Below are positions 1 through 64,000 of a stretch of DNA of 64,000 nt, piece after piece. A model generated the notes under the pieces. The model made no database searches, had not been told where the DNA came from, and was given only the letters and a program-made list of their open reading frames with translations. The first letter of the stretch is position 1. Every line of letters begins with the position of its first letter. Both the position numbers and the translations under genes were made by a program. Source of the DNA: Flexivirga meconopsidis. Its GTDB lineage: Bacteria > Actinomycetota > Actinomycetes > Actinomycetales > Dermatophilaceae. Where the stretch lies: positions 806,001 to 870,000 of the forward strand of contig NZ_JAOBQJ010000001.1 of assembly GCF_026162425.1 (NCBI RefSeq), read 5' to 3'.

Positions 1-344
1 CCCGTGGTGAGCAGGACATCGGCCTCGGACTCCGAGCTCGCCGCCACCAGGTGGTATGACGAATTACCCATCCGGGCAGCGAGTTTGGTGACCATGGGGT
101 CGTCCGGGGTGCCGGTCCACACTGCCACGATCGGCGTCCCGCCCGCGCTCGACGAGCCGGCCGACGGCGACGAGCGGCTCGGCCGCGTGCCCGCGTCTCC
201 GGCCGTCGTGGACCCGTCGTCCCAGGGCCGGGTCACGAGCAGCCCCACCGCCACCAAGGCGATGACGCACGCTGCGGCGAGCAGCGCTTTGGCGGGCGCC
301 GACAGGCTGCGCCGAGCGCGATGACGACCGTGACTGGGAGACAT
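1..344 (-). CDS. Membrane-anchored or secreted protein, N-terminal part only (cut by the window edge)
   Basis: An open frame enters from the left edge on the minus strand and begins at ATG 344, right after a purine-rich GGAGGTGGAGG ribosome-binding site. About 114 residues are visible. A basic N-terminus (residues 5-12) precedes one hydrophobic segment (about 19-37). A Ser/Thr/Gly/Pro-rich linker follows, then the start of a folded domain reading TPIVAVWTGTPDDPMVTKLA. This layout suggests a signal anchor with an extracytoplasmic domain. I do not recognise the family. The frame is open to the edge, so the gene is truncated only by the window. One copy of the frequent octamer GTATGACG (54-61) lies in it and encodes part of its Ser-Tyr. 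Confidence 0.6.
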   Translation of the reverse strand, partial: MSPSHGRHRARRSLSAPAKALLAAACVIALVAVGLLVTRPWDDGSTTAGDAGTRPSRSSPSAGSSSAGGTPIVAVWTGTPDDPMVTKLAARMGNSSYHLVAASSESEADVLLTT

Positions 345-446
345 CCTCCACCTCCACCTCCGCCTGCGGAACGACCAGTGTTTGGCTGGTCAGGTGTCAA
401 CCTAGGTCAGGTCGGGCCGGCGAGCGCGCGGATTCGGCAGAAACGA

Positions 447-2102
447 TCAGGTGGCGGGCTGGGCGTCATTCAGGTCGTCGGCGTCGATGATGCGGTAGGC
501 GTATCCCTGCTCGGCGAGGAAACGCTGTCGGTGGGCGGCGAACTCGGCGTCGACCGTGTCGCGGGTGACCACCGTGTAGAAGTGCGCGGCGCGACCGTCG
601 CCCTTCGGGCGCAGCACCCGGCCGAGGCGCTGCGCCTCCTCCTGGCGGGAGCCGAAGGTGCCGGACACCTGGATCGCGACGCTGGCCTCCGGCAGGTCGA
701 TCGAGAAGTTGGCCACCTTGCTGACGACCAGCGTGCTGATCTCACCGTCGCGGAACTGCTGAAAAAGCTTCTGCCGCTGAGCGACTCGCGTTTCGCCGGT
801 GATCAGCTCCGCTCCCAGCCGGTCGGAGAGCGTCTCCAGCTGGTCGAGGTACTGGCCGATGACGAGGGTGGGCTCGCCCCGGTGCCGGTCGACGAGTTGC
901 TCCACGACCGAGTCCTTCACGGTCGCGCTGGACGCGAAGCGGTAGCGGTCGTCGGGCTCGGTGGTGGCGTAGGCCATCCGGTCGCTGTCGTCGAGGGTCA
1001 CCCGCACCTCGACGCAATCGGCGGGCGCGATGTAGCCCTGCTGCTCGATGTCCTTCCAGGGCGCGTCGTAGCGCTTGGGGCCGATGAGCGAGAAGACGTC
1101 GGACTCGCGGCCGTCCTCCCGCACCAGGGTCGCGGTCAGGCCGAGTCGGCGCCGGGCCTGCAGGTCGGCCGTCATCCGGAAGATCGGCGCGGGCAGGAGG
1201 TGCACCTCGTCATACAGGATGAGGCCCCAGTCGCGGGCATCGAGCAGTTCGAGGTGGGGAAAGACGCCCTTCCGCTTGTGCGTCAGCACTTGGTAGGTGG
1301 CGATGGTGACCGGCCGGATCTCCTTGCGGGCGCCGGAGTATTCGCCGATCTCGTCCTCGGTGAGGCTCGTGCGGGCGAGCAACTCGTCGCGCCATTGCCG
1401 GGCCGAGACGGTGTTGGTGACGAGGATCAGCGTGGTCGCCTGGGCCTGTGCCATCGCGCCCGCGCCGACCAGAGTCTTGCCGGCGCCGCAGGGCAGGACG
1501 ACCACGCCGGAGCCGCCGTGCCAGAAGCCGTCGACCGCCTGCTGCTGGTAGGGCCGCAACGACCAGCCGTCCTGCTGCAACGAGATGGGGTGCGCCTCAC
1601 CGTCGACGTAACCGGCCTCGTCCTCGGCCGGCCAGCCGACCTTGATCAGCTGTTGTTTGATCGCGCCGCGCTCCGACGGGTGCACCAACACCGAGGAGTC
1701 GCTGACCTTCTCGCCGACCATTGGCGCAATCTTCTTGTGTCGCAGCACTTCGGTGAGCACGGCCTGGTCGGTCGAGGTCAGGATGAGTCGACCGTCGTCG
1801 TCCTTGGTCAGCCGCAGCCGGCCATAGCGGTCCATCGTCTCGGCGACGTCGATCAGCAGCGCGTTCGGCACCGGGTAGCGGCTGTAGCGGATCAGCGCGT
1901 CGACGACCTGCTCGGCGTCGTGCCCGGCCGCGCGGGCGTTCCACAACCCGAGCGGTGTCACCCGGTAGGTGTGCATGTGCTCGGGTGCCCGCTCCAGCTC
2001 GGCGAACGGCGCGATCGCCCGCCGGGCGTCGGTCGCCTGCGGGTGGTCGACCTCCAGCAGCACGGTCTTGTCGCTCTGGACGATGAGTGGTCCGTCGGTC
2101 AC
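447..2102 (-). CDS. xpb: DNA repair helicase of the XPB/Ssl2 type
   Basis: Superfamily 2 ATP-dependent 3'-5' DNA helicase, the bacterial form of XPB (Mycobacterium Ercc3, Rv0861c). The 551-residue protein has an N-terminal XPB-specific domain (about 1-180), Walker A CGAGKT (205-210), a DEVH box (298-301), motif III GLTATLVRED and motif VI QRLGRVLRP. The RED-like motif REDGRESD typical of XPB is present. I chose GTG 2102 because family members start MTDGPLIVQSDKT. The frame stays open for 32 more codons upstream, but that stretch is not family-like and crosses a small hairpin (2151-2167). The gene is divergent from mvaB. The helicase-associated partner that adjoins it in Mycobacterium is found about 5 kb away at 7497-9701. 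Cytoplasmic; a repair role is inferred from the family. Confidence 0.93.
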   Translation of the reverse strand: MTDGPLIVQSDKTVLLEVDHPQATDARRAIAPFAELERAPEHMHTYRVTPLGLWNARAAGHDAEQVVDALIRYSRYPVPNALLIDVAETMDRYGRLRLTKDDDGRLILTSTDQAVLTEVLRHKKIAPMVGEKVSDSSVLVHPSERGAIKQQLIKVGWPAEDEAGYVDGEAHPISLQQDGWSLRPYQQQAVDGFWHGGSGVVVLPCGAGKTLVGAGAMAQAQATTLILVTNTVSARQWRDELLARTSLTEDEIGEYSGARKEIRPVTIATYQVLTHKRKGVFPHLELLDARDWGLILYDEVHLLPAPIFRMTADLQARRRLGLTATLVREDGRESDVFSLIGPKRYDAPWKDIEQQGYIAPADCVEVRVTLDDSDRMAYATTEPDDRYRFASSATVKDSVVEQLVDRHRGEPTLVIGQYLDQLETLSDRLGAELITGETRVAQRQKLFQQFRDGEISTLVVSKVANFSIDLPEASVAIQVSGTFGSRQEEAQRLGRVLRPKGDGRAAHFYTVVTRDTVDAEFAAHRQRFLAEQGYAYRIIDADDLNDAQPAT

Positions 2103-2204
2103 GTGGTGAGTCCCTTCGAAGAAAAGCCGCCTACGCATAACGCCCGGCGGCCCGGAATCCTTCCGGGTGCCGCGGCGGTGCGCAGCTAGTGGCAGCATGG
2201 CGGT

Positions 2205-3134
<930 letters not shown>

Positions 3135-3228
3135 GTCATCGGCCGATACCCGCTGCGGAACCTGCAGCGGCCAGCATAATTTGAACCCGCAGCGTGCCTC
3201 GTCATACTCAGAAAGAGGAGTGAACGAC

Positions 3229-5175
3229 ATGAAGTCCGGCGTGACCCTGGAGAACTTCGACCGCTCGATCCGCCCACAGGACGACCTCTTCGGATTCGTC
3301 AACGGAGGTTGGGTCGCGAAGAACGAAATCCCCTCGGACCGTGGGCGATACGGCACCTTCGACAAGCTGCGCGAGGACGCCGAGCAGGCCGTTCACGAGT
3401 TGATCGAGGAGGCCGCGGCCAGCAATTCCGAGCCGAACACGCCGCGCCGGCAGGTCGGTGACCTCTTCGCATCGTTCATGGACACCGAGCGCATCGAGAA
3501 GATCGGTGCCGGGGCACTGGCCGACGACCTGGAACTGATCGACGAGGCACAGAGCAAGTCCGACCTGCTTCGCGTGTCCGGGCAGCTCACCCGCCGCGGT
3601 GTCGACGGGTTCGTCGGCTTCTATTCGGTTGCGGATGCGAAGGATTCGGCGCACTACATCCTCTACGTCATGCAGGCCGGCATCGGTCTGCCCGACGAGT
3701 CCTACTACCGCGAGGAGCAGCACGCCGAGACGCGGGAGAAGTACGTCGCGCACATGCGCCGGCTGCTCGGACTGGCCGGCATCCACGAGTCGCTCGCCGA
3801 TCAGGTGATGGAGCTGGAGACACGGCTGGCCAAGGCGCACTGGGATCGAGTCGCCTCACGCGACGCGGTGAAGACCTACAACAAACTCACCCGGGCTGAG
3901 CTGGAAGAAGTCAGCCCGGGCGTCGATTGGGACGCCTGGCTCGACGGCGTCGGCGCCGAGGCGCGCATTCTCGACCCGGTCAACGTCGAACAGCCTTCCT
4001 ACCTCACCGGATTCGCCGAGGCGCTGCGCGACGAGCCGCTGGAGAAGTGGAAGGCCTGGCTGACCTGGCGCCTGGTGTCGGAGCGCGCGCCATACCTGCA
4101 CCAGGCGATGGTCGACGAGCGTTTCGACTTCGCCGGGCGCACCCTGTCGGGCATCCCGGAAAATCGCGAGCGCTGGAAGCGTGGCGTCGCCCTGGTCGAA
4201 GGGCTGATCGGCGAGGCCGCCGGTCAGTTGTATGTCGACAAGCACTTCCCTCCGCACGCCAAGGAGCGGATGGAGCAACTGGTCGCCAACATCGTGGAGG
4301 CCTACCGGCGCGACTTCGAGACGCTGCCGTGGATGGGCGAGGAGACCCGTGCCAAGGCGCTGGAGAAGCTCGCCAAGTTCACCCCGAAGATCGGCTATCC
4401 GCAGGAGTGGAAGGACTACTCCTCCATAGAGATTCGCTCCGACGACCTGATCGGCAACATCGCCGCGGCGACCGCCTGGGAGGTCGACCGGATGGTTGAC
4501 CGGGTCGGCGACGACGTCGACTCCGGCGAGTGGTTCATGACCCCGCAGACCGTCAACGCCTACTACATGCCGGTGATGAACGAGATCGTCTTCCCGGCGG
4601 CAATCCTGCAGCCGCCGTTCTTCGACGTCGACGCCGAGGACGCGGTCAATTACGGCGGCATCGGCGGCGTGATCGGGCACGAGATCGGCCACGGCTTCGA
4701 CGACCAGGGTTCGCGGTATGACGGCGACGGCAACCTCACCGACTGGTGGACCGCCGGCGACCGGGAACGCTTCGATGCGTTGGCTGGCAAGCTGATCGAG
4801 CAGTTCAACAGTGTCGAGCCGCGTGACGCACCGGGCAACACCGTCAACGGTGCGCTCACCGTCGGCGAGAACATCGGTGACCTCGGGGGTCTCACGATCG
4901 GCTACAAGGCCTTCCAAATCGCGCAGGAAACCGAGAAGTCTCCCGAACTCGACGGGTTCACCCCCGAGCAGCGGTTTTTCGTCGGTTGGGCGCAGGTCTG
5001 GTGCGGCAAGGCGCGTGAGGCGGAGGCCAAACGGCTGATCACCATCGACCCGCACTCGCCGATCGATGCGCGGGCCAACGTGGCACGCAATCTCACCGAG
5101 TTCGACGAGGCGTTCGGCGTGGTCGAGGGCGACGGTATGTCGCTGTCGGACGATCAGCGGGTCCGCATCTTCTGA
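3229..5175 (+). CDS. M13 family zinc metallopeptidase (PepO/Zmp1/neprilysin type)
   Basis: 648 residues. The zinc site HEIGH lies at residues 484-488 inside VIGHEIGHGFDDQGSRYD, and the third ligand glutamate is E547 in GENIGDLGG. The N-terminal FVNGGWV motif and the upstream motif VNAYYMP...FPAAILQPPFF are also typical of M13 enzymes. It ends with a family-like C-terminus (VEGDGMSLSDDQRVRIF). There is no signal peptide or transmembrane segment, as in Mycobacterium Zmp1, so it is cytoplasmic or leaves the cell by a non-classical route. The ATG at 3229 has a strong GAGGAG ribosome-binding site; the frame is open about 200 bp upstream without family similarity. Substrates are probably short peptides, and the peptide transporter directly downstream fits that idea (inference). 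Confidence 0.93.
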   Translation: MKSGVTLENFDRSIRPQDDLFGFVNGGWVAKNEIPSDRGRYGTFDKLREDAEQAVHELIEEAAASNSEPNTPRRQVGDLFASFMDTERIEKIGAGALADDLELIDEAQSKSDLLRVSGQLTRRGVDGFVGFYSVADAKDSAHYILYVMQAGIGLPDESYYREEQHAETREKYVAHMRRLLGLAGIHESLADQVMELETRLAKAHWDRVASRDAVKTYNKLTRAELEEVSPGVDWDAWLDGVGAEARILDPVNVEQPSYLTGFAEALRDEPLEKWKAWLTWRLVSERAPYLHQAMVDERFDFAGRTLSGIPENRERWKRGVALVEGLIGEAAGQLYVDKHFPPHAKERMEQLVANIVEAYRRDFETLPWMGEETRAKALEKLAKFTPKIGYPQEWKDYSSIEIRSDDLIGNIAAATAWEVDRMVDRVGDDVDSGEWFMTPQTVNAYYMPVMNEIVFPAAILQPPFFDVDAEDAVNYGGIGGVIGHEIGHGFDDQGSRYDGDGNLTDWWTAGDRERFDALAGKLIEQFNSVEPRDAPGNTVNGALTVGENIGDLGGLTIGYKAFQIAQETEKSPELDGFTPEQRFFVGWAQVWCGKAREAEAKRLITIDPHSPIDARANVARNLTEFDEAFGVVEGDGMSLSDDQRVRIF

Positions 5176-5276
5176 CACCTGTCATCGGAGCTTTGCCGAG
5201 GCCCGGTAGGAGCCAGACCCTTGCGGCAGCGGGGGCATCGGGCTGAACGCATATTTCGATATGCAACACTGCCCCG

Positions 5277-6752
5277 ATGTCTAGCGCACCAACCGACACC
5301 CGGACCGCGGCACGCGGAACCGACGACACCCGGTTCTTCGGCCACCCGTGGCCGCTCGCCAACCTTTTCGGCGTCGAGATGTGGGAACGCTTCTCGTTCT
5401 ACGGGATGCAGGCGATCCTCGCCTACTACATCTACTACTCCGCGGGGGAGGGCGGTCTCGGCTACTCCGAGCAGGTAGCGACCGGCATCGTCGGCGCGTA
5501 CGGCGGCCTGGTCTACCTGTCGGCGATCGCCGGATCCTGGGTCGCCGACCGGTTGCTCGGCAGCGAGCGGACCCTCTTCGCCAGTGCGATCCTGGTGATG
5601 ATCGGACACATCGCACTCGCGGCGCTGCCGGGCGTGACCGGTCTCGCCGTCGGCCTGGTGTGTGTCGCGGTCGGCAGCGGCGGCGTGAAGGCCAACGCGA
5701 CAGTCGTCGTCGGCAGCCTCTACGCCGCGGACGACGAGCGACGCGACGGCGGCTTCTCGCTGTTCTACATGGGTGTGAACCTCGGAGCCTTCATCGGTCC
5801 CCTGCTGACCGGCTGGCTGCAGACGAACAAGGGCTTCCACTGGGGCTTCGGCGCGGCCGCAGTCGGTATGGCGCTGGGACTTGCCCAGTACACCATCTTC
5901 CGCAGGCAGCTCCCGCAGAGCTCGCACGAGGTCCCGAATCCGTTGCCGCGCAAGCAGTTTGCGCCATACATTGGTGGCGCTGTCGCGGTCGCTGTGGTCA
6001 TCGCGGTGCTGGTCGGACTCGGCACGATCAACGTCGACAACCTTGCCGACATCGTCCTGTGGATCATCGGCATTGCGGCCGTCGGCTACTTCGCCTTCCT
6101 GCTGCGCACGCCACGCGTCACGCCGGTGGAGCGCCGTCGGGTGTGGGCGTTCGTGCCGATGGTGCTGGCCAGCACGGTCTTCTGGTCGCTCTATCAGCAG
6201 CAGTTCACCGTGGTGGCGGTCTACGCCGACAAGCGGCTCGACCGCAACTTCCTCGGGTGGGACTTCCCGCAGTCGTGGGTGCAGTCGATCAACCCGGTCT
6301 TCATCATTGCCTTGGCGCCGCTCTTCGCGGCGCTGTGGACGCGCCTTGGGCCGCGACAGCCTTCCACGCCAAACAAATTCGCGCTGGGCGTCGGTTTGAT
6401 GGGCGTCGCGTTCTTGATGTTCCTGCTGATGCCCTCGGGTGCGCAGGCGGCTCCGATCTGGGGGCTCGCGCTGATCCTGCTCGTCTTCACCCTGGCCGAG
6501 CTCAACCTGTCGCCGGTCGGCCTGTCGCTGTCGACCAAGCTCGCGCCGGAGGCATTCACCTCACAGATGGTCGGGCTGTTCTACCTGTCGGTGGCTTTCG
6601 GCTCGACGATGGCCGGCAAGCTCGGCAGCGCCTACGACTCGGCAAATGAGTCGCCGTACTTCTGGACTCTCGGCATCATTGCAATCGTCGTCGCGGTGCT
6701 CGTCGCCGCCGGCAACCGACCGGTGCTGAAGCTGATGGGCGGGGTGCGCTGA
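5277..6752 (+). CDS. Proton-coupled oligopeptide transporter (POT/PTR2 family)
   Basis: 491-residue integral membrane protein with about 12-14 hydrophobic helices. It carries the POT proton-coupling motif ExxER (E34, E37, R38) in GVEMWERFSFYG and the PTR2 signature region GSGGVKANATVVVGSLY...FYMGVNLGAFIGPLL. POT proteins import di- and tripeptides with protons. It lies about 100 bp after an M13 peptidase, so the two could form a peptide-use pair (inference). ATG 5277 has no clear Shine-Dalgarno sequence, and a TA-rich stretch (TATTTCGATATG, about 5252-5263) lies just upstream, so the transcript may be leaderless or nearly so. The following acetyltransferase starts 26 bp after the stop. Confidence 0.93.
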   Translation: MSSAPTDTRTAARGTDDTRFFGHPWPLANLFGVEMWERFSFYGMQAILAYYIYYSAGEGGLGYSEQVATGIVGAYGGLVYLSAIAGSWVADRLLGSERTLFASAILVMIGHIALAALPGVTGLAVGLVCVAVGSGGVKANATVVVGSLYAADDERRDGGFSLFYMGVNLGAFIGPLLTGWLQTNKGFHWGFGAAAVGMALGLAQYTIFRRQLPQSSHEVPNPLPRKQFAPYIGGAVAVAVVIAVLVGLGTINVDNLADIVLWIIGIAAVGYFAFLLRTPRVTPVERRRVWAFVPMVLASTVFWSLYQQQFTVVAVYADKRLDRNFLGWDFPQSWVQSINPVFIIALAPLFAALWTRLGPRQPSTPNKFALGVGLMGVAFLMFLLMPSGAQAAPIWGLALILLVFTLAELNLSPVGLSLSTKLAPEAFTSQMVGLFYLSVAFGSTMAGKLGSAYDSANESPYFWTLGIIAIVVAVLVAAGNRPVLKLMGGVR

Positions 6753-6778
6753 GCGTCCCACTCGGGGAAGGAAGGGGT

Positions 6779-7357
6779 ATGGCGCAGCCGGTGCTGCACA
6801 CCGAGCGCCTCGTGCTCGAGCCACTGCGGGACGAGCACTTGGAGCTGGAGGTTGAACTCGACGCCGACCCGGAGGTGCTGCGTTATCTGTGGGGCCGGGC
6901 TCGGGACCGTGACGAAGTGGCCACGTCGCACCTGAAGCGCATCGCGCTCGGGCGTGAGATCGCCGGGCTCGGATACTGGATGGCCTTCCTCCGGGACGAG
7001 ACGCACGACTTCGCCGGTCTGATGATGCTGTCCCAGGCGCACGGCCCTGATCGGCCGGACGACCCCGCTGTTGCCGAACTCGGCTACCGCATCCCGAAGC
7101 ACCATTGGCGTAAGGGATATGCGAGCGAGGCATCCCGCGAATTGCTGCGCCACGCCTTCCAATCCGTCGGTATGGCGAGGGTCATCGCGCAGACCATGGC
7201 CGTCAATGAGGGGTCACGCGCCGTCATGTCGAAGGTCGGCCTGCGCTACGTGCGGACCTTCCACCCGCACTTCGACGACCCGCTGCCCGGGACCGAGCAA
7301 GGCGAGGTCGAATACGCGATCACCCGCGAGGAGTGGGCGCGCCCAACCGTCGACTGA
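6779..7357 (+). CDS. GNAT-family N-acetyltransferase (RimJ/RimL-like)
   Basis: 192 residues. The opening LHTERLVLEPLRDEHL is typical of RimJ/RimL-type acetyltransferases. The acetyl-CoA binding core appears as ELGYRIPKHHWRKGYASEASRELLRHAF, followed by RVIAQTMAVNEGSRAVMSKVGLRYVRTF. Such enzymes acetylate protein N-termini, amino acids or antibiotics; the substrate here cannot be told. ATG 6779 has a GGAAGG ribosome-binding site. It is 26 bp downstream of the POT transporter and may share its transcript. A palindrome at 7386-7423 lies just after the stop and probably ends transcription from both sides. Confidence 0.88.
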   Translation: MAQPVLHTERLVLEPLRDEHLELEVELDADPEVLRYLWGRARDRDEVATSHLKRIALGREIAGLGYWMAFLRDETHDFAGLMMLSQAHGPDRPDDPAVAELGYRIPKHHWRKGYASEASRELLRHAFQSVGMARVIAQTMAVNEGSRAVMSKVGLRYVRTFHPHFDDPLPGTEQGEVEYAITREEWARPTVD

Positions 7358-7385
7358 CGTCGTTGCGTGGCGAATGACGACGTAC

Positions 7386-7423
7386 GCAATGAGTGGCGTC
7401 CTTGCAATGACGTCACTCATTGC
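7386..7423. terminator. Hairpin between convergent genes, with TGACGTCA palindromes nearby
   Basis: Arms 7386-7400 and 7409-7423 pair over 15 bp with one mismatch (arm starts GCAATGAGTG, loop CTTGCAAT). It sits between the convergent acetyltransferase and helicase-associated genes and can act in both directions, although no T-run follows. The flanks (about 7358-7460) repeat related pieces: TGACGTCA at about 7408 and 7428, and AATGACG/GTACGTCA fragments. This looks like a degraded palindromic repeat element rather than a simple terminator. Confidence 0.5.
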
Positions 7424-7496
7424 CGGTGACGTCAGTGAGCGGCGAAGTACGTCAGTCGCTGACCCGTGGCGAGCATCCGGGCACACCGCGCGCGAG

Positions 7497-9701
7497 CTAG
7501 GCAGGCACCACGCCGGAGATCCGGTGGATCGAGAAGGTGCGGCGCTCGTTGCCGTCGCCGACCGACCCGGTGGCCCGGCCGCCCTCGACGCGCTCGGGCC
7601 GAAAGAGCGTGCGGCGCAGCTCGCCGTCGGTGTCGACGAAGCCGATCCAGACCGGAGCACGGTCGGCCACCGCATCGTGCAGACGGGTGAGGGTCACGGT
7701 CGGATCGGTCGATGGGATGCGTGGACCTTCCTTCTGCGCGGCCTGCGCTGCAACGGCATCGCCCTGGCGCAGCCGGGTCAGCAACTGGTCGATCACCCGG
7801 TCGTCGACGCTGTCCAGCCGGACGCCTGCCGAGCTCTCCCGGCGTTGCGGTGCGCGCGGATGATCGCGGCCGGCGTGCACGACGTGTCCGTCCGCACCCT
7901 CCGCAACCGGTGAATACCCGTGCTGCCGAAGCATTTCCAGCACCGTGCCGGGGTGCGCAGGGGAGACGACCACCGTCGGGGCGATCTTGTGCAGCTGCAG
8001 GGGTGACAGGCGTCGGTCGGCGACGACGGCGTCAAGCGTGGCGGCGTCATCGTTGCGCAAATAGCACCCAGCCGCGCCGATGCGGGTCTGGCCGTGCCGC
8101 CGGCCGGCGTCGAGGATGAGGTACTCCAGCGGCTGCGGTGCGGGGGTGCGGCTTGCGTCCGACAGTTTCGCGATCAGCTCGGCGGCGGGTATGCCGGTGT
8201 CGAGCGCCCGTCGCACGCTGCTCTCGGTGAAGCGGTAAACCGTTGCTCCGCCTCGGGATTCGACGTCGGCAGCAAGTTGCATCAGCCGCCGTAGGTCCTC
8301 GGTCAGCGGTCCCGGGGCGATAGCCGTCAGGTCGGCCTGCAACAGCACGTGATCCACCGCGACCGGCAACGCAGCAGCGATGGCGGCCGCCGCATCGCCG
8401 CCGTCGATCAGCGCACGTCCCGGCGACGACAGCGCACCCCGCCCGGTGATCCCGAGCCAGGCCGCCTCGCGCAGCACCTCGTCGGCCCTGGTGGGCGCTC
8501 CCTCCGGCAGCCGGAGCGGCCTGCGCCAGTGGAGCATCGCATCGACGAAATCTGTTGCGGCGACTGTGCCTTCGTCCAGGTCGTGCAGGATCTGCAGCAC
8601 ATCCAGCCGCCGGTTGCGCATCATCGGCCAGCCGACGTCGGTGCTGAGCACATTGATCACGCCGCCCTGGGGTGAGTTCGTGCCGGCCAACGAGGGAGCA
8701 CGGGCGGTGTCGAGCCAGGCCGCGGCCAGAGTGGCCCAACGCTCGGCCGGAGCCGCGGCGGCCCATTCGTCATACAGCCTCGTGGGGAGCCAGCTCGGTT
8801 CGAAATCACCGTCCGGGCCGAGCAGCCCTGCGGCGTAGGCGATCTCGATGACGAACGCTGCGAGTGCGGGGGTCGCCTCGAGGGCGGTCGCCGCTGCCCG
8901 GTGGTCGCGCACGCTGAGTCCGCCTGACCGCAGCACACGTGGCGGATCCGACTCCCACAACAGTGCGAGGGCCTCGACCCGCCACAGCAGCTCGAGTGTC
9001 TCGGCACCGGCCGCTGCGTCGACGTCAGTCTGGGAGAGCACGGACGCGGGCACCGTCGGCGGGGTCAGGCCGTCGCGGTAGAGCCGGCCGCCGCGCAGCG
9101 CGAGCCCCACTTCCCGAGGTATGACGATGCCGTCGTCGGTCGGCGCGGCGAGGCCCGCCTGCACCAGCTCGTCCCGGATGCTGCGGGCCGACTCGCCGTC
9201 GAAGCTGGCCCGAGGACTGCTCCAGCGGAGACGGTCGACGGCGGACCGCGCCGCGGGCGAGAGAGTTTCGTAGGCAGCGGGTGCGTCCGGGCTGCGATCG
9301 CGCACCCCGAGCTCGCGGACTGTGGGCCCGAGACGCGCTGGTGTGCCGAGGATCTCCGGCACGGCACGGGCGGCGCGATAGCCTTCCGGGCTACGCCAGA
9401 CGAGCGCGCTGTCCCAGAGTCTGGTGAGCGCGGTCCGCACAGCTCGGGCCGGCGCGTCCAGGAGGGCGGCGGCCTCGTCCTGGCCTCCGACGACCAGCGC
9501 CTCGAGCACCCGCAGCTGGTCCGCCGTGAGGTTCTCCAGTGCGCGCTGCACGCTCGCGCGGGTCGCGGCGCGAGCGGCCAGCGCAGTCACGTCGGCCGGC
9601 GCCGGCCGGGCCAGGTCGCGCCGTGCGCGCAACAGGGCGCGCAGTTGCTCGTCGCTGCGCGCCCGGATGTCGTCGGCGAAGCTGCGTGCGGATCGGGGCA
9701 C
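7497..9701 (-). CDS. Helicase-associated (Helicase_C_3-type) domain protein, XPB partner family
   Basis: 734 residues and no Walker motifs. The N-terminus has winged-helix-like repeats, e.g. LENLTADQLRVLEALVVGGQDEAAALL. The middle part matches the helicase-conserved domain seen next to XPB in actinobacteria (LEYLILDAGRRHGQTRIGAAGCYLRNDD, then LHKIAPTVVVSPAHPGTVLEMLRQHGYSPVAE). The C-terminus VWIGFVDTDGELRRTLFRPERVEGG resembles a WYL-like beta-rich ligand-binding fold. In Mycobacterium the homologue (Rv0862c) sits directly beside XPB; here five genes separate them. The start is GTG 9701. A role in DNA repair or as a helicase accessory is inferred from neighbourhood in other genomes, not shown here. 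Confidence 0.8.
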   Translation of the reverse strand: MPRSARSFADDIRARSDEQLRALLRARRDLARPAPADVTALAARAATRASVQRALENLTADQLRVLEALVVGGQDEAAALLDAPARAVRTALTRLWDSALVWRSPEGYRAARAVPEILGTPARLGPTVRELGVRDRSPDAPAAYETLSPAARSAVDRLRWSSPRASFDGESARSIRDELVQAGLAAPTDDGIVIPREVGLALRGGRLYRDGLTPPTVPASVLSQTDVDAAAGAETLELLWRVEALALLWESDPPRVLRSGGLSVRDHRAAATALEATPALAAFVIEIAYAAGLLGPDGDFEPSWLPTRLYDEWAAAAPAERWATLAAAWLDTARAPSLAGTNSPQGGVINVLSTDVGWPMMRNRRLDVLQILHDLDEGTVAATDFVDAMLHWRRPLRLPEGAPTRADEVLREAAWLGITGRGALSSPGRALIDGGDAAAAIAAALPVAVDHVLLQADLTAIAPGPLTEDLRRLMQLAADVESRGGATVYRFTESSVRRALDTGIPAAELIAKLSDASRTPAPQPLEYLILDAGRRHGQTRIGAAGCYLRNDDAATLDAVVADRRLSPLQLHKIAPTVVVSPAHPGTVLEMLRQHGYSPVAEGADGHVVHAGRDHPRAPQRRESSAGVRLDSVDDRVIDQLLTRLRQGDAVAAQAAQKEGPRIPSTDPTVTLTRLHDAVADRAPVWIGFVDTDGELRRTLFRPERVEGGRATGSVGDGNERRTFSIHRISGVVPA

Positions 9702-9768
9702 CCCGGAAGCCTATTCCGCCGCGTCCACTTAAGCTGAACGTGTCGCCGGTCACATGAGGAGTTGCAGC

Positions 9769-11406
9769 ATGTCCACCACCGCCCAACCGTCCTACGCCAG
9801 CGGGATCTCCGACACGCCACTGCTCGGCGACACGATCGCCGACAACCTGCGGCGCACCGCCGAGAAGCACTCCGGGCGCGACGCGCTCGTCGATCTGCCC
9901 AGTGGTCGTCGCTGGACCTACGCCGAGTTCGACAAGGCCGTCGACGAGCTCGCCAAGGCACTGATGGCTGCGGGCATCGACAAGGGCGACCGCGTCGGCA
10001 TCTGGTCGCCCAACTGCCCGGAGTGGACCCTGCTGCAATATGCGACCGCGCGGGTCGGTGCCGTCCTGGTCAACGTCAACCCGGCCTACCGCTCCCACGA
10101 ATTGGCCTACGTCATCAAGCAATCCGGTATGTCGATGCTCGTCAGCGCCATCCAGCACAAGACCTCTGACTATCGATCGATGGTCGAGCAGGTGCGCCCC
10201 GATGTGCGTGACCTCAAACAGGTCGTCTACATCGGCGACCCGAGCTGGGAGGAGCTGCTGGCGAAGGCGTCCTCGACGACCGACGACGACCTCGCGACCC
10301 GGTCGGCCGGGCTGTCCGCGGACGACCCGATCAACATCCAATACACCTCGGGGACAACGGGTTTCCCCAAGGGCGCGACTCTCTCGCACCACAACATTCT
10401 GAACAACGGCTACTTCGTCGGTGAGCTCGTCGGCTACACCGAGCAGGACCGGATCTGTCTGCCGGTGCCGTTCTACCACTGCTTCGGCATGGTGATGGGC
10501 AACCTGGCGGCGACTTCGCACGGCTCCTGCATGGTCATCCCGGCGCCGTCGTTCGAGCCGGCCGCAACCCTGGAAGCCGTTGCGGCAGAACGCTGCACGT
10601 CGCTCTACGGCGTGCCGACGATGTTCATCGCCGAGCTTGCCCTGCTGGACAAGGGTGAGGCGTCATACGACTTGAGCACGTTGCGGACCGGCATCATGGC
10701 CGGCTCGCCGTGCCCGGTCGAGGTGATGAAGCGGGTCATCGCCGAGATGAACATGGGTGAGGTTGCGATCTGTTACGGCATGACCGAGACGTCGCCGGTG
10801 TCGACCATGACCCGCACCGACGACGACCTGGCCCGGCGCACCGAGACCGTCGGTCGGGTGATGCCGATGCTCGAGATCAAGGTGGTCGACCCGGCGACCG
10901 GGTTGACCGTGCCGCGCGGTGCGACCGGGGAGTTCTGCACCCGCGGTTACAGTGTGATGCTCGGCTACTGGGACCAGCCGGACAAGACCGCGGAGGCGAT
11001 CGACCAGGCTCGCTGGATGCACACCGGCGACCTCGCCACGATGGACGATGACGGCTACGTCGCGATCGTGGGCCGGATCAAGGACCTGGTGATCCGCGGC
11101 GGCGAGAACATCTACCCACGCGAGATCGAGGAGTTCCTCTACACCCATCCGGCAATCGCCGACGTGCAGGTCGTGGGCGTGCCCGACGAGAAGTACGGCG
11201 AGGAACTCATGGCCTGGGTCATCATGCGATCCGGCGAACCGCCGCTCGACGCCGAGGCCGTGCGCGCCTTCGCCGACGGCAAACTCGCGCATTACAAGAT
11301 CCCCAAGTACGTCCACGTCACCGATGCATTCCCGATGACCGTGACCGGAAAGATCCGCAAGGTCGAGATGCGCGAGCAGGCCAAGGAGATCCTCGGGAAT
11401 GCCTGA
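9769..11406 (+). CDS. Acyl-CoA synthetase (AMP-binding, FadD/acyl-CoA ligase family)
   Basis: 545-residue adenylate-forming enzyme that activates a carboxylic acid to acyl-AMP and then acyl-CoA. The ATP-binding loop [11 protein letters not shown] lies at about 192-202. The adenine motif is CYGMTETSP. The hinge is [38 protein letters not shown], and the catalytic lysine in the C-terminal VTGKIRK is about K528. Sequence type fits medium- or long-chain fatty acyl-CoA synthetases; exact chain length is unknown. I prefer ATG 9769 (AGGAG seven bases upstream) to ATG 9754, which precedes that site. The stop overlaps the next gene's start by 8 bp, so the two are translationally coupled. Confidence 0.9.
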
Positions 11407-12334
11407 GACAGAAGCGCTTTCGCCCTCCGGCGAACAATGGACGATCTCCTATGGCGAGCAACGGCTGACGGCGGTCAGTGTCGGCGGCGGCATCCGTGCG
11501 TATGACGTCGCCGGCCGCCCGGCGCTGTTCGGCTACCCGGTGGATGCGAGGGCGGACGGCGGCCGTGGGCAGCTCCTGATGCCCTGGCCGAACCGGATCG
11601 CCGACGGTCGCTACACCTTCAACGGCAAGGATCAGCAATTGCCGCTGACCGAGCCGGCCAAGCTCAACGCGTCGCACGGCCTGGTGCGGTGGGCGAACTG
11701 GCAGCTGGTGGAGCAAGCCGACTCCGCCCTCATCGTCGGCTACCGGTTGATGCCATCCCCGGGCTGGGACGCGATCCTCGACTTGCGAGTGCGTTACCAA
11801 CTCGGCGACGAAGGCCTGACGGTGACCCCGTCGGCGACCAACCTCGGCGCCGCGCCGGCGCCGTTCGGGTTCGGCGCGCACCCTTATCTGACGGTCGGCG
11901 AGGACGCCGTCGACGAGCTTACTTTGTCGCTACCCGCCGCGCAGTTCCTCACCGTCGACGACCGGTTGCTGCCCACCGGCCGCGCGTCGGTCGCCGGCAG
12001 CGACGTCGACTTCCGGTCGCCCCGGCAGATAACGGGGGCTGTCATCGACACGGCGTTCACCGGGCTGACGGCGGGTGACGACGGGCGGTGGCGGATCAGC
12101 GTGTCGGACGGCCGACGTCGTACGACGCTGTGGGCGGACGCCGCCGACTTCGGTTACGCGCAGGCGTTCACCGGGGACAGCCTTCCGTCCGGACGCGCTC
12201 GCCATACCGGCGTGGCGGTGGAGCCGATGACCTGCCCCGCCGGCGCATTCGCCACCGGGGAGGCGCTGATCGTGCTCGAGCCCGGCGCCACCTGGTCGGC
12301 GAGCTGGGGCGTCCGGTCCGAGGAGGTCAACTGA
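11399..12334 (+). CDS. Aldose 1-epimerase (galactose mutarotase) family protein
   Basis: 311 residues of the mutarotase-like beta-sandwich fold. Family hallmarks are the early active-site stretch [15 protein letters not shown] (His), the central [12 protein letters not shown] (His), and a late glutamate in [25 protein letters not shown]. Such proteins interconvert the alpha and beta anomers of sugars. The start overlaps the acyl-CoA synthetase by 8 bp, although no metabolic link is obvious. The gene ends convergently with menD, the two coding ends overlapping by 8 bp (12327-12334). No signal peptide; cytoplasmic. Confidence 0.85.
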
Positions 12335-14075
12335 GGGCCGCGTCGACTGCGTCGCCCAGCTGCCGGCGGAACTCCCGCTGACCGGTCCGCGGAATGCGCA
12401 CCTCGCAAACCCGAATCCCCTTGCCCGGCCTGCTGATCCGGTCGGCGAGGGCCTCCTGGTCGTCGATGATCTCGTGGGGGACCCCATGGGCGGCGCACAG
12501 CTGCCCGATGCTGGTGTCGGTCGGGGTGCCGAAGATGCGTTCGTAGGGTCCGGAGAGTTCGGGTTTGCCGGACTCCAGGGTGGCAAAAATGCCGCCGCCG
12601 TTGTCGTTGATCACGACGATCGTCAAGTGCGGGCGGGGCTCGTCCGGGCCGATCAGCAGCGCGTTGGCATCGTGCAGGAAGGTGAGATCACCGACCATCG
12701 CGACGGTCGGGTGCGGCGCGTGCGCGAGCGCGAAGCCGATCGCGGACGAGATGACGCCATCGATGCCGGCGAGGCCCCGGTTGGCCACCGCGACCACACC
12801 ACGGGCAACCTCTCGCGGGTCGCGTGCGAGGTCCAGGTCGCGGATCGTGTTGGACGACCCGAGGTAGATGCCCCCGCGCTCCGGCAGGTTGCGCGACACT
12901 GTGCGGGCGACGGCAGGCCCGCTGGGCCAGCTCGACTCGATCAGCGGAGCAGCTGTCGCCGACACGACCTGCCCGGCCGCACGCCACGCTGACGCCCACG
13001 CACGGTCGGCGCACGCGGAGACCGCCTCGTGGCTGCGTTCGATGTCGTCCCAGTCGTGGACGCGCCGCACGACGTGGCCCGGGTCGGACCACGAAGTGAG
13101 CGGGGTGACCGCTTCGACGGTGACCGCCGGATTGCGCAGTAGCGCAACGACTTCGCGGTCCAGGGTGACGCGGCCTCCGACGAGCACCCGCTCGGGAAGG
13201 TGCTCCTCGAGCCAGCCGTGAGCGCGGAGCAGGAGCGGCCCGTGCGGGGTGACCCGACCGCGTCGGTAGGCGCCGAACGGCTCGGCCAGCATCGGCCAGC
13301 CCGCCGCATCTGCCAGCTCCGACAACTCGGCCGCGTCCTGCGGGTCTGGCAGGTCACCGAGCAGCACCAGGGTGCGTGGCACGGGCGCGATGCCGGGGCC
13401 CTCGACTGCGGACTTCTTGTGCGAGTGCGGGTTTCGCAGACTGAGCCACGCCTCGCCATGCGGGCGGCCGGCGAGTGACTCGGGCCAGTCGGGAGCATCG
13501 GTGTTGCCGATGTCAGCAGTCGCATCCGGCACGAGCGGTTCGCGCAACGGCACGTTGAGGTGCACCGGGCCCGGATCCCCCGACGGGTAACCCTGCGACT
13601 CGGCCATGGCGCGTCCGATGACCGACCGCCAGATCGCCTGCTGTCCGTTGCGGCGCTCCGGAGTGCCGAACTCGTGGAACCAGCGCGTCGCGCCGCCGAA
13701 GATCTTCACCTGATCGGTGGTCTGGTTGGCCCCGGTGCCGCGAAGCTCCTGCGGCCGGTCGGCCGTCAGCACGATCATTGGCACGTAACCCTGCGCCGCT
13801 TCCAGCACCGCGGGGTGCAGGTTGGCGACCGCGGTCCCGCTGGTGGTGATGATCGGCACCGGCAGCCTGGTCGCCTTGCCCAGCCCGAGCGCGAGGAACG
13901 CGGCCGCGCGTTCATCGACACGCACATGCAGTCGCAGTCGGCCCTCGCGTTCGGCTGCCTCCGCGGCATACGCCAGCGGTGCGGAGCGCGAACCCGGCGC
14001 CAGGACGACCTCACGGACTCCCTGCCGGATCAGCTCGTCGAGCAGCACGGTCGCTATCGCGGTGGAAGGGTTCAC
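12327..14075 (-). CDS. menD: SEPHCHC synthase of menaquinone biosynthesis (MenD)
   Basis: 582-residue thiamine-diphosphate enzyme. It joins 2-oxoglutarate to isochorismate to give 2-succinyl-5-enolpyruvyl-6-hydroxy-3-cyclohexene-1-carboxylate, an early menaquinone step. The N-terminus PSTAIATVLLDELIRQGVREVVLAPGSRSAPLAYAA and the cofactor-activating glutamate in RVDERAAAFLALG are typical. The C-terminal TPP/Mg site is MVGDLTFLHDANALL followed by VINDNGGGIFATLE. I chose GTG 14075. The frame stays open for about 200 more codons, but that part is only a translation of the 51-bp tandem repeat and is not part of MenD. No other men genes are in the window. Confidence 0.92.
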   Translation of the reverse strand: MNPSTAIATVLLDELIRQGVREVVLAPGSRSAPLAYAAEAAEREGRLRLHVRVDERAAAFLALGLGKATRLPVPIITTSGTAVANLHPAVLEAAQGYVPMIVLTADRPQELRGTGANQTTDQVKIFGGATRWFHEFGTPERRNGQQAIWRSVIGRAMAESQGYPSGDPGPVHLNVPLREPLVPDATADIGNTDAPDWPESLAGRPHGEAWLSLRNPHSHKKSAVEGPGIAPVPRTLVLLGDLPDPQDAAELSELADAAGWPMLAEPFGAYRRGRVTPHGPLLLRAHGWLEEHLPERVLVGGRVTLDREVVALLRNPAVTVEAVTPLTSWSDPGHVVRRVHDWDDIERSHEAVSACADRAWASAWRAAGQVVSATAAPLIESSWPSGPAVARTVSRNLPERGGIYLGSSNTIRDLDLARDPREVARGVVAVANRGLAGIDGVISSAIGFALAHAPHPTVAMVGDLTFLHDANALLIGPDEPRPHLTIVVINDNGGGIFATLESGKPELSGPYERIFGTPTDTSIGQLCAAHGVPHEIIDDQEALADRISRPGKGIRVCEVRIPRTGQREFRRQLGDAVDAALS

Positions 14076-14131
14076 CCGAGCATCCTGCCGCACCGGCCTG
14101 CGGCCCCGGTCAGTCACCCGCCGCCAGTCGG

Positions 14132-14430
14132 GCGTGCATAACGCGAAACGGTTGCGGCTTGTGCACGGTGGGTGGGGTGGTGGCGTGCATAACGCGAAAC
14201 GGTTGCGGCGTGTGTGCAGTGCGCGGGTTGGTGGGGTGCATAACGCGAAACGGTTGCGGCGTGTGCACGGTGCGTGGGCTGGAGGCGTGCATAACGCGAA
14301 ACGGTTGCGCCGTGTGCACGGTGCGCGGGCTGGAGGCGTGCATAACTCGAAACGGTTGCGGCTTGTGCACGGTGCGCGGGCTGGAGGCGTGCATAACGCG
14401 AAACGGTTGCGGCTTGTGTGCGCACCACAC
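14132..14430. repeat. Tandem array, six copies of a 51-bp unit
   Basis: Units begin at 14132, 14183, 14234, 14285, 14336 and 14387, an exact 51-bp period. Each opens with (G)CGTGCATAACGCGAAACGG and continues with GTTGCGGCKTGTGCACGGTG; unit 4 has GCGCC, unit 5 has ACTCG and the last unit is truncated. Within a unit, GTGCATAA and TTGTGCAC (or a near form) make short inverted arms. 51 is a multiple of three and no stop occurs, so open frames cross the array in several phases and fuse to menD, giving 17-residue repeats that I regard as non-coding. It fills the 385-bp gap between menD and a flavodoxin gene. No CRISPR-like variable spacers are present. Confidence 0.9.
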
Positions 14431-14460
14431 GCCACGCGCGACACCGCACGTCGCCCCACC

Positions 14461-14919
14461 TCAGCCCGACGCGACCAGCGCGGCGAGCGTGCCGCCGAGT
14501 TCGGTGAGTGCCTCGCGCTGTGCGTCGGTGGGTGCGCGCAGGATCTCGACCGGTTCGGCGGCGAGCCGCCATTCGAGTCCGGTGGTGATCGACTCCAGTG
14601 ATCTGCGGGCACCGGTGGTGTCGGAGCGCCCGTGGATCCAGAAGGAGAACGGTCGTCGCGAGACCTTCCCGCGGGTGTCGTCATAGGTGGAATCGAAGGC
14701 GTGCTTCATCGCGCCGGACATGTAGCCGAAGTTGGCGGGAGTGCCCAGCAGATAGCCGTCGGCGGTGAGAAAGTCATCGACGGTCGCCGACAGCGCCTCG
14801 ACGACGTCGACGTCGACCCCCTCGATCTCGTCGAACCTCGCCCCGGCGAGCACGGCGTCGAGCAGCTCACGCAGCAGCGGGGTCGGGGAGTGGTGCAACA
14901 CCAGCAGTCGGGCGCTCAC
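14461..14919 (-). CDS. Flavodoxin-fold protein (FMN-binding, NADPH-dependent reductase-like)
   Basis: 152 residues. The opening LLVLHHSPTPLLRELLDAV resembles the phosphate-binding end of flavodoxins. The central ADGYLLGTPANFGYMSGAMKHAFDSTYD is the second FMN-contact region of the flavodoxin/WrbA-like superfamily. The partner and reaction are unknown. It starts at GTG 14919, overlapping the stop of treZ by four bases (GTGA), so it is coupled to the trehalose operon. I see no known reason for a flavoprotein there. The 51-bp repeat array begins 31 bp after the stop and may affect the 3' end of the message. Confidence 0.8.
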   Translation of the reverse strand: MSARLLVLHHSPTPLLRELLDAVLAGARFDEIEGVDVDVVEALSATVDDFLTADGYLLGTPANFGYMSGAMKHAFDSTYDDTRGKVSRRPFSFWIHGRSDTTGARRSLESITTGLEWRLAAEPVEILRAPTDAQREALTELGGTLAALVASG

Positions 14920-16679
14920 GTGGGCGGTGCGGCTGGGTCGGGCAGCCGGACGATCGCGACGGACTCGGCGCCGACTGTGACGACCGGGCCGCCGGACTCA
15001 ATGGCATCGGTCTCGACGTCGCCGAACGACGCCACCAGCTCGCCGGGTGAGGACATCTCGTACTGCCCGAGATTGCAGATCACCAGGTAGGCGCCACGGC
15101 GCACGGTGACACCGCCGCCGGCACGCCGCACGGCGGGCAACGCCGGCCACTGACCGGCAGTGCCGCTGCCGAGCGCGGGGATCTCGCGCCGGAGCCGGAT
15201 GAGCTCGGCATACCAGTCGAACAACGTCGCGTGGTCGCCCTCGTGGGCTTGCGCCCAATGCAGTCTGGAGTCTTCGAAGGTCGAAAGTGCTTGCGGGTCA
15301 GGCACATCCGCAGACCAGCCGTGCTCACTGAACTCCGCGCGACGGCCCTTGGACACTGCGGCCGCAAGCTCCGGGTCCTGGTGGTCGGTGAAGTACTGCC
15401 AGGGAGTGGACGCGCCGAACTCCTCACCCATGAAGAGCATGGGCGTGTAGGGGCTGGTCAGCAGCAACGCGGCACCGCAGGCGAGGCGCCGGGTGCCGAC
15501 CAGTTGCGAGAGCCGGTCCCCGGTCGCCCGGTTGCCGACCTGATCGTGCGTTTGCAGCGACACCACGAAACGCCACGGCTCGACCTCGGTCAGGTCGACG
15601 GGCCGGCCGTGGTGTCGTCCACGGAAGCTCGACCAGGTGCCGTCGTGGAAGAACGGGGTCGTGAGCACCTTCGCCAGAGCGTCGGTCTGCGCGAAATCCG
15701 CGTAATAACCTTGGGATTCGCCGGTCAGGGCGACATGCAGCCCATGATGCACATCGTCCGCCCACTGTGCGTGCAGACCGAGGCCGGCGCCGTGGTCGTC
15801 GCGCGGGCTCACGGTGCGCGGATCGTTGCGATCGGACTCCGCGATGAGCGACAGCGGCCGACCAAGCGAGGCCGCCAGCTCGTCGACCCGCCCGGTGAGT
15901 TCCTCCAGGAAGTGCACCGCCCGCTCGTCGAAGAGCGCGTGCACGGCGTCGAGCCGTAGCGCGTCCAGGTGGAAGTCGCGCAACCACATCAGCGCGTTGT
16001 CGATGAAATACCCACGGACCTCGTCGCTTTCGGGTCCGTCGAGGTTGACCGCCCAGCCCCACGGGGTCTGATAGCGGTCGGTGAAGTAGGGGCCGAAGAC
16101 GGGCAGGTAGTTGCCGCTCGGCCCGAGGTGGTTGTAGACAACGTCCAGGCATACGCCGAGGCCCCGAGCGTGGCAGCCGTCGACGAACCGTTGCAGACCG
16201 GCGGCCCCGCCATACGCCTCATGCACCGCGTATGGCGAGACGCCGTCATATCCCCAGCCGCGCTCACCAGGAAACGCGACGACGGGCATCAGCTCGACCA
16301 TCGAAATGCCAAGCTGGACAAGGTGATCCAGCCGCTCGATCGCGGAGTCGAAGGTGCCGCCGTCGGTGAATGTGCCGACGTGCAGCTCGTAGATCACCGA
16401 GCCCTGCAGGGGAGTGCCCGGCCAGTCGGCAGCTGTCCAACGGTGCGCGCCGAGATCGACCAGTGCGGACCGGGAGTGCGGCCCGTCGGGCTGCGAGAGC
16501 GAGCGCGGGTCCGGCCGCTCGTCACCTCCGTCGACACTGAACGCGTAGCGGTCACCGGGCACGGCCTCCACATCCGCGCGCCACCATTCGCCGTCGTTGC
16601 TCATCGGCGTCGTCGAGTCGCCGAGCAGCAGATCGACACTGCGTTCGGCCCGTGGTGCCCAGACTGCGAATTCGGTCAT
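14916..16679 (-). CDS. treZ: Malto-oligosyltrehalose trehalohydrolase
   Basis: 587-residue GH13 enzyme that releases trehalose from maltooligosyl-trehalose made by TreY. An N-terminal carbohydrate-binding domain opens with EFAVWAPRAERSVDLLLG. The alpha-amylase barrel carries DVVYNHLGPSGNY, the nucleophile aspartate in LRLDAVHALFDE, the acid glutamate in LSLIAESDRNDPRT, and the transition-state aspartate in QTHDQVGNRATGDR. I chose ATG 16679, five bases after the treY stop, with GAAGGAGGA within the end of treY as its ribosome-binding site; the frame extends 13 codons upstream but overlaps treY. It is the second gene of treY-treZ-flavodoxin. Trehalose serves as a stress protectant and carbon store. 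Confidence 0.93.
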   Translation of the reverse strand: MTEFAVWAPRAERSVDLLLGDSTTPMSNDGEWWRADVEAVPGDRYAFSVDGGDERPDPRSLSQPDGPHSRSALVDLGAHRWTAADWPGTPLQGSVIYELHVGTFTDGGTFDSAIERLDHLVQLGISMVELMPVVAFPGERGWGYDGVSPYAVHEAYGGAAGLQRFVDGCHARGLGVCLDVVYNHLGPSGNYLPVFGPYFTDRYQTPWGWAVNLDGPESDEVRGYFIDNALMWLRDFHLDALRLDAVHALFDERAVHFLEELTGRVDELAASLGRPLSLIAESDRNDPRTVSPRDDHGAGLGLHAQWADDVHHGLHVALTGESQGYYADFAQTDALAKVLTTPFFHDGTWSSFRGRHHGRPVDLTEVEPWRFVVSLQTHDQVGNRATGDRLSQLVGTRRLACGAALLLTSPYTPMLFMGEEFGASTPWQYFTDHQDPELAAAVSKGRRAEFSEHGWSADVPDPQALSTFEDSRLHWAQAHEGDHATLFDWYAELIRLRREIPALGSGTAGQWPALPAVRRAGGGVTVRRGAYLVICNLGQYEMSSPGELVASFGDVETDAIESGGPVVTVGAESVAIVRLPDPAAPPT

Positions 16680-16684
16680 CGCTG

Positions 16685-19099
16685 CTAGTCCTCCTTCTCC
16701 AGGAGCGCGACGGGCCAACTGCCGAGCACGTCGGCGACCCCGAGGTGTCCGTCGCTGACGTGGCTGACGCCGGAGATGCGGTCGCGCCAGCGGCCGGCAC
16801 CCAGTTGGAAGGTGGCGTTGGCCCAGCCGCCGGTTCGGGACAGGCGAGCCGGTGCGCGGGTCGCCAGCGTCACGAAGGTGCTGCGGCCGCCGCGACCGAA
16901 AGCCTCGGCGAGGCGGCCGCCGGGTGCCGACCGGCTGAAGCCAAGCAGGTGCTCGGAGCTGGATTCGACCGGGCGGTATGACGATTCGGGCCCGAAAACG
17001 CGCGGATGCTCACGGCGGGCACGCAACGCGGCGGCAACCAGGTGCAGCTTCTCGGCATCCAATGATCCGTCGCCGGTCTGCCTCAGCAACTCGCGCCGCC
17101 GGTCGTAGTCGACCGGTCGCCGGTTGTCCGGGTCGACCAGCGAGAGGTCGACCAGCTCGGCGCCCTGGTAGACATCCGCGACGCCCGGCATGGTGAGCTG
17201 CAGCAGTTTGGCCCCGAGCACCGTGGCGCGGATCGCACGGACGCCCGCCGCCAGCGCCCGGTCGATCGCCTCCCGCACAGGTCCGCCGGTCGCGGCGGCA
17301 AGCGCGAAATCGATGACACGGCGCTCATATTCGGGGTCGCCGTCGACCCACGCGGTGTGCAGCTTCGCCTCGCGCAGCGCCTTCTCCAGGTATGACGAAA
17401 GCCGCTCCTCGCTGATCTCGCCGACACCGAGCAGTGTCTGCCAGACGAAGTGCGCGGTCGGCCCGTCGACCCCTGCAGACTTGGCAGCGCTCAGCGTGAC
17501 CGCCGAAATCGTCTGCCACGACTGCGGATCGCCACCGACCGCGAGCAGCCGGGCGCGCACGTCCTCACTGCGCTTGGTGTCGTGGGTGGACAGCGTCGTC
17601 ATCGTCCGCGGCCAGTGCTGCTGCTGGTCGGCGGCCGACTCGTGCAGCGCCTGCGGCGACGAGACCGGCAGCCGGCTCGGGTCGCTGCCGACCTCGTTGA
17701 GCGCGATGCACTCGTGCCACCGGTAGAACGTGGTGTCCTCGATGCCCTTGGCCATGACCGGCCCCCAGGTTTGTTGCAGCCGGACGCCGAAATCGGTTGC
17801 GGATGCTTCGTCTTCGGCCAGCGTCGTCAGCGGCACAAGTGCATCCAGCTCGGTCCGCAGGTCCGGTCGGCGGTTGACCGCCTCAGTGAACGCGTCGCGC
17901 AGCCGGGCACGGGCGGTCTGCGACAGCCGGTGGTCGGGGCGCACATACGCGCGGTAGACCTCGCCCGCCACGAGGAGCTCGATGACCGCCTCCCGCAACC
18001 GCTCCGGGTCGAGATCCGGCAGTGTCTCCCGGGCACGGCGGGTCAACCGGTCGACCTCGGGACCGAGCGACTTGTCGACCACCTGGCGCTTTGCGGTTTC
18101 CACCACGTGCGCGTAGTCCGGATCGCCTCCGGCCGCCACCCAGGTGTCGTGCAGCACCGACGCGTCGGCCGGATCGGTGAGCGCCTCCTGGACGACGCGC
18201 AGCGCGTCATACCCGGTGGTGCCGGCGCACGCCCACGAGGACGGCAGGCGCTCACCCGGCTCGAGGATCTTCTCCACCCAGATCGGGGTGCCCTTGGCGC
18301 AGGCAGCGGTGAGGCGTTCGAGATAGCCGGTCGGGTCTGCGAGGCCGTCCGGGTGATCGATGCGGAAGCCGTCGATCAGCCCTTGATGATGCAGCCGCAA
18401 CAGCAGGCGGTGGGTCTGTTCGAACACCTCCGGCAACTCGACCCGGACGGCGATCAGCCCGTCCACCTCGAAGAACCGGCGGTAGTTGAGCACCTCATCC
18501 TTGTCCCGCCACGAGGCGAGCCGATAGTGCTGGCGTTGCAGGAGTTCGGCGACATCGTCGGTGGTGTCGGTGCCGAGCGCGAGCGGCCAGACGTGGTCGT
18601 AGTAACGCAGCACCGGCTCGTCGCCGTCCGACGCCTTCTCCAGGGTGATCTCGCCGTCGGCGAGGACCTCGTCGAGCGGCTTGCCCAGCACCGGCAGACC
18701 GATCCGGCCGCCGCCGGCCTTCCAGTCGATGTCGAACCAGTCGGCGGTCGCGGCATCCCGACCGTCGCGCAGCACCTGCCAGACCTGCTGATTGAGCACT
18801 TCGGGCGCCACGAACGCCATGTGGTTGGGCACGACGTCGACGACGATGCCCAGGCTGTGCTCGTGGGCAGCGGCAGCAAGGGCCTCGAAGCCGGCCAGTC
18901 CGCCGAGTTCGTCGCTGATCCGGGCGTGATCGACGACGTCATACCCGTGCATCGAGCCGGGCGCGGCCTGCAGGATCGGCGACAGGTAGAGGTGCGAAAC
19001 GCCAAGGTCGGCGAGATAGCCCACCTGCGCGGCCGCGTCGGCGAAGGTGAAGCCCGCGTGCAGCTGCAGCCGGTAGGTGCCGGTCACTCCTCGAGCCAT
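16685..19099 (-). CDS. treY: Maltooligosyl trehalose synthase
   Basis: 804-residue GH13 isomerase that turns the reducing end of alpha-1,4-glucans into an alpha,alpha-1,1 linkage. Typical pieces are TYRLQLHAGFTFADAAAQVGYLADLGVSHLYLSPI near the start, VVDVVPNHMAF, the catalytic region GFRIDHPDGLADPTGYL, IWVEKILEPGERLP, and TTLSTHDTKRSEDVRARL. The C-terminal part includes KLLQLTMPGVADVYQGAEL and NRRPVDYDRR. It heads the operon treY-treZ-flavodoxin. The glycogen debranching gene treX, often upstream of treY, is absent from this neighbourhood. ATG 19099 has only a weak ribosome-binding site. Cytoplasmic. Confidence 0.94.
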   Translation of the reverse strand: MARGVTGTYRLQLHAGFTFADAAAQVGYLADLGVSHLYLSPILQAAPGSMHGYDVVDHARISDELGGLAGFEALAAAAHEHSLGIVVDVVPNHMAFVAPEVLNQQVWQVLRDGRDAATADWFDIDWKAGGGRIGLPVLGKPLDEVLADGEITLEKASDGDEPVLRYYDHVWPLALGTDTTDDVAELLQRQHYRLASWRDKDEVLNYRRFFEVDGLIAVRVELPEVFEQTHRLLLRLHHQGLIDGFRIDHPDGLADPTGYLERLTAACAKGTPIWVEKILEPGERLPSSWACAGTTGYDALRVVQEALTDPADASVLHDTWVAAGGDPDYAHVVETAKRQVVDKSLGPEVDRLTRRARETLPDLDPERLREAVIELLVAGEVYRAYVRPDHRLSQTARARLRDAFTEAVNRRPDLRTELDALVPLTTLAEDEASATDFGVRLQQTWGPVMAKGIEDTTFYRWHECIALNEVGSDPSRLPVSSPQALHESAADQQQHWPRTMTTLSTHDTKRSEDVRARLLAVGGDPQSWQTISAVTLSAAKSAGVDGPTAHFVWQTLLGVGEISEERLSSYLEKALREAKLHTAWVDGDPEYERRVIDFALAAATGGPVREAIDRALAAGVRAIRATVLGAKLLQLTMPGVADVYQGAELVDLSLVDPDNRRPVDYDRRRELLRQTGDGSLDAEKLHLVAAALRARREHPRVFGPESSYRPVESSSEHLLGFSRSAPGGRLAEAFGRGGRSTFVTLATRAPARLSRTGGWANATFQLGAGRWRDRISGVSHVSDGHLGVADVLGSWPVALLEKED

Positions 19100-19127
19100 G
19101 TGCCCATCATGCCGAAGCGCCGCCGGT

Positions 19128-20408
19128 CTACTGCACGGCCTGTGCTCCGCAAGGGTTGCCGTTCGCGGTGAGCACCGAGGTAGTCCGTTGCCACGACTGC
19201 GGATTCGACTTCGGCGTCACCAGCTGTATGACGTGCCCGTTCTGCCGGTCGACGTAGGTCGGACGGAACTTCTGGCTCAGGCTGACGTTGCCGGCGTTGT
19301 CCCGAGTGAACGTGACGTACATCAGCACGCCGTCCTGCGTGGCGGCCGGGAGGCTGAGCACACCCAGTCCCTGCGAAGAGATCGCGTTGCCGAGGCTGTA
19401 GCTGACCAGTTTGCCGTTGATCTTCTCGCACGGCTGCACCTCGTGCGGGTGGTTGCCGATGATGTAGTCGACCTGCCCGGAATTCAGGATGCCCGAAGCG
19501 AATTGGCGCTGTTCGGCGCTCGGGTTCGGGGTGTATTCGATGCCCCAGTGCATGGACACCAGCACCAGGTCCGCGCCCTGGGCGCGGGCCGCCTTGGCGT
19601 CGGCGACGATCCCGGCGACACCGACCACCGAGTAGAGGTTCTTGGCGAACCACGGCGCTCCGGTGGGCACCTTGGTCTGGTTGCCGATCGTGTTGTCCAG
19701 TGTCCAGCTGTAGGACAGCTGAGCGATCTTCAGGCCCTTGGCCTCGTAGAAGACCGGCTGGCCCGGCGTCGACGCGTCGGGGCCCGGGCCGGCCGCCTTC
19801 AGCCCGACCTGCTGCATGATGTCGCGGGTCGAGCGGGCGCCGGCCAGTCCGCGGTCGAAGGCGTGGTTGTTGGCGGTGCTGCACCCGTCATACCCGGCGC
19901 CCTTGATGGCGGAGGCGAATTCGTGCGGCGCGTTGATGCTGATGCCGTGCGACAGATCGGTGTCGGTCTTGGTGAGCGGCGTCTCCATCTGGCAGATCGC
20001 CACGTCCGCCGAGCTCACCGGGCCCTTCACCTGCTCGAACATCGGGCTGAAGTCGTAGCCGGTGCCGCCGGCATTGCGCTTCGCGTCGGCGATCAGCTCC
20101 GGGTGCGGCAGCTCGTCACCGGACACCAGCACGGTGACCGACGCCGGTTTGCCGGTGATGCGAGGACCGGCCTGCGCCGATCCGCTGGCCGACGCCGAGC
20201 TCGAGCCAGCGCTCGACGCGCTGCCCGATTGACCCGACGGGGCGCTCGATCCCGTTGGTGTTGCCTGCGATCCGCCGGTCGACGCGGCGTTCGATCCGCC
20301 GTCCGAGCCGCTGCTCGTGCACGCCGCCAACGTCAACAGTCCGCTGGCCGCTACCGCCGCGAACGCGCGACGCCGTGCCCGGAAAATTCCCCCGATACGT
20401 GCCCTCAT
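19128..20408 (-). CDS. CapA-family (poly-gamma-glutamate synthesis-type) lipoprotein
   Basis: 426 residues. The N-terminus MRARIGGIFRARRRAFAAVA leads into a lipobox LLTLAAC, so it is probably a lipoprotein on the outer face of the membrane. A Ser/Gly/Ala-rich linker (about 35-80) follows. The metallophosphoesterase-like CapA domain shows VSGDELPHPEL, ADVAICQMETPL, STANNHAFDRG, VSMHWGIEYTPNP and IIGNHPHEVQP, the usual metal-ligand motifs in order. The substrate is unknown; the capsule link is by family name only. ATG 20408 was chosen over an upstream in-frame start because it gives a regular signal peptide. The gene is divergent from a small membrane protein. An ATA isoleucine codon near its end lies in the frequent octamer GTATGACG (19226). 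Confidence 0.87.
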   Translation of the reverse strand: MRARIGGIFRARRRAFAAVAASGLLTLAACTSSGSDGGSNAASTGGSQATPTGSSAPSGQSGSASSAGSSSASASGSAQAGPRITGKPASVTVLVSGDELPHPELIADAKRNAGGTGYDFSPMFEQVKGPVSSADVAICQMETPLTKTDTDLSHGISINAPHEFASAIKGAGYDGCSTANNHAFDRGLAGARSTRDIMQQVGLKAAGPGPDASTPGQPVFYEAKGLKIAQLSYSWTLDNTIGNQTKVPTGAPWFAKNLYSVVGVAGIVADAKAARAQGADLVLVSMHWGIEYTPNPSAEQRQFASGILNSGQVDYIIGNHPHEVQPCEKINGKLVSYSLGNAISSQGLGVLSLPAATQDGVLMYVTFTRDNAGNVSLSQKFRPTYVDRQNGHVIQLVTPKSNPQSWQRTTSVLTANGNPCGAQAVQ

Positions 20409-20571
20409 GGGCGCGATGGTAGCCCGCGAACCGGTCCGGGCTCGCCCCATCGGGCCGCGGCGTTATGGCCTTGCGACGTGTTACCCACACCACAACCGCC
20501 CGATCTGCGGTAACTTCCGGGTAAGTGACCGACGAGTACGGTGGTAGTTCCCCGTCCGAGGAGTGCAGCAC

Positions 20572-21000
20572 ATGGGAATCTTCAACTCGCCCGTCAAAGC
20601 CGCGCCCGGCTCTGACCTGAACGCCAAGCAGGAGGGCCTGCTCTGGGTGGTGATCACCCTCGGCGCATTCATCCTGTTGCTCTTCCTCAACTTCATCTTC
20701 CAGCCGGACACCTCGTCGCTGCCCGGCCCGACCTGGCTGACCGGCCCGGTGCTCGGCTTCGTCGTCGGCATCATCGCCTCGCTGCTGGTCAAACCGCGCA
20801 GCTGGCAGGTGCAGTCCTGGGTGGTGCCCGGCATCGTCCTGGTGCTGGTCATCCTGTGCGAGTTCTTCCAGGGCGACGCGCAGTGGATCGGTCAGACCCT
20901 CGCGACCTTCTTCGTCGGCTTCGGCGGCGGCGCACTGTTCTTCCGCGCCGCGGAGAAGCAGCACGAGTACGACGTGGCGCACCGTCAGGGGCGCGCCTGA
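20572..21000 (+). CDS. Small hypothetical membrane protein with four predicted helices
   Basis: 142 residues with four hydrophobic stretches: about 26-45 (WVVITLGAFILLLFLNFIF), 60-77 (GPVLGFVVGIIASLLV), 84-103 (WVVPGIVLVLVILCEFF) and 109-126 (QTLATFFVGFGGGALFF). The N-terminus and the charged C-terminal tail (AAEKQHEYDVAHRQGRA) probably face the cytoplasm. I do not recognise a named family. ATG 20572 has a GAGGAG ribosome-binding site about nine bases upstream. It is divergent from the CapA-like gene and followed by a strong terminator (21030-21061), so it is likely monocistronic. Confidence 0.75.
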   Translation: MGIFNSPVKAAPGSDLNAKQEGLLWVVITLGAFILLLFLNFIFQPDTSSLPGPTWLTGPVLGFVVGIIASLLVKPRSWQVQSWVVPGIVLVLVILCEFFQGDAQWIGQTLATFFVGFGGGALFFRAAEKQHEYDVAHRQGRA

Positions 21001-21029
21001 GGGTCGCAGCCCCCGTCATACGAACAAGG

Positions 21030-21061
21030 AAGGGCCCGTGGCGATCGCGCCACGGGCCCTT
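21030..21061. terminator. Strong bidirectional hairpin terminator
   Basis: A perfect 14-bp stem (21030-21043 with 21048-21061) closed by ATCG; the arm is AAGGGCCCGTGGCG. It lies between the convergent small membrane gene and katG, and the A/T pairs at its base serve either direction. Confidence 0.85.
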
Positions 21062-21075
21062 CTCGTATGCCGCTG

Positions 21076-23268
21076 CTACTTCTTCACGTCGAACCGGTCG
21101 TTGTCCATGACCTTCGCCCAGGCGGCGACGAAGTCCTGCACGAACTTGGCGGCGGCGTCGTCGGAGGCGTAGACCTCGGCGACCGCACGCAGCTCGGAGT
21201 TGGCGCTGAACACCAGGTCGGCGCGGCTGCCGGTCCAGGTCTGGCCGTCCGGCCCGGTCGCCACGTAGGAACCCTTGGTGTCGCCCGGCTTCCAGTCGGT
21301 GGTGAGTGCCAGCAGGTTGACGAAGAAGTCGTTCGTCAACTGACCGACACGGTCGGTGAGGACCCCGTCCTTGTTGTCACCGGTGTTGGCGCCCAGCACC
21401 CGCAGACCGCCGATCAGCACGGTCATCTCCGGTGCGCTGAGATTCAGCAGGTTCGCCCGGTCGATCAGGTGGTACTCCAGCGGGGCGACCGGCTCGAAGT
21501 CGGTGTAGTTGCGGAACGGGTCGATGCGCGGCTCCAGGTAGGCGACCGAGTCGACCTCGGTCTGCTCCTGGGTGGCGTCACCGCGGCCCGGCGTGAACGG
21601 CACCTCCACGTCGTGTCCGGCGGCCTTGGCCGCCTGCTCGACGCCGACGTTGCCGGCCAGCACGGTCGCGTCCGCGAACGAGATGCCGGTGTCCTGCGCG
21701 ATCTGTCCCAGCTTGGTCACGACCGGCCCGATGGCCGCCGGGTCGTTGACCTGCCAGGAGTTCTGCGGCTCCAGGCGCAGGCGGCCGCCGTTGGCGCCGC
21801 CTCGCTTGTCGGAGTTGCGGTATGACGCAGCCGCGGCCCAACCGGTCTTGACCAGGTCGGACACCGAGAAGCCGGCGTCGGCGATCTGCTGCTTCGCGGC
21901 CGCGATGGCCTCGGCGCTCGGTGCCTGCGTCTGCGGGACCGGGTCCTGCCAGATCAGGTCCTCGGCCGGCACCTCGGGTCCGAGGTAGCGGGACTTCGGG
22001 CCCATGTCGCGGTGGGTCAGCTTGAACCACGCACGCGCGAATGCGTCGGCGAACTCCTCGGGCTTCTCCATGAATCGGCGCGAGATCTTCTCGTATGCCG
22101 GGTCGAAGCGCAGCGCAAGGTCGGAGGTCAGCATGCGCGGCTCGCGCTTGCCGTCACCGGACGCCTCCGGCACCATGTCGGCCCCGCCGTTGTTGACCGG
22201 GCGCCACTGCTTGGCACCCGCGGGGGAGTCCATGAGCTCCCACTCATAACCGAACAGGATGTGGAAGAACTCGTCGTCCCAGCGGGTCGGGTGGTAGGTC
22301 CAGGTGACCTCCAGGCCGGAGCCGATGACGTCGACCGTCTTGCCGGTCTGGAAGGGCTGCTTCCAGCCGATGCCGTTCTGCTCCAGCGGCGCGCCCTCGG
22401 GCTCCGGGCCGACCTCGTCGGCGGGCGCCGCGCCGTGGGTCTTGCCGAAGGTGTGGCCACCGGCGATGAGGGCGACGGTCTCCTCGTCGTTCATCGCCAT
22501 CCGGCCGAAGGTCTCGCGGATGTCGACCGCGGACTTCAACGGGTCGGGTTCGCCGTTCGGGCCTTCCGGGTTGACGTAGATCAGGCCCATTTGCACTGCG
22601 GCCAACGGGTTTTCGAGGTCGCGCTCGCCGGTGTAACGCTCGTCGCCGAGCCACTCGGTCTCCGGGCCCCAGTAGACGTCGTCATCCGGCTCCCAGGCCT
22701 CCGGGCGGCCGCCGGCGAAGCCGAACGTTTTGAAGCCCATGTCCTCCAGGGCCACGTTGCCGGCCAGGATCATCAGGTCACCCCAGGAGAGCGCCTGGCC
22801 GTACTTCTTCTTGACCGGCCACAGCAGGCGGCGGGCACGGTCGAGCAGCACGTTGTCCGGCCAGGAGTTCAGCGGGGCGAAGCGCTGCTGCCCCGTGCCG
22901 CCGCCACCGCGGCCGTCCTGGACGCGGTAGGTGCCGGCGCTGTGCCACGCCATACGGATCATCAGCGGGCCGTAGTTGCCGAAGTCGGCCGGCCACCATT
23001 CCTGGGAGCTGGTGAGCAGCGTGCCGATGTCCGCCTTGACGGCCGCGAGGTCCAGCTTGCTGAATGCGGCCGCGTAGTCGAAGTCCTCGCCCAACGGGTT
23101 GGCGACCGCCGGGTTCTTGGCCAGAATCTTCAGGTTGAGCCGCTGCGGCCACCACTGCTGGTTGGCGTCACCCTGCGTCGGCGGGATGAGATTGTGCATA
23201 ACCGGGCATTTGCCGCCCGCGTCCTCATCGTTGATCTCAGCCAGAGGCTGTTCGTCGGTGGTGCTCAT
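21076..23268 (-). CDS. katG: Catalase-peroxidase KatG
   Basis: 730-residue bifunctional haem enzyme that removes hydrogen peroxide. The distal haem site is R105-W108-H109 in [13 protein letters not shown]. The covalent Met-Tyr-Trp adduct partners are W108, Y231 ([16 protein letters not shown]) and M257, and the proximal haem ligand is H272 in [14 protein letters not shown]. The C-terminal duplicated domain is present, so the length is normal. ATG 23268 has an AAGGAAG site. It is directly downstream of furA (21 bp), the standard actinobacterial furA-katG operon, so it should be induced by peroxide when FurA is released. Confidence 0.97.
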
Positions 23269-23289
23269 GACTTCCTTTCGGTGTCGTAC

Positions 23290-23733
23290 TCAGGTGGGTG
23301 AAACTTTTTGCGCGGCAACGCAATCGGGGCACACACCCCAGTAGATGACCTCGGCTTCGTCGATCTGGAAACCGTGGTCGTCTGTGGTGTGCAGGCACGG
23401 CGCCTCGCCCACGGCACAGTTGACGTCGACGACCGCGCCGCAGGAGCGGCAGACGAGATGATGGTGGTTGTCACCGACACGCAGCTCGTAGCGTGCGCCC
23501 GAGCCCGCGGGCTGGATGCGGCGCACCAGGTGCGTGTCGGCGAAGGTGTTGAGGCAGTCGAAAATGGCCTGCCGGGAGACGGTCGGCAACTGCTCGCGGA
23601 CCGACTCGGCGATGACCGTGCTGTCAGCGTGCGGATGGTCGCGCACGGCGGTCAGCACGGCGAGCCGAGGCTGCGTCACGCGCAGACCGGCCTTGCGCAG
23701 CGTCTCCTCGAAGTGGTCCGGCACGTGACTCAC
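23290..23733 (-). CDS. furA: FurA-type ferric uptake/peroxide regulator
   Basis: 147 residues, very close in pattern to mycobacterial FurA. The winged helix runs LRKAGLRVTQPRLAVLTAV...PTVSRQAIFDCLNTFADTHLVRRIQPAGSGARYE. Metal sites are GDNHHHLVCRSCG and a second CxxC in YWGVCPDC. I chose GTG 23733 because mycobacterial FurA starts MSSIPDY, matching VSHVPDH here; GTG 23724 is an alternative. The start directly follows GGAAGG, and mycobacterial furA messages are leaderless, so this could be so here. It represses itself and katG in the family. An operator-like box lies just upstream (23741-23764). Confidence 0.93.
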   Translation of the reverse strand: MSHVPDHFEETLRKAGLRVTQPRLAVLTAVRDHPHADSTVIAESVREQLPTVSRQAIFDCLNTFADTHLVRRIQPAGSGARYELRVGDNHHHLVCRSCGAVVDVNCAVGEAPCLHTTDDHGFQIDEAEVIYWGVCPDCVAAQKVSPT

Positions 23734-23740
23734 CCTTCCG

Positions 23741-23764
23741 AGTTTTCTGGACCAAGTCAAGTCT
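23741..23764 (-). promoter_or_regulatory. Probable furA-katG promoter/operator box
   Basis: Read on the minus strand, this contains TTGACTTGGTCCAGAAAACT, which closely resembles the A/T-rich FurA-binding and promoter element known upstream of mycobacterial furA (TTGACT...TTCCAGAAAA). TTGACT can serve as the -35 box. It is only a few bases upstream of the furA start. The match is from memory of the family element, not from a search. Confidence 0.65.
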
Positions 23765-23772
23765 TCTCCGCC

Positions 23773-23898
23773 GGTCGAGTAGCCGGGTCTAGCTGGTCGA
23801 GTAGCTGGGTCTTGCTGGTCGAGTAGCCGGGAGGAGCGAAGCGGGGGACGGCGTATCGAGACCAGTGTCGTATCGAGGTCAGTGTCTATCGAGACCAG
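23773..23898. repeat. REP-like cluster of GGTCGAGTAGC and TATCGAGACCAG words
   Basis: GGTCGAGTAGC occurs at 23773, 23795 and 23817, about 22 bp apart. TATCGAGACCAG occurs at 23854 and 23887, with a variant TATCGAGGTCAG at 23871. CTGGTC...GACCAG makes inverted ends around GGGAGGAGCGAAGCGGGGGA. Similar strings are common between genes in high-GC actinobacteria and behave as dispersed palindromic repeats. The cluster fills most of the gap between furA's promoter and the 3' end of the PAP2-kinase gene. Confidence 0.7.
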
Positions 23899-23904
23899 CT
23901 GCGC

Positions 23905-25371
23905 TCAGAACGCTGCGTCGTGACAGAAGACGGTCAGCGCCCGCCGGTCGGCGCGCACCCGCAACGACTCGGTCATCTCGCCGAGCTCTCCGTCGCGGGC
24001 CACCCTGACCGGGCCGTTGAGGATGTCGATCTGCATCTCGGGAGCGCTGAGCTCGTGATAGCGCTTGTTGCGCGCCAATTGCCCGGTCAGCAACGCTGCC
24101 AATACTTTCAGCTGTCCGAAGGGTCCGGCGACGTCGAGCATGCGCAGGTCGACCAGGCCGTCGCTCATCTGCTCCCGGAATGCCGGTGCGAAGCCACTCG
24201 GCTGGTACTTGCCGTTGCCGAGGAAGAGCAGGTTGATCTCGCTGGTGGTGTCGTCCACCCGCACCCGCAGGTTGCGGTCCTTGACGACCAACGCCGCCCA
24301 CGCCGCGGCGAGCGGCTTGCCGATGCGTCCTTCGTACTTCTCGCGAATCTCCACGAAGTCGGTGTAGGCACCGATGCTCGCGGTGTTGAGGAAGATCTCG
24401 TCGTTGAGGTATGCCGCGTCGACCTTGTCCGCGGTGCCGCGTTTGACTGCCGTGATCGCGGCGTCCAGGCCGAATGCGCCGACGTCCTTGGCGAAGTGGT
24501 TGAAGGTGCCGGCCGGGAAGACGGCGAGCGGCACGCCGGCTGCGATGGCTGCCGCTGCTGCCGAGCGGACGGTGCCGTCACCGCCGGCCACACCGAGAAC
24601 CTCTGCCCGAGAAGCGGATTCGCGCATCACCTGCTCGACATCGTCCTCCTTGCGGAGTTCGACGACTTCCACGTCCGCCAGCTTGCGTTGCACCTTGCGC
24701 AGCACATCCGCACCTTGCCCGCTGTGCGACGCGGGGTTGACGACCAGCACGACGCCGCGCCCGGTGGGGCGCTCGCCGAGCTGCAGGGGAGCACGGTGGT
24801 GCAGGTGCTTTTCGGGTGGCGCCGCCGGCGGCACGAGCTTTCCGCCGATGCGGGCCACCGTGCTGCCGAGGAACCAGCCGGCGACCACGTCGGAGGGGTA
24901 GTGCGCACCCGTCGCGACCCGGGACACGCCGACCAGGCCGGCGAGCGCCCGCAGCGGGTAGGCCAGCGCCGGCAGCTCGAGGCTCACCGCGGTCACGAAG
25001 GCGGCGGCGCTCGAGGCGTGGCCGCTCGGGAAGCTGGTCGAGGTCGGCAGCCGCCGGGACATCCGGCTGAGGGGCACCGACCGCAAGGACGGTCGCGGTC
25101 GCCGATTGGTCCGTTTCGCAATCTGATTGGTGATGAGGCTACTCATCGCGATGGTGGCGACACCACGCATCGCCGCACGTTGTGCACGCCGCTTGCGACT
25201 CACCCCGAGCAGGGCGGCAATGCCGAGCCAGAGCTTGGAGTGGTCCGCTGCATCGGTGAGCCGGGGCATCAATCGGTCGAGCAGCGGACTGTCGGTGGTG
25301 GCGAGCGCCTCGAACACCGACACGTCCAGGTCGTCGACGTCCTGCACTATGCGGGCGGTCCAGTCGGGCAT
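23905..25371 (-). CDS. Fusion of PAP2 phosphatase and diacylglycerol/lipid kinase domains
   Basis: 488 residues with two enzyme domains. The N-terminal PAP2 phosphatase (about 1-190) has the three motifs KRTNRRPRP, FPSGHASS and SRVATGAHYPSDVVAG, plus hydrophobic helices. The C-terminal half (about 205-488) is a DAGK/sphingosine-kinase-like domain: VVLVVNPASHSGQGAD, the nucleotide loop VAGGDGTVRSA, PAGTFNHFAKDVGA, and the late YNGxxxP-like region around FLGNGKYQPSG. It probably acts on lipid phosphates at the membrane, with one half removing and the other adding phosphate. Actinobacterial proteins with this pairing are known, but their substrates are not established. It is last on its strand before the REP-like cluster. 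Confidence 0.88.
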   Translation of the reverse strand: MPDWTARIVQDVDDLDVSVFEALATTDSPLLDRLMPRLTDAADHSKLWLGIAALLGVSRKRRAQRAAMRGVATIAMSSLITNQIAKRTNRRPRPSLRSVPLSRMSRRLPTSTSFPSGHASSAAAFVTAVSLELPALAYPLRALAGLVGVSRVATGAHYPSDVVAGWFLGSTVARIGGKLVPPAAPPEKHLHHRAPLQLGERPTGRGVVLVVNPASHSGQGADVLRKVQRKLADVEVVELRKEDDVEQVMRESASRAEVLGVAGGDGTVRSAAAAAIAAGVPLAVFPAGTFNHFAKDVGAFGLDAAITAVKRGTADKVDAAYLNDEIFLNTASIGAYTDFVEIREKYEGRIGKPLAAAWAALVVKDRNLRVRVDDTTSEINLLFLGNGKYQPSGFAPAFREQMSDGLVDLRMLDVAGPFGQLKVLAALLTGQLARNKRYHELSAPEMQIDILNGPVRVARDGELGEMTESLRVRADRRALTVFCHDAAF

Positions 25372-25398
25372 CGGTGGCTGCGGCCTTTCGGGAGTGGA

Positions 25399-26358
25399 TC
25401 AGTAGAGGGGCGACCGGTCGGCGCCGTGATAGATCTGCGCGTCGAGCCGGTGCGGGTCGACGTCGAGCAGTGTGCGATCCCAGTTTCCGAGATCGGCCGC
25501 CAGCCCATAGGTTTCGTTGAGGAATGCCTGCACCATCGCGTCCGGGTCGTCGCTGTTGCGCACCTCGTCGTAGGGCAGGATCCACTCGCCCAAGGTGTCG
25601 TCGAACTTGCCGACGCTGACCTTGCCGGACCGGAAGCCGTCGGGCTCGGGGTAGGCGTAGGTGTAGAACGAGCCCTCTGCCGAACCGCCGGCCCAGAAGC
25701 CGGCCGCGAAATTCTCCCGGCTCTCGGCCTCGTCCATCACCCACGACGGCAGGTTTGGCACGTGCAGCGCCGGCGGTGGCTTCGGCGCGCCGCGCCCGGA
25801 GAAGCGCACGCAGGACAGGTCGAGAGACCCCCAGAACAGCTGGGTCGGGCTGTCCTTCCCCGCGAAGCCGGCGCGCCAGATCATGAAAGTCCTTTGCACA
25901 GCTACCAATTGACGCCAGAAGGTTTGCGCCGCCGATGCGTTATACGGGCGAGGCTCGGTGTCCTCGGCGAACGGCACCGCCGGGTCGACCTCGTTGGGGC
26001 TGGGCACGATGTCGCAGCGCAGGCGCAGCGTCCGGAGCGCGTCCTGCACCTCGCCGTAGAAGGCCGCGACCGATTTGGCCTCCAGTGCGATGGCGACCTC
26101 GTGGCCGTCTGCGCGACGGAGATAGAACTTGTGGTCGATGAAGTCGAACTCGGCATCGAAGGGGTGACCCTCGAAGAACATCATCCCGGTGCGAAAGCCG
26201 CGAGCGCTCACCTGGAAGGTGACGTTCCACCAGTGGTTGACCAGCGGAGTGGAGACCATCTCCATCTTGCCGACGATCTGCAGCCAGAGGTGCAAGGTCT
26301 TGCGGGTGTCGGTCCAGCTGTCGACCGCCAGGGCCGGCCAGGTTTCGGTGTTGGTCAT
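25399..26358 (-). CDS. DUF5996-family protein
   Basis: 319 residues. It begins WPALAVDSWTDTRKTLHLWLQIVGKMEM and contains LVNHWWNVTFQVSARGF, FDFIDHKFYLRRADG, FWRQLVAVQRTFMIWRAGF and LFWGSLDLSCVRFSGR. These conserved Trp/His-rich stretches match what I recall of DUF5996 proteins. Function is unknown. ATG 26358 overlaps the stop of the FMN reductase gene by four bases (ATGA), making it the third gene of a tightly coupled operon with an LLM oxidoreductase. The frame is open for 37 codons upstream, but that part overlaps the reductase gene and is not conserved in type. Confidence 0.75.
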   Translation of the reverse strand: MTNTETWPALAVDSWTDTRKTLHLWLQIVGKMEMVSTPLVNHWWNVTFQVSARGFRTGMMFFEGHPFDAEFDFIDHKFYLRRADGHEVAIALEAKSVAAFYGEVQDALRTLRLRCDIVPSPNEVDPAVPFAEDTEPRPYNASAAQTFWRQLVAVQRTFMIWRAGFAGKDSPTQLFWGSLDLSCVRFSGRGAPKPPPALHVPNLPSWVMDEAESRENFAAGFWAGGSAEGSFYTYAYPEPDGFRSGKVSVGKFDDTLGEWILPYDEVRNSDDPDAMVQAFLNETYGLAADLGNWDRTLLDVDPHRLDAQIYHGADRSPLY

Positions 26359-26993
26359 CGGTGCTCCGTTCCATTCGGGTTGCCGGTGTTGGGTATGCCG
26401 CCGAGCAGGGCGCGCATCTGATCTAGTTCGTCGCCGCCAGCGGGGGCGGGCGTATGTCGAGGCCCGCACGCAGTGAGGAGCCTGACGAATCCTGCTGCGG
26501 CGCGGTCGATTCGGGGGCTGAGGTCGCTGCCGTCACCGCCAAAATCGCTGGTAGCGGCATACACGGCCGTGGGAGCGACGATCGCGTGTAGGTAGGAGAA
26601 CATCGGGCGCAGCGAGTGCTCAAGCACCAGGGAGTGTCGTTCGGTGCCGCCGGTGGCCGCGATGAGCACCGGCATGCCGTCCAGGCTGGGCAGCGGCAGG
26701 ACGTCGAAGAACAGTTTGAAGAGTCCACTGAACGAGGCGTTGAACGCCGGGGTGACGGCGATCAGTCCGTCGGCAGAGGCGAGCGTGTCGAACGCGGACT
26801 GGAGCTCCGGGCTGACGAATCCGGTGAGCGTGGCGTCCATCAGCGCCTTGCCATAGAGCCGCAGGTCGATCACCGGCAACTCGACGCTGCCGGCCGGCAG
26901 ATCCTGCCGGACCGCCTCGGCGAGCCGGTCGGCGAGCAGCCGGGTGCTTGAGGGTTCGCGCAGTCCAGCCGTCACCACGGCGATGGTGGTCAT
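26355..26993 (-). CDS. NADPH-dependent FMN reductase, CE1759-type partner of an LLM oxidoreductase
   Basis: 212 residues of flavodoxin-like fold. It opens IAVVTAGLREPSSTRLLADRLAEAV, with the flavin phosphate loop in the early S-S-T, and then LIAVTPAFNASFSGLFKLFFDVL for the isoalloxazine side. In many actinobacteria such a reductase lies beside a luciferase-like monooxygenase (the CE1758/CE1759 pair), and it probably supplies reduced FMN. Start and stop overlap the neighbours by ATGA on both sides (26990-26993 and 26355-26358), so translation of all three is coupled. The substrate of the pair is unknown. Confidence 0.85.
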   Translation of the reverse strand: MTTIAVVTAGLREPSSTRLLADRLAEAVRQDLPAGSVELPVIDLRLYGKALMDATLTGFVSPELQSAFDTLASADGLIAVTPAFNASFSGLFKLFFDVLPLPSLDGMPVLIAATGGTERHSLVLEHSLRPMFSYLHAIVAPTAVYAATSDFGGDGSDLSPRIDRAAAGFVRLLTACGPRHTPAPAGGDELDQMRALLGGIPNTGNPNGTEHR

Positions 26994-28138
26994 GCCTGAT
27001 CATCCTTCGAAGTGGTTGGTGCGCTTTGGGGTTCGGCTTTCGGGGCGGTGTCGGCAGCTTCCTTGGCAGCCAGCAACGACGCGTGAGTCGGAGCGTCGGG
27101 TACGTTTGCGGGCCGCCCCTTTGCAAACTCTTCCCGGAGCACCGGCACGACCTCCTCGCCGAGCAGATCGAGTTGCTCGAGCACCGTCTTGAGCGGCAGC
27201 CCGGCGTGGTCGATCAGGAAAAGCTGGCGCTGGTAGTCGCCGACGTACTCACGGAAGCCGAGAGTGCGCTCGATGACCTCCTGCGGCGACCCGACGGTCA
27301 GTGGCGTCTCCCGGGTGAACTCTTCGAGTGACGGCCCGTGGCCGTAGACTGGCGCCTCGTTGAAGTAGGGCCGGAACTCCCTGACCGCGTCCTGGCTGTT
27401 ACGCCGCATGAAGATCTGGCCACCGAGTCCGACAATCGCTTGCTCGGGGGCCCCGTGGCCGTAGTCGGCGAAGCGCTGTCGGTAGAGCTCGACCTGTTGC
27501 TGCGTGTGCGACGGCGGCCAGAAGATGTGGTTGGCGAAGAACCCGTCGCCGAAATAGCCTGCCAATTCAGCGATCTCGGGAGACCGAATCGATGCGTGCC
27601 AGACGAAGGGAGGCACGTCGTCCAGTGGGCGCGGTGCCAGTGTGAAGCCCTGGAGTGCGGCCCGGAATTTGCCGCTCCAGCTCACGACCTCGTCGTCCCA
27701 GACGGTGCGCAATAGCTGGTAGTTCTCGACGGTCAGCGGTATGGCGGCGCGGATGTCCTTGCCGAACCACGGGTAGACCGGCCCGGTGTTGCCGCGGCCG
27801 AGCATGACGTCGGTGCGGCCGTCGCACAGGTGCTGCAGCACGCTGAAGTCCTCGGCGATCTTCACCGGGTCGTTCGTGGTGATCAAGGTGGTCGATGTCG
27901 ACAGCAGCAGGTGCTCGGTCTGGGCGGCGATGTAGGCCAGAAGCGTGGTCGGAGACGACGGCACGAACGGCGGGTTGTGGTGCTCGCCGGTCGCGAAGAC
28001 GTCGAGGCCGACCTCGTCCGCCTTCTTGGCGATCGCCACCGTGGCCTTGATGCGCTCGTGCTCGCTCGGCGTTGTGAGTGTGGTCGGGTCACGCGTCACA
28101 TCGCCGACCGTGAAGATCCCGAACTGCATTCCGCTCAT
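26990..28138 (-). CDS. LLM-class flavin-dependent oxidoreductase, CE1758 type
   Basis: 382 residues from ATG 28138. A luciferase-like barrel is seen from MQFGIFTVGDVTRDPTTLTTPSEHERIKATVAIAKKADEVGLDVFATGEHHNPPF, with the characteristic GEHHN. Later pieces are LLLSTSTTLITTNDPVKIAEDFSVLQHLCDGRTDVMLGRGN and WHASIRSPEIAELAGYFGDGFFANHIF. The C-terminal tail (about 350-382) is polar and variable. The enzyme would use FMNH2 from the coupled reductase to oxidise an unknown organic substrate. Starts are ambiguous: GTG 28150, ATG 28147, ATG 28138 and ATG 28129 are in frame; AAGGGTG lies about nine bases before 28138. It is first gene of the LLM-reductase-DUF5996 operon. Confidence 0.88.
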   Translation of the reverse strand: MSGMQFGIFTVGDVTRDPTTLTTPSEHERIKATVAIAKKADEVGLDVFATGEHHNPPFVPSSPTTLLAYIAAQTEHLLLSTSTTLITTNDPVKIAEDFSVLQHLCDGRTDVMLGRGNTGPVYPWFGKDIRAAIPLTVENYQLLRTVWDDEVVSWSGKFRAALQGFTLAPRPLDDVPPFVWHASIRSPEIAELAGYFGDGFFANHIFWPPSHTQQQVELYRQRFADYGHGAPEQAIVGLGGQIFMRRNSQDAVREFRPYFNEAPVYGHGPSLEEFTRETPLTVGSPQEVIERTLGFREYVGDYQRQLFLIDHAGLPLKTVLEQLDLLGEEVVPVLREEFAKGRPANVPDAPTHASLLAAKEAADTAPKAEPQSAPTTSKDDQA

Positions 28139-28232
28139 TCGATGCATCACCCTTGCACGTGGTGGCCGGTGGGTGGTCAGTCTTTCAGACGGCTGGCCGA
28201 AGTTGGGCGGAGTCGGAGCATGAGGCGCACCT

Positions 28233-28856
28233 TCAGCGGGATGCCGCTCGCAGGATGGCGGCCACTCGCTCGGCGGCCCATCGGCGATACCGATCGGCCG
28301 ACCAGCCGCAGCGCAGCACGAAATGCCCGTATGCCGTGTGGGAGACGACGAACGTCAGCTCATCGGTGACACCGTGGCGCCGAGCAGGCGGGACGTCGCC
28401 GTGCGCGGCGAGCATCCCCGCGAGGTCGTCTCGCTGGCTCGTCAGCAGTTGTTCGCGCAATGCGGCCGCTTCGGGTTCGGTTGCCGCAGCTGATTCCAAA
28501 GCCTGGTAGATCCCGCTCGAGGCGGCGAAGCCGTTGACCACGGGGAGTAACAGTCGCGCGACCACCGAGCTGTTCGACAGGTCGAGTGAACTCAGCTCGA
28601 ACGGCGGTCGGGACGGGTCGCGCTCGTCGCCGATGAAGGAAGACTCGAAGGCTGCCCGCAGCAAATTCGCTTTCGGGCCAAGCGATTTCACCGTCTCGAG
28701 GCTCACCCCGGCTTGCTGAGCTACTTGCGACAAGGTCGTCCCGGCATACCCGTGCAGCGCGAAGAGTTCGGCCGCGGCTTGCACGATGACTGCTCGGGTG
28801 CGTCGAGCGCGGTCGGCGCGAAGCTGTGAGTGATATGCCCGTCTGGCCGGCGGCAT
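28233..28856 (-). CDS. TetR-family regulator (paralogue of the gene at 30158)
   Basis: 207 residues. The helix-turn-helix is AVIVQAAAELFALHGYAGTTLSQVAQQAGVSLETVKSLGPKANLLRAAFES (about 23-73). The C-terminal ligand/dimer domain ends YGHFVLRCGWSADRYRRWAAERVAAIL. The second TetR gene on the other side of the glycosyltransferase shares this unusual ending (GCGWSRERYRRWVAEHI) and a GPKxxLLxAAF sequence after the recognition helix, so the two are paralogues. The gene is divergent from the glycosyltransferase, with a palindrome at 28869-28897 between them that it probably binds. Confidence 0.9.
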   Translation of the reverse strand: MPPARRAYHSQLRADRARRTRAVIVQAAAELFALHGYAGTTLSQVAQQAGVSLETVKSLGPKANLLRAAFESSFIGDERDPSRPPFELSSLDLSNSSVVARLLLPVVNGFAASSGIYQALESAAATEPEAAALREQLLTSQRDDLAGMLAAHGDVPPARRHGVTDELTFVVSHTAYGHFVLRCGWSADRYRRWAAERVAAILRAASR

Positions 28857-28868
28857 CGATACCCTCCA

Positions 28869-28897
28869 AATTGACTACCCTTATAGTGTAGTCAATT
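28869..28897. promoter_or_regulatory. Probable TetR operator in a divergent promoter
   Basis: A perfect inverted repeat with 10-bp arms (AATTGACTAC at 28869-28878 and GTAGTCAATT at 28888-28897) and a 9-bp A/T-rich centre CCTTATAGT. The centre can supply a -10-like TATAGT or TATAAG on either strand. It lies in the 58-bp gap between a TetR gene and a glycosyltransferase gene, so a bound repressor would cover both start regions. Confidence 0.8.
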
Positions 28898-28914
28898 AAC
28901 ACCCGGGAGGTTCG

Positions 28915-30195
28915 ATGAGTTCAGTGCTTGTCTGTGCAGCGCCGTTTCAGGGGCACGTGGCGCCGGCGTTGGCGGCCGCGGAAGGCTTGGTGCAGCGCGG
29001 GCATCGCACCCGTTTGCTGACCGGTAGCCGGTTTCGCGATCAGGTCGAACGTGCCGGCGTGGAATGGGTCCCGCTACCCGCGGAGGTCGACTTCGACGAG
29101 ACTGCGATGGACGAATGGTTCCCGCAGCGTCGGGAGCTGCGCGGACTCGCCCAGGCGAAGTTCGACCTCGAGCACGGCTTTCTGCGGCCGATGACGGCGC
29201 AGGCGAGTGCGATAGACCGCCTCATCGCGGCTGAGCCCACCGACGCCGTTCTGGCCGAGACGATGTTCTTCGGCGTGATCCCACTCGCGCTCAACACCGG
29301 GCCGCGTCCCCGGGTGGTTGCGCTCGGCTGCAACCCGCTCAACCTGCCTGCCGTGGGCGTGCCGCCGGTCGGCACGGGGTGGGCGCCCACCACCGGCGTT
29401 GCCGGCCGAGTCCGCAACGCGGCGGCGCGCTTGGCGATTGAGCGCCTCGTCTTCGGTTCGTTGCAGTCGGCGGCGGCCACGGCAGCCGCCGGCGCAGGCG
29501 CTCGACTGCCGGGGTTCGTCATGGACTGGCTGTCGTGGGTCGACGAGATCGTGCAGCTGACCGTCCCCGGGTTCGAATACCCACGGGAAGGGACGGTGCC
29601 GGTGCGATTCGCCGGGCCGCTCTCGCGCAGCGGCGACGGGGATCACCCGCTGCCGGACTGGTGGAGCGGCCTCGATCCGGACCGGCCAACCGTGCTGGTG
29701 ACACAGGGTTCGGCAGTCCCCGATCCGCACAACCTGATCCTGCCCGTCGTCGAGGCGACGGAGGGGATGGCGCTCAACCTGGTCATCTCGGCGCCGGATT
29801 CCATGGACCTTGGGCGGCTGCCGTCATACGCGCGGCGCAGCCCGTTCCTTCCGTATGACGCTGTGTTTCCTCGGTTGTCGGCGTTCGTCACCAACGGCGG
29901 GTATGGCGGGGTCGGCTTCGCGATCCGGCATGGCGTCCCGGTGCTCTCGGTTGGTGCGTCCGAGGACAAGGGTGAGGTCGCGGCGCGGGTGCGCTGGAGC
30001 GGTCTGGGCATCGGGATTCGGCGAAACCAGATCCCCCGCGCCCGTGCTGAGCGGGCACTGCACCGCCTGCTGTCGCAGCAGGCATATCGCCGATCGGCGG
30101 CCCGCCTGCAGCGGCAGGCAGCCGAAGCGCCCGGGATCGAGTCCGTCGTCGCGGCGGTCAGCGACCGGCGGGGAGCACCGAGTCGATGGTCGTGA
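28915..30195 (+). CDS. GT1-family glycosyltransferase (UGT/MGT type)
   Basis: 426 residues, GT-B fold. The N-terminal acceptor half starts VLVCAAPFQGHVAPALAAAEGLVQRGHRTRLLTG, with His14 of GHV in the position of the usual catalytic histidine. The C-terminal donor half has PTVLVTQGSAVPDPHNLILPV, FLPYDAVFPRLSAFVTNGGYGGVGFAIRHGVPVLSVGASEDKGEVAARV and GLGIGIRRNQ, the nucleotide-sugar binding region. Such enzymes often glycosylate and inactivate macrolides or other small molecules; the substrate is unknown. ATG 28915 follows GGGAGG. It is controlled by the divergent TetR operator and is convergent with a second TetR gene, overlapping it by 38 bp. Confidence 0.88.
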   Translation: MSSVLVCAAPFQGHVAPALAAAEGLVQRGHRTRLLTGSRFRDQVERAGVEWVPLPAEVDFDETAMDEWFPQRRELRGLAQAKFDLEHGFLRPMTAQASAIDRLIAAEPTDAVLAETMFFGVIPLALNTGPRPRVVALGCNPLNLPAVGVPPVGTGWAPTTGVAGRVRNAAARLAIERLVFGSLQSAAATAAAGAGARLPGFVMDWLSWVDEIVQLTVPGFEYPREGTVPVRFAGPLSRSGDGDHPLPDWWSGLDPDRPTVLVTQGSAVPDPHNLILPVVEATEGMALNLVISAPDSMDLGRLPSYARRSPFLPYDAVFPRLSAFVTNGGYGGVGFAIRHGVPVLSVGASEDKGEVAARVRWSGLGIGIRRNQIPRARAERALHRLLSQQAYRRSAARLQRQAAEAPGIESVVAAVSDRRGAPSRWS

Positions 30196-30802
30196 CGATG
30201 TGCTCGGCGACCCACCTTCGGTATCGCTCACGCGACCACCCGCAGCCAATGACGAGGTGTTCATAGCAGTGGTGGGAGAAGGTGTAGATCAGGACGTCCG
30301 CGACGCTGCGCCGCCGCCGTGCCGAGAGTCCCGGGTGCTGGGCGAGCATCTTCAACGTGTCGGACCGGTGCGCGAACTGCAGGTCCTCGAGCAACGACGC
30401 CGCCTCCGAGTCACAGGTTGCGGCGTCCTCGATCGCCCGGAGCACGCCCAGCGACGCGGCCATGCCGTCGATCACCGGTTTGATCACCCGGGCGATCGCC
30501 GCCACATCGGTAGCATCGAAATCCGCCAGTGGGTATGTCGCGAGATCGAGCTCCTGCTCGTCCCCGGCGAACCGCGCCCAGAACGCCGCACCGAGCAGCC
30601 TGATCTTCGGCCCATGCTCCTCGACCACGTCGAGGCACACTCCGGCGAGCCGCGCGATCTCCGTCAGCGTCGTCTGCGAATAGCCCTGCGACTCGAAGAG
30701 TTTGGCAGCCGCTTCATGGATCCGGTTCCGATCGTCGGGGCTGGACACATTGTGCTCGACGCCGGCATCGTCCGGCTGAGGCTGCTTCTTCGCGCTGACC
30801 AT
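30158..30802 (-). CDS. TetR-family regulator (paralogue of the gene at 28233)
   Basis: 214 residues. The helix-turn-helix is IHEAAAKLFESQGYSQTTLTEIARLAGVCLDVVEEHGPKIRLLGAAFWARF (about 28-78). The C-terminal domain ends FSHHCYEHLVIGCGWSRERYRRWVAEHIVTTIDSVLP, strongly like the other TetR protein across the glycosyltransferase gene. The N-terminal 25 residues are extra and polar. Its 3' end overlaps the convergent glycosyltransferase by 38 bp. The upstream region (30803-31007, 205 bp) carries no gene and no strong palindrome, only a TTTGATCAGAC near the start codon. Target unknown. Confidence 0.88.
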   Translation of the reverse strand: MVSAKKQPQPDDAGVEHNVSSPDDRNRIHEAAAKLFESQGYSQTTLTEIARLAGVCLDVVEEHGPKIRLLGAAFWARFAGDEQELDLATYPLADFDATDVAAIARVIKPVIDGMAASLGVLRAIEDAATCDSEAASLLEDLQFAHRSDTLKMLAQHPGLSARRRRSVADVLIYTFSHHCYEHLVIGCGWSRERYRRWVAEHIVTTIDSVLPAGR

Positions 30803-31007
30803 TTGATCAGACTAGGACCAGCAAGTTTTGGGTGAGGCTGGTGGGTATTTCACCAAATCCGCGGACGTGCGCTTGTGTGCATCGTGCACGAGAGTCCTGC
30901 ACCGGCCCTGCGCGAGGTTCCATACTGCGGTCCGCGACGTCGTCCTGATGTCCGTGACGCCCGAGCCACTCAAGTGAGACAGAAGTCGGAAGCTATTGAC
31001 CGGGAGT

Positions 31008-31643
31008 CTATGCCTCGGTGTGGTTGGAGCCCACCGCCGGGATTGGCGCTGAGTGTTCGTCGCGCAGACCGTACATGGTCGCTCGCACGAGCCGGTCGCT
31101 GAGCAGATCCAGATCAGTGGGGCCGTTGCCGCGTACGAGGTTGAGGTGTGCCAGCTCGGCAAGTCCGTGTACCGCCGACCACACCAGGAAGTCCGCGCCC
31201 GGTCTGGACTGCCGGGGAAGGGTGCCGCTTTCCACGAGACGATCGAGTTCGTCGTCCAACACCTGGTGCGGATGCGGATCGACCGTGCCGGTTTGCCGCT
31301 GCCGGGCCGGGCTGAAGGCCAGTTGCGCGGCCGCTGGCTCGTCGCACGCCCACCGTACGTAGCAGCGAGCGTAGGCACACAACCGAGCGAGGACATCACC
31401 ACCACCGGCGGACTCGGTGGCCTCCCGCAAGGCTTCGCCCAGTCGATTCAGCGCGCGGATCGAGAGTGCGGTGAGCAGATCATCGCGTGATGCGAAGTGG
31501 TAGTAGGCCGCACTGGCGCTGACCCCGACACGCGCCGACGCCTCGCGCACCGACCAGCCGTCCACGCCGCGCTCGGCGACCAGATTGCCCGCTGTTTCCA
31601 ACAGTGCCTCACGCAGGTCCCCGTGATGGTACGAACTCGACAT
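31008..31643 (-). CDS. TetR-family regulator divergent from an MBL hydrolase gene
   Basis: 211 residues. The DNA-binding domain is SYHHGDLREALLETAGNLVAERGVDGWSVREASARVGVSASAAYYHFASRDDLLTALS, a common TetR type with the YHHGDLR opening and AAYYHFASRDDL. The C-terminal domain has VLARLCAYARCYVRWACDEPAAAQLAFSP and ALVWSAVHGLAELAHLNL-like features of the TetR_C_33/WHG-type ligand domain. It is divergent from the MBL-fold hydrolase gene, with two palindromes in the 78-bp gap, and is the likely repressor of that operon. It is not closely similar to the two paralogous TetR proteins upstream. Confidence 0.9.
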   Translation of the reverse strand: MSSSYHHGDLREALLETAGNLVAERGVDGWSVREASARVGVSASAAYYHFASRDDLLTALSIRALNRLGEALREATESAGGGDVLARLCAYARCYVRWACDEPAAAQLAFSPARQRQTGTVDPHPHQVLDDELDRLVESGTLPRQSRPGADFLVWSAVHGLAELAHLNLVRGNGPTDLDLLSDRLVRATMYGLRDEHSAPIPAVGSNHTEA

Positions 31644-31657
31644 ACTTGCAACTTAAC

Positions 31658-31710
31658 ACTGATCAGTTTGCCTGTTACGGTGAACCTACGCATCTGAACA
31701 ACGATCAGAT
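31658..31710. promoter_or_regulatory. Two palindromes in a TetR/MBL divergent promoter
   Basis: ACTGATCAGT (31658-31667) is a perfect 10-bp palindrome. ATCTGA (31692-31697) and TCAGAT (31705-31710) form a second inverted repeat with a 7-bp spacer. Both share the TGATCAG/ATCAGAT word and lie between the TetR start (31643) and the hydrolase start (31722), so they are good operator candidates. Confidence 0.65.
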
Positions 31711-31721
31711 AGGGATACCTG

Positions 31722-32675
31722 ATGGGGCACCGCGAACGGACCGAAGTAGCTGATCAACACCAAGCGGCGATGTCCGCAGACGCGCCGCCCGACGTCTCGA
31801 TGAGTCCCGCGCCGATCGTGCAAGGCGAGCCGGCGCCCGTGGCCGACGGTGTGTTTGTCATCCCGGATCGGCGAGTCGAGCTCGTGCCGAATGTGGGCAT
31901 CGTGGTCGGCGACACGTCGGTGCTGGTGATTGACACCGGCATGGGTCCACGCAACGGCTCGTACGTGCTGGAGCGCGCGCGGGCGCTTGCCCCTGGGCGG
32001 AAGATGTTCCTCACCGTCACCCACTTCCACCCCGAGCACGGGTTCGGCGCGCAGGCGTTTCGCGATGAGGCGACCATTGTCTTCAACCGTGGACAACGCA
32101 CCGATCTGCGGCGCAAAGGACCGGGCTACCTCCAGATGTTCCGCGGGCTGAGCGCCTCCACTGCCGAGTACCTGGCCGGCGTCGAATTGGTCGACCCGGA
32201 CATCACCTACGAAGGGGAACTGGAGCTCGACCTCGGCGCCCGCACCGCGCTGCTGCGCTCGGTCGGTCCTGCACACACCGGCTCGGACCAAGTGGTACTC
32301 GTCGATGACAGAGTGCTCTTTGGCGGGGACCTGCTTGAGACGGACATCTTCCCGATCACTCCGTACTTCCCGCCGTATGACACTGACACGGACGGGGACG
32401 GATGGATAAGACTCTTGCACGAGCTGATCTCGTGGCAGCCGGAAGTCGTTGTCCCCGGGCACGGAGAGGTAAGCGACATCAACCTGTTGCACCGCGTTGC
32501 CGAGTACCTGTCGTGGGTACGCGACGAAGCCCGTCGGATCCGCCGAACCGGGGTGTCCGCCGACACCGCGGTTGCCACGATTGACGCAACGGCGCGCCAG
32601 CGTTGGCCGCGATGGGAGCGACCCGAATGGATCGCGCATACGGCCCGCGCATTTTACGACCGGGCCGAGTCATGA
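31722..32675 (+). CDS. MBL-fold metallo-hydrolase
   Basis: 317 residues of metallo-beta-lactamase fold. The metal motif HFHPEH (H101, H103, H106) has Glu at the position usually held by Asp. Other metal-ligand regions are SVGPAHTGSDQVVLVDDRVLFGGDLLETD (His and Asp) and EVVVPGHGEVSD. The family includes lactonases, glyoxalase II-like and arylsulfatase-like hydrolases; the substrate here is not clear. ATG 31722 follows AGGGA. Its stop overlaps the carboxymuconolactone decarboxylase-like gene by ATGA. The divergent TetR gene and palindromes suggest an inducible response to a small molecule. Confidence 0.88.
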   Translation: MGHRERTEVADQHQAAMSADAPPDVSMSPAPIVQGEPAPVADGVFVIPDRRVELVPNVGIVVGDTSVLVIDTGMGPRNGSYVLERARALAPGRKMFLTVTHFHPEHGFGAQAFRDEATIVFNRGQRTDLRRKGPGYLQMFRGLSASTAEYLAGVELVDPDITYEGELELDLGARTALLRSVGPAHTGSDQVVLVDDRVLFGGDLLETDIFPITPYFPPYDTDTDGDGWIRLLHELISWQPEVVVPGHGEVSDINLLHRVAEYLSWVRDEARRIRRTGVSADTAVATIDATARQRWPRWERPEWIAHTARAFYDRAES

Positions 32676-33121
32676 AAGGCACGGAGGCAGCCGCGGTCGA
32701 GTCAGCGGCGGTACGTTCTCGAGGGATTGGCGTGTACGCCGCGATCCTTGGGGCCCCTGAAGACAACGTGCCGGAGCAGCTGGCCGCTCGCGTCGGGACG
32801 ATGTTTGCCGACGCGGCGATTGCCGCCGCCGGCGGCGGCTCATGGTCGAACCCCGCCCTGACCGACCGGGACCGCAGCATTGCAATCATCACGGCACTGA
32901 CCGCCCAAGGTGTCACCGACGAACGCCTTCGCACGCACCTCACACTGGCGCGCCGACACGGTGTCAATGACGCTGCGCCGTCCGCCCTGATGGTCTTGCT
33001 GGCAAGCTACCTGGGATTCCCATCCGCGTCGCAAGCCATGGAGACCGTCACGACCACCCGCAGCAGCGCCGGCGGAAAGCCGCCGGCTCACGCCTCAGGA
33101 TCGACGTCCCCGACGTCATGA
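32672..33121 (+). CDS. Carboxymuconolactone decarboxylase (CMD/AhpD-like) family protein
   Basis: 149 residues. The core RVGTMFADAAIAAAGGGSWSNPALTDRDRSIAIITALTAQGVTDERLRTHLTLARRHGVN is CMD-family; it has no CxxC pair, so it is CMD-like rather than the AhpD peroxidase type. The C-terminal about 25 residues are Ser/Thr/Pro-rich. ATG 32672 overlaps the MBL gene stop (ATGA), so both are co-translated. The pair could open and then decarboxylate a lactone (inference from family names). A perfect 8-bp stem with loop AAAG lies inside its last codons (33068-33087). tRNA-Lys follows 10 bp downstream on the other strand. Confidence 0.82.
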   Translation: MKGTEAAAVESAAVRSRGIGVYAAILGAPEDNVPEQLAARVGTMFADAAIAAAGGGSWSNPALTDRDRSIAIITALTAQGVTDERLRTHLTLARRHGVNDAAPSALMVLLASYLGFPSASQAMETVTTTRSSAGGKPPAHASGSTSPTS

Positions 33122-33131
33122 CCAAAACAAT

Positions 33132-33207
33132 TGGTGGGCCCTGTGGGGCTCGAACCCACAACCTACGGATTAAAAGTCCGCAGCTCTACCAATTGAGCTA
33201 AAGGCCC
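33132..33207 (-). tRNA. tRNA-Lys (anticodon TTT)
   Basis: 76 nt on the minus strand including an encoded CCA. It folds as a full cloverleaf: acceptor GGGCCTT pairs with AGGGCCC (one G-U), a D-arm AGCTCAATTGGTAGAGC, an anticodon loop CTTTTAA with anticodon TTT, and a T-arm GTGGGTTCGAGCCCCAC. The discriminator is A. It bounds the TetR/MBL/CMD cassette on its right side; I see no integrase or direct repeat of its 3' end in the window. Confidence 0.97.
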
Positions 33208-33388
33208 CTGCGTTGCGGTGGCCCAGCGTAGTCGGCGCCCGCGTGCCCGTCACATCCGCCCGACCGCCCGCCCGGGCCGTCACGTAGCCTGCGCCGTACG
33301 TGCAGGGGGCTGCCACCGTCCGTCCAGTTTGACCGATGACCATTCGAGTCCAGGTGGCGTGTTCGTAAGTCGGGGGAGTGGGTGAGCC

Positions 33389-34588
33389 ATGGGCCCAAAC
33401 GGTCTGGGCACGATGATCGCGTTGTGGCTGCTGACGGCTGGTGTCGTCGGCGTGACGGTGTGGTTCTGGCAGTTCATCGGTGAGCGCAGCATCCGGGGCA
33501 TCGCCGCCCGGCTGGCCACCCAGGTCGCGGTCATCGTATGTGCTCTGGCCGCTGCGACCGCCACGCTCAATCACGAGTACGACTGGTATGTCGGGTGGGG
33601 TGAGGTGCGCGACGCGGCGCTCGGGGTGCAACCGTCGGCTGCCAAGGGCGAGACAAAGGTCGCCGGCGCGAAACCGCAACCGCGGGTCGACCCGAAAATG
33701 CAGCAACAACAGGATGATTCGGCGGTAGCGAAGTTCCGGGCAACGCGGGTCGCGACGGAGCGCAGCCTCAAGCTGATCCCCAGTCCGGGACCGACAGGTC
33801 AGTATGTGCGGGTCACCGTGCCGGGTCTGACCGGCCTGCCGAAGGGCAGGCGTCTCGGGCGGGTCATCGTGTGGCTGCCTGCGTCATACACCGATCCGAA
33901 GCAGCAGGATCGCCTCTACCCGGTCATCGAAGGCTTCCACGGCGCACCCGGCGGCCCGCTGGACTGGAAGCTGGTCGACCACGTCGAGGGAGTGATGGCC
34001 AAGGCGATCGCCGACAAGAAGGTCGGCGAGCCGATCCTCGTCTTCCCCGACTACATGCCCGGCGCGGTCGACACCGAATGCCTCAACGGCGGTGCCGTGC
34101 AGATGGAGACCTGGCTGACCCAGACCGTGCCGCAATGGATCAGCGCACACTTCCGGGTGCGCACGAGTTCGGACTCCTGGGCAACCATGGGCTACAGCGC
34201 CGGCGGCTGGTGCTCGGCGATGGCCGCGCTGCTCCACCCGGACCGGTATGCCGCGAGCATCGTCATCGGCGGCTACTTCACCCCGGAGCTGACCAACTGG
34301 AACCCGTTCGGCAAGGCCGGCCCGCCGGCACGCTACGACCTGCTGCAGCTCGCGGCGGACCGCCCGCCGCGGACCAGCCTGTGGCTGCAGGTGGCCGACG
34401 CCGACCCCACCTCCGGCAAGGTATCCGCGCAGCTGGCCAGGGTCGCGCGCCCGCCGTTGTCGGTGACCACCTTCAGCCAGCCCGGGGTCGGGCACCGCAT
34501 CTCGGTCTTCATGGCCGCGCTGCCGGTCGGCCTGGGTTGGTTGGGCAAGACCCTCCCGGCCTTCGCCCCGGCGCGAGCCGCCTCCTGA
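33389..34588 (+). CDS. Membrane-anchored alpha/beta-hydrolase-fold esterase, copy 1
   Basis: 399 residues. Two N-terminal hydrophobic helices (about 8-28 and 42-60) are followed by WYVGWGEVRDAALG, a polar linker rich in Lys and Gln, and an esterase-D/antigen-85-like domain. The nucleophile elbow is GYSAGGW with S270. Other conserved pieces are VIVWLPASYTDPKQQDRLYPVIEGFHGAPGGPLDW, VFPDYMPGAVDTEC and WNPFGK. The catalytic domain is probably extracellular. Two ectodomain cysteines (DTEC and GGWC) are kept in the next gene and could form a disulfide near the active site. A tandem paralogue begins 84 bp downstream. Substrate unknown. Confidence 0.85.
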   Translation: MGPNGLGTMIALWLLTAGVVGVTVWFWQFIGERSIRGIAARLATQVAVIVCALAAATATLNHEYDWYVGWGEVRDAALGVQPSAAKGETKVAGAKPQPRVDPKMQQQQDDSAVAKFRATRVATERSLKLIPSPGPTGQYVRVTVPGLTGLPKGRRLGRVIVWLPASYTDPKQQDRLYPVIEGFHGAPGGPLDWKLVDHVEGVMAKAIADKKVGEPILVFPDYMPGAVDTECLNGGAVQMETWLTQTVPQWISAHFRVRTSSDSWATMGYSAGGWCSAMAALLHPDRYAASIVIGGYFTPELTNWNPFGKAGPPARYDLLQLAADRPPRTSLWLQVADADPTSGKVSAQLARVARPPLSVTTFSQPGVGHRISVFMAALPVGLGWLGKTLPAFAPARAAS

Positions 34589-34671
34589 AGCATTCAGGAT
34601 TGCCGGGCATGATGTGTCCGCTGGGCGCATCGGGGCGCCCGCGGTGCTGACGGAATCGGGGGATTGTCGTC

Positions 34672-35853
34672 GTGGAACCCAATGGCACCGGCACGGTGCT
34701 GCTTTGCTGGCTGCTGGCGGTCGCTGCCTTCGCCGGTGGCGTGATCTGGTGGCCGAGATTTTCCGGGCGCACCGTGCTCGCCGTCACCGGTCGAGTTGGA
34801 ATGCAAGCGTTGACAACGTTTTTGGTCGTCCTCGCGGTCGGTGCGACGCTCAATCAACAGAACGGCTGGTATGCCGACTGGGGTGACTTGCGCAATGACC
34901 TGCTCGGCCAGGCGAAACCACACGGTGTCGAGGCAACTCATGGCGCGAGCCTCCCGCTGCTCGGTGCGAACCGGTCGGCGGACGCCGCCGACGCGCAGGC
35001 CCGGACGTCGTATGCCGCGAGTCGCGAGCGCACCGAGGGGACCATGCGGTTGCGCGCGCACCCGCGCGGCGGCGGGCAGTACGTCACGGTGCGCGTCCCG
35101 GGCCCGACCGGGCGCCCCACGCGACTGGTGCTGTGGTTGCCTGCGGCATACACCGATCCGGCGCAGTCACACCGCACCTTCCCGGTGATCGAGGCCTTCC
35201 ACGGCGTGCCGGGCGGCCCCGGAGACATGCGTCGACCGATCGGCATCGGTCAGGTCATCGGCAAGTTGGTCCGCGAGGGGCGTATGACGCCGACGATCGT
35301 CGTGGCACCGGACTACACGCCGGGCGCCCTCGACACCGAGTGCGTCGACGGCCCGGGCATGCCGATGAACACCTGGCTGAGCAAGGATGTGCCGCAATGG
35401 GTGATCCGCAATCTGCGGGTCAGGCCGGATCCGGCGTCGTGGACCACGCTCGGTTACAGCGCCGGCGGCTGGTGCGCCGCGGTGACCGCCATGAACCACC
35501 CCGACCGCTTCGGTTCGATGATCGTGCTCGGTGGCTATTTCAAGCCGATCTTCAACTCCTGGAACCCATTCGGCAAGTCGCTGCCGGCTCGGTACGACCT
35601 GCTGCGGATGGAGCGCGATGCGCCGCCGAGGGTGTCGGCATGGGTGCTGGTTGCCCTGCAGGACCCGGTCTCCGGGAGAGTGAGCGAGCGTTTCGCGCGC
35701 GATGCGCGGCCGCCGATGTCGGTGACCTCGATGACCTGGCGGCGCGTCGGTCACCGGATGAGTGTGTGGGTCTCCGCCATACCCGACGCGCTGCGGTGGC
35801 TGTGCCGAACGCACGGCGCGTACGCCCCGGAGGGCGCCCGCCTGCGATCATGA
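34672..35853 (+). CDS. Membrane-anchored alpha/beta-hydrolase-fold esterase, copy 2
   Basis: 393 residues, paralogue of the preceding gene with the same plan. The N-terminal helices are about 7-25 and 43-60, followed by NQQNGWYADWGDLRNDLLG and then the hydrolase domain. The nucleophile is S263 in GYSAGGW. Matching blocks are LVLWLPAAYTDPAQSHRTFPVIEAFHGVPGGPGDM, VAPDYTPGALDTECVDGPG, VPQWVIRNLRVRPD and FNSWNPFGKSLPARYDLL. It starts at GTG 34672; the helicase gene follows after 7 bp. The linker after the helices is shorter and differs from copy 1, so the duplication is not recent. An ATA isoleucine codon occurs in GCCATAC near its end. Confidence 0.85.
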   Translation: MEPNGTGTVLLCWLLAVAAFAGGVIWWPRFSGRTVLAVTGRVGMQALTTFLVVLAVGATLNQQNGWYADWGDLRNDLLGQAKPHGVEATHGASLPLLGANRSADAADAQARTSYAASRERTEGTMRLRAHPRGGGQYVTVRVPGPTGRPTRLVLWLPAAYTDPAQSHRTFPVIEAFHGVPGGPGDMRRPIGIGQVIGKLVREGRMTPTIVVAPDYTPGALDTECVDGPGMPMNTWLSKDVPQWVIRNLRVRPDPASWTTLGYSAGGWCAAVTAMNHPDRFGSMIVLGGYFKPIFNSWNPFGKSLPARYDLLRMERDAPPRVSAWVLVALQDPVSGRVSERFARDARPPMSVTSMTWRRVGHRMSVWVSAIPDALRWLCRTHGAYAPEGARLRS

Positions 35854-35860
35854 GCGGGCG

Positions 35861-38419
35861 ATGACCACGACAACCCTCACCGACCGACTCCCGGCCACCG
35901 ACGATGCCGACGAGATCTATGCGCGCTTCGTCGAGTGGGCCGACTCCCGCGGACTGACGCTTTATCCGCACCAGGACGAGGCGATCATCGAACTCCTCGC
36001 CGGCGCCAACGTCATCCTGGCGACACCGACCGGATCCGGTAAGTCGCTGGTGGCGACGGCAGGACACTTCGCGGCGCTCGCCGGCGACCGGGTCAGTTTC
36101 TACACCGCGCCGATCAAGGCGCTGGTCTCGGAGAAGTTCTTTGCACTGTGCGAGGTCTTCGGAGCCGACAACGTCGGGATGCTGACCGGCGACGCCTCGG
36201 TCAACCCGGACGCCCCGGTGATCTGCTGTACGGCGGAAGTGCTGGCCAACATCGCCCTTCGCGAGGGCTCGGGCGCCGACGTCGGCCTGGTGATCATGGA
36301 TGAGTTCCATTTCTACTCCGAGCCGGAGCGCGGCTGGGCATGGCAGGTGCCGCTGCTGGAGTTGCCGCAGGCGCAATTTCTTTTGATGTCAGCAACATTG
36401 GGCGACGTTGCCCTTTTCGAGAAGGAGCTCACCGACCGGACTGGTCGGCCGACGACGACGGTCGCGACCGCCGAGCGTCCGGTGCCGCTCGCGTTCCGAT
36501 GGGCGATGACTCCGCTGCACGAGACGATCGAGGAGCTGCTGCAGGCGAAGGAAGCCCCGGCGTACGTCGTGCACTTCACCCAGGCAGCCGCTCTGGAGCA
36601 GGCCCAGGCCCTGATGAGCATCAACATGCTGAGCCGGCAGGAGAAGGACCGCATCGGCGAGATCATCGGCGGCTTCCGCTTCTCTGCCGGCTTCGGGCGG
36701 ACGCTGAACCGCCTGGTGCGCCACGGGATCGGGGTGCACCACGCCGGCATGCTGCCGAAGTACCGCCGACTGGTCGAGACGCTTGCCCAGGACGGGCTGC
36801 TCAAGGTCATCTGCGGCACCGACACCCTAGGCGTCGGCATCAACGTGCCGATCCGCACCGTGGTCTTCACCGGGCTGACCAAGTTCGACGGCAGTCGCCA
36901 GCGGCTGCTCAAGGCGCGGGAGTTTCACCAGATCGCCGGACGGGCCGGCCGCGCGGGTTTCGACACCAGCGGGTCGGTCGTGGTGCAGGCGCCGGACTAT
37001 CAGATCGAGAACGCCCGCGCTCTCGCCAAGGCCGGTGACGACCCGAAGAAGCTGCGCAAGGTGCAGCGCAAGAAGCCACCGGAAGGCTTCGTCAACTACA
37101 CCGAGGAGACCTTCGAGCGGCTAGTATCCGCCGACCCGGAGCCGCTGCATTCACGCATGCGGATCACCCACTCGATGTTGCTCAATCTCATTGCCCGCGA
37201 AGGCGATCCGTATGTCGCGGTGCGCGACCTGGTGCGCGGCAATCACGAGGACGAACGGCGCCGACGGCGGCTCGCCCGCCGCGCGATCACCCTCACCCGG
37301 GAGCTGCTGACCGCAGGGGTCGTCGAGCGGCTGCCGGAGCCGCTGCCCGACGGACGAGGTGTGCAACTCGTCACCGACCTGCAGTCAGGCTTCGCGCTCA
37401 ATCAGCCGCTGGCACCCTTCGCGCTCGCGGCCCTGGACGTGCTGCCGGCGGTCGAGGGGACCGACGGCGAGGTTGAGGCACTCGACGTCGTGTCGGTGAT
37501 CGAGTCGATCCTGGAGGACCCACGTCCGGTGTTGCTGGCGCAACGGCGCAAGGCGCGCGGGGAGGCCGTCGCGAAGATGAAGGCGGACGGGATCGAGTAC
37601 GACGAGCGGATGGAGCTGCTGGAGGACGTGACCTGGCCAAGACCGTTGGCCGAGTTGCTTGATGCCGCCTTCGAGACCTATCGGGCCAGCCAGCCGTGGG
37701 TCGGTGAGACCGAGCTGTCGCCGAAGTCGGTGGTTCGGGAGATGTACGAAAACGCTTGGAGCTTCGGCGATCTGGTGCGCTTCTACGACATCGCCCGGTC
37801 CGAGGGCATCGTGCTGCGCTATCTCACCGACGCCTATCGCACATTGCGGCAGACCGTGCCGGATGCGCGCAAGAACGACGAACTCGGTGATCTCATCGAA
37901 TGGTTGGGCGAGGTCATCCGGCAGACCGACTCCAGCCTGCTCGACGAGTGGGAAGAGCTGGCCAACCCTTCGCTGCACGAGGAGCGCGCCGCGGAAGTGC
38001 CGTTGACGCCACGCCCGATCACCGCCAACGGCAAGGCATTCCGGGTCCAGATCCGGCGCGGCATGTTCCACCGGCTGGAGTTGGCCGCGCGCCGGGACGT
38101 GATCGCTCTTGCCGCTCTCGAGCGCTCTGTCGCCGCTTCCACCGAACCGCCCACTGAGACCGTGATGGACGAATCCGCCTGGCACGACGACCTTTCCGCA
38201 TACTTTGCCGACCACGACGAGATGGTGCTCGACGCCGATGCGCGCGGCCCGTCATACCTGCGGATCGACGAAGGCAAGGAGAAGTGGCAAGTCCGCCAGG
38301 TGGTCTCCGACCCCGACGGGGATGGCGACTGGGGCATCGACGCCGAGGTCGACCTGGCCGCCAGCAACGCCGCCGGCCAGGCGGTCGTCGTGGTCCTTGG
38401 TCTCAACCGGATGGATTAA
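35861..38419 (+). CDS. Ski2-like DEAD/DEAH-box helicase with DUF3516-type C-terminus
   Basis: 852 residues. Helicase motifs are Walker A PTGSGKS (K61), motif II DEFH (147-150), motif III MSATLGD, GIGVHHAGMLPKYRRLVETLAQDGLLKVICGTDTLGVGINVPIRTVVFTGL (motifs IV-V) and QIAGRAGRAGFD (motif VI). This is the Ski2/Mtr4-like group. The long C-terminal region (about 430-852) matches the DUF3516 domain of actinobacterial helicases, ending KEKWQVRQVVSDPDGDGDWGIDAEVDL. Probable role is RNA or DNA unwinding; nothing local shows its substrate. ATG 35861 starts 8 bp after the esterase gene. The frame is open for 33 codons upstream but overlaps that gene. Confidence 0.9.
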   Translation: MTTTTLTDRLPATDDADEIYARFVEWADSRGLTLYPHQDEAIIELLAGANVILATPTGSGKSLVATAGHFAALAGDRVSFYTAPIKALVSEKFFALCEVFGADNVGMLTGDASVNPDAPVICCTAEVLANIALREGSGADVGLVIMDEFHFYSEPERGWAWQVPLLELPQAQFLLMSATLGDVALFEKELTDRTGRPTTTVATAERPVPLAFRWAMTPLHETIEELLQAKEAPAYVVHFTQAAALEQAQALMSINMLSRQEKDRIGEIIGGFRFSAGFGRTLNRLVRHGIGVHHAGMLPKYRRLVETLAQDGLLKVICGTDTLGVGINVPIRTVVFTGLTKFDGSRQRLLKAREFHQIAGRAGRAGFDTSGSVVVQAPDYQIENARALAKAGDDPKKLRKVQRKKPPEGFVNYTEETFERLVSADPEPLHSRMRITHSMLLNLIAREGDPYVAVRDLVRGNHEDERRRRRLARRAITLTRELLTAGVVERLPEPLPDGRGVQLVTDLQSGFALNQPLAPFALAALDVLPAVEGTDGEVEALDVVSVIESILEDPRPVLLAQRRKARGEAVAKMKADGIEYDERMELLEDVTWPRPLAELLDAAFETYRASQPWVGETELSPKSVVREMYENAWSFGDLVRFYDIARSEGIVLRYLTDAYRTLRQTVPDARKNDELGDLIEWLGEVIRQTDSSLLDEWEELANPSLHEERAAEVPLTPRPITANGKAFRVQIRRGMFHRLELAARRDVIALAALERSVAASTEPPTETVMDESAWHDDLSAYFADHDEMVLDADARGPSYLRIDEGKEKWQVRQVVSDPDGDGDWGIDAEVDLAASNAAGQAVVVVLGLNRMD

Positions 38420-38508
38420 CACCTCACACGACGTTCTGCCCGTTTGGCTCCCAGGGCGATCGCTTACCCTCGACCGGTCAGATCAATCCCTCGCGGCGAA
38501 GGAGCGAC

Positions 38509-39153
38509 ATGACCGACCACGGCGACGAGCCTCGCAAGCCGCGCCGGCCGGCGATGTTCAGCCCCGGTGCGCTCGATGCCCAGGAGAGTGGACTCGATCC
38601 CGCCGAAGTCTCCGAGGTGGCGCACGAGACGGCCGCGGTGCTGGTCGGCACCGGACGTGCTGCCGACGACCCGGACCTGACGCGGCGGTTGGTGACTCTG
38701 GTCGACGAACTCGGCATGTCGACCGTCGCGCAGCTGTGGGCCGGACGCCCTGCGGTGAGCCTGCCGGGTGCGCTCTGGCGGCTCTATGCGATCCGGGAGT
38801 GGGTGCGCCGGGACGGGGTGGGGGTCGCCATTGATTACGACCTCGGCCGGCACCACGCGGATGTGTCGCATGCGGTGGCCGGTGCTGCGGAGCCGCCGTC
38901 GCCGGAAGCGCTGCGCGAGCTCGTCGATGCGATCCTCACCGGCGTGTTCGACGGCGACCTGGCGGTGGCGTTGGACCGGGCGTCGGCGTTCTGCCGGGTG
39001 GTGTCCATCGGCCGTGCCTATCGGGCCGACGAGCACGACGTGGTCGACGACGCATCAGCCGCCGAGGCGACGCGTAGCGCAGCCCAGTTGCTCACGACCG
39101 CCCATGACCTGCACCGTGCGGCGAACGCATGGCGGGCTGGGGATCTGAGTTAG
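38509..39153 (+). CDS. Conserved-looking hypothetical protein, cytoplasmic
   Basis: 214 residues, mostly helical and acidic, without signal peptide or membrane segment. Notable stretches are FSPGALDAQESGLDPAEVSEVAHETAAVLV, LGMSTVAQLWAGRPAVSLPGALWRLYAIREWVRRDG and AILTGVFDGDLAVALDRASAFCRVVSIGRAYRADEHD. I do not recognise the family. ATG 38509 has an AAGGAG ribosome-binding site. It follows the helicase after 89 bp, with its own start signals. It is convergent with a small protein at 39343 across the structured intergenic element. Confidence 0.75.
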   Translation: MTDHGDEPRKPRRPAMFSPGALDAQESGLDPAEVSEVAHETAAVLVGTGRAADDPDLTRRLVTLVDELGMSTVAQLWAGRPAVSLPGALWRLYAIREWVRRDGVGVAIDYDLGRHHADVSHAVAGAAEPPSPEALRELVDAILTGVFDGDLAVALDRASAFCRVVSIGRAYRADEHDVVDDASAAEATRSAAQLLTTAHDLHRAANAWRAGDLS

Positions 39154-39163
39154 CGAGAGTAGC

Positions 39164-39246
39164 TGCGTCGGGCCGGGAGCGCCTCACGGCGCACGGCCGC
39201 TCGTAGCGGCGAATTTTGGGACCCGGGGCTGCCGCGGCCCGACGCA
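39164..39246. ncRNA. Structured intergenic element, three-stem junction (possible small RNA or complex terminator)
   Basis: A perfect 12-bp closing stem (39164-39175 with 39235-39246, arm TGCGTCGGGCCG) encloses two perfect hairpins: 39179-39183/39188-39192 (GCGCC, loop TCAC) and 39196-39201/39205-39210 (GCCGCT, loop CGT). About 24 bases stay unpaired (GAATTTTGGGACCCGGGG and following). It lies between convergent genes, so it could be a bidirectional terminator. On the plus strand, a 20-codon reading frame with ATG (39249-39311) follows two bases later, without a ribosome-binding site. I match it to no known RNA family, and the strand is undecided. Confidence 0.4.
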
Positions 39247-39342
39247 ACATGAAGCCTAACGGCATGCACCCGGTGGTTTGTTCCATCCCTGACCGGCCGG
39301 CCCGTGATTGATCCCACGCGGGCCCCGCGTTGACCGCGGCGC

Positions 39343-39627
39343 TCAGCGGTGGTCGGTGACTCCGAGCACCACCTTGCCCTTGCCGTCGCAGAGCTTGTGG
39401 TGGTCACGCGCGTCGTCGCGAGCCTTGTCGCGCGATCGTCGGGCGCGGCCGGTCCAGTCGCAGCTCTTGCAGTAGCCGAAGGCGAAACTGCCATGCTCCT
39501 TGGTGAGGTCGTCGTCGAGTGCGACGACCTGGGCGGTGTGCTTCTTACCTGCGGAGTCGGCGACTTTCAGCGTGTCGCCCTTGCGGGCGAGGAACCGTGG
39601 GCGTCGGGACTCCTTGTCCTTGACCAC
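39343..39627 (-). CDS. Small basic protein with a possible Cys/His metal site
   Basis: 94 residues, GTG start. The first half, DKESRRPRFLARKGDTLKVADSAGKKHTAQVVALDDD, is beta-rich. The second half has Cys-x2-Cys, then His-His and Cys about 25 residues later (CKSCDWTGRARRSRDKARDDARDHHKLC), a spacing that suits a single zinc site. It may bind nucleic acid (inference from charge and the putative zinc). I do not recognise the family. It is upstream of the structured element at 39164-39246 and divergent from nothing close; pstB ends about 100 bp to its right on the same strand. Confidence 0.65.
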   Translation of the reverse strand: MVKDKESRRPRFLARKGDTLKVADSAGKKHTAQVVALDDDLTKEHGSFAFGYCKSCDWTGRARRSRDKARDDARDHHKLCDGKGKVVLGVTDHR

Positions 39628-39688
39628 CCTTCAATGATGCAGGTCGGGCACCCGACCAGAACACCTGAATCCGGCAAACATCCGATCT

Positions 39689-39711
39689 GTATGACGAAGC
39701 TCACGTCATAC
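39689..39711. terminator. Hairpin formed by GTATGACG and its complement after pstB
   Basis: GTATGACG (39689-39696) and CGTCATAC (39704-39711) form a perfect 8-bp inverted repeat with a 7-base loop (AAGCTCA), 13 bp beyond the pstB stop. Both arms are copies of the octamer that is over-represented across the window. It may end the pst transcript, although no T-run is present. Confidence 0.5.
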
Positions 39712-39723
39712 GAGGGCGACTGA

Positions 39724-40500
39724 TCAGCCGAAGCGACCGGAGATGTAGTCCTCGGTGGCCTTCTTGCTCGGGTTGTTGAAGATCTGCTGCGTGTCGTCCA
39801 TCTCGATCAGGTTGCCCGGCTTGCCGGTGGCCTCGAGGTTGAAGAACGCGGTCTTGTCCGAGACGCGGGCGGCCTGCTGCATGTTGTGCGTCACGATCAC
39901 GATCGTGTACTGCTCCTTGAGCTTGCCGATCAGGTCCTCGATGGCGAGCGTGGAGATCGGGTCGAGCGCCGAGCACGGCTCGTCCATCAGCAGCACTTGC
40001 GGCTCGACCGCGATCGCGCGCGCGATGCAGAGGCGCTGCTGCTGACCACCGGACAGGCCCGCGCCCGGCTTGTTCAGCCGGTCCTTGACCTCGTTCCAGA
40101 GGTTGGCGCCCTGCAGCGACTCCTCGACCTTCTGGTCGAGCACCTTCTTGTTCTTCACCCCGTTGAGCCGCAGCCCGGCGATCACGTTGTCGCGAATCGA
40201 CATGGTGGGGAACGGGTTCGGCCGCTGGAAGACCATGCCGACGGTGCGCCGCACGGCGACGGGGTCGACCCCCGGTGCGTAGAGGTCCTCGTCGTCGAGC
40301 ATGACCTTGCCCTGCACGTGACCGCCGGGGATGACCTCGTGCATCCGGTTGAGCGTGCGCAGGAAGGTCGACTTCCCGCAGCCCGACGGACCGATGAACG
40401 CGGTCACCGAACGCGGTTCGACCGTCATCGAGACACCTTCGACGGCCTTGAAGTCCCCGTAGAAGACGTTCAGGTCCTTGACGTCGATGCGCTTGCCCAT
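39724..40500 (-). CDS. pstB: Phosphate ABC transporter ATP-binding protein PstB
   Basis: 258-residue ATPase that powers high-affinity phosphate import. Walker A is [13 protein letters not shown], the ABC signature is [14 protein letters not shown], and Walker B is [13 protein letters not shown], followed by the H-loop in [15 protein letters not shown]. The phosphate-type P-loop neighbour ([24 protein letters not shown]) is typical of PstB. ATG 40500 lies 46 bp after pstA. It is the last gene of pstS-pstC-pstA-pstB, and no phoU follows within this operon. Length is normal. Confidence 0.97.
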
Positions 40501-40546
40501 GTGTTGCTTCCTAGCTGCTAGTGGTGGGAGTCAGTCGTCGAAGGGG

Positions 40547-41479
40547 TCAGCTCTTGACCCGAGTGAGGCGGCCGATCAATCGGCCCAGGAGGTTGATGAC
40601 CAGCACGAGCAGGATCAGCGTGCAGGCGGCGCCCCAGACCCGGTCGGCGCTGACCTGGTCACCGGCCATGTTCGGCACGTTGACATTGATCAGCGTAGGC
40701 AACGCGGCCATGTTCCCGGAGAAGAGGTTGTAGTTCAGGAACTGGGTGTACTGCGCGAGAATCAGCAGCGGTGCGGTCTCACCGGCGACGCGGGCGAAAC
40801 CGAGCAGCGAACCGGTGACGATGCCGGAGAATGACGTCGGCAGCACGACCTTGACGATCGTCTTCCACTTCGGCACCCCGAGCGCGTATGACGCCTCCCG
40901 CAACTCGTTCGGGACGAGCTTCAGCATCTCCTCGGTCGACCGGCAGACCACCGGGACCATCAGCAGCACCAGCGCGAGTGAGCTGCAGAACGCGTTGAGC
41001 TTCCAGCCGAAGAAAGTCACCCACACCGCGTAGATGAACAGACCAGCGACGATCGACGGAACACCGGAAAGGATGTCCACCATGAAGCTCACCCCGCGGG
41101 CGAGCTTGCCGCGGCCGTACTCCACCAGGTAAATCGCGGTCATCACCGCGATCGGGATGGCGATGACCGAGGTCGCCGCCGCGATCTCGAGGGTGCCGAT
41201 GATCGCGTGACGAGCACCGCGCACGTTGGTGTCGAAGCCGGGCGCGCCGACCCCGGACTGGTCCTTCTGCCACCAGGTCACGGTGAGGATCGTGGAAAGG
41301 CCCTTGGACAGCACCGTCCAGAGGATCCACACCAGCGGGATCAGTGCGATGAGGAACGCCGCCCAGATCAGGACCGTGGCGATGTTGTTCTTCAGCACGC
41401 GAATGCCGGACTTGCCGTGGTCGATGCCGCCGAGGTCACCGGCTTCGGAAGCGGGAATATCCTTCACATCAAGGCTCAT
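40547..41479 (-). CDS. pstA: Phosphate ABC transporter permease PstA
   Basis: 310 residues with six predicted helices. The first is IATVLIWAAFLIALIPLVWILW. The loop EELRKV-like EMLKLVPNELREASYALGVPKWKTIVKVVLPTSFSGIVTGSLLGFARVAGETAPLL is the permease contact motif of PstA. The ATG overlaps the pstC stop by four bases (41476-41479), so the two permeases are coupled. The N-terminal cytoplasmic tail of about 30 residues is longer than in E. coli, as often in actinobacteria. Confidence 0.95.
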   Translation of the reverse strand: MSLDVKDIPASEAGDLGGIDHGKSGIRVLKNNIATVLIWAAFLIALIPLVWILWTVLSKGLSTILTVTWWQKDQSGVGAPGFDTNVRGARHAIIGTLEIAAATSVIAIPIAVMTAIYLVEYGRGKLARGVSFMVDILSGVPSIVAGLFIYAVWVTFFGWKLNAFCSSLALVLLMVPVVCRSTEEMLKLVPNELREASYALGVPKWKTIVKVVLPTSFSGIVTGSLLGFARVAGETAPLLILAQYTQFLNYNLFSGNMAALPTLINVNVPNMAGDQVSADRVWGAACTLILLVLVINLLGRLIGRLTRVKS

Positions 41480-42483
41480 TCGCTGAATGCCTTCCTACGC
41501 TCGATGACGACCCGCGCCACCGCGTTGACCACGAAGGTCAGGATGAAGAGGACCAGACCGGCCGCGATGTAGGCGCCGGTCGAGGTGCCTCCGGTGAACT
41601 CGGAGGCGCTGTTGGCGATCTTGGCGGCGAAGGTGTCTCCGCCGTTGAACAGCGACCAGGTCCACTTCGAGCTGTCCGGCAGAGCGGACAGGATGTAGAG
41701 GACGGCGACGGTCTCGCCCAGTGCCCGGCCGAGACCGAGCATCGAGGCGCTGATGATGCCGGGCTTGCCGAAGGGCAGCACGGCGGTGCGGATCATCTCC
41801 CACTTGGTGGCGCCGAGCGCGAGGGCAGCCTCCTGGTGCGCCGCCGGCGCCTGCGAGAAGACCTCGCGGGTGAGCGCTGTGACGATCGGCAGCACCATGA
41901 TCGCCAGCACGATGCTGACCAGGAACATCGTGGTGCCTCCGCCGACGCTTGGCACCTTGGCGAAGAGCGGGAACCAGCCCAGGACGTCGCTGAGCCAGTT
42001 CTGCAGGCCCTCGGACTTCGGCGCGACGATGATGACGCCCCACAGGCCGTAGACGATCGACGGCACGGCGGCCAGCAGGTCGATCACCGTGGCGGCCGGG
42101 CCGGCCAACCATCTGGGTGCGTAGTGGGTGAGGAAGAGCGCGATCGCGACCGCGAACGGCACGGCGATGATCAGGGCGACGACGGAGGTGACGACCGTCG
42201 TCCACAACATCTGCAGGATGCCGAAGCGGCGACCCGAGACGTTCCACTCGCGGCTGGTGAGGAAGTTGACCTTGTCGTCGCCGATCGCCGGGATCGCCTG
42301 GAAGAGCAGGAAGATCGCGATGAGCACGACCATTGCAATGACGACGATGCCGCTGCCGATGGCCAGGCCGCCGAAGACCTTGTCGCCGGCGCGGCCGGTG
42401 TTGGCGTCGTCACCGCGCAGTGGCGGGCGTCCGTCGGGGTCGGGCAGCTCGTCCGAGAGCGAGGCGCCGGTCGATGAACTCAT
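41476..42483 (-). CDS. pstC: Phosphate ABC transporter permease PstC
   Basis: 335 residues with six predicted helices. The first spans GLAIGSGIVVIAMVVLIAIFLLFQAI. The periplasmic stretch DDKVNFLTSREWNVSGRRFGILQMLWTTVVTSVVALIIAVP and the cytoplasmic contact loop REVFSQAPAAHQEAALALGATKWEMIRTAVLPFGKPGIISASMLGLGRALGETVA are typical. A stem-loop at 42582-42614 lies in the 150-bp gap that separates it from pstS, so pstCAB may be expressed less than pstS. Confidence 0.95.
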   Translation of the reverse strand: MSSSTGASLSDELPDPDGRPPLRGDDANTGRAGDKVFGGLAIGSGIVVIAMVVLIAIFLLFQAIPAIGDDKVNFLTSREWNVSGRRFGILQMLWTTVVTSVVALIIAVPFAVAIALFLTHYAPRWLAGPAATVIDLLAAVPSIVYGLWGVIIVAPKSEGLQNWLSDVLGWFPLFAKVPSVGGGTTMFLVSIVLAIMVLPIVTALTREVFSQAPAAHQEAALALGATKWEMIRTAVLPFGKPGIISASMLGLGRALGETVAVLYILSALPDSSKWTWSLFNGGDTFAAKIANSASEFTGGTSTGAYIAAGLVLFILTFVVNAVARVVIERRKAFSE

Positions 42484-42581
42484 CTGATCTCCGTGAGGTG
42501 CTCAGGCAGCGTCATACCTGATAGCCGGGGGGTGCGTATGGCGGGAGGTTTGGTTCTCATTATCTGGGGCCGATCGTGGCT

Positions 42582-42614
42582 GCGGGGGTATCGCGTGCCT
42601 CGCGATACCCCCGC
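42582..42614 (-). terminator. Intercistronic hairpin between pstS and pstC
   Basis: A perfect 14-bp stem (42582-42595 with 42601-42614, arm GCGGGGGTATCGCG) closed by five bases. It has no T-run, so it is more likely a partial terminator or a message-stabilising end for pstS than a full stop. It lies about 20 bases after the pstS stop, before pstC. Confidence 0.7.
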
Positions 42615-42633
42615 AGGTGATGCTGTCGGATCG

Positions 42634-43764
42634 TCAGCTGATCGAGTTGATCGAGTCGACGACCTTGCTCTGGATCTCGGCCGGCAGCGGGGCCGCGCCG
42701 ACGCCCTCGAGGGTCTTCTGGAAGTCCGGCGACGCCATGTAGGAAAGGAACGACTTGACGTTCTTGCCCTTGGTCGCGTCGGCGTACTTGGAGCAGACGA
42801 TCTCGTAGGTGACCAGGATGATCGGGTAGGCGCCGGGCTCCTTGGTCGTGTAGTCCAGCTTGAGCGACAGGTCCTTGCCGGTGCCGACGACCTGCGCGGC
42901 CTCGACGGCCTTGCCCGCCGACGCGCCGGTCAGCTCGACGCCGTTCACCGAGGCGAAGTTGAGCTTGTTCTGGACCGCGTAGCCCCACTCGATGTAGCCG
43001 ATGCCGCCGTCGGTGGCCTTGACCGCGGTCGCAACACCAGCGGTCTTCGACTTGCCCTGGCCGACCTTGCCGGTCCACTTCTTGGACTTCTCGTCGGTCC
43101 AGATCTTCGGGGCGGTCTTGTTCATGTAGTTGGTGAAGTTGTCGGTGGTCCCCGACTCGTCGGACCGGAAGAAGACCGAGATGTTGGTGTCCGGCAGCTT
43201 CGCGCCCTTGTTGGCGGCGGCGATCTCCGGGTCGTTCCACTTGGTGATCTTGCCGGAGAAGATCTTGGCGATCAGGTCGGGGGTGAGGTTGAGCTTGTCG
43301 ACGCCCTTGACGTTGAACGCGACTGCGATCGGGCCGGTGACCATCGGCAGGTTCAGCGCGTCCGAACCGCACGCGGCCTTGGCCTTGGCCGGCTCGCCCT
43401 TGTCGGGGCTGAGCGCCGAGTCGGAGCCGGCGAAGTCGACCTGCTTGGCGATGAACGAGGTGATGCCCGCGCCCGAACCGGTGCCGTTGTAGGACACCTT
43501 GGCGCCGTTGCACTTGCTCTGGTAGCTCGAAATCGCCTGGGTGATCGCGTTCTGCTGCGCGGTCGAACCGGCTGCGTTCAGGCTGCCGGAGAAGCAGTCA
43601 CCCGCGCCGGATGCGGTAGCGGTGCCGGCGGCGGCGCCAGAACCCGAGCCACCCGCGGGTGCGGAGCTGGAGCTGTCGTTGTTGGAGGAGCTACCGCAAG
43701 CAGCGAGCGCGAGCGCCGCGACGACGGCGACGCTGGAGGCGCGCCCAATACGCGTGATCTTCAC
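42634..43764 (-). CDS. pstS: Phosphate-binding lipoprotein PstS
   Basis: 376 residues. Signal sequence MKITRIGRASSVAVVAALALAACG with lipobox LAAC, so a membrane-tethered receptor outside the cell. A Ser/Gly/Ala linker follows. Phosphate-site stretches are NAAGSTAQQNAITQ, VSYNGTGSGAGITSFIAKQVDFAGSDSAL and FFRSDESGTTDNFTNYM, as in other PstS proteins. It is first gene of the pst operon. The upstream region carries a PHO-box-like direct repeat (43860-43880), so phosphate starvation should induce it through a PhoP/PhoB-type regulator. Confidence 0.96.
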   Translation of the reverse strand: MKITRIGRASSVAVVAALALAACGSSSNNDSSSSAPAGGSGSGAAAGTATASGAGDCFSGSLNAAGSTAQQNAITQAISSYQSKCNGAKVSYNGTGSGAGITSFIAKQVDFAGSDSALSPDKGEPAKAKAACGSDALNLPMVTGPIAVAFNVKGVDKLNLTPDLIAKIFSGKITKWNDPEIAAANKGAKLPDTNISVFFRSDESGTTDNFTNYMNKTAPKIWTDEKSKKWTGKVGQGKSKTAGVATAVKATDGGIGYIEWGYAVQNKLNFASVNGVELTGASAGKAVEAAQVVGTGKDLSLKLDYTTKEPGAYPIILVTYEIVCSKYADATKGKNVKSFLSYMASPDFQKTLEGVGAAPLPAEIQSKVVDSINSIS

Positions 43765-43859
43765 GAGTGGTGCCTTTCGAGGGATTCCAGGTCAGCGATG
43801 ACGAGCGATTCACCCGTCGCGCCGACGCTAGGGACGTCGCATGACGCAATACCGCCGCG

Positions 43860-43880
43860 TTGGTGAACAACGGGTGAATG
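43860..43880 (-). promoter_or_regulatory. PHO box-like direct repeat upstream of pstS
   Basis: Read on the minus strand, two 11-bp units occur head to tail: CATTCACCCGT and TGTTCACCAAC. This matches the Streptomyces PHO-box pattern (GTTCACC-type repeats every 11 bp) bound by PhoP. It lies about 100 bp before pstS, at the end of mutT1. A third similar word, ATTCACCCGTC, lies on the opposite strand at about 43808. Confidence 0.7.
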
Positions 43881-43883
43881 CCG

Positions 43884-44858
43884 TCACAACGTGGGGAGAA
43901 AGGCCCCCGCCGGGCGCTGCCGTTCGACGCTGACCACGTGAGCGCCCTTGCCGGTGCCGACGACCTGGCAGACCAGGGCCTCGCCCTTGTCCATCCCGGT
44001 CCGTTCGATCTCGCCGAGAGCGCGTGAGGCTCCGGAACCTGGCGTGGTACGACGTCGCAGATCGCCGAGCACGGCGGGCAACACCGGCCGGTGGGTGCAG
44101 ATCGCGGCCGGCTCGCCGTGCTCGAGCACCCGGTCGGTGTGGCGCACCGCCTTGGCCGGGTCGGCGGCGAAACCCTCCTCGGACAGGCCGTCCTTGGTGC
44201 GCAGGCGCAGCCCGGCGGCAGCGGCATACGGCTGCACCGTGCCGTAACAACGGGCCGACGGCGAGGTCACCACTCGCTCCACGCCGTATGCCGCAAGCAC
44301 CGGCACAAGGGCTCGCGCGCGCCGTTTGCCGAGGTCGTCCAGCGGCCGGTTCCAGTCGTCACCGGACCATCCCTTGCGGGCGACCGCGTCACCGTGCCGC
44401 ACCACCACCAGCGGCCAGGTCTGCAGGAGCTTGCTGCGGTGGGCATCGACCACCGCCTGCAGCTGTAGCGCGTCGCGCACGTAACTGAATCGGGTCTGCG
44501 CCGCCGCCGGGCTCAGCCAGGCGACCTCGTCGATCTCGTTCTCCAACTCGCCGCTGCCGCCCATCACTTCGGCGGCCCAGTAGCGGATTTCCTTCAGCTG
44601 TCCGCGCTGCATCGAGTAGACCGAACGCGGCAGCGGGATGCCGATGCGTGGTCGAAAACCGGTCTCCTCCAACACTTCCCGGGCCGCCGCACTCACCCAG
44701 GTCTCGCCCGGGTCGAGCTTGCCCTTGGCCCATGACCAGTCGTCGTACTTGGGTCGGTGCACCAACGCCACCTGCAACTGCTCGCCGTCGCGCCGCCACA
44801 GCACGGCACCGGCCGCCGGCACCGTCGTCGGGCGCCGGGTCGTGGTGCGCGCCGTCAC
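43884..44858 (-). CDS. mutT1: NUDIX hydrolase fused to histidine phosphatase (MutT1-type)
   Basis: 324 residues in two domains. The N-terminal NUDIX box is at about 46-68 ([23 protein letters not shown], with the G-x5-E-x7-RE-x2-EE-x-G pattern). The C-terminal histidine phosphatase starts with RHG at 154-156 and has VVTSPSARC and CTHRPVL. Mycobacterium MutT1 hydrolyses oxidised or diadenosine nucleotides such as 8-oxo-dGTP. GTG 44858 overlaps the ppk stop (GTGA), giving a ppk-mutT1 operon as in Mycobacterium (Rv2984-Rv2985). Both may serve nucleotide pool and polyphosphate housekeeping. Confidence 0.9.
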
Positions 44859-47122
44859 CGGCGGCGGGCCTTGCGTTTGCGCTTGGCGTAGGTCTCGACC
44901 AGCCCGGCCTGCAGGTCGCGCAACGGATTTCCTTCCGTGTCGAGGTGGTGTCGCTCCCAGCGTCCGTCGCCGTGCAGGTGCCAGGACGACGTCTCCGGCG
45001 ACATCGCTTGGTCGAGCAGACGAGCGAGCGTCTCGATGTGCCTACCGGAGCTGAGGCGCACCAGCGCCTCGACCCGGCGGTCCAGGTTGCGGTGCATCAT
45101 GTCGGCGCTGCCGATGAAGACCACGTCGTCCTCGCCCTCGATGACGAAGCGGAACACCCGCGAGTGTTCCAGGAAGCGGCCGAGGATCGAGCGCACGGTG
45201 ATCCGGTCGGACAACCCCTCGACCCCGGGTCGTATGGCGCAGATGCCGCGCACCCAGATGTCGACGTCGACGCCGGCCTGCGACGCGCGGTAGAGGGCGT
45301 CGATGACCTCCTCGTCGACCATCGAGTTGACCTTGATCTGCACCCGCGCCTGCTTGCCGTCCCGCGCCGCGGCGATGGTGCGGTCGATCTGCTCGATCAG
45401 CCCGGTGCGCACCGAGCGCGGGGCGACCAGCAGGCGCTTGAACTTGCTGCGCGGCGCCATACCGGACAACTGGTTGAACAGACGCGAGAGGTCTTCGCCC
45501 ACCTCCCGGTCGGTGGTCAGCAGCCCCAGATCCTCATAGAGGCGAGCGGTTTTCGGGTTGTAGTTTCCGGTGCCGACGTGCGCGTAGCGGCGCATCTCGC
45601 CGCCCTCTTCGCGCACCACCAGGCAGAGCTTGGCGTGCGTCTTGAGCCCGACCATCCCGTAGACCACGTGCACGCCCGCACGCTCCAGCTTGCGGGCCCA
45701 GGTGATGTTGTTCTCCTCGTCGAACCGGGCCTTGATCTCCACGACCGCGAGCACCTGCTTGCCGGCCTCAGCGGCGTCGATCAGTGCGTCGATGATCGGC
45801 GAGTCACCGCTGGTGCGGTAGAGCGTCTGCTTGATCGCGAGCACGTGCGGATCGGCGGCGGCCTGCTCGATGAAGGCCTGCACCGACGTCGAGAACGAGT
45901 CGTAAGGGTGGTGCAGCAGGATGTCGCCCGCGCGCATGGCCTCCATCACGTCCGACTGTGCGGAGCGTTCGACCGGTGCCAGGTCCGGATGCGCCTTGGC
46001 GACGAATGCCGGCCACCGCAACTCCGAACGGTCAAGATCGGCAACGGTATTCAGCCCACGCAGGTCGAGCGGCTCGGGCAGTCGGTAGACCTCGTCGTCA
46101 CGAACGCCGAGCTCGCGGATCAGCAGATCCATCACGTGGTCGTCCATGTCGTCGGCCACCTCGAGGCGCACCGGGGGTCCGAAGCGCCGGCGGGTGAGCT
46201 CCTTCTCCAGGGCGGTCAGGAGGTTCTCGGCGTCGTCCTCCTCGACCTCCAGGTCTTCGTTGCGGGTCACCCGGAAGGTGAAGTGTTCGCGCACCTCCAT
46301 GCCCGGGAAGAGGTATTGCAGGTGCTCGGCCATGACGTCCTCGATGGTGACGAAGCGCGCGTCATACAGCTTGTCGTCCTGCTCGCCGGCGGGCAGCTTG
46401 ATCAGCCGGGGGAGCAGTGGCGGCACCTTGACCCGGGCGAAGTGCTCGCGGCCGGTCTTGGGGTTGATCAGCACGACCGCGAGGTTGAGCGACAGGCCGG
46501 AGATGTAGGGGAACGGGTGCGCCGGGTCGACCGCGAGCGGGGTCAGCACCGGGTAGATCTGGTTGCGGAAAAGGGTGTTCAGGTGTTCGCGGTCGCCGTC
46601 GGTCCATTCGCCCGGGCGGACGATGCGGATGCCCTCGTCGGCGAGGGCCGGACGGATGTGGGTCTGGAACATCCGCGCGTGCACCTGCATCAGCTCGTGC
46701 GCGGCGTTGCTGACCTCGTCGAGCACCTCGCGCGGTTCGAGCCCGGATGCGGAGCGAACCGCCAGCCCGGTGGCGATGCGGCGCTTGAGACCGGCGACCC
46801 GGACCATGAAGAACTCGTCGAGGTTGGAGGCGAAGATCGCCAGGAACCGGGCACGTTCGAGCAGCGGCACCAGGGGGTCGCCGGCCAGTTGCAGGACCCG
46901 CTCGTTGAACTGCAACCAGGAGATCTCCCGATCCAGGAACCGGTCGTCGGGTAGCTGCTCGTCCGGCGTCGCCAGCTCGGGCGCGACCCGGATAAAGCGG
47001 CCGTTGGAGCCGCGGGCGCGCTGCGCCGCGCGGGTCTGCAGCCGCACCAGCGACGCGTCGCTGGCTGCCGTCTGGGTGGCCGGATCGACGGCGGGGGAAG
47101 TGGCCGGCTCCGTGGCGTCCAT
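44855..47122 (-). CDS. ppk: Polyphosphate kinase
   Basis: 755 residues. It makes polyphosphate from ATP reversibly. The phosphohistidine is H515 in [24 protein letters not shown], and the second active-site His is H677 in [19 protein letters not shown]-terminal signatures are [19 protein letters not shown] and [21 protein letters not shown] chose ATG 47122; 51 more codons upstream are open but not family-like and run into the mshD 3' end. The gene is coupled to mutT1 and lies just upstream of the pst operon, so phosphate import and storage are clustered. Confidence 0.95.
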
Positions 47123-47159
47123 GGTTCCTATCGTTGCAAAGCTGGGGCGAGGCCGCAGC

Positions 47160-48041
47160 TTATGGCCTCGCGTACATGACATCGACGGCGCTGCGCTCGA
47201 AACCGAGCCGGGTGTATGTCGCCACGGCCGGCTCGTTGTCGCCCTCCACGTAGAGCGAGATGCGGCTGACACCACGGTCTTTCAGGTGCTGCAGGCCGAG
47301 CGCGGTGACCACCTTGCCCAGGCCGTGGCCCTGGTGCCCCGGGTCGACCGCCACCACGTAGACCTCTCCCTCGCTCGGATTGGCCGGCTCGATCTTGGTC
47401 CAGTGCGAGGCGACGATGCCAGCCGAGTCAGACAATGACGGCGAGGTGACGGCGGAGGAGTCGTCGACGACGAGGATCAGCCCCTGCGGGTCCCACCAGT
47501 CCTGCGACATCCGCTCGTCGAGGTCGGCCCTCGTCATACGGCCTTGTTCGGGGTGGTGGACGAACGCGCGCGCATTGAGGTCGAGCCACGCCTCTTCATC
47601 GCCGGGGTGGAAGGTGCGAGCGGTGAAACCTGCTGGCACCTGCGGTGTTTCGATCCGCGGGTCGGCGTCGACCGGCCGGCTCATCTGCCACAGGTTGCGC
47701 ACCACCTGCAGACCGAGGCTGCCTGCGATCGCCTGTGCCCCGGGCAGGTCCCCGTGCGCCCAGAGCCGGGCGTCCGGCCGCTGCTGCAGCACCGCGGTCG
47801 CCATGCGCTCGCCGTAGCCGCGGCGGCGGTGGCCGGGGTCGACGACGATCTCGGCCGAGCCGTCGTCCGCGACATACCCACCCGCGACGACCGCGTCGGC
47901 GCTGCGGATCACGTGCTGGGGTTCGGTATGACGCAGCGCCAGCCTGGTTGCTTCCGAGAAGGGTTCGACGCCGTCGGCGGCGGTCGCGCGCGCGGCGACG
48001 GCGAGGAGTTCTTCGGCGGCGGTCGGGGATGCGGCAGTCAC
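47160..48041 (-). CDS. mshD: Mycothiol synthase (acetyltransferase) MshD
   Basis: 293 residues with two GNAT domains. It acetylates Cys-GlcN-Ins with acetyl-CoA in the last step of mycothiol biosynthesis. The C-terminal half shows [28 protein letters not shown], which is characteristic, and [29 protein letters not shown] (acetyl-CoA binding). GTG 48041 has AGGA eight bases upstream, and the frame stays open to GTG 48059. It is adjacent to the GlnR-like regulator (gap 49 bp), as in Mycobacterium (Rv0818-Rv0819). mshA lies 13 kb away. Confidence 0.94.
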
Positions 48042-48090
48042 GAGTTCATCCTGCCGCACCGGTGCATTTGCGACGCCGGTCGCGTCCGGC

Positions 48091-48798
48091 TCACGCGTTG
48101 CTCGGTGCTTCCTGCTGCTGCCGCTGCTCCGACGACCCGACGAAGCGGTAGCCGACGTTGCGCACGGTGCCGATCAGCGCCTCGTGCTCGGGGCCGAGCT
48201 TGGCGCGCAGACGGCGCACGTGCACATCGACCGTCCGGGTGCCGCCGAAGTAGTCGTAACCCCACACCTCTTGCAGCAACTGGGCGCGGGTGAATACCCG
48301 GCCCGGGTGGGCCGCGAGGTGTTTCAGCAGCTCGAACTCCTTGTAGGTCAGATCGAGGGTGCGGCCACGGATGCGTGCGGCATACGCCTCCTCGTCGATG
48401 GTGAGTTCACCGGCGGTGATGCGGGCCGGCTCCTCCGACTCCTCGGGGGCGACCCGGCTGGTCGCGAGGCGGATTCGGGCCTCGACCTCCGCGGGCCCGG
48501 CGCTGTCGAGGATGACGTCGTCGATCTGCCACTCGGCGGTCAGCGCTGCGAGACCGCCCTCGGTGAACACCGCGAGCAGTGGCGCGGACTGCCCGCTCGT
48601 CCGCAGCAACCGGCTCAGCCCGCGAGCGCCGGCCAGGTCGCGGCGCGCGTCGAGCAGCACCACGTCACAGTCGGGCGGCTCGACCAGGGCCTGCGGCTCG
48701 GGCGGCAGGATGCGCACCCGGTGCCCCAGCAGACCGAGTGCGGGCAGCACTTCGACACTCGCGCCGGGCGAGTCGGTGAGCAGGAGCAGTCGGGCCAC
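48091..48798 (-). CDS. glnR: Orphan winged-helix response regulator (GlnR-like)
   Basis: 235 residues. The N-terminal receiver-like domain (about 1-115) has [17 protein letters not shown] but lacks most of the usual acidic pocket, as in GlnR. The C-terminal OmpR-type winged helix is [57 protein letters not shown]...RNVGYRFV. No sensor kinase is nearby. In other actinobacteria such orphan regulators control nitrogen metabolism, and the neighbour mshD supports the same locus. The tail [11 protein letters not shown] is variable. The name is by synteny and pattern. Confidence 0.75.
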
Positions 48799-48929
48799 GA
48801 GACGGCTAACCGTGGTCCGGGGATCGCGTCATACCTTGCAACAATAGAGAACCCGGCAGCGTCGCTCACCGGGTTCGGTGCCGCGGTGACCGGCGCCACA
48901 CTCCGCGAAACCGTCAGGAAGGCCGCCTC

Positions 48930-49169
48930 ATGCAGCAGGTCACGGTGCGTTATTGGGCCGGTGCGCAGGCCGCCGCCGGTGTGCACGAGGAGCAACTTGA
49001 GGCGGGCAATCCCGAGCAGTTGCAGGCTGCCGCCGTGGCCGCACACCCCGATCTGGAGCCGGTGTTCGCGGTGGCGTCCTTGCTGGTCGACGGCCGCCGG
49101 ATCGGCGCGGGCGCCGAGTTCGCGGCCGGTAGCACTGTCGAGGTGTTACCGCCGTTCGCCGGCGGGTGA
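48930..49169 (+). CDS. MoaD/ThiS-family sulfur-carrier-like protein
   Basis: 79 residues. A ubiquitin-like beta-grasp sequence, VTVRYWAGAQAAAGVHEEQL...VLPPFAGG, ends in the Gly-Gly needed for thiocarboxylation. Such proteins carry sulfur for molybdopterin or thiamin-type pathways; no partner enzymes (MoaE, MoeB, ThiF) are near, so the pathway is unknown. ATG 48930 follows GGAAGG. It is divergent from the GlnR-like gene across a 131-bp gap and is followed 7 bp later by a membrane protein gene. Confidence 0.82.
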   Translation: MQQVTVRYWAGAQAAAGVHEEQLEAGNPEQLQAAAVAAHPDLEPVFAVASLLVDGRRIGAGAEFAAGSTVEVLPPFAGG

Positions 49170-49176
49170 TGGGAAG

Positions 49177-49965
49177 ATGCGCCCTGTGCCACCCGCCAGC
49201 GTGACCGCGTCCCCCGCCCGTCTCACCGTCGCCCCGCTCGGCCTCGTCTCCGGGGTGCTTGCGGCGGCGTTGCTGATCCTCGGTGGCTACGCCGGGCACG
49301 ATGTGACCGCGTATGCCGCGCTGCTCGCGAGCCTTGTGCTCGCCTGGGGCTGGCCGCTGTTGCTCGATCTGCCCCGCCCGCCCGGCACCAGTGCCGTGCT
49401 CGCGGTCGGTGCCCTCGGCGCGGCCGGCGTCGTGGCCTTCTCCGGCGACACCGCCGACGGCATGCGGGCGCTCAGCGTGGTCCTCGCTATCTCGCTGGTG
49501 CTGGCGTTTCTGCACGAACTCCTGCGCACCGACGGCCGGCACGCGTTGGTGCTGTCCATCGCCGGCAGCGCGCTCGGGCTCGCGGTGCTGGCGAGCGGGT
49601 CGTTCTATGCCGGCGCGGCGTCCCACCCGTTCGGCGACGTGTCGGTGGCGGTCGTCGCCGGTGCGAGCGCGCTCGGCCTGGTGGCGCAGACCATGCTCGG
49701 TCGCGGCGCCGCCGCGGAGTGGGTGCTGCCGATCAGCCTGTTGCTCGGCGCCGCGGTCGGCGTGCTGGTTGGCCTCGGCACCGATGGTCACTGGAATGTG
49801 CTGCTGATCGCCGGCCTGGTGGCTGCCGCGGTCGGCACCGCCGTACGACGGGTGCTGTCCGACCTGTCGGCCACCGAACCCGCCGCGCGCCTCGCCTACG
49901 GCGCGGCGGCCGTGCTGGCGACCGGCGTCGTCGCCTACGCGGCGCAGTGGGCGATCAACCGCTGA
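49177..49965 (+). CDS. Hypothetical integral membrane protein, about eight helices
   Basis: 262 residues from ATG 49177, of which most is hydrophobic. Helices start LGLVSGVLAAALLILGGYAG, AYAALLASLVLAWGWPLLL, VLAVGALGAAGVVAFS, ALSVVLAISLVLAFLHELL and so on, ending LAYGAAAVLATGVVAYAAQWAI. There is no recognisable transport or enzyme motif. GTG 49186 is an alternative start with GGGAAG nine bases upstream. It follows the MoaD-like gene after 7 bp and is convergent with the nitrobindin-like gene. Function unknown. Confidence 0.78.
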   Translation: MRPVPPASVTASPARLTVAPLGLVSGVLAAALLILGGYAGHDVTAYAALLASLVLAWGWPLLLDLPRPPGTSAVLAVGALGAAGVVAFSGDTADGMRALSVVLAISLVLAFLHELLRTDGRHALVLSIAGSALGLAVLASGSFYAGAASHPFGDVSVAVVAGASALGLVAQTMLGRGAAAEWVLPISLLLGAAVGVLVGLGTDGHWNVLLIAGLVAAAVGTAVRRVLSDLSATEPAARLAYGAAAVLATGVVAYAAQWAINR

Positions 49966-49968
49966 GCG

Positions 49969-50514
49969 TCATACCTCGTCGGTCGCGGTCTCGTCCGGGC
50001 CGGCGGTGAACACCGGGCCGGCCGCCCGTTGCAGCTGGGCGGAGGCGTAGCTCTGCAGCGGATGGCCCATTGCGGCGATGTCGGTCGCCCACATCAGCCC
50101 GCCCTGCACGTAGCCGTAGAGGCGGTGGCCGGCGGTATATTCGCGGGCCGACGGGCTGCGCAGCACGCCGTCGGTGCGCAGCTCTGCCTTAGCCGGCTCG
50201 GTCTTGCCGTAGTAGAGCTCGACGACGCCGGTCGGATGGGCGAGCAGCAGCTCAACGTCGGCGTCGGGCAGCGGGCGCCAGTAGCCGACCTCGCTCTCGA
50301 AGGGCTCGCCGCGGCTGCCGTCCTCCGCGCGCACCCAGCTGCGTGCCTCCCAGCGCAGGAACGGGCGACCGTCGTGGGTGCAGCTCACCTGTTGGACGAA
50401 CTGGACCTCGTCCTGGTCGGGGTAGCCGGCGACGCCGGTCCCTTCCCACTGGCCGAGCAGCCAGGCGAGCGGCGCGAGGTCGGGATGCATGGTCGGGTCG
50501 AGTTCGATCGGCAC
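49969..50514 (-). CDS. Nitrobindin-like FABP-family haem protein
   Basis: 181 residues. The beta-barrel signature LGQWEGTGVAGYPDQDEVQF holds the GxWxGxG motif of the family, and HDGRPFLRWEARSW continues it. The late HRLYGYVQGGLMWATDIAAMGHPL corresponds to the haem-pocket region. Relatives bind haem b and turn peroxynitrite into nitrate. It ends convergently with the membrane protein gene after 3 bp and is preceded on its strand by the LCP gene, 14 bp away. With katG and mycothiol genes in the window it suits oxidant defence. Confidence 0.88.
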   Translation of the reverse strand: MPIELDPTMHPDLAPLAWLLGQWEGTGVAGYPDQDEVQFVQQVSCTHDGRPFLRWEARSWVRAEDGSRGEPFESEVGYWRPLPDADVELLLAHPTGVVELYYGKTEPAKAELRTDGVLRSPSAREYTAGHRLYGYVQGGLMWATDIAAMGHPLQSYASAQLQRAAGPVFTAGPDETATDEV

Positions 50515-50528
50515 CCGACCGATGGTAG

Positions 50529-51893
50529 TCAGCGAATCTCGTTCTTGCCGTTGGTGTACGACGACATCTTGTCGTGGTAGACGGCCTGGCCGAGCTTCTT
50601 GATCTGGGCCATGTCGACGTTGTCGATAGAACCGGCGACCGGGTCGTTGCCGAACGGGTTGTTCGGGTCGAGCGGCGCGGTGTAGTAGCTGATGTCACCC
50701 GAGCGCAGGTTGCGCAGGCCGAACGCGAGGCCGCGGATGTCGCCGGTCGAGGTGCCCTGGTCGACGGTGGTGTATTTGGTCAGGTCCTCGACCGTGTTGG
50801 TCAGCTTGACCGGGTTGAGCAGGGTGCCGGCCGACAGCGTCTTCTTCACCACCGCGCTTATCCACGCCTGCTGGTTGCGGCCGCGATCCACATCGCCCTG
50901 CGCGAGCTGGTGGCGTTCGCGCACGAAGCCGAGCGCCTCCTTGCCGTTCATCGTGTTGTAGCCCTGCTTGAAGTTGCCGTAGCCCTTCTCGTTGAACGGC
51001 TGAGCGACGTAGACGTTCACGCCGCCGAGGTCGTCGGTCAGGTCGGCGAAGCCCTGGAAGTCGATGATCGCGTAGCGGTTGATCACCACACCGCCCAGCA
51101 GGTCGGAGATGGTCTGCGCCAGGAGCGCCGGCCCGCCATACGCATAGGACGCGTTGATCTTGTTCTTGCCGTGCCCCGGGATCGAGACGTACATGTCACG
51201 CGGGAAGTGAATCACCTGCACCGATTTGTTGCCGTCGCTGATGTGCACCAGCTGTATGACGTCGGAACGCCCGTCGGAGGTGTTCTTCGGGTCGGTGGAG
51301 CGGGTGTCGCTGCCGATCAGCAGGATGTTCTGTGAATCCCCAGCGTCCGCAGCGGGTTTCACCTTGCTGCTGGGCAGGGCCGCACCGTGCTTGATGTTGG
51401 AGCCGAGGACGTGGTTGAGGTAGAGCAGGAAGCCGCCCAGTGCGAGGGCGATCACCAGCACCATGGACCCCAGTGTCAGCAGGGTGATCTTGAGCCAGCC
51501 GGCCTTCTTCTTGGTCCGCTTGCGGCCACGGCCGCCGCGGCCGGATCCACCCGAGCCTCCGGAGCCGCGGGACCCGCCTGATCCACCGGACGCGGAGCCC
51601 GAGCCGCGCGAGCGGCCGCGGCCGGAGTGCGACCGGTGCGTCGAACCCTCGGGCGCAGGCGAGGCTGGAGGCAGCTGACTCAGGTCCTCGTCGGCAAATG
51701 GCGCGCGCTCGCCGGAGGCCTCGGCCGGCTCGGCGGCAGGCTGCTGCTCTGCGGCCGGCTCGGTCGTCGTCTGCGCAGTCTCGGTGGGCCCGGCGGTCCG
51801 TCGCACGCGGGCGTCGTGCTGCGGCAGGCGCCGCTCGCCCGCCACGTCGTCGAACGAGAAGTCGTCGAATCCGCCTTGGTCGTCCCGAGTCAT
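50529..51893 (-). CDS. LytR-CpsA-Psr (LCP) family envelope protein
   Basis: 454 residues. A long cytoplasmic region (1-130), low in complexity and rich in Gly/Ser/Arg near 88-125, precedes one transmembrane helix (about 133-158). The LCP domain outside the membrane has LLIGSDTRSTDPKN, VQVIHFPRDMYVSIPGHGKNKINASYAYGGPALLAQTI, FVRERHQLAQGDVDRGRNQQAWI and the pyrophosphate-lipid residues (two Arg and Asp). Such enzymes attach polymers (teichoic-type or arabinogalactan-type) to peptidoglycan. Near residue 215 DVIQLVHI uses the rare codon ATA inside the frequent octamer. Confidence 0.92.
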   Translation of the reverse strand: MTRDDQGGFDDFSFDDVAGERRLPQHDARVRRTAGPTETAQTTTEPAAEQQPAAEPAEASGERAPFADEDLSQLPPASPAPEGSTHRSHSGRGRSRGSGSASGGSGGSRGSGGSGGSGRGGRGRKRTKKKAGWLKITLLTLGSMVLVIALALGGFLLYLNHVLGSNIKHGAALPSSKVKPAADAGDSQNILLIGSDTRSTDPKNTSDGRSDVIQLVHISDGNKSVQVIHFPRDMYVSIPGHGKNKINASYAYGGPALLAQTISDLLGGVVINRYAIIDFQGFADLTDDLGGVNVYVAQPFNEKGYGNFKQGYNTMNGKEALGFVRERHQLAQGDVDRGRNQQAWISAVVKKTLSAGTLLNPVKLTNTVEDLTKYTTVDQGTSTGDIRGLAFGLRNLRSGDISYYTAPLDPNNPFGNDPVAGSIDNVDMAQIKKLGQAVYHDKMSSYTNGKNEIR

Positions 51894-51957
51894 GGCCGAA
51901 AGTGTAAGTGGGCGGCGGCCCTCCAGCGCTCACCTCGCCCGGACGTACGCTGGTGTA

Positions 51958-53004
51958 GTGACCGCGACGACCAACGACAGCCCGCTGCTCGAACGCCACG
52001 GTGCGGTGCCCGGTGAGGGGATCGACGCCGGTGTCGCCGCGCACTACGGCGATCCGATGCGCGAGCAGCGTCTGCTGGAGCAGGGCCTGGCCGTTGTCGA
52101 CCTCTCCCACCGCGGCGTGGTCACGGTGACCGGCCCGGACCGGCGGAGCTGGCTGCACTCGATGACCACCCAGGCGCTGACCGACCTGGCGCCATACACC
52201 TCCACTGAGACGTTGGTGCTTAGCCCGCACGGGCACATCGAGCACGCGCTGCACGTGGTGGATGACGGTGCCACGACCTGGTTGAGCGTCGAGCCGGGCA
52301 CCGCGCCGGCGCTTGTCGAATGGCTGAACAAGATGCGCTTCATGCTGCGCGTCGAGGTTGCCGACGTGACCGGGTCCTATGCAGTGCTCGGCGAGCCGAT
52401 CGGTGCCGAATCCCTTCCCGCAGAGCTGGATTCGCGCGGTGTGATTGCCTGGCGTGATCCGTGGCCGCAGCTCGGATCGGACACTGCGGCATACAGCGAG
52501 GTGGATCCGCATCCGGCGGCCGGCCGGGCCTGGCGCGAGCTGATCGTGCCGCGGGAGCGCTTGATAGAGGAGATCGGTGACCGGCCGCTCGCCGGCACCT
52601 GGGCGGCCGAGGCCGAGCGCGTCGCTGCCTGGCGCCCGCGGCTGGGTGCCGACACCGACCATCGGACCATCCCGCACGAGCTCGACTGGCTGCGCACGGC
52701 GGTGCATCTGCACAAGGGCTGTTACCGCGGCCAGGAGACGATCGCGCGGGTGCACAACCTGGGCAAGCCGCCGCGGCGGCTGGTCTTCCTGCATCTCGAC
52801 GGCTCCGGGCACCTGCTGCCGGACGCGGGCGCCGACCTGGTCACCGCGCCGGGGGAGCGGCCGGTCGGGCGGATCACCTCGGTCGCCCGGCACGTCGATG
52901 ACGGGCCGATCGCACTCGGCGTGGTGAAGCGCAACACCCCCCTCGACGCCACGCTGTACGCCGGGGAGATCGCCGCGGCGCAGACGCCGATCGTCGCCCC
53001 GTAG
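51958..53004 (+). CDS. ygfZ: Folate-binding protein YgfZ/CAF17
   Basis: 348 residues. The conserved KGCYRGQETIARVHNLGKPPRRLV motif, with the key Cys in K-G-C-Y-x-G-Q-E, and the N-terminal VVDLSHRGVVTVTGPDRRSWLHSMTTQAL identify it. YgfZ uses folate for the repair or assembly of certain Fe-S proteins. GTG 51958 directly follows a TACGCTGGTGTA stretch with no ribosome-binding site, so the message may be leaderless. It is divergent from the LCP gene. A 92-bp tandem repeat array fills the space to the next gene. Confidence 0.9.
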   Translation: MTATTNDSPLLERHGAVPGEGIDAGVAAHYGDPMREQRLLEQGLAVVDLSHRGVVTVTGPDRRSWLHSMTTQALTDLAPYTSTETLVLSPHGHIEHALHVVDDGATTWLSVEPGTAPALVEWLNKMRFMLRVEVADVTGSYAVLGEPIGAESLPAELDSRGVIAWRDPWPQLGSDTAAYSEVDPHPAAGRAWRELIVPRERLIEEIGDRPLAGTWAAEAERVAAWRPRLGADTDHRTIPHELDWLRTAVHLHKGCYRGQETIARVHNLGKPPRRLVFLHLDGSGHLLPDAGADLVTAPGERPVGRITSVARHVDDGPIALGVVKRNTPLDATLYAGEIAAAQTPIVAP

Positions 53005-53018
53005 GTCGGGCGCCGCGC

Positions 53019-53290
53019 GCATAACTCACCGAATAGGTGGCCGACGCGCCGTCGTACGGCGGTTTCCCGGCGTGGCGCGCACCTTTTCGGTGAGTTTCGC
53101 GGGGCTCGGGGCATAACTCGCCGAATAGGTGGCCGGCGCGCCGTCGTACGGCGGTTTCGCGGCGTGGCGCGCACCTTGTCGGTGAGTTTCGCGGGGCTTG
53201 GGGCATAACTCGCCGAATAGGTGGCCGGCGCGCCGTCGTACGGCGGTTTCGCGGCGTGGCGCGCACCTTTTCGGTGAGTTTCGCGCGGTG
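53019..53290. repeat. Tandem array, three copies of a 92-bp palindromic unit
   Basis: Units start at 53019, 53111 and 53203, an exact 92-bp period. Each opens GCATAACTCRCCGAATAGG and closes GCGCACCTTTTCGGTGAGTTT (one copy CTTGTCGG). In unit 1, arms 53023-53039 and 53080-53096 pair over 17 bp with one mismatch. Inside, CGCCGT-CGT-ACGGCG forms a second hairpin. It fills the junction between ygfZ and the XRE regulator. The head GCATAACTCG resembles the head of the 51-bp repeats at 14132. Confidence 0.9.
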
Positions 53291-53322
53291 TGACCCGCCT
53301 CACGCTCACTCCAGCTTGCAAA

Positions 53323-53342
53323 ATGCTAACTACAGTTAGCAT
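53323..53342. promoter_or_regulatory. Perfect palindrome over the XRE-hbhA promoter
   Basis: ATGCTAACT-AC-AGTTAGCAT, 9-bp arms with a 2-bp centre, ends 9 bp before the XRE start codon. TTGCAA (53316-53321) and TAGCAT (53337-53342) are -35 and -10 candidates that it overlaps. It is a likely autoregulatory operator for the downstream helix-turn-helix protein. Confidence 0.75.
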
Positions 53343-53351
53343 GATGGAGTT

Positions 53352-53696
53352 GTGAGTCCGAACCCGGTGAGTGACGTGGGCAGCTACTTGAAGGAGCAGC
53401 GCCAGCAGGCGCAACTCTCGCTGCGGCAGCTCGCGGAGCGCACCGGGATCTCCAATCCCTATCTCTCGCAGATCGAGAGAGGGCTCAAGCGGCCCAGTGC
53501 CGAGATTCTGCAGGCCATCGCCAAGGGCCTGCGCATTTCGGCCGAGCAGCTCTACGTGCAGGCCGGCATCCTCGATGCCGTCCCGGACGGCGCGACCGAG
53601 CTCGACGTACGTCGCGCGATCAAGGCCGATCCCCGGTTGACCGACCGGCAGCGCAAGGCGTTGCTCGACGTCTACGAATCCTTCGTGGGCGACTGA
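53352..53696 (+). CDS. XRE-family helix-turn-helix regulator upstream of hbhA
   Basis: 114 residues. The helix-turn-helix is VGSYLKEQRQQAQLSLRQLAERTGISNPYLSQIERGLKRPSAEILQAIAKGLRISAEQLYVQAGIL (about 9-74). The C-terminal part, TELDVRRAIKADPRLTDRQRKALLDVYESF, is an acidic-basic helix tail. It matches mycobacterial Rv0474, also placed before hbhA. GTG 53352 has a very close GGAG; GTG 53367 is an alternative. It probably regulates itself and the hbhA-like gene 54 bp downstream via the palindrome at 53323. Confidence 0.88.
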   Translation: MSPNPVSDVGSYLKEQRQQAQLSLRQLAERTGISNPYLSQIERGLKRPSAEILQAIAKGLRISAEQLYVQAGILDAVPDGATELDVRRAIKADPRLTDRQRKALLDVYESFVGD

Positions 53697-53750
53697 ACTA
53701 ACCGACTCCCTCGCCGCTTCACGGCACCGACACCGAAAGGTAGGCACCTC

Positions 53751-54458
53751 ATGGCCAACACTTTGAAGAAGACCCTCGACCCTGCCCCGTTCTACGCCCT
53801 GGTCGGCGTCGCCGACTACGCCGTGGAGAACGTCCGCGAGACCCTCGACAGCGCTGCCGGCGCCGCCGCCGCGTTCCGCAGCGAGCTCGCCCCCAAGAAT
53901 GTGCAGACCCGGATCGTGAGCACTGTCAACGGTGTTCGCGAGCAGGTCGAGGCGCTGCCGTCGGTCGCGACCCAGCGTTACGAGTCGGTCGCCGGTGGCT
54001 TCGAGCGCACCTACGACGAGCTCGCCAAGGGCTGGGACGGCCTGGTCGAGCGCGGCGAGAACGTCACTCGCGAGCTGCGCAACCAGCCGGCCGCCAAGAA
54101 GCTGACCGAGCAGGTCGACGACGTCACCGACCGTGGCAGGGCCGCCGTCGCCCAGGCGCGCAAGACCGTCTCGGACACCCAGGACACCGCGGTGAGTGCC
54201 GTGTTCGCCGCGCGCAAGGAGGCCGCCAAGGGTGTCGCCGAGCTCGCCGGCCGCGTCGGCGACGAGGCCGCTGAGCTCGAGGCCGAGGCCAAGACCGCGC
54301 AGCGCAGCAACGCCGCCAAGGAGGGTGCCGCCAAGCCGACCGCGAAGCGTCCGACTCGTCGCGCGGTGACCAAGAAGGCGACCGCCAAGAAGACGACCGC
54401 GAAGAAGGCGCCGGCCAAGAAGTCGGCCGCCAAGAAGACGACCGCGAAGAAGGCCTGA
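53751..54458 (+). CDS. hbhA: HbhA-like heparin-binding surface protein with lysine-rich tail
   Basis: 235 residues, predicted mostly helical and coiled-coil (about 20-185). The start NTLKKTLDPAPFYALVGVADYAVENVRE is like mycobacterial HbhA. The C-terminus, about residues 190-235, is made of Lys/Ala/Thr repeats (KKATAKKTTAKKAPAKK), the kind of segment that binds heparin-like sulfated sugars in Mycobacterium. No signal peptide. It follows the XRE gene and ends at a strong terminator (54479-54519). A role in adhesion is inferred only; it could also bind DNA or lipid bodies, as related proteins do. Confidence 0.85.
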   Translation: MANTLKKTLDPAPFYALVGVADYAVENVRETLDSAAGAAAAFRSELAPKNVQTRIVSTVNGVREQVEALPSVATQRYESVAGGFERTYDELAKGWDGLVERGENVTRELRNQPAAKKLTEQVDDVTDRGRAAVAQARKTVSDTQDTAVSAVFAARKEAAKGVAELAGRVGDEAAELEAEAKTAQRSNAAKEGAAKPTAKRPTRRAVTKKATAKKTTAKKAPAKKSAAKKTTAKKA

Positions 54459-54478
54459 CCTCTCGCGTGATCTCGAAG

Positions 54479-54519
54479 GCGCCCGCCGGCAGCGAAACAG
54501 CTTGCCGGCGGGCGCTTTT
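54479..54519 (+). terminator. Rho-independent terminator of hbhA
   Basis: A perfect 13-bp stem (54479-54491 with 54503-54515, arm GCGCCCGCCGGCA), an 11-base loop and then TTTT. It is 20 bp beyond the hbhA stop, and the strongest classical terminator on the plus strand in this window. Confidence 0.9.
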
Positions 54520-54578
54520 CGTTGTCGCCAACCGGCCCCCTCGCCGGGGTATGACGGGGCGCCCTTATCGTCAAGGAC

Positions 54579-55550
54579 GTGTCTGCATCGTTCACCGCCC
54601 TGTCCGAAGCACCCGTCGTCGCGCAGGTCGAGCGCGGCGGCTTCGTCGAATCCGTCCACCGTGGCGTCGCCGTCGTGACGACCCCTGACGGGGACATCGA
54701 CTTCGCGATCGGCGACGCCACCGCGCCGCACTTCCCGCGGTCGTCGAACAAGCCGATGCAGACTCTCGCGATGCTGCGCTCCGGGCTCACCCTGCCGGAG
54801 CCACGGCTGATCGCGCTGTCCGCCGCGAGCCACTCCGGTGAGGCGTTCCACCTGGAGGGCGTGCGCGCCATACTCGCCGGAGCGGGACTGACCGAGGATG
54901 ACCTGCAGAACACCCCCGATCTGCCGTATGACGAGACGACCCGCGACGAGTGGCTCCGCGCCGGCAACGGCCCGACCTCGATCACCCAGAACTGCTCCGG
55001 CAAGCACGCCGCGATGCTCGCCACCTGCGTGCTGAACGGCTGGGACACCGCGACGTATCGGGATCCGGCCCACCCGCTGCAACAGGCGATGGCGACGACG
55101 GTCAGCGAGCGTGCCGCAGAGCCGATCGCCGCGACCGCGATCGACGGCTGTGGTGCGCCCGTCATGGCGATCTCGCCGGCCGGGCTGGCCCGCGCATTCG
55201 GCGCCATTGCTGCGGCCGCAGACGGCAGTCACGAGGCCACGATCCGCGACGCGATCCGCCGGCACCCCGAATACCTCGGCGGCACCCATCGGGACGTGAC
55301 CGCCTTGATCCGCGGGGTGGACGGCCTGATCGCCAAGGACGGGGCCGAGGCGGTCTACGCGGTCGGCCTGCCCGACGGGCGCGGGCTCGCGGTCAAGATC
55401 GCCGACGGGGCCCAGCGCGCCCGGCCGGTGGTGATGGCAGCGCTGCTGCGCCGGGCCGGCATCGACGGCCCGGCGGTCGACGCACTGGGGAAGATGGACG
55501 TCCTCGGTCACGGCGAGCCGGTCGGTGCGGTCACCGCGGTCGGAGTCTGA
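54579..55550 (+). CDS. Type III-like (AnsA/Rhizobium etli-type) L-asparaginase
   Basis: 323 residues of the Asparaginase_II (PF06089-type) family, unrelated to the E. coli enzymes. It converts asparagine to aspartate and ammonia. Conserved blocks are FPRSSNKPMQTL (Ser/Lys active pair, about S55, K58), ASHSGE, TSITQNCSGKHAAML and AIDGCGAPVMAISP, the latter two with the Cys/Lys residues that bind zinc in the R. etli enzyme, and GGTHRDVTALI. It starts at GTG 54579 with a weak AAGG. ATA is used for isoleucine in GCCATAC near 54868. It begins a run of four plus-strand genes. Confidence 0.9.
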   Translation: MSASFTALSEAPVVAQVERGGFVESVHRGVAVVTTPDGDIDFAIGDATAPHFPRSSNKPMQTLAMLRSGLTLPEPRLIALSAASHSGEAFHLEGVRAILAGAGLTEDDLQNTPDLPYDETTRDEWLRAGNGPTSITQNCSGKHAAMLATCVLNGWDTATYRDPAHPLQQAMATTVSERAAEPIAATAIDGCGAPVMAISPAGLARAFGAIAAAADGSHEATIRDAIRRHPEYLGGTHRDVTALIRGVDGLIAKDGAEAVYAVGLPDGRGLAVKIADGAQRARPVVMAALLRRAGIDGPAVDALGKMDVLGHGEPVGAVTAVGV

Positions 55551-55586
55551 CCGTGGGCTGAACGCGTCCGGGTTAGGCTTGCCGAT

Positions 55587-55913
55587 ATGGGCAACCTCTT
55601 CGAACTGCAGGGATACGTGGCGCTAGTGCTCGGCGTCGTGCTGTTCGCCATGGAGGTCTTCGCGCTGGCCGACTGCATCCGGCGGCGTCCTGACGCGTTC
55701 ACCGCGGCCGGGAAACTGAGCAAACCCGCCTGGCTGGCGATCACCGCGGTCGCCGCGGTGCTCGGCTTCCTGGTGATCACCAACCCGCTCAGCATCTTCG
55801 GGATCGCCGCAGTGGTTGGCGCAGCGGTCTACCTGGCCGATGTCCGCCCGGCCCTGCAGAAGGTCATCGGCACCGCGAAGCGCAACAACAGCGGTCCCTA
55901 CGGTCCGTGGTGA
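55587..55913 (+). CDS. DUF2516-family small membrane protein
   Basis: 108 residues. Two main hydrophobic helices are GYVALVLGVVLFAMEVFALADCIRR (about 9-33) and PAWLAITAVAAVLGFLVITNPLSIFGIAAVVGAAVYLADVRPAL (about 48-90). This matches the DUF2516 family, found near hbhA in actinobacteria (Rv0476). The function is not known. Its stop overlaps the next gene's GTG (GTGA, 55910-55913), so the two are coupled. Confidence 0.87.
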   Translation: MGNLFELQGYVALVLGVVLFAMEVFALADCIRRRPDAFTAAGKLSKPAWLAITAVAAVLGFLVITNPLSIFGIAAVVGAAVYLADVRPALQKVIGTAKRNNSGPYGPW

Positions 55914-56734
55914 GCCCGAACCCCCTTCCCAGCTCCACCGCACGCACCTCGCTGCTGCCGACCAAGGACGGCGCGCTCGAATACCTGATCACCGGATCCG
56001 GTGAACCGACAACGGTTTTCGCGCACGGACTGGCAGGCTCAATCGCGACCACGCGCCCATTCGGCGGGTCGGTCCCCGGCAGTCGCGCGTTCTTCCACTT
56101 CCGCGGGCACGGCGCCTCGTCGTCGCCCGAGACACCCTGGACCTACGCCGCGCTCGCCGCCGAGCTTGGCGCCGTTGCCGACCACGTCGGAGCCACCCAG
56201 GCACTCGGCGTGTCGATGGGTGCGGGTGCGCTGTGCCACCTGCTGGAGTCGCAGCCGGGTCGCTTCGAGCGCATCGTGCTCGTCATACCCGCTGTCCTTG
56301 ACCTGGCTAGGCGAGACGCCGCGCTCGACCGGCTCGTGCAGATGGGCGAGCTGGCGCAGGAGCGCGATGTCGACGGCGTCGCGCGACTGCTCCTCGCCGA
56401 GCAGCCGGCCGACCAGCGCCGCCGCCCGGAGGTCGTCGGCTGGTGCCGCGACCAGGCCGCGACGATCGTCCGCACCGATGTGTCGCGTGCCCTGCGCACC
56501 ATCCCCTACGAAGTGGCCATGACCGACCGGCAGACGCTGCGACGGGTCACCGCACCGGTGCTGGTGCTGGCGCAGGAGGACGACCCGGCGCACCCGGTGC
56601 ACGTCGCGGAGGAACTCGCCGACCTGTTGCCGGATGCCCGCCTCGAGGTGCTCCCGCCGGGTGGCATCCTGTGGACGCACCGACCGCGCGTGCGGTCACT
56701 GATCGGTGACTTCCTCGGCCCGAAAGGCGCGTAG
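55910..56734 (+). CDS. Alpha/beta hydrolase
   Basis: 274 residues. The oxyanion part is VFAHGLAGSIATTRPF, the nucleophile elbow is LGVSMGAGA, an acid is in LVLAQEDDPAHPVHVAEEL and the late histidine is in LPPGGILWTHRPRVR. GTG 55910 is chosen for overlap with the DUF2516 stop; GTG 55907 is possible. The next gene (manA) starts directly after its stop codon. No secretion signal. Substrate unknown. An ATA codon occurs in VLVIPA in the octamer at 56281. Confidence 0.83.
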   Translation: MSPNPLPSSTARTSLLPTKDGALEYLITGSGEPTTVFAHGLAGSIATTRPFGGSVPGSRAFFHFRGHGASSSPETPWTYAALAAELGAVADHVGATQALGVSMGAGALCHLLESQPGRFERIVLVIPAVLDLARRDAALDRLVQMGELAQERDVDGVARLLLAEQPADQRRRPEVVGWCRDQAATIVRTDVSRALRTIPYEVAMTDRQTLRRVTAPVLVLAQEDDPAHPVHVAEELADLLPDARLEVLPPGGILWTHRPRVRSLIGDFLGPKGA

Positions 56735-57871
56735 ATGATCGGCAAGCTCAGCCCGCAGATCCAGGCGTACGCCTGGGGTTCGCGCACTGTCCTCGCCGAA
56801 CTCACCGGACGGGCGGCGCCCACCGCCGAGCCCGAGGCCGAGCTCTGGATGGGGGCTCACGAGGCGGCGCCGTCCGGCATCGCAGGTAGCACGCTGGACA
56901 AGCTCGTGGCCGACGATCCGGTCGGCACGATGGGCGCGCAGGTGGTCGAGATGTTCGGCGGCCGCTTCCCGTTCCTGCTCAAGGTCCTCGCCCCGGAGCG
57001 CGCGCTGTCGATCCAGACCCACCCCAATGCGCAGGAGGCGCTCGACGCGCCGGCCGGCACCTATGCGGACGGCTGGCCGAAGCCCGAGGCGCTGGTCGCG
57101 GTCACGCCATACGAGATCTTCGCCGGTCTCCGTCCGTATGACGAGGCAGCCGCACTGCTGAGGTCCCTCGAGGTGGCGCAGCTGACCCGGCTCGTCGACG
57201 GCGCAGCGGCCGAATCCGAGCCGATGGCAGCGCTTCTCGCCGCCGTGCTGCGCACTGCGGGCGATGAGCGGACCCGGCTGGTCGAGTCGGTGATGGCCTC
57301 CTGCCGCGGGCGCGAGCACGGTGCCGCAGCGGATGCCATCGACGCCGTGCTGCGCATCGCCGAGCAGTTCCCCGGGGACATCGGTCTGGTGGTGCTGCCG
57401 ATGATGGTGCACCGCGTGCTGCAGCCGGGCGACTACATCTTCGTGCCGGCGGGTGTGTTGCACGCCTACGTGCGCGGCACCTGCGTGGAGATCCTCGCCA
57501 ACTCCGACAACATCGTGCGCGCCGGCCTGACGCCGAAGCAGATCAATGTGGAGGAGTTGCTGCGGATCGTCGATGTGCACCGCACGATGGTGCCTGAGCA
57601 GTCGGCCGGTTGCCGGGTGCAGTCGTTCCCGATCGACGTGCCGCACTTCCAACTGCACGTGGTGCAGCCAGGCGCCGACCCGGCAGACCTCCCCGGGCAG
57701 GACGGCCCGCGCATCGCGCTCGCGCTCGGCGGGTCGGTGCGGGTCGAATGTCCAGACGGCACAGTGGATTTGGCGTCCGGAGAGTCTTGTTTCCTCGACG
57801 CGACCGCCACTGATGCCGTGGCGTCCGGGCAGGGCACGCTCTACCTGGCGACCACCGGCCTCGCCGGCTGA
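56735..57871 (+). CDS. manA: Mannose-6-phosphate isomerase, class I
   Basis: 378 residues. It interconverts fructose-6-phosphate and mannose-6-phosphate, feeding GDP-mannose and glycan synthesis. Zinc ligands are Q and H in LSIQTHP, E in PKPEAL and H in VLHAYVRGTCVEILANSDNIVRAGLTPKQINVEELL. The opening LSPQIQAYAWGSRTVLAELTGR is typical. ATG 56735 follows the upstream stop directly. The downstream regulator gene is convergent, about 100 bp away. Confidence 0.94.
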   Translation: MIGKLSPQIQAYAWGSRTVLAELTGRAAPTAEPEAELWMGAHEAAPSGIAGSTLDKLVADDPVGTMGAQVVEMFGGRFPFLLKVLAPERALSIQTHPNAQEALDAPAGTYADGWPKPEALVAVTPYEIFAGLRPYDEAAALLRSLEVAQLTRLVDGAAAESEPMAALLAAVLRTAGDERTRLVESVMASCRGREHGAAADAIDAVLRIAEQFPGDIGLVVLPMMVHRVLQPGDYIFVPAGVLHAYVRGTCVEILANSDNIVRAGLTPKQINVEELLRIVDVHRTMVPEQSAGCRVQSFPIDVPHFQLHVVQPGADPADLPGQDGPRIALALGGSVRVECPDGTVDLASGESCFLDATATDAVASGQGTLYLATTGLAG

Positions 57872-57972
57872 CACCGTCACCACATCGCTGCGGGATCTCC
57901 GCAGGTGGTTTCGCAGCTCCTGCCGCGAGGCTGCACGCCGCACGGCGCGTGAGAGCCGTCGGCCGGTCGGAG

Positions 57973-60900
57973 TCAGCGTCCGGCAGGCCCGGCGTCCTGA
58001 CCGACTTCGCGGCCGTATGCCTCGTCGAACTCCTCGCGGCACGCGAGATCTGCCGATGCACGCGCGGCTCGTTCCAGGCGGCGCAATTCGGCGGCTGCGG
58101 CGTGTCTGCCCTGGGCGCTGAGCACCGCGGACAGGTCGTGCATCGCCGCGGCCACACTCAGCGGCCGGTCGAGCGTGGTGCACTCCTCGATGCTGGCCCG
58201 CAGCTCGGACTCGGCCTCGTCCAGACGGTCGAGGGCGGCCAGTGCCCGTGCGCGGGTCCGGCGCACGCGTGCGGCGAGGAAGTCGTCCGCCGAGTCGACG
58301 GCCCTGCGCCATACGACATCGGCCTCCTGGAGTGCCTGCTCGTCACGGCCGAGTTGATAGCTCATCTCGGCGCGCGCATCGAGCGCATAGGACAGCAGGT
58401 GCTGCTCGTTGTACTTCTGAAGCAGTGAAATAGCCTCTGTGACAAGCACATTCACCGTGCCGAGCTTGTGCTGGCGCCACTCGACCCGGGCGAGTTCGAT
58501 GGTGGCTGTCGCGTAGGCGATCCGGTCGCCGTCGCCGGCGAGGATGTCCCGGGCACGCACCAGCTCGTGTTCGGCGGCATCGAGCTCGTCGTAGTCGTTG
58601 TGCAACAACCCGCGTATGGCGCAGGCCCACCCCGGGTAGGTCGCGTCCGGGTGGTGGCGCAGGAGGCTCTCGGCCCGGTCGAGCGCGCGCTCAGCGGCCG
58701 CCCGACGACCGAGCGAGACCGCAGCGTGTGCGACGACGATGTCGGCCGCCGCCGCGCCGTCGGTCTCGCCGAGCAGCGTGAGCGCCTTGCGCGCCGCCTC
58801 GGCGAGGCTCAGCGCATCTTGCGATTGCGAGCGCAGATCCTGCCGATGCCAGGACTCCGCCAGCTGCAGCAGGGCACGACCCAGTTGCTGGTCCGCGCTC
58901 GGTCCGGTCAACCGCGCCCGCACGCTGGTCGCCACCCGCAACCAACTGCGGTGCCCGCTGAAGGTGTGTTGTGCGTTGGCCGACGCGAGCACGAGCCGCC
59001 ACGCGAGGTCGGGTGTGGTGGGGACCAGCGCGTCTGCGATCGTCAGCATCGCCGCCCCGTCGGACCGGAAGAACTCCCGGACCGCCACCGCGTTGCTCGT
59101 GAGCGGGGCATTGTCGTCGTCGGTCAACGGTGGCGGAGAGGGGACCAGCCGCCGATGAAAGACGTTGTGCCCGGCGGCGGCCCGACGCAGGAGCGCTCGG
59201 CCGATCGACACCGTTGCCGCCGTCACGTCGGCGTCGTCGACCCGGTGGGTCGAGGTGACGAACTGAGTCACCAGGTCGTGCAACCGGTAGAGGGTCATCC
59301 CGTCGTCGGTGGTGACCGGCTCGATCAGGTTGGTCGCCAGCAGCGCCTCGATAAGTTCGTCACCGGCGTCCTCGTCACCGAGCAGGGCGCCGGGCAGCCA
59401 CGCGCTGAACCCCGCCACCGGCAGCCGGGCAAGCAAGCCGATGGCGCTCTGCTGAGCCGGCGAACGGCGCTCCCACACCATCCGCACGCTCTCGCGCAGG
59501 CCCTCGAGCGGATCGCGGTCCTGCATCGGCTGCGAGACCAGGCGATGGGCCATGTCCCCGAACTGCCGGTCGGGACGATTGACCAGGCGGCCGGCGACCA
59601 GACGGATGGCCAGCGGCAGCCGGCCGGTCGCGTCGAGCAGGGCACTCGCGCCGTCCCGGTCGGCGGCGACGCGGTCGTCGCCGAGCATTGCGGCGAGCAG
59701 GGCGGTCGCTTCGTCGATCTGCAAGGAGCGCAAGCGGATTGCGAGCGCGTCGGGCAGGTCGTGGTGCGCCGTGCGGGAGGTCACGATCGCCATCGAACCC
59801 GCGGCCACCGGCACCAATAGCTCCAGCGCGGCCGTCGCCTCGTGCGTCATCTCCGCGACGTTGTCGAGCACGATCAGCACCCGGCGGTGTTCCAGGATCG
59901 ACCGGAAGAGCCCGACCCGGTCCGCGAGCTCCTCCGGTATGGCGTCACCCCGCAGACCGAGCAATCTCAGGAACGACCCGAGCACCTCACCGACCGCGAG
60001 TGCCTGATCTCCGTTGCCGAGGTCGGCATACAAGGTCCCGTCGGGGAAGGTGGCCTGGATCAAGCGTCCGCCGTGCACGGCGAGTGCGCTCTTGCCCACA
60101 CCGGTCGTGCCGGTGATGCTCACGGTCACCGGCGCGCGTAGCGCATCGCTGGCCGCGCGCCGGATGGTCTCCACGTCGGCGTCGCGTCCGACGAAGTTGG
60201 CCGGGTCGCGAGGGAGCATCCGGGGGATCGGAAGTGCCTGTGCGGCAACGGTTTCGGTCCCATCCTGGTCCCCGCTGGACGCGGCCAGGTCCGGTGCCGC
60301 GGTGCCGTGCAGCACGTCGTGATGGGCCGCCCGCAGCACGTCCGACGGCCCGACGCCGAGCTCGTCGCTCAGTCGCCGGTAGGTGTCGCGATAGACCCGT
60401 AGAGCCTCCTCCTGCCGGCCGGTCGCCGCGAGCGCTCGCATGAGCTGGGCGACGAATGCCTCATGGAAGGGATGCTCCTGCACCAGCTGAGTGAGAGTCG
60501 ATGCCAGCCCCCGCAGCTCTCCCAGGCCCAGCGCGAGATCTCCGCTCTCCTCGAGGACGGCGAGCCGGTCGGACTGCAGGGTCTCCTGGGCGAGGCGCAC
60601 GTCCTCGGTGCCCGGGATGTTCTGCAACGGCGCCTCGTCGAAGAGCGCGAGTGCGGTGTCGAGCGAGCGCCACCGCTCGTCAGGCGCCAGCTCGGGGTCG
60701 GCCGCGACCAGGTCTCGCCAGGTCGCCAGGTCGGACTCGACCTCGTCGGCCAGTCGGTAGCCGGACTTGGTTGTCTCCAGCAGTGGCCGATCGCATTTTC
60801 GGCGCAGCCCGGAGACCAGCGCCTGCACCCGGTTGCGGGCGGAGGTGGGCGCCTCGCCGCCCCAGATCCAGGCGACCAGCGCGTCGACGCTCGCCGCCGC

Positions 60901-61008
60901 GTTCGTGCCCACCGCGACGCGCGCGAGCAGGGCTCTTTCCAGTTGGCTGAGGGGGAGGGTGTCGGCGCCGCATCGCAGTTCGACGGCGGATAGCACCCGC
61001 AGTTGCAT
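57973..61008 (-). CDS. SARP/AfsR-like regulator with BTAD, NB-ARC and TPR-like domains
   Basis: 1011 residues. The N-terminal OmpR-type winged helix is about 1-85 ([33 protein letters not shown]...[23 protein letters not shown]). A BTAD helical domain follows (about 95-240). The NB-ARC ATPase has [11 protein letters not shown] and the P-loop [11 protein letters not shown] (about 300-310), then VLIVLDNV (Walker B) and a GLPLAI-like [12 protein letters not shown]. The C-terminal third is alpha-helical with TPR-like repeats. Such proteins control secondary metabolism or stress genes; the targets are unknown. ATG 61008 is chosen; ATG 61023 and TTG 61032 are also in frame. It is divergent from mshA. 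Confidence 0.85.
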
Positions 61009-61133
61009 GCCCTCGCCACGCATGTCGATCAAGGTACTTCAGCAATGCAGCGGCTGGGCAGTCCCGCGTCCGGGTGATCTCGAATGCCGTCCTCGGTCGC
61101 GGCCGACCACCGGCGCGGTGCGAGACTGGATCG

Positions 61134-62435
61134 GTGACTGCCGACCGCAAGACGCCCGCTCCCGTGCATCGGGTGGCGATGATCAGCGTGCACACCTCGC
61201 CGCTGGATCAGCCCGGCACGGGTGACGCCGGCGGTCTGAACGTCTATGTGGTCGAGACCGCCAAGCGGCTCGCCGCCTGCGGGGTCGAGGTCGAGATCTT
61301 CACCCGGCGCACCTCGGCGGCGTTGGCCGACACGGTCCGGCTGGCGCCTGGGGTGCTGGTGCGACACATCGACGCGGGGCCGTATGAAGGGCTCGCCAAG
61401 GACGACCTGCCCGGTCAGCTTTGCGCCTTCGCCGCGGGGGTCATGCGACACGTGGCGCGGCACCCCGAAGGCCATTACGACCTGGTGCACTCGCACTACT
61501 GGCTGAGCGGTCAGGTCGGTTGGCTTGCCGCCGATCGTTGGGATGTGCCGTTGGTGCACACGATGCACACGATGGCGAAGGTGAAGAACTCCTCGCTGGC
61601 CGAGGGTGACCGGCCCGAACCCACTGGCCGGGAGATCGGTGAGGAGCAGGTGGTCCGGGCCGCGAGCGTCCTCGTCGCCAACACCGAGCGGGAGGCACGC
61701 GAGCTCATCGAGCTGTATGACGCAGACCCCGATCGCGTCGAAATCGTCTCTCCCGGAGTGGATCTGCAAACCTTCACTCCGGGCAGCCGGTCGGCGGCTC
61801 GCGCTGCGGTCTGTCTGCCGGACGACGCGGAGGTGGTGCTGTTCGTCGGCCGCATCCAGCCGCTCAAGGCGCCGGACGTGCTGCTGCGCGCGGTCGCCCG
61901 GCTGTTGGAGCTCGACCCGGCCAGGCGGTCCCGGCTGGTCGTGGCGGTGCTCGGCGGCCCCAGCGGCAGCGGGCTCGACAAGCCGCGTGCGCTGCAGCAG
62001 CTCGCGCGCGACCTGGGCATAGCGGATGTGGTGCAGTTCGTGCCTCCGGTCTCGCGAGTGGAGCTTGCGGAGTGGTATCGCGCGGCGGATTTGCTTGCGG
62101 TTCCTTCGTATTCAGAGTCCTTCGGCCTTGTCGCCCTTGAGGCGGAAGCCTGCGGCACACCGGTCCTCGCCGCGGATGTCGGCGGCTTGCCGATGGCGGT
62201 GGGGGACGCCGGCCGACTGGTGGATGGGCACGACCCGGAGGAATGGGCGACTGCGATCGCAGCCATGCTCGACGACGCGGACGGTCGAGCCCGGTTGTCC
62301 GACAATGCTGTTCGGCATGCTGGCGAGTTTGGCTGGGACGCGACCGCAGAGCAGCTGCTGCAGGTCTACGCACGTGCGCGCGGCGCGGTGAGCGATGTGG
62401 TGACCGAGTTGCCCCGAGTCGAGGAGGCGATCTGA
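61134..62435 (+). CDS. mshA: D-inositol-3-phosphate glycosyltransferase MshA
   Basis: 433 residues, GT4 family. It joins GlcNAc to inositol-3-phosphate, the first step of mycothiol biosynthesis. The characteristic N-terminus is [35 protein letters not shown]. Donor-site pieces are [23 protein letters not shown] and [35 protein letters not shown] 61134 suits family length; there is little room for a ribosome-binding site, so the message may be leaderless. It starts a plus-strand run mshA-ybjN-gpmA, the same order as in Mycobacterium. It is divergent from the AfsR-like regulator. Confidence 0.95.
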
Positions 62436-62436
62436 A

Positions 62437-62946
62437 GTGAGCCAGACCACCGCCGTCATCGAGCGCTACCTGGCCGATGCCGAGATCGACTGGGAGCTCG
62501 GCGCGCGCGACGGGGAGTTCGTGGTCAGCCTGCCGGGGGAGCGCAAGCTGAAGACTGTCGTGTCCTTGGTGGCCGGCGAAACTGCTTTGACTGCAACAGC
62601 TTTCGTCATACGGCATCCTGATGAGAACCACGCGGAGTTCGCCCAGTTCTTGCTGCGGCGCAACCTGCGGCGCCCCGGTGTCGCCTATGCGACGGATGAG
62701 CACGGCGACGTCTACGTGGTCGCCCGGGTGCCGAGTTCGGCCGTGGACGAGGACTACCTCGACACCCTGCTCGGCACCGTGCTGGAGGCGTCCGACGACG
62801 TCTTCAACGACCTGCTGGTGCTTGGCTTTCGCAGCTCGATGCAGCGGGAGTGGGACTGGCGGATCAGCCGCGGCGAATCGACGCGCAACCTCGAGGCGTT
62901 CCGCCACCTGCTGGACCACGGCCACGGCGAGCAGGCGCGCTCCTAA
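62437..62946 (+). CDS. YbjN-domain protein
   Basis: 169 residues. The fold resembles type III chaperones (YbjN): VIERYLADAEIDWELGARDGEFVVSLPGERKLKTVVSLVAGETALTATAFVIRHPDENHAEFAQFLLRRNLRRPGVAYATDEHGDVYVVARVPSSA. Function is uncertain; relatives sit after mshA in other actinobacteria. The start is GTG 62437, one base after the mshA stop. gpmA starts 9 bp after its stop, so all three are one operon. An ATA codon in FVIRHP lies in the octamer at 62604. Confidence 0.88.
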   Translation: MSQTTAVIERYLADAEIDWELGARDGEFVVSLPGERKLKTVVSLVAGETALTATAFVIRHPDENHAEFAQFLLRRNLRRPGVAYATDEHGDVYVVARVPSSAVDEDYLDTLLGTVLEASDDVFNDLLVLGFRSSMQREWDWRISRGESTRNLEAFRHLLDHGHGEQARS

Positions 62947-62955
62947 GATGACGCC

Positions 62956-63699
62956 ATGACCTACACCTTGGTGCTGCTTCGTCATGGCGAGTCCGAGTGG
63001 AACGCCCAAAACCTCTTCACCGGCTGGGTCGACGTGCCACTCAGTGACAAGGGGCGCGCGGAGGCCGAGCACGGCGGTGCGCTGATCAAGGACGGCGGGG
63101 TGCAGCCGGACGTGGTGCACACCTCACTGCTGCGCCGGGCAATCACCACCGCCAACCTCGCGCTGGACGCCGCCGACCGGCACTGGATCCCGGTGCGCCG
63201 CAGCTGGCGGCTCAACGAGCGGCACTACGGGGCGCTGCAGGGCAAGGACAAGAAGGCCACGCTGGAGGAGTTCGGCGAGGAGCAGTTCATGATCTGGCGG
63301 AGGTCGTTCGACGTGCCGCCGCCGCCGATCGAGCCCGGCAGTGAGTTCAGCCAGGACGGCGACGTGCGCTACGCCGACCTCGGCGACGAGATGCCGCGCA
63401 CCGAGTGCCTGAAGGACGTCATCGAGCGCTTCCTGCCCTACTGGGAGCAGTCGATCGTGCCGGACCTCAAGGACGGCAAGGTCGTGCTGGTCGCCGCGCA
63501 CGGCAACTCGCTGCGTGCGCTGGTCAAGCACCTCGACGGCATCGGCGACGAGGAGATCGTCGGCCTCAACATCCCGACCGGCCAGCCGCTGGTCTACCGC
63601 CTCGGCGACGACCTCAAACCGACCGTTCCCGGCGGCGAATACCTCGACCCGGTCGCCGCGAAGGCCGCAGCCGAGGCCGTCGCCAACCAGGGCCGCTGA
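62956..63699 (+). CDS. gpmA: 2,3-bisphosphoglycerate-dependent phosphoglycerate mutase
   Basis: 247 residues. It interconverts 3- and 2-phosphoglycerate in glycolysis through a phosphohistidine. The catalytic motif is [22 protein letters not shown] near the start (H10-like, R9), with [38 protein letters not shown] and [20 protein letters not shown] for the second histidine. Length is normal. ATG 62956 is close behind the YbjN stop. The repeat array begins 15 bp after its stop. Confidence 0.97.
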
Positions 63700-63713
63700 C
63701 GGCGAGCCCCGCG

Positions 63714-64000
63714 CATCTCGTAAGCGGGCGTGGTTGCGCGTCTCGTAAGCGGGGGTGACGTCAGGCGCACTGTTGCTTACGGGATCAGCAAGTCCCGGCC
63801 CATCTCGTAAGCGGGGGTGACGTCAGGCGCACTGTTGCTTACGGGATCCGCGACGGCCGCATCTCGTAAGCGGGGGTGACGTCAGGCGCACTGTCGCTTA
63901 CGGGATCCGCGGCAGGTGCGCGTCTCGTAAGCCAGCGTGCGGTTGCGCGCATCTCGTAAGCGGGGGTGACGCCGGGCGCACTGTTGCTTACGGGATCGGC
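63714..64000. repeat. Palindromic repeat array running off the right end
   Basis: Full units of about 48 bp open TCTCGTAAGCGGGGGTGACG and close CACTGTTGCTTACGGGATC, at about 63740, 63804, 63861 and 63951. Shorter half-units (TCTCGTAAGCGGGCGTGG at about 63717 and TCTCGTAAGCCAGCGTGC at about 63923) alternate. CTCGTAAGC pairs with GCTTACGGG, and a palindrome TGACGTCA lies inside most units. The array continues beyond the window, so its full size is unknown. Confidence 0.88.

Follow-up and report, generated by a model that had tools for sequence, protein, structure and literature searches.

The array of palindromic units that follows gpmA in Flexivirga meconopsidis is probably a cluster of dispersed copies of a REP-like repeat family, with the adjoining AbiEi-like/DUF559 nuclease gene as its cognate gene, in a REP/RAYT-like system that uses an unrelated enzyme. 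There is strong support for the association of such palindromes with nuclease genes; a role of the nuclease in spreading the repeats is what we infer from it. The array lies at the right-hand end of the window, by which we mean the whole stretch of 64,000 nt that was analysed (G000:C1:806001-870000, G000 being the window's genome). Comparisons were made with its sister species (G004) and with three other Flexivirga genomes (G001, G002 and G003).

The full unit is a 58-nt imperfect palindrome composed of an arm (ATCTCGTAAGC), a 4-nt spacer, a 16-nt inner GTG-N10-CAC, a further 4-nt spacer and the opposite arm (GCTTACGRGAT), with weaker symmetry outside the arms. Beginning 11 nt past the gpmA stop codon (63697-63699), the array reads H-F-F-F-H-F-(F-F), where F is a full and H a half unit and the last two F lie past the window, and it extends ~130 bp beyond the window end (Table 1). 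All full units share one orientation. The half-units consist of the left arm and GTG and lack the right half, as the first-pass annotation had described from the sequence; half-units are also present at locus L065 and in the second array flanking the AbiEi/Vsr-like gene. The arms that annotation had named were likewise in place, with four matches in the window to the pattern CTCGTAAGC-N15-45-GCTTACGGG and none in 100 shuffles. The complete palindrome, at about 58 nt, exceeds the length which that annotation had recognised.

Table 1 Features of the gpmA-phoU junction and of the second array in the window. Positions are those of the window unless given as contig positions; covariance model scores come from a model built partly from these same units.
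Feature	Position	Strand	Basis or remark
gpmA (phosphoglycerate mutase)	62956..63699	+	ORF L061:1956-2699; name from the first-pass annotation, no family search
Half-unit 1	63711..63732	+	sequence; pattern match at G000:C1:869719
Full unit 1	63734..63791	+	covariance model, 72.7 bits
Full unit 2	63796..63853	+	covariance model, 73.1 bits
Full unit 3	63855..63912	+	covariance model, 72.1 bits
Half-unit 2	63916..63939	+	sequence; pattern match at G000:C1:869926
Full unit 4	63945..64000	+	final 2 bases outside the window
Full unit 5	contig 870008-870065		past the window
Full unit 6	contig 870071-870129		past the window
AbiEi/Vsr-like gene	contig 870236-871168	+	starts 236 bp past the window end
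Second array flanking the AbiEi/Vsr-like gene, opposite orientation	contig about 871161-871494		followed by phoU (-)
Second array of the window	14134..14421	+	6 copies, 51-bp period, GTGCATAACnCGAAACGGTTGCGGCTTGTGCAC

The first-pass annotation had read the array as an alternation of full and half units, resembling BIMEs built from two REP forms. The order is no alternation, either of full with half units or of orientation, and a comparison with BIMEs therefore does not hold. What stands of that interpretation is an interspersed, extragenic, array-forming palindromic repeat, like REPs. The array is indeed interrupted by the window end, with units 5 and 6 following the truncated unit 4, and the pattern both persists past the edge and recurs at many other places, so the proposal that it might end at once and occur nowhere else fails. 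The inner TGACGTCA, found three times inside the gpmA array, had also been placed at 7408 and 7428 in another junction; the former position was correct, and the second copy lies at 7427. The imperfect palindrome at 7386-7423 (GCAATGAGTG...CACTCATTGC) differs in sequence from the array unit, and an exact search of the G000 loci for its outer arm, CAATGAGTG, gave no second copy. A REP-associated transposase had been suggested as a partner to look for; a search for Y1_Tnp (PF01797) matched none of the five genus genomes, and the same search matched 5 of 14 control genomes.

When at most 3 mismatches were allowed over 20 fixed positions, the fetched G000 loci yielded 38 units, grouped in 20 clusters, and 13 fetched stretches of G004 yielded 52, in 15 clusters; G004 has more copies outside those stretches. 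A covariance model built from 77 units was searched over 119 genomes of the taxonomic family under stricter filters, by which weak matches are lost; it gave many matches in G000 and G004, and one or two weaker ones in each of 14 other genomes. Among the congeners, G001 had one marginal match (E 0.006) and G002 and G003 had none. A scan for the element across the contigs of named genomes, from which records close to the source genome were possibly excluded, gave none. For 14 of the 16 fetched G000 stretches, the corresponding junction in G004 also carries one or more units, the exceptions being L065 and L072, and copy number varies between the two species (1 vs 10 units at L077/L093, 2 vs 5 at L069/L083). 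An exact scan of the G000 genome for the half-element CGTAAGC-N4-GTG returned 69 matches, three of them outside known clusters, and 19 for the backwards control pattern; with 3/69 exact matches outside clusters, the idea of an uptake sequence was rejected.

The repeats favour the ends of genes. Between convergent genes lie 21 of 35 clusters, vs 28 of 281 element-free junctions drawn from the same stretches (Fisher p about 8e-11), a comparison in which the clusters are not independent because seven stretches are orthologous between the two species and were counted separately. Of the remaining clusters, 13/35 are located between same-direction genes and 1/35 between divergent genes. In 9/35 clusters, the stop codon of a neighbouring gene overlaps the 38-nt core, at a depth of 5 or 15 bases, which places it in the outer arm or the inner palindrome. 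Genes were called with a codon-usage script of ours, for which stretches of G000 and G004 served as the training set, and a 7-kb hole in these calls leaves the neighbours of the L079 clusters uncertain.

Past the gpmA array, a gene of 311 aa sits between two inverted arrays of the 58-nt repeat, with gpmA and phoU outside them, and the arrangement is the same in G004, where the gene is 98% identical. At the gpmA-phoU junction, the gene is absent in G001, G002 and G003; in G001, the gpmA and phoU stop codons are 11 bases apart and the junction is repeat-free. Gene and repeat family thus occur together in two genus genomes and are jointly missing from three, save for the one marginal repeat match in G001. 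In G003 (L096), the same junction is occupied by a 60-bp repeat of unrelated sequence (TACCTCGCTACTGTCGTCACTTATTCG...), present four times, and in G002 by yet another palindrome. Homologues at 41-47% identity are found elsewhere in all five Flexivirga genomes, and the protein family is present in 105 of 149 genomes of the taxonomic family (E 1e-25 or better) and in 4 of 296 genomes of a phylum sample, two of these four being from the same taxonomic family. One homologue (L253) had no match in a plasmid collection.

Pfam gives weak DUF559 and AbiEi_4 matches alone for the 311-aa gene and, over 73 members, weak matches throughout (DUF559 13/73, AbiEi_4 7/73, MTES_1575 1/73). With 13 sequences the structure model was of poor quality (pLDDT 56), and a model built from 73 homologues (pLDDT 87.5) was used instead. 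In this model, residues 1-198 match AbiEi (6y8q; Z 12.6, 183 aligned, rmsd 4.0). Residues 202-305 match the homing endonuclease I-Bth0305I (Z 9.0, 84 aligned, rmsd 4.7), AbaSI (Z 7.0, 93 aligned, rmsd 3.2) and Vsr (Z 6.6, 90 aligned, rmsd 4.1). The C-terminal part is a predicted Vsr/homing-endonuclease-like domain with a Vsr-like PD-(D/E)XK fold, on scores that are moderate (Z 6.6 to 9.0, with Foldseek E-values of 0.03 or worse for the nuclease domain); a profile match to PvuRts1I has E 0.004. Invariant residues in the homologue alignment include E206, D237, E248, H254 and D263, which we take to be an EDxHD-like active site.

The association of palindromes with these genes was assessed by asking how well the two flanks of each homologue match one another. 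Up to 590 nt before the matched region were aligned, in both orientations, with a downstream stretch of at most 512 nt that included the surroundings of the stop, and a threshold score of 18 was fixed after a first set of 13 Flexivirga and 25 other-genus genes. At this threshold, matching segments bracket 12/13 and 19/25 of the first set, 31/40 of the further genes taken after it was fixed, and hence 62 of 78 homologues in the taxonomic family. All three homologues tested from outside it, in two other families, are also bracketed, one of them by segments about 255 nt out on either side. The genes below threshold were counted as misses: in the first set L259 (Flexivirga), L273, L276, L277, L283, L284 and L296, and in the second L298, L300, L301, L308, L310, L311, L316, L322 and L323, where L311 is cut by a contig end and L323 has an internal stop. 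The alignment of 73 sequences (A3) omits L311, L316, L323, L325 and L333 of the 78.

Control genes seldom reach the same score. Only 1 of 253 other genes attains 18; in a larger, overlapping control set the figure is 6/412, which includes the AbiEi/Vsr-like gene in G000 and G004 and leaves 4/410 other genes. Among genes whose two adjoining gaps both measure at least 60, 5/111 pass, again including the AbiEi/Vsr-like gene of both species, and mismatched flanks pass in 6/339 and, in a larger comparison, 140/6006 cases. The four passing controls, all kept in the 4/410, are L116 (via a duplicated amidase gene), L065:6008-6628 (via another palindrome pair), L093 (via the 58-nt repeat itself) and L083 (at 20.5). 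A homologue's own downstream flank was the best match of all 78 for just 43, in part because related loci share flanks. Over 65 bracketed loci, the median distance from the upstream segment to the matched region is 149 nt, and that from the stop to the downstream segment is 5 nt. The shared segments are mostly palindromic, with a median self-palindrome score of 19.0 against 8.0 for random 65-mers (95th percentile 15), and the lowest tenth, at 8.5 or less, are no better than random, so not all are palindromic. By eye, several Flexivirga families repeat the arm/4/16/4/arm plan.

The palindromes also differ from gene to gene in a manner that tracks the proteins. In a set of 60 bracketed loci, the more alike two proteins are, the more alike are their palindromes (Mantel p = 0.001): none of the 142 pairs under 45% protein identity scores 18 or more, and 7 of the 17 pairs at 75-85% do. 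Part of this co-divergence may come from loci inherited together with their flanks. The closest homologue, L315 (62%), has palindromes of the form GGAGCCGTAAG...GTGCG, near to CTCGTAAGC...GTG in plan and in the CGTAAG...GTG core, and G093 and G057, of the same genus (g54) as L315, contain L315-type repeats that have no homologous gene in the 1.5 kb around them. These repeats are among the strongest covariance-model matches outside Flexivirga; a further match, of ambiguous type, is in G107. Within G000, the second array of the window belongs to the family of repeats (3 + 4 copies) that bracket a distant DUF559/MTES_1575-type paralogue at G000:C4:364410, and a further distant paralogue at C3:480567 is bracketed by a third repeat family; a distant paralogue in G002 (L266) has no bracket. 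In two distant paralogues, MTES_1575 matches fall below the cut-off. Two more copies of the second-array family were seen in L078 (G000:C6 near 19333).

Empty sites are available for several of the genes. For five Flexivirga genes (L254, L255, L256, L259 and L260), another congener has both neighbours without the gene, and by eye these sites are without the cognate palindrome, at a divergence at which unit ends are not exactly placed; the gpmA-phoU junction is a sixth such case. The added block starts at or just past the neighbour's stop codon at L259, L260 and gpmA, and no target-site duplication could be fixed at the empty sites, where divergence is high. Two of these junctions (L343, L351) hold a palindrome of another family instead, in the form of gene-free copies of the L255 and L254 families in G003 and G001. 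Eight of ten Flexivirga nuclease genes were not properly called by the codon-usage script with its G000 and G004 training set; a foreign origin would fit this, as would caller error.

A working model would run as follows. The N-terminal domain would recognise the cognate palindrome, and the nuclease domain would nick or cut there; repair or strand transfer would then copy palindromes to other gene ends, where arrays could expand or shrink. Palindrome, gene and palindrome may sometimes be copied whole to other gene ends. Host effects, such as termination or protection of mRNA 3′ ends, would be secondary.

The main rival regards the palindromes as bidirectional terminators or 3′-end stabilisers whose numbers rose in this lineage; the nuclease gene would be placed among them for insulation. 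Terminators that spread would account for the location at gene ends, often between convergent genes, and would agree with the strong predicted hairpins (-29.8 to -35.0 kcal/mol in the five units folded) and with paired changes that preserve the stem at one locus, L080 vs L167. Against it, pairing of the palindrome arms across 77 units equals that of shuffled columns, with no covariation beyond column make-up, so we make no RNA-level claim; and at L074, a separate conserved hairpin (GAAAGCCCC..GGAA...TTCCAGGGGCTTTCG) lies beside the unit's place in G000, G002 and G003, so the unit looks redundant there. Nor does it account for the different palindromes that accompany the homologous genes, or for the absence of gene and family together, and we regard it as unlikely. 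In the 58-nt alignment, G-T pairs seemed to favour one strand, but this was discounted, as orientation had been set by the analyst and the copies are non-independent.

Alternatively, the gene could be of a defence or toxin-antitoxin type, with the palindromes as its regulatory sites or as passive scars of integration. PADLOC does return weak matches (methyl-directed REase, E 4e-5; AbiEi, E 8e-5), and the predicted AbiEi fold would fit; yet gpmA and phoU adjoin the arrays on the outside, and, unlike in AbiE type IV toxin-antitoxin systems, no adjacent AbiEii-like nucleotidyltransferase gene was recognised between these two at this locus. Regulatory sites, moreover, are not needed downstream of a stop codon or in tens of gene-free clusters, and we consider this explanation rather improbable. 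The repeat, as a short, dispersed, lineage-specific palindrome with conserved ends, could also be taken for a MITE that derives from a DDE transposon with terminal inverted repeats and has nothing to do with the nuclease gene. We hold this to be very unlikely: the exact half-element scan of the genome gave no end pair at transposon distance outside clusters, and the one clean presence/absence site, where G000 has a half and a full unit (L065) and G004 none (L162), shows no target duplication, although a deletion there is possible.

To our knowledge, the HUH transposase RAYT is the one kind of partner with which REP-type repeats have been described. In one account, RAYTs are recognised by a gene flanked by its own palindromes, by lineage-specific families and by copy number tied to the gene (PMC2817692). 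The Flexivirga system is like these REPtrons in its extragenic palindrome arrays, in families that are lineage-specific and track the gene, and in having that gene between copies of its own repeat (PMC2817692, PMC8266576). It differs in lacking a Y1_Tnp match in all five genomes, in having no GT(A/G)G head before the stem (by eye, in the 58-nt alignment of 77 units) and in an enzyme predicted to combine an AbiEi-like with a Vsr-like fold; unlike in BIMEs, its full units do not alternate in orientation. With neither a Y1 transposase nor a REP head, it is not a member of the REP/RAYT class, though it would work like one, and a gene that is AbiEi-like plus Vsr-like by prediction stands where a RAYT would be.

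The predicted C-terminal fold is shared with Vsr-like nucleases, I-Bth0305I, PvuRts1I and AbaSI. Homing endonucleases usually sit in introns or inteins; the Flexivirga protein differs from them and from Vsr-like nucleases in its AbiEi-like N-terminus, and its gene stands alone between palindromes at gene ends. Through its weak Pfam matches, the family also resembles DUF559/REase_MTES_1575 Vsr-like proteins, for which VsrA of Caulobacter has been treated as a possible mismatch-repair endonuclease (PMC12907096) and the DUF559/MTES_1575-type domain has been placed among conflict systems (PMC3710099); the string 'palindrom' is absent from the main texts of both. A search of the open-licence literature without preprints, in which an earlier report could be missed, found no link of AbiEi/Vsr-like (DUF559) proteins to palindromic repeats.

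The finding that most of the related nuclease genes lie between differing repeats of their own suggests a nuclease-linked repeat-spreading system unlike the known one. On an evenly balanced view, the actinobacterial AbiEi/Vsr-like (DUF559-type) proteins may constitute an unrecognised class of repeat-spreading enzymes, each with its own palindrome copied to gene 3′ ends and with occasional moves of palindrome, gene and palindrome together, a RAYT counterpart that would have evolved independently from a homing-endonuclease-like nuclease. If this is true, extragenic palindromes in a genus without Y1 transposases would have their origin explained, an unexplained protein family common in this taxonomic family would gain a testable role, and many pairs of protein and DNA site would be at hand for studying specificity change in a small nuclease.

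Units of the repeat are not confined to the surroundings of the nuclease gene. A G004 gene with a weak HNH match (L093:5350-7002) has CGTAAGC-family units on both sides (ten and one), so adjacency alone is not exclusive to the nuclease gene; the orthologous gene in G000, a DUF222 match, is accompanied by a single unit. The control gene L065:6008-6628, of unassigned kind, has a palindrome GCCGAGGTAGCA...TGCTACCTCGGC upstream and a matching segment downstream (score 56). Finally, arrays of a GTCCC...CTCGACCGTCG...GGGAC repeat were observed in L152 and L156 (G001, G002), at junctions that carry CGTAAGC units in G000.
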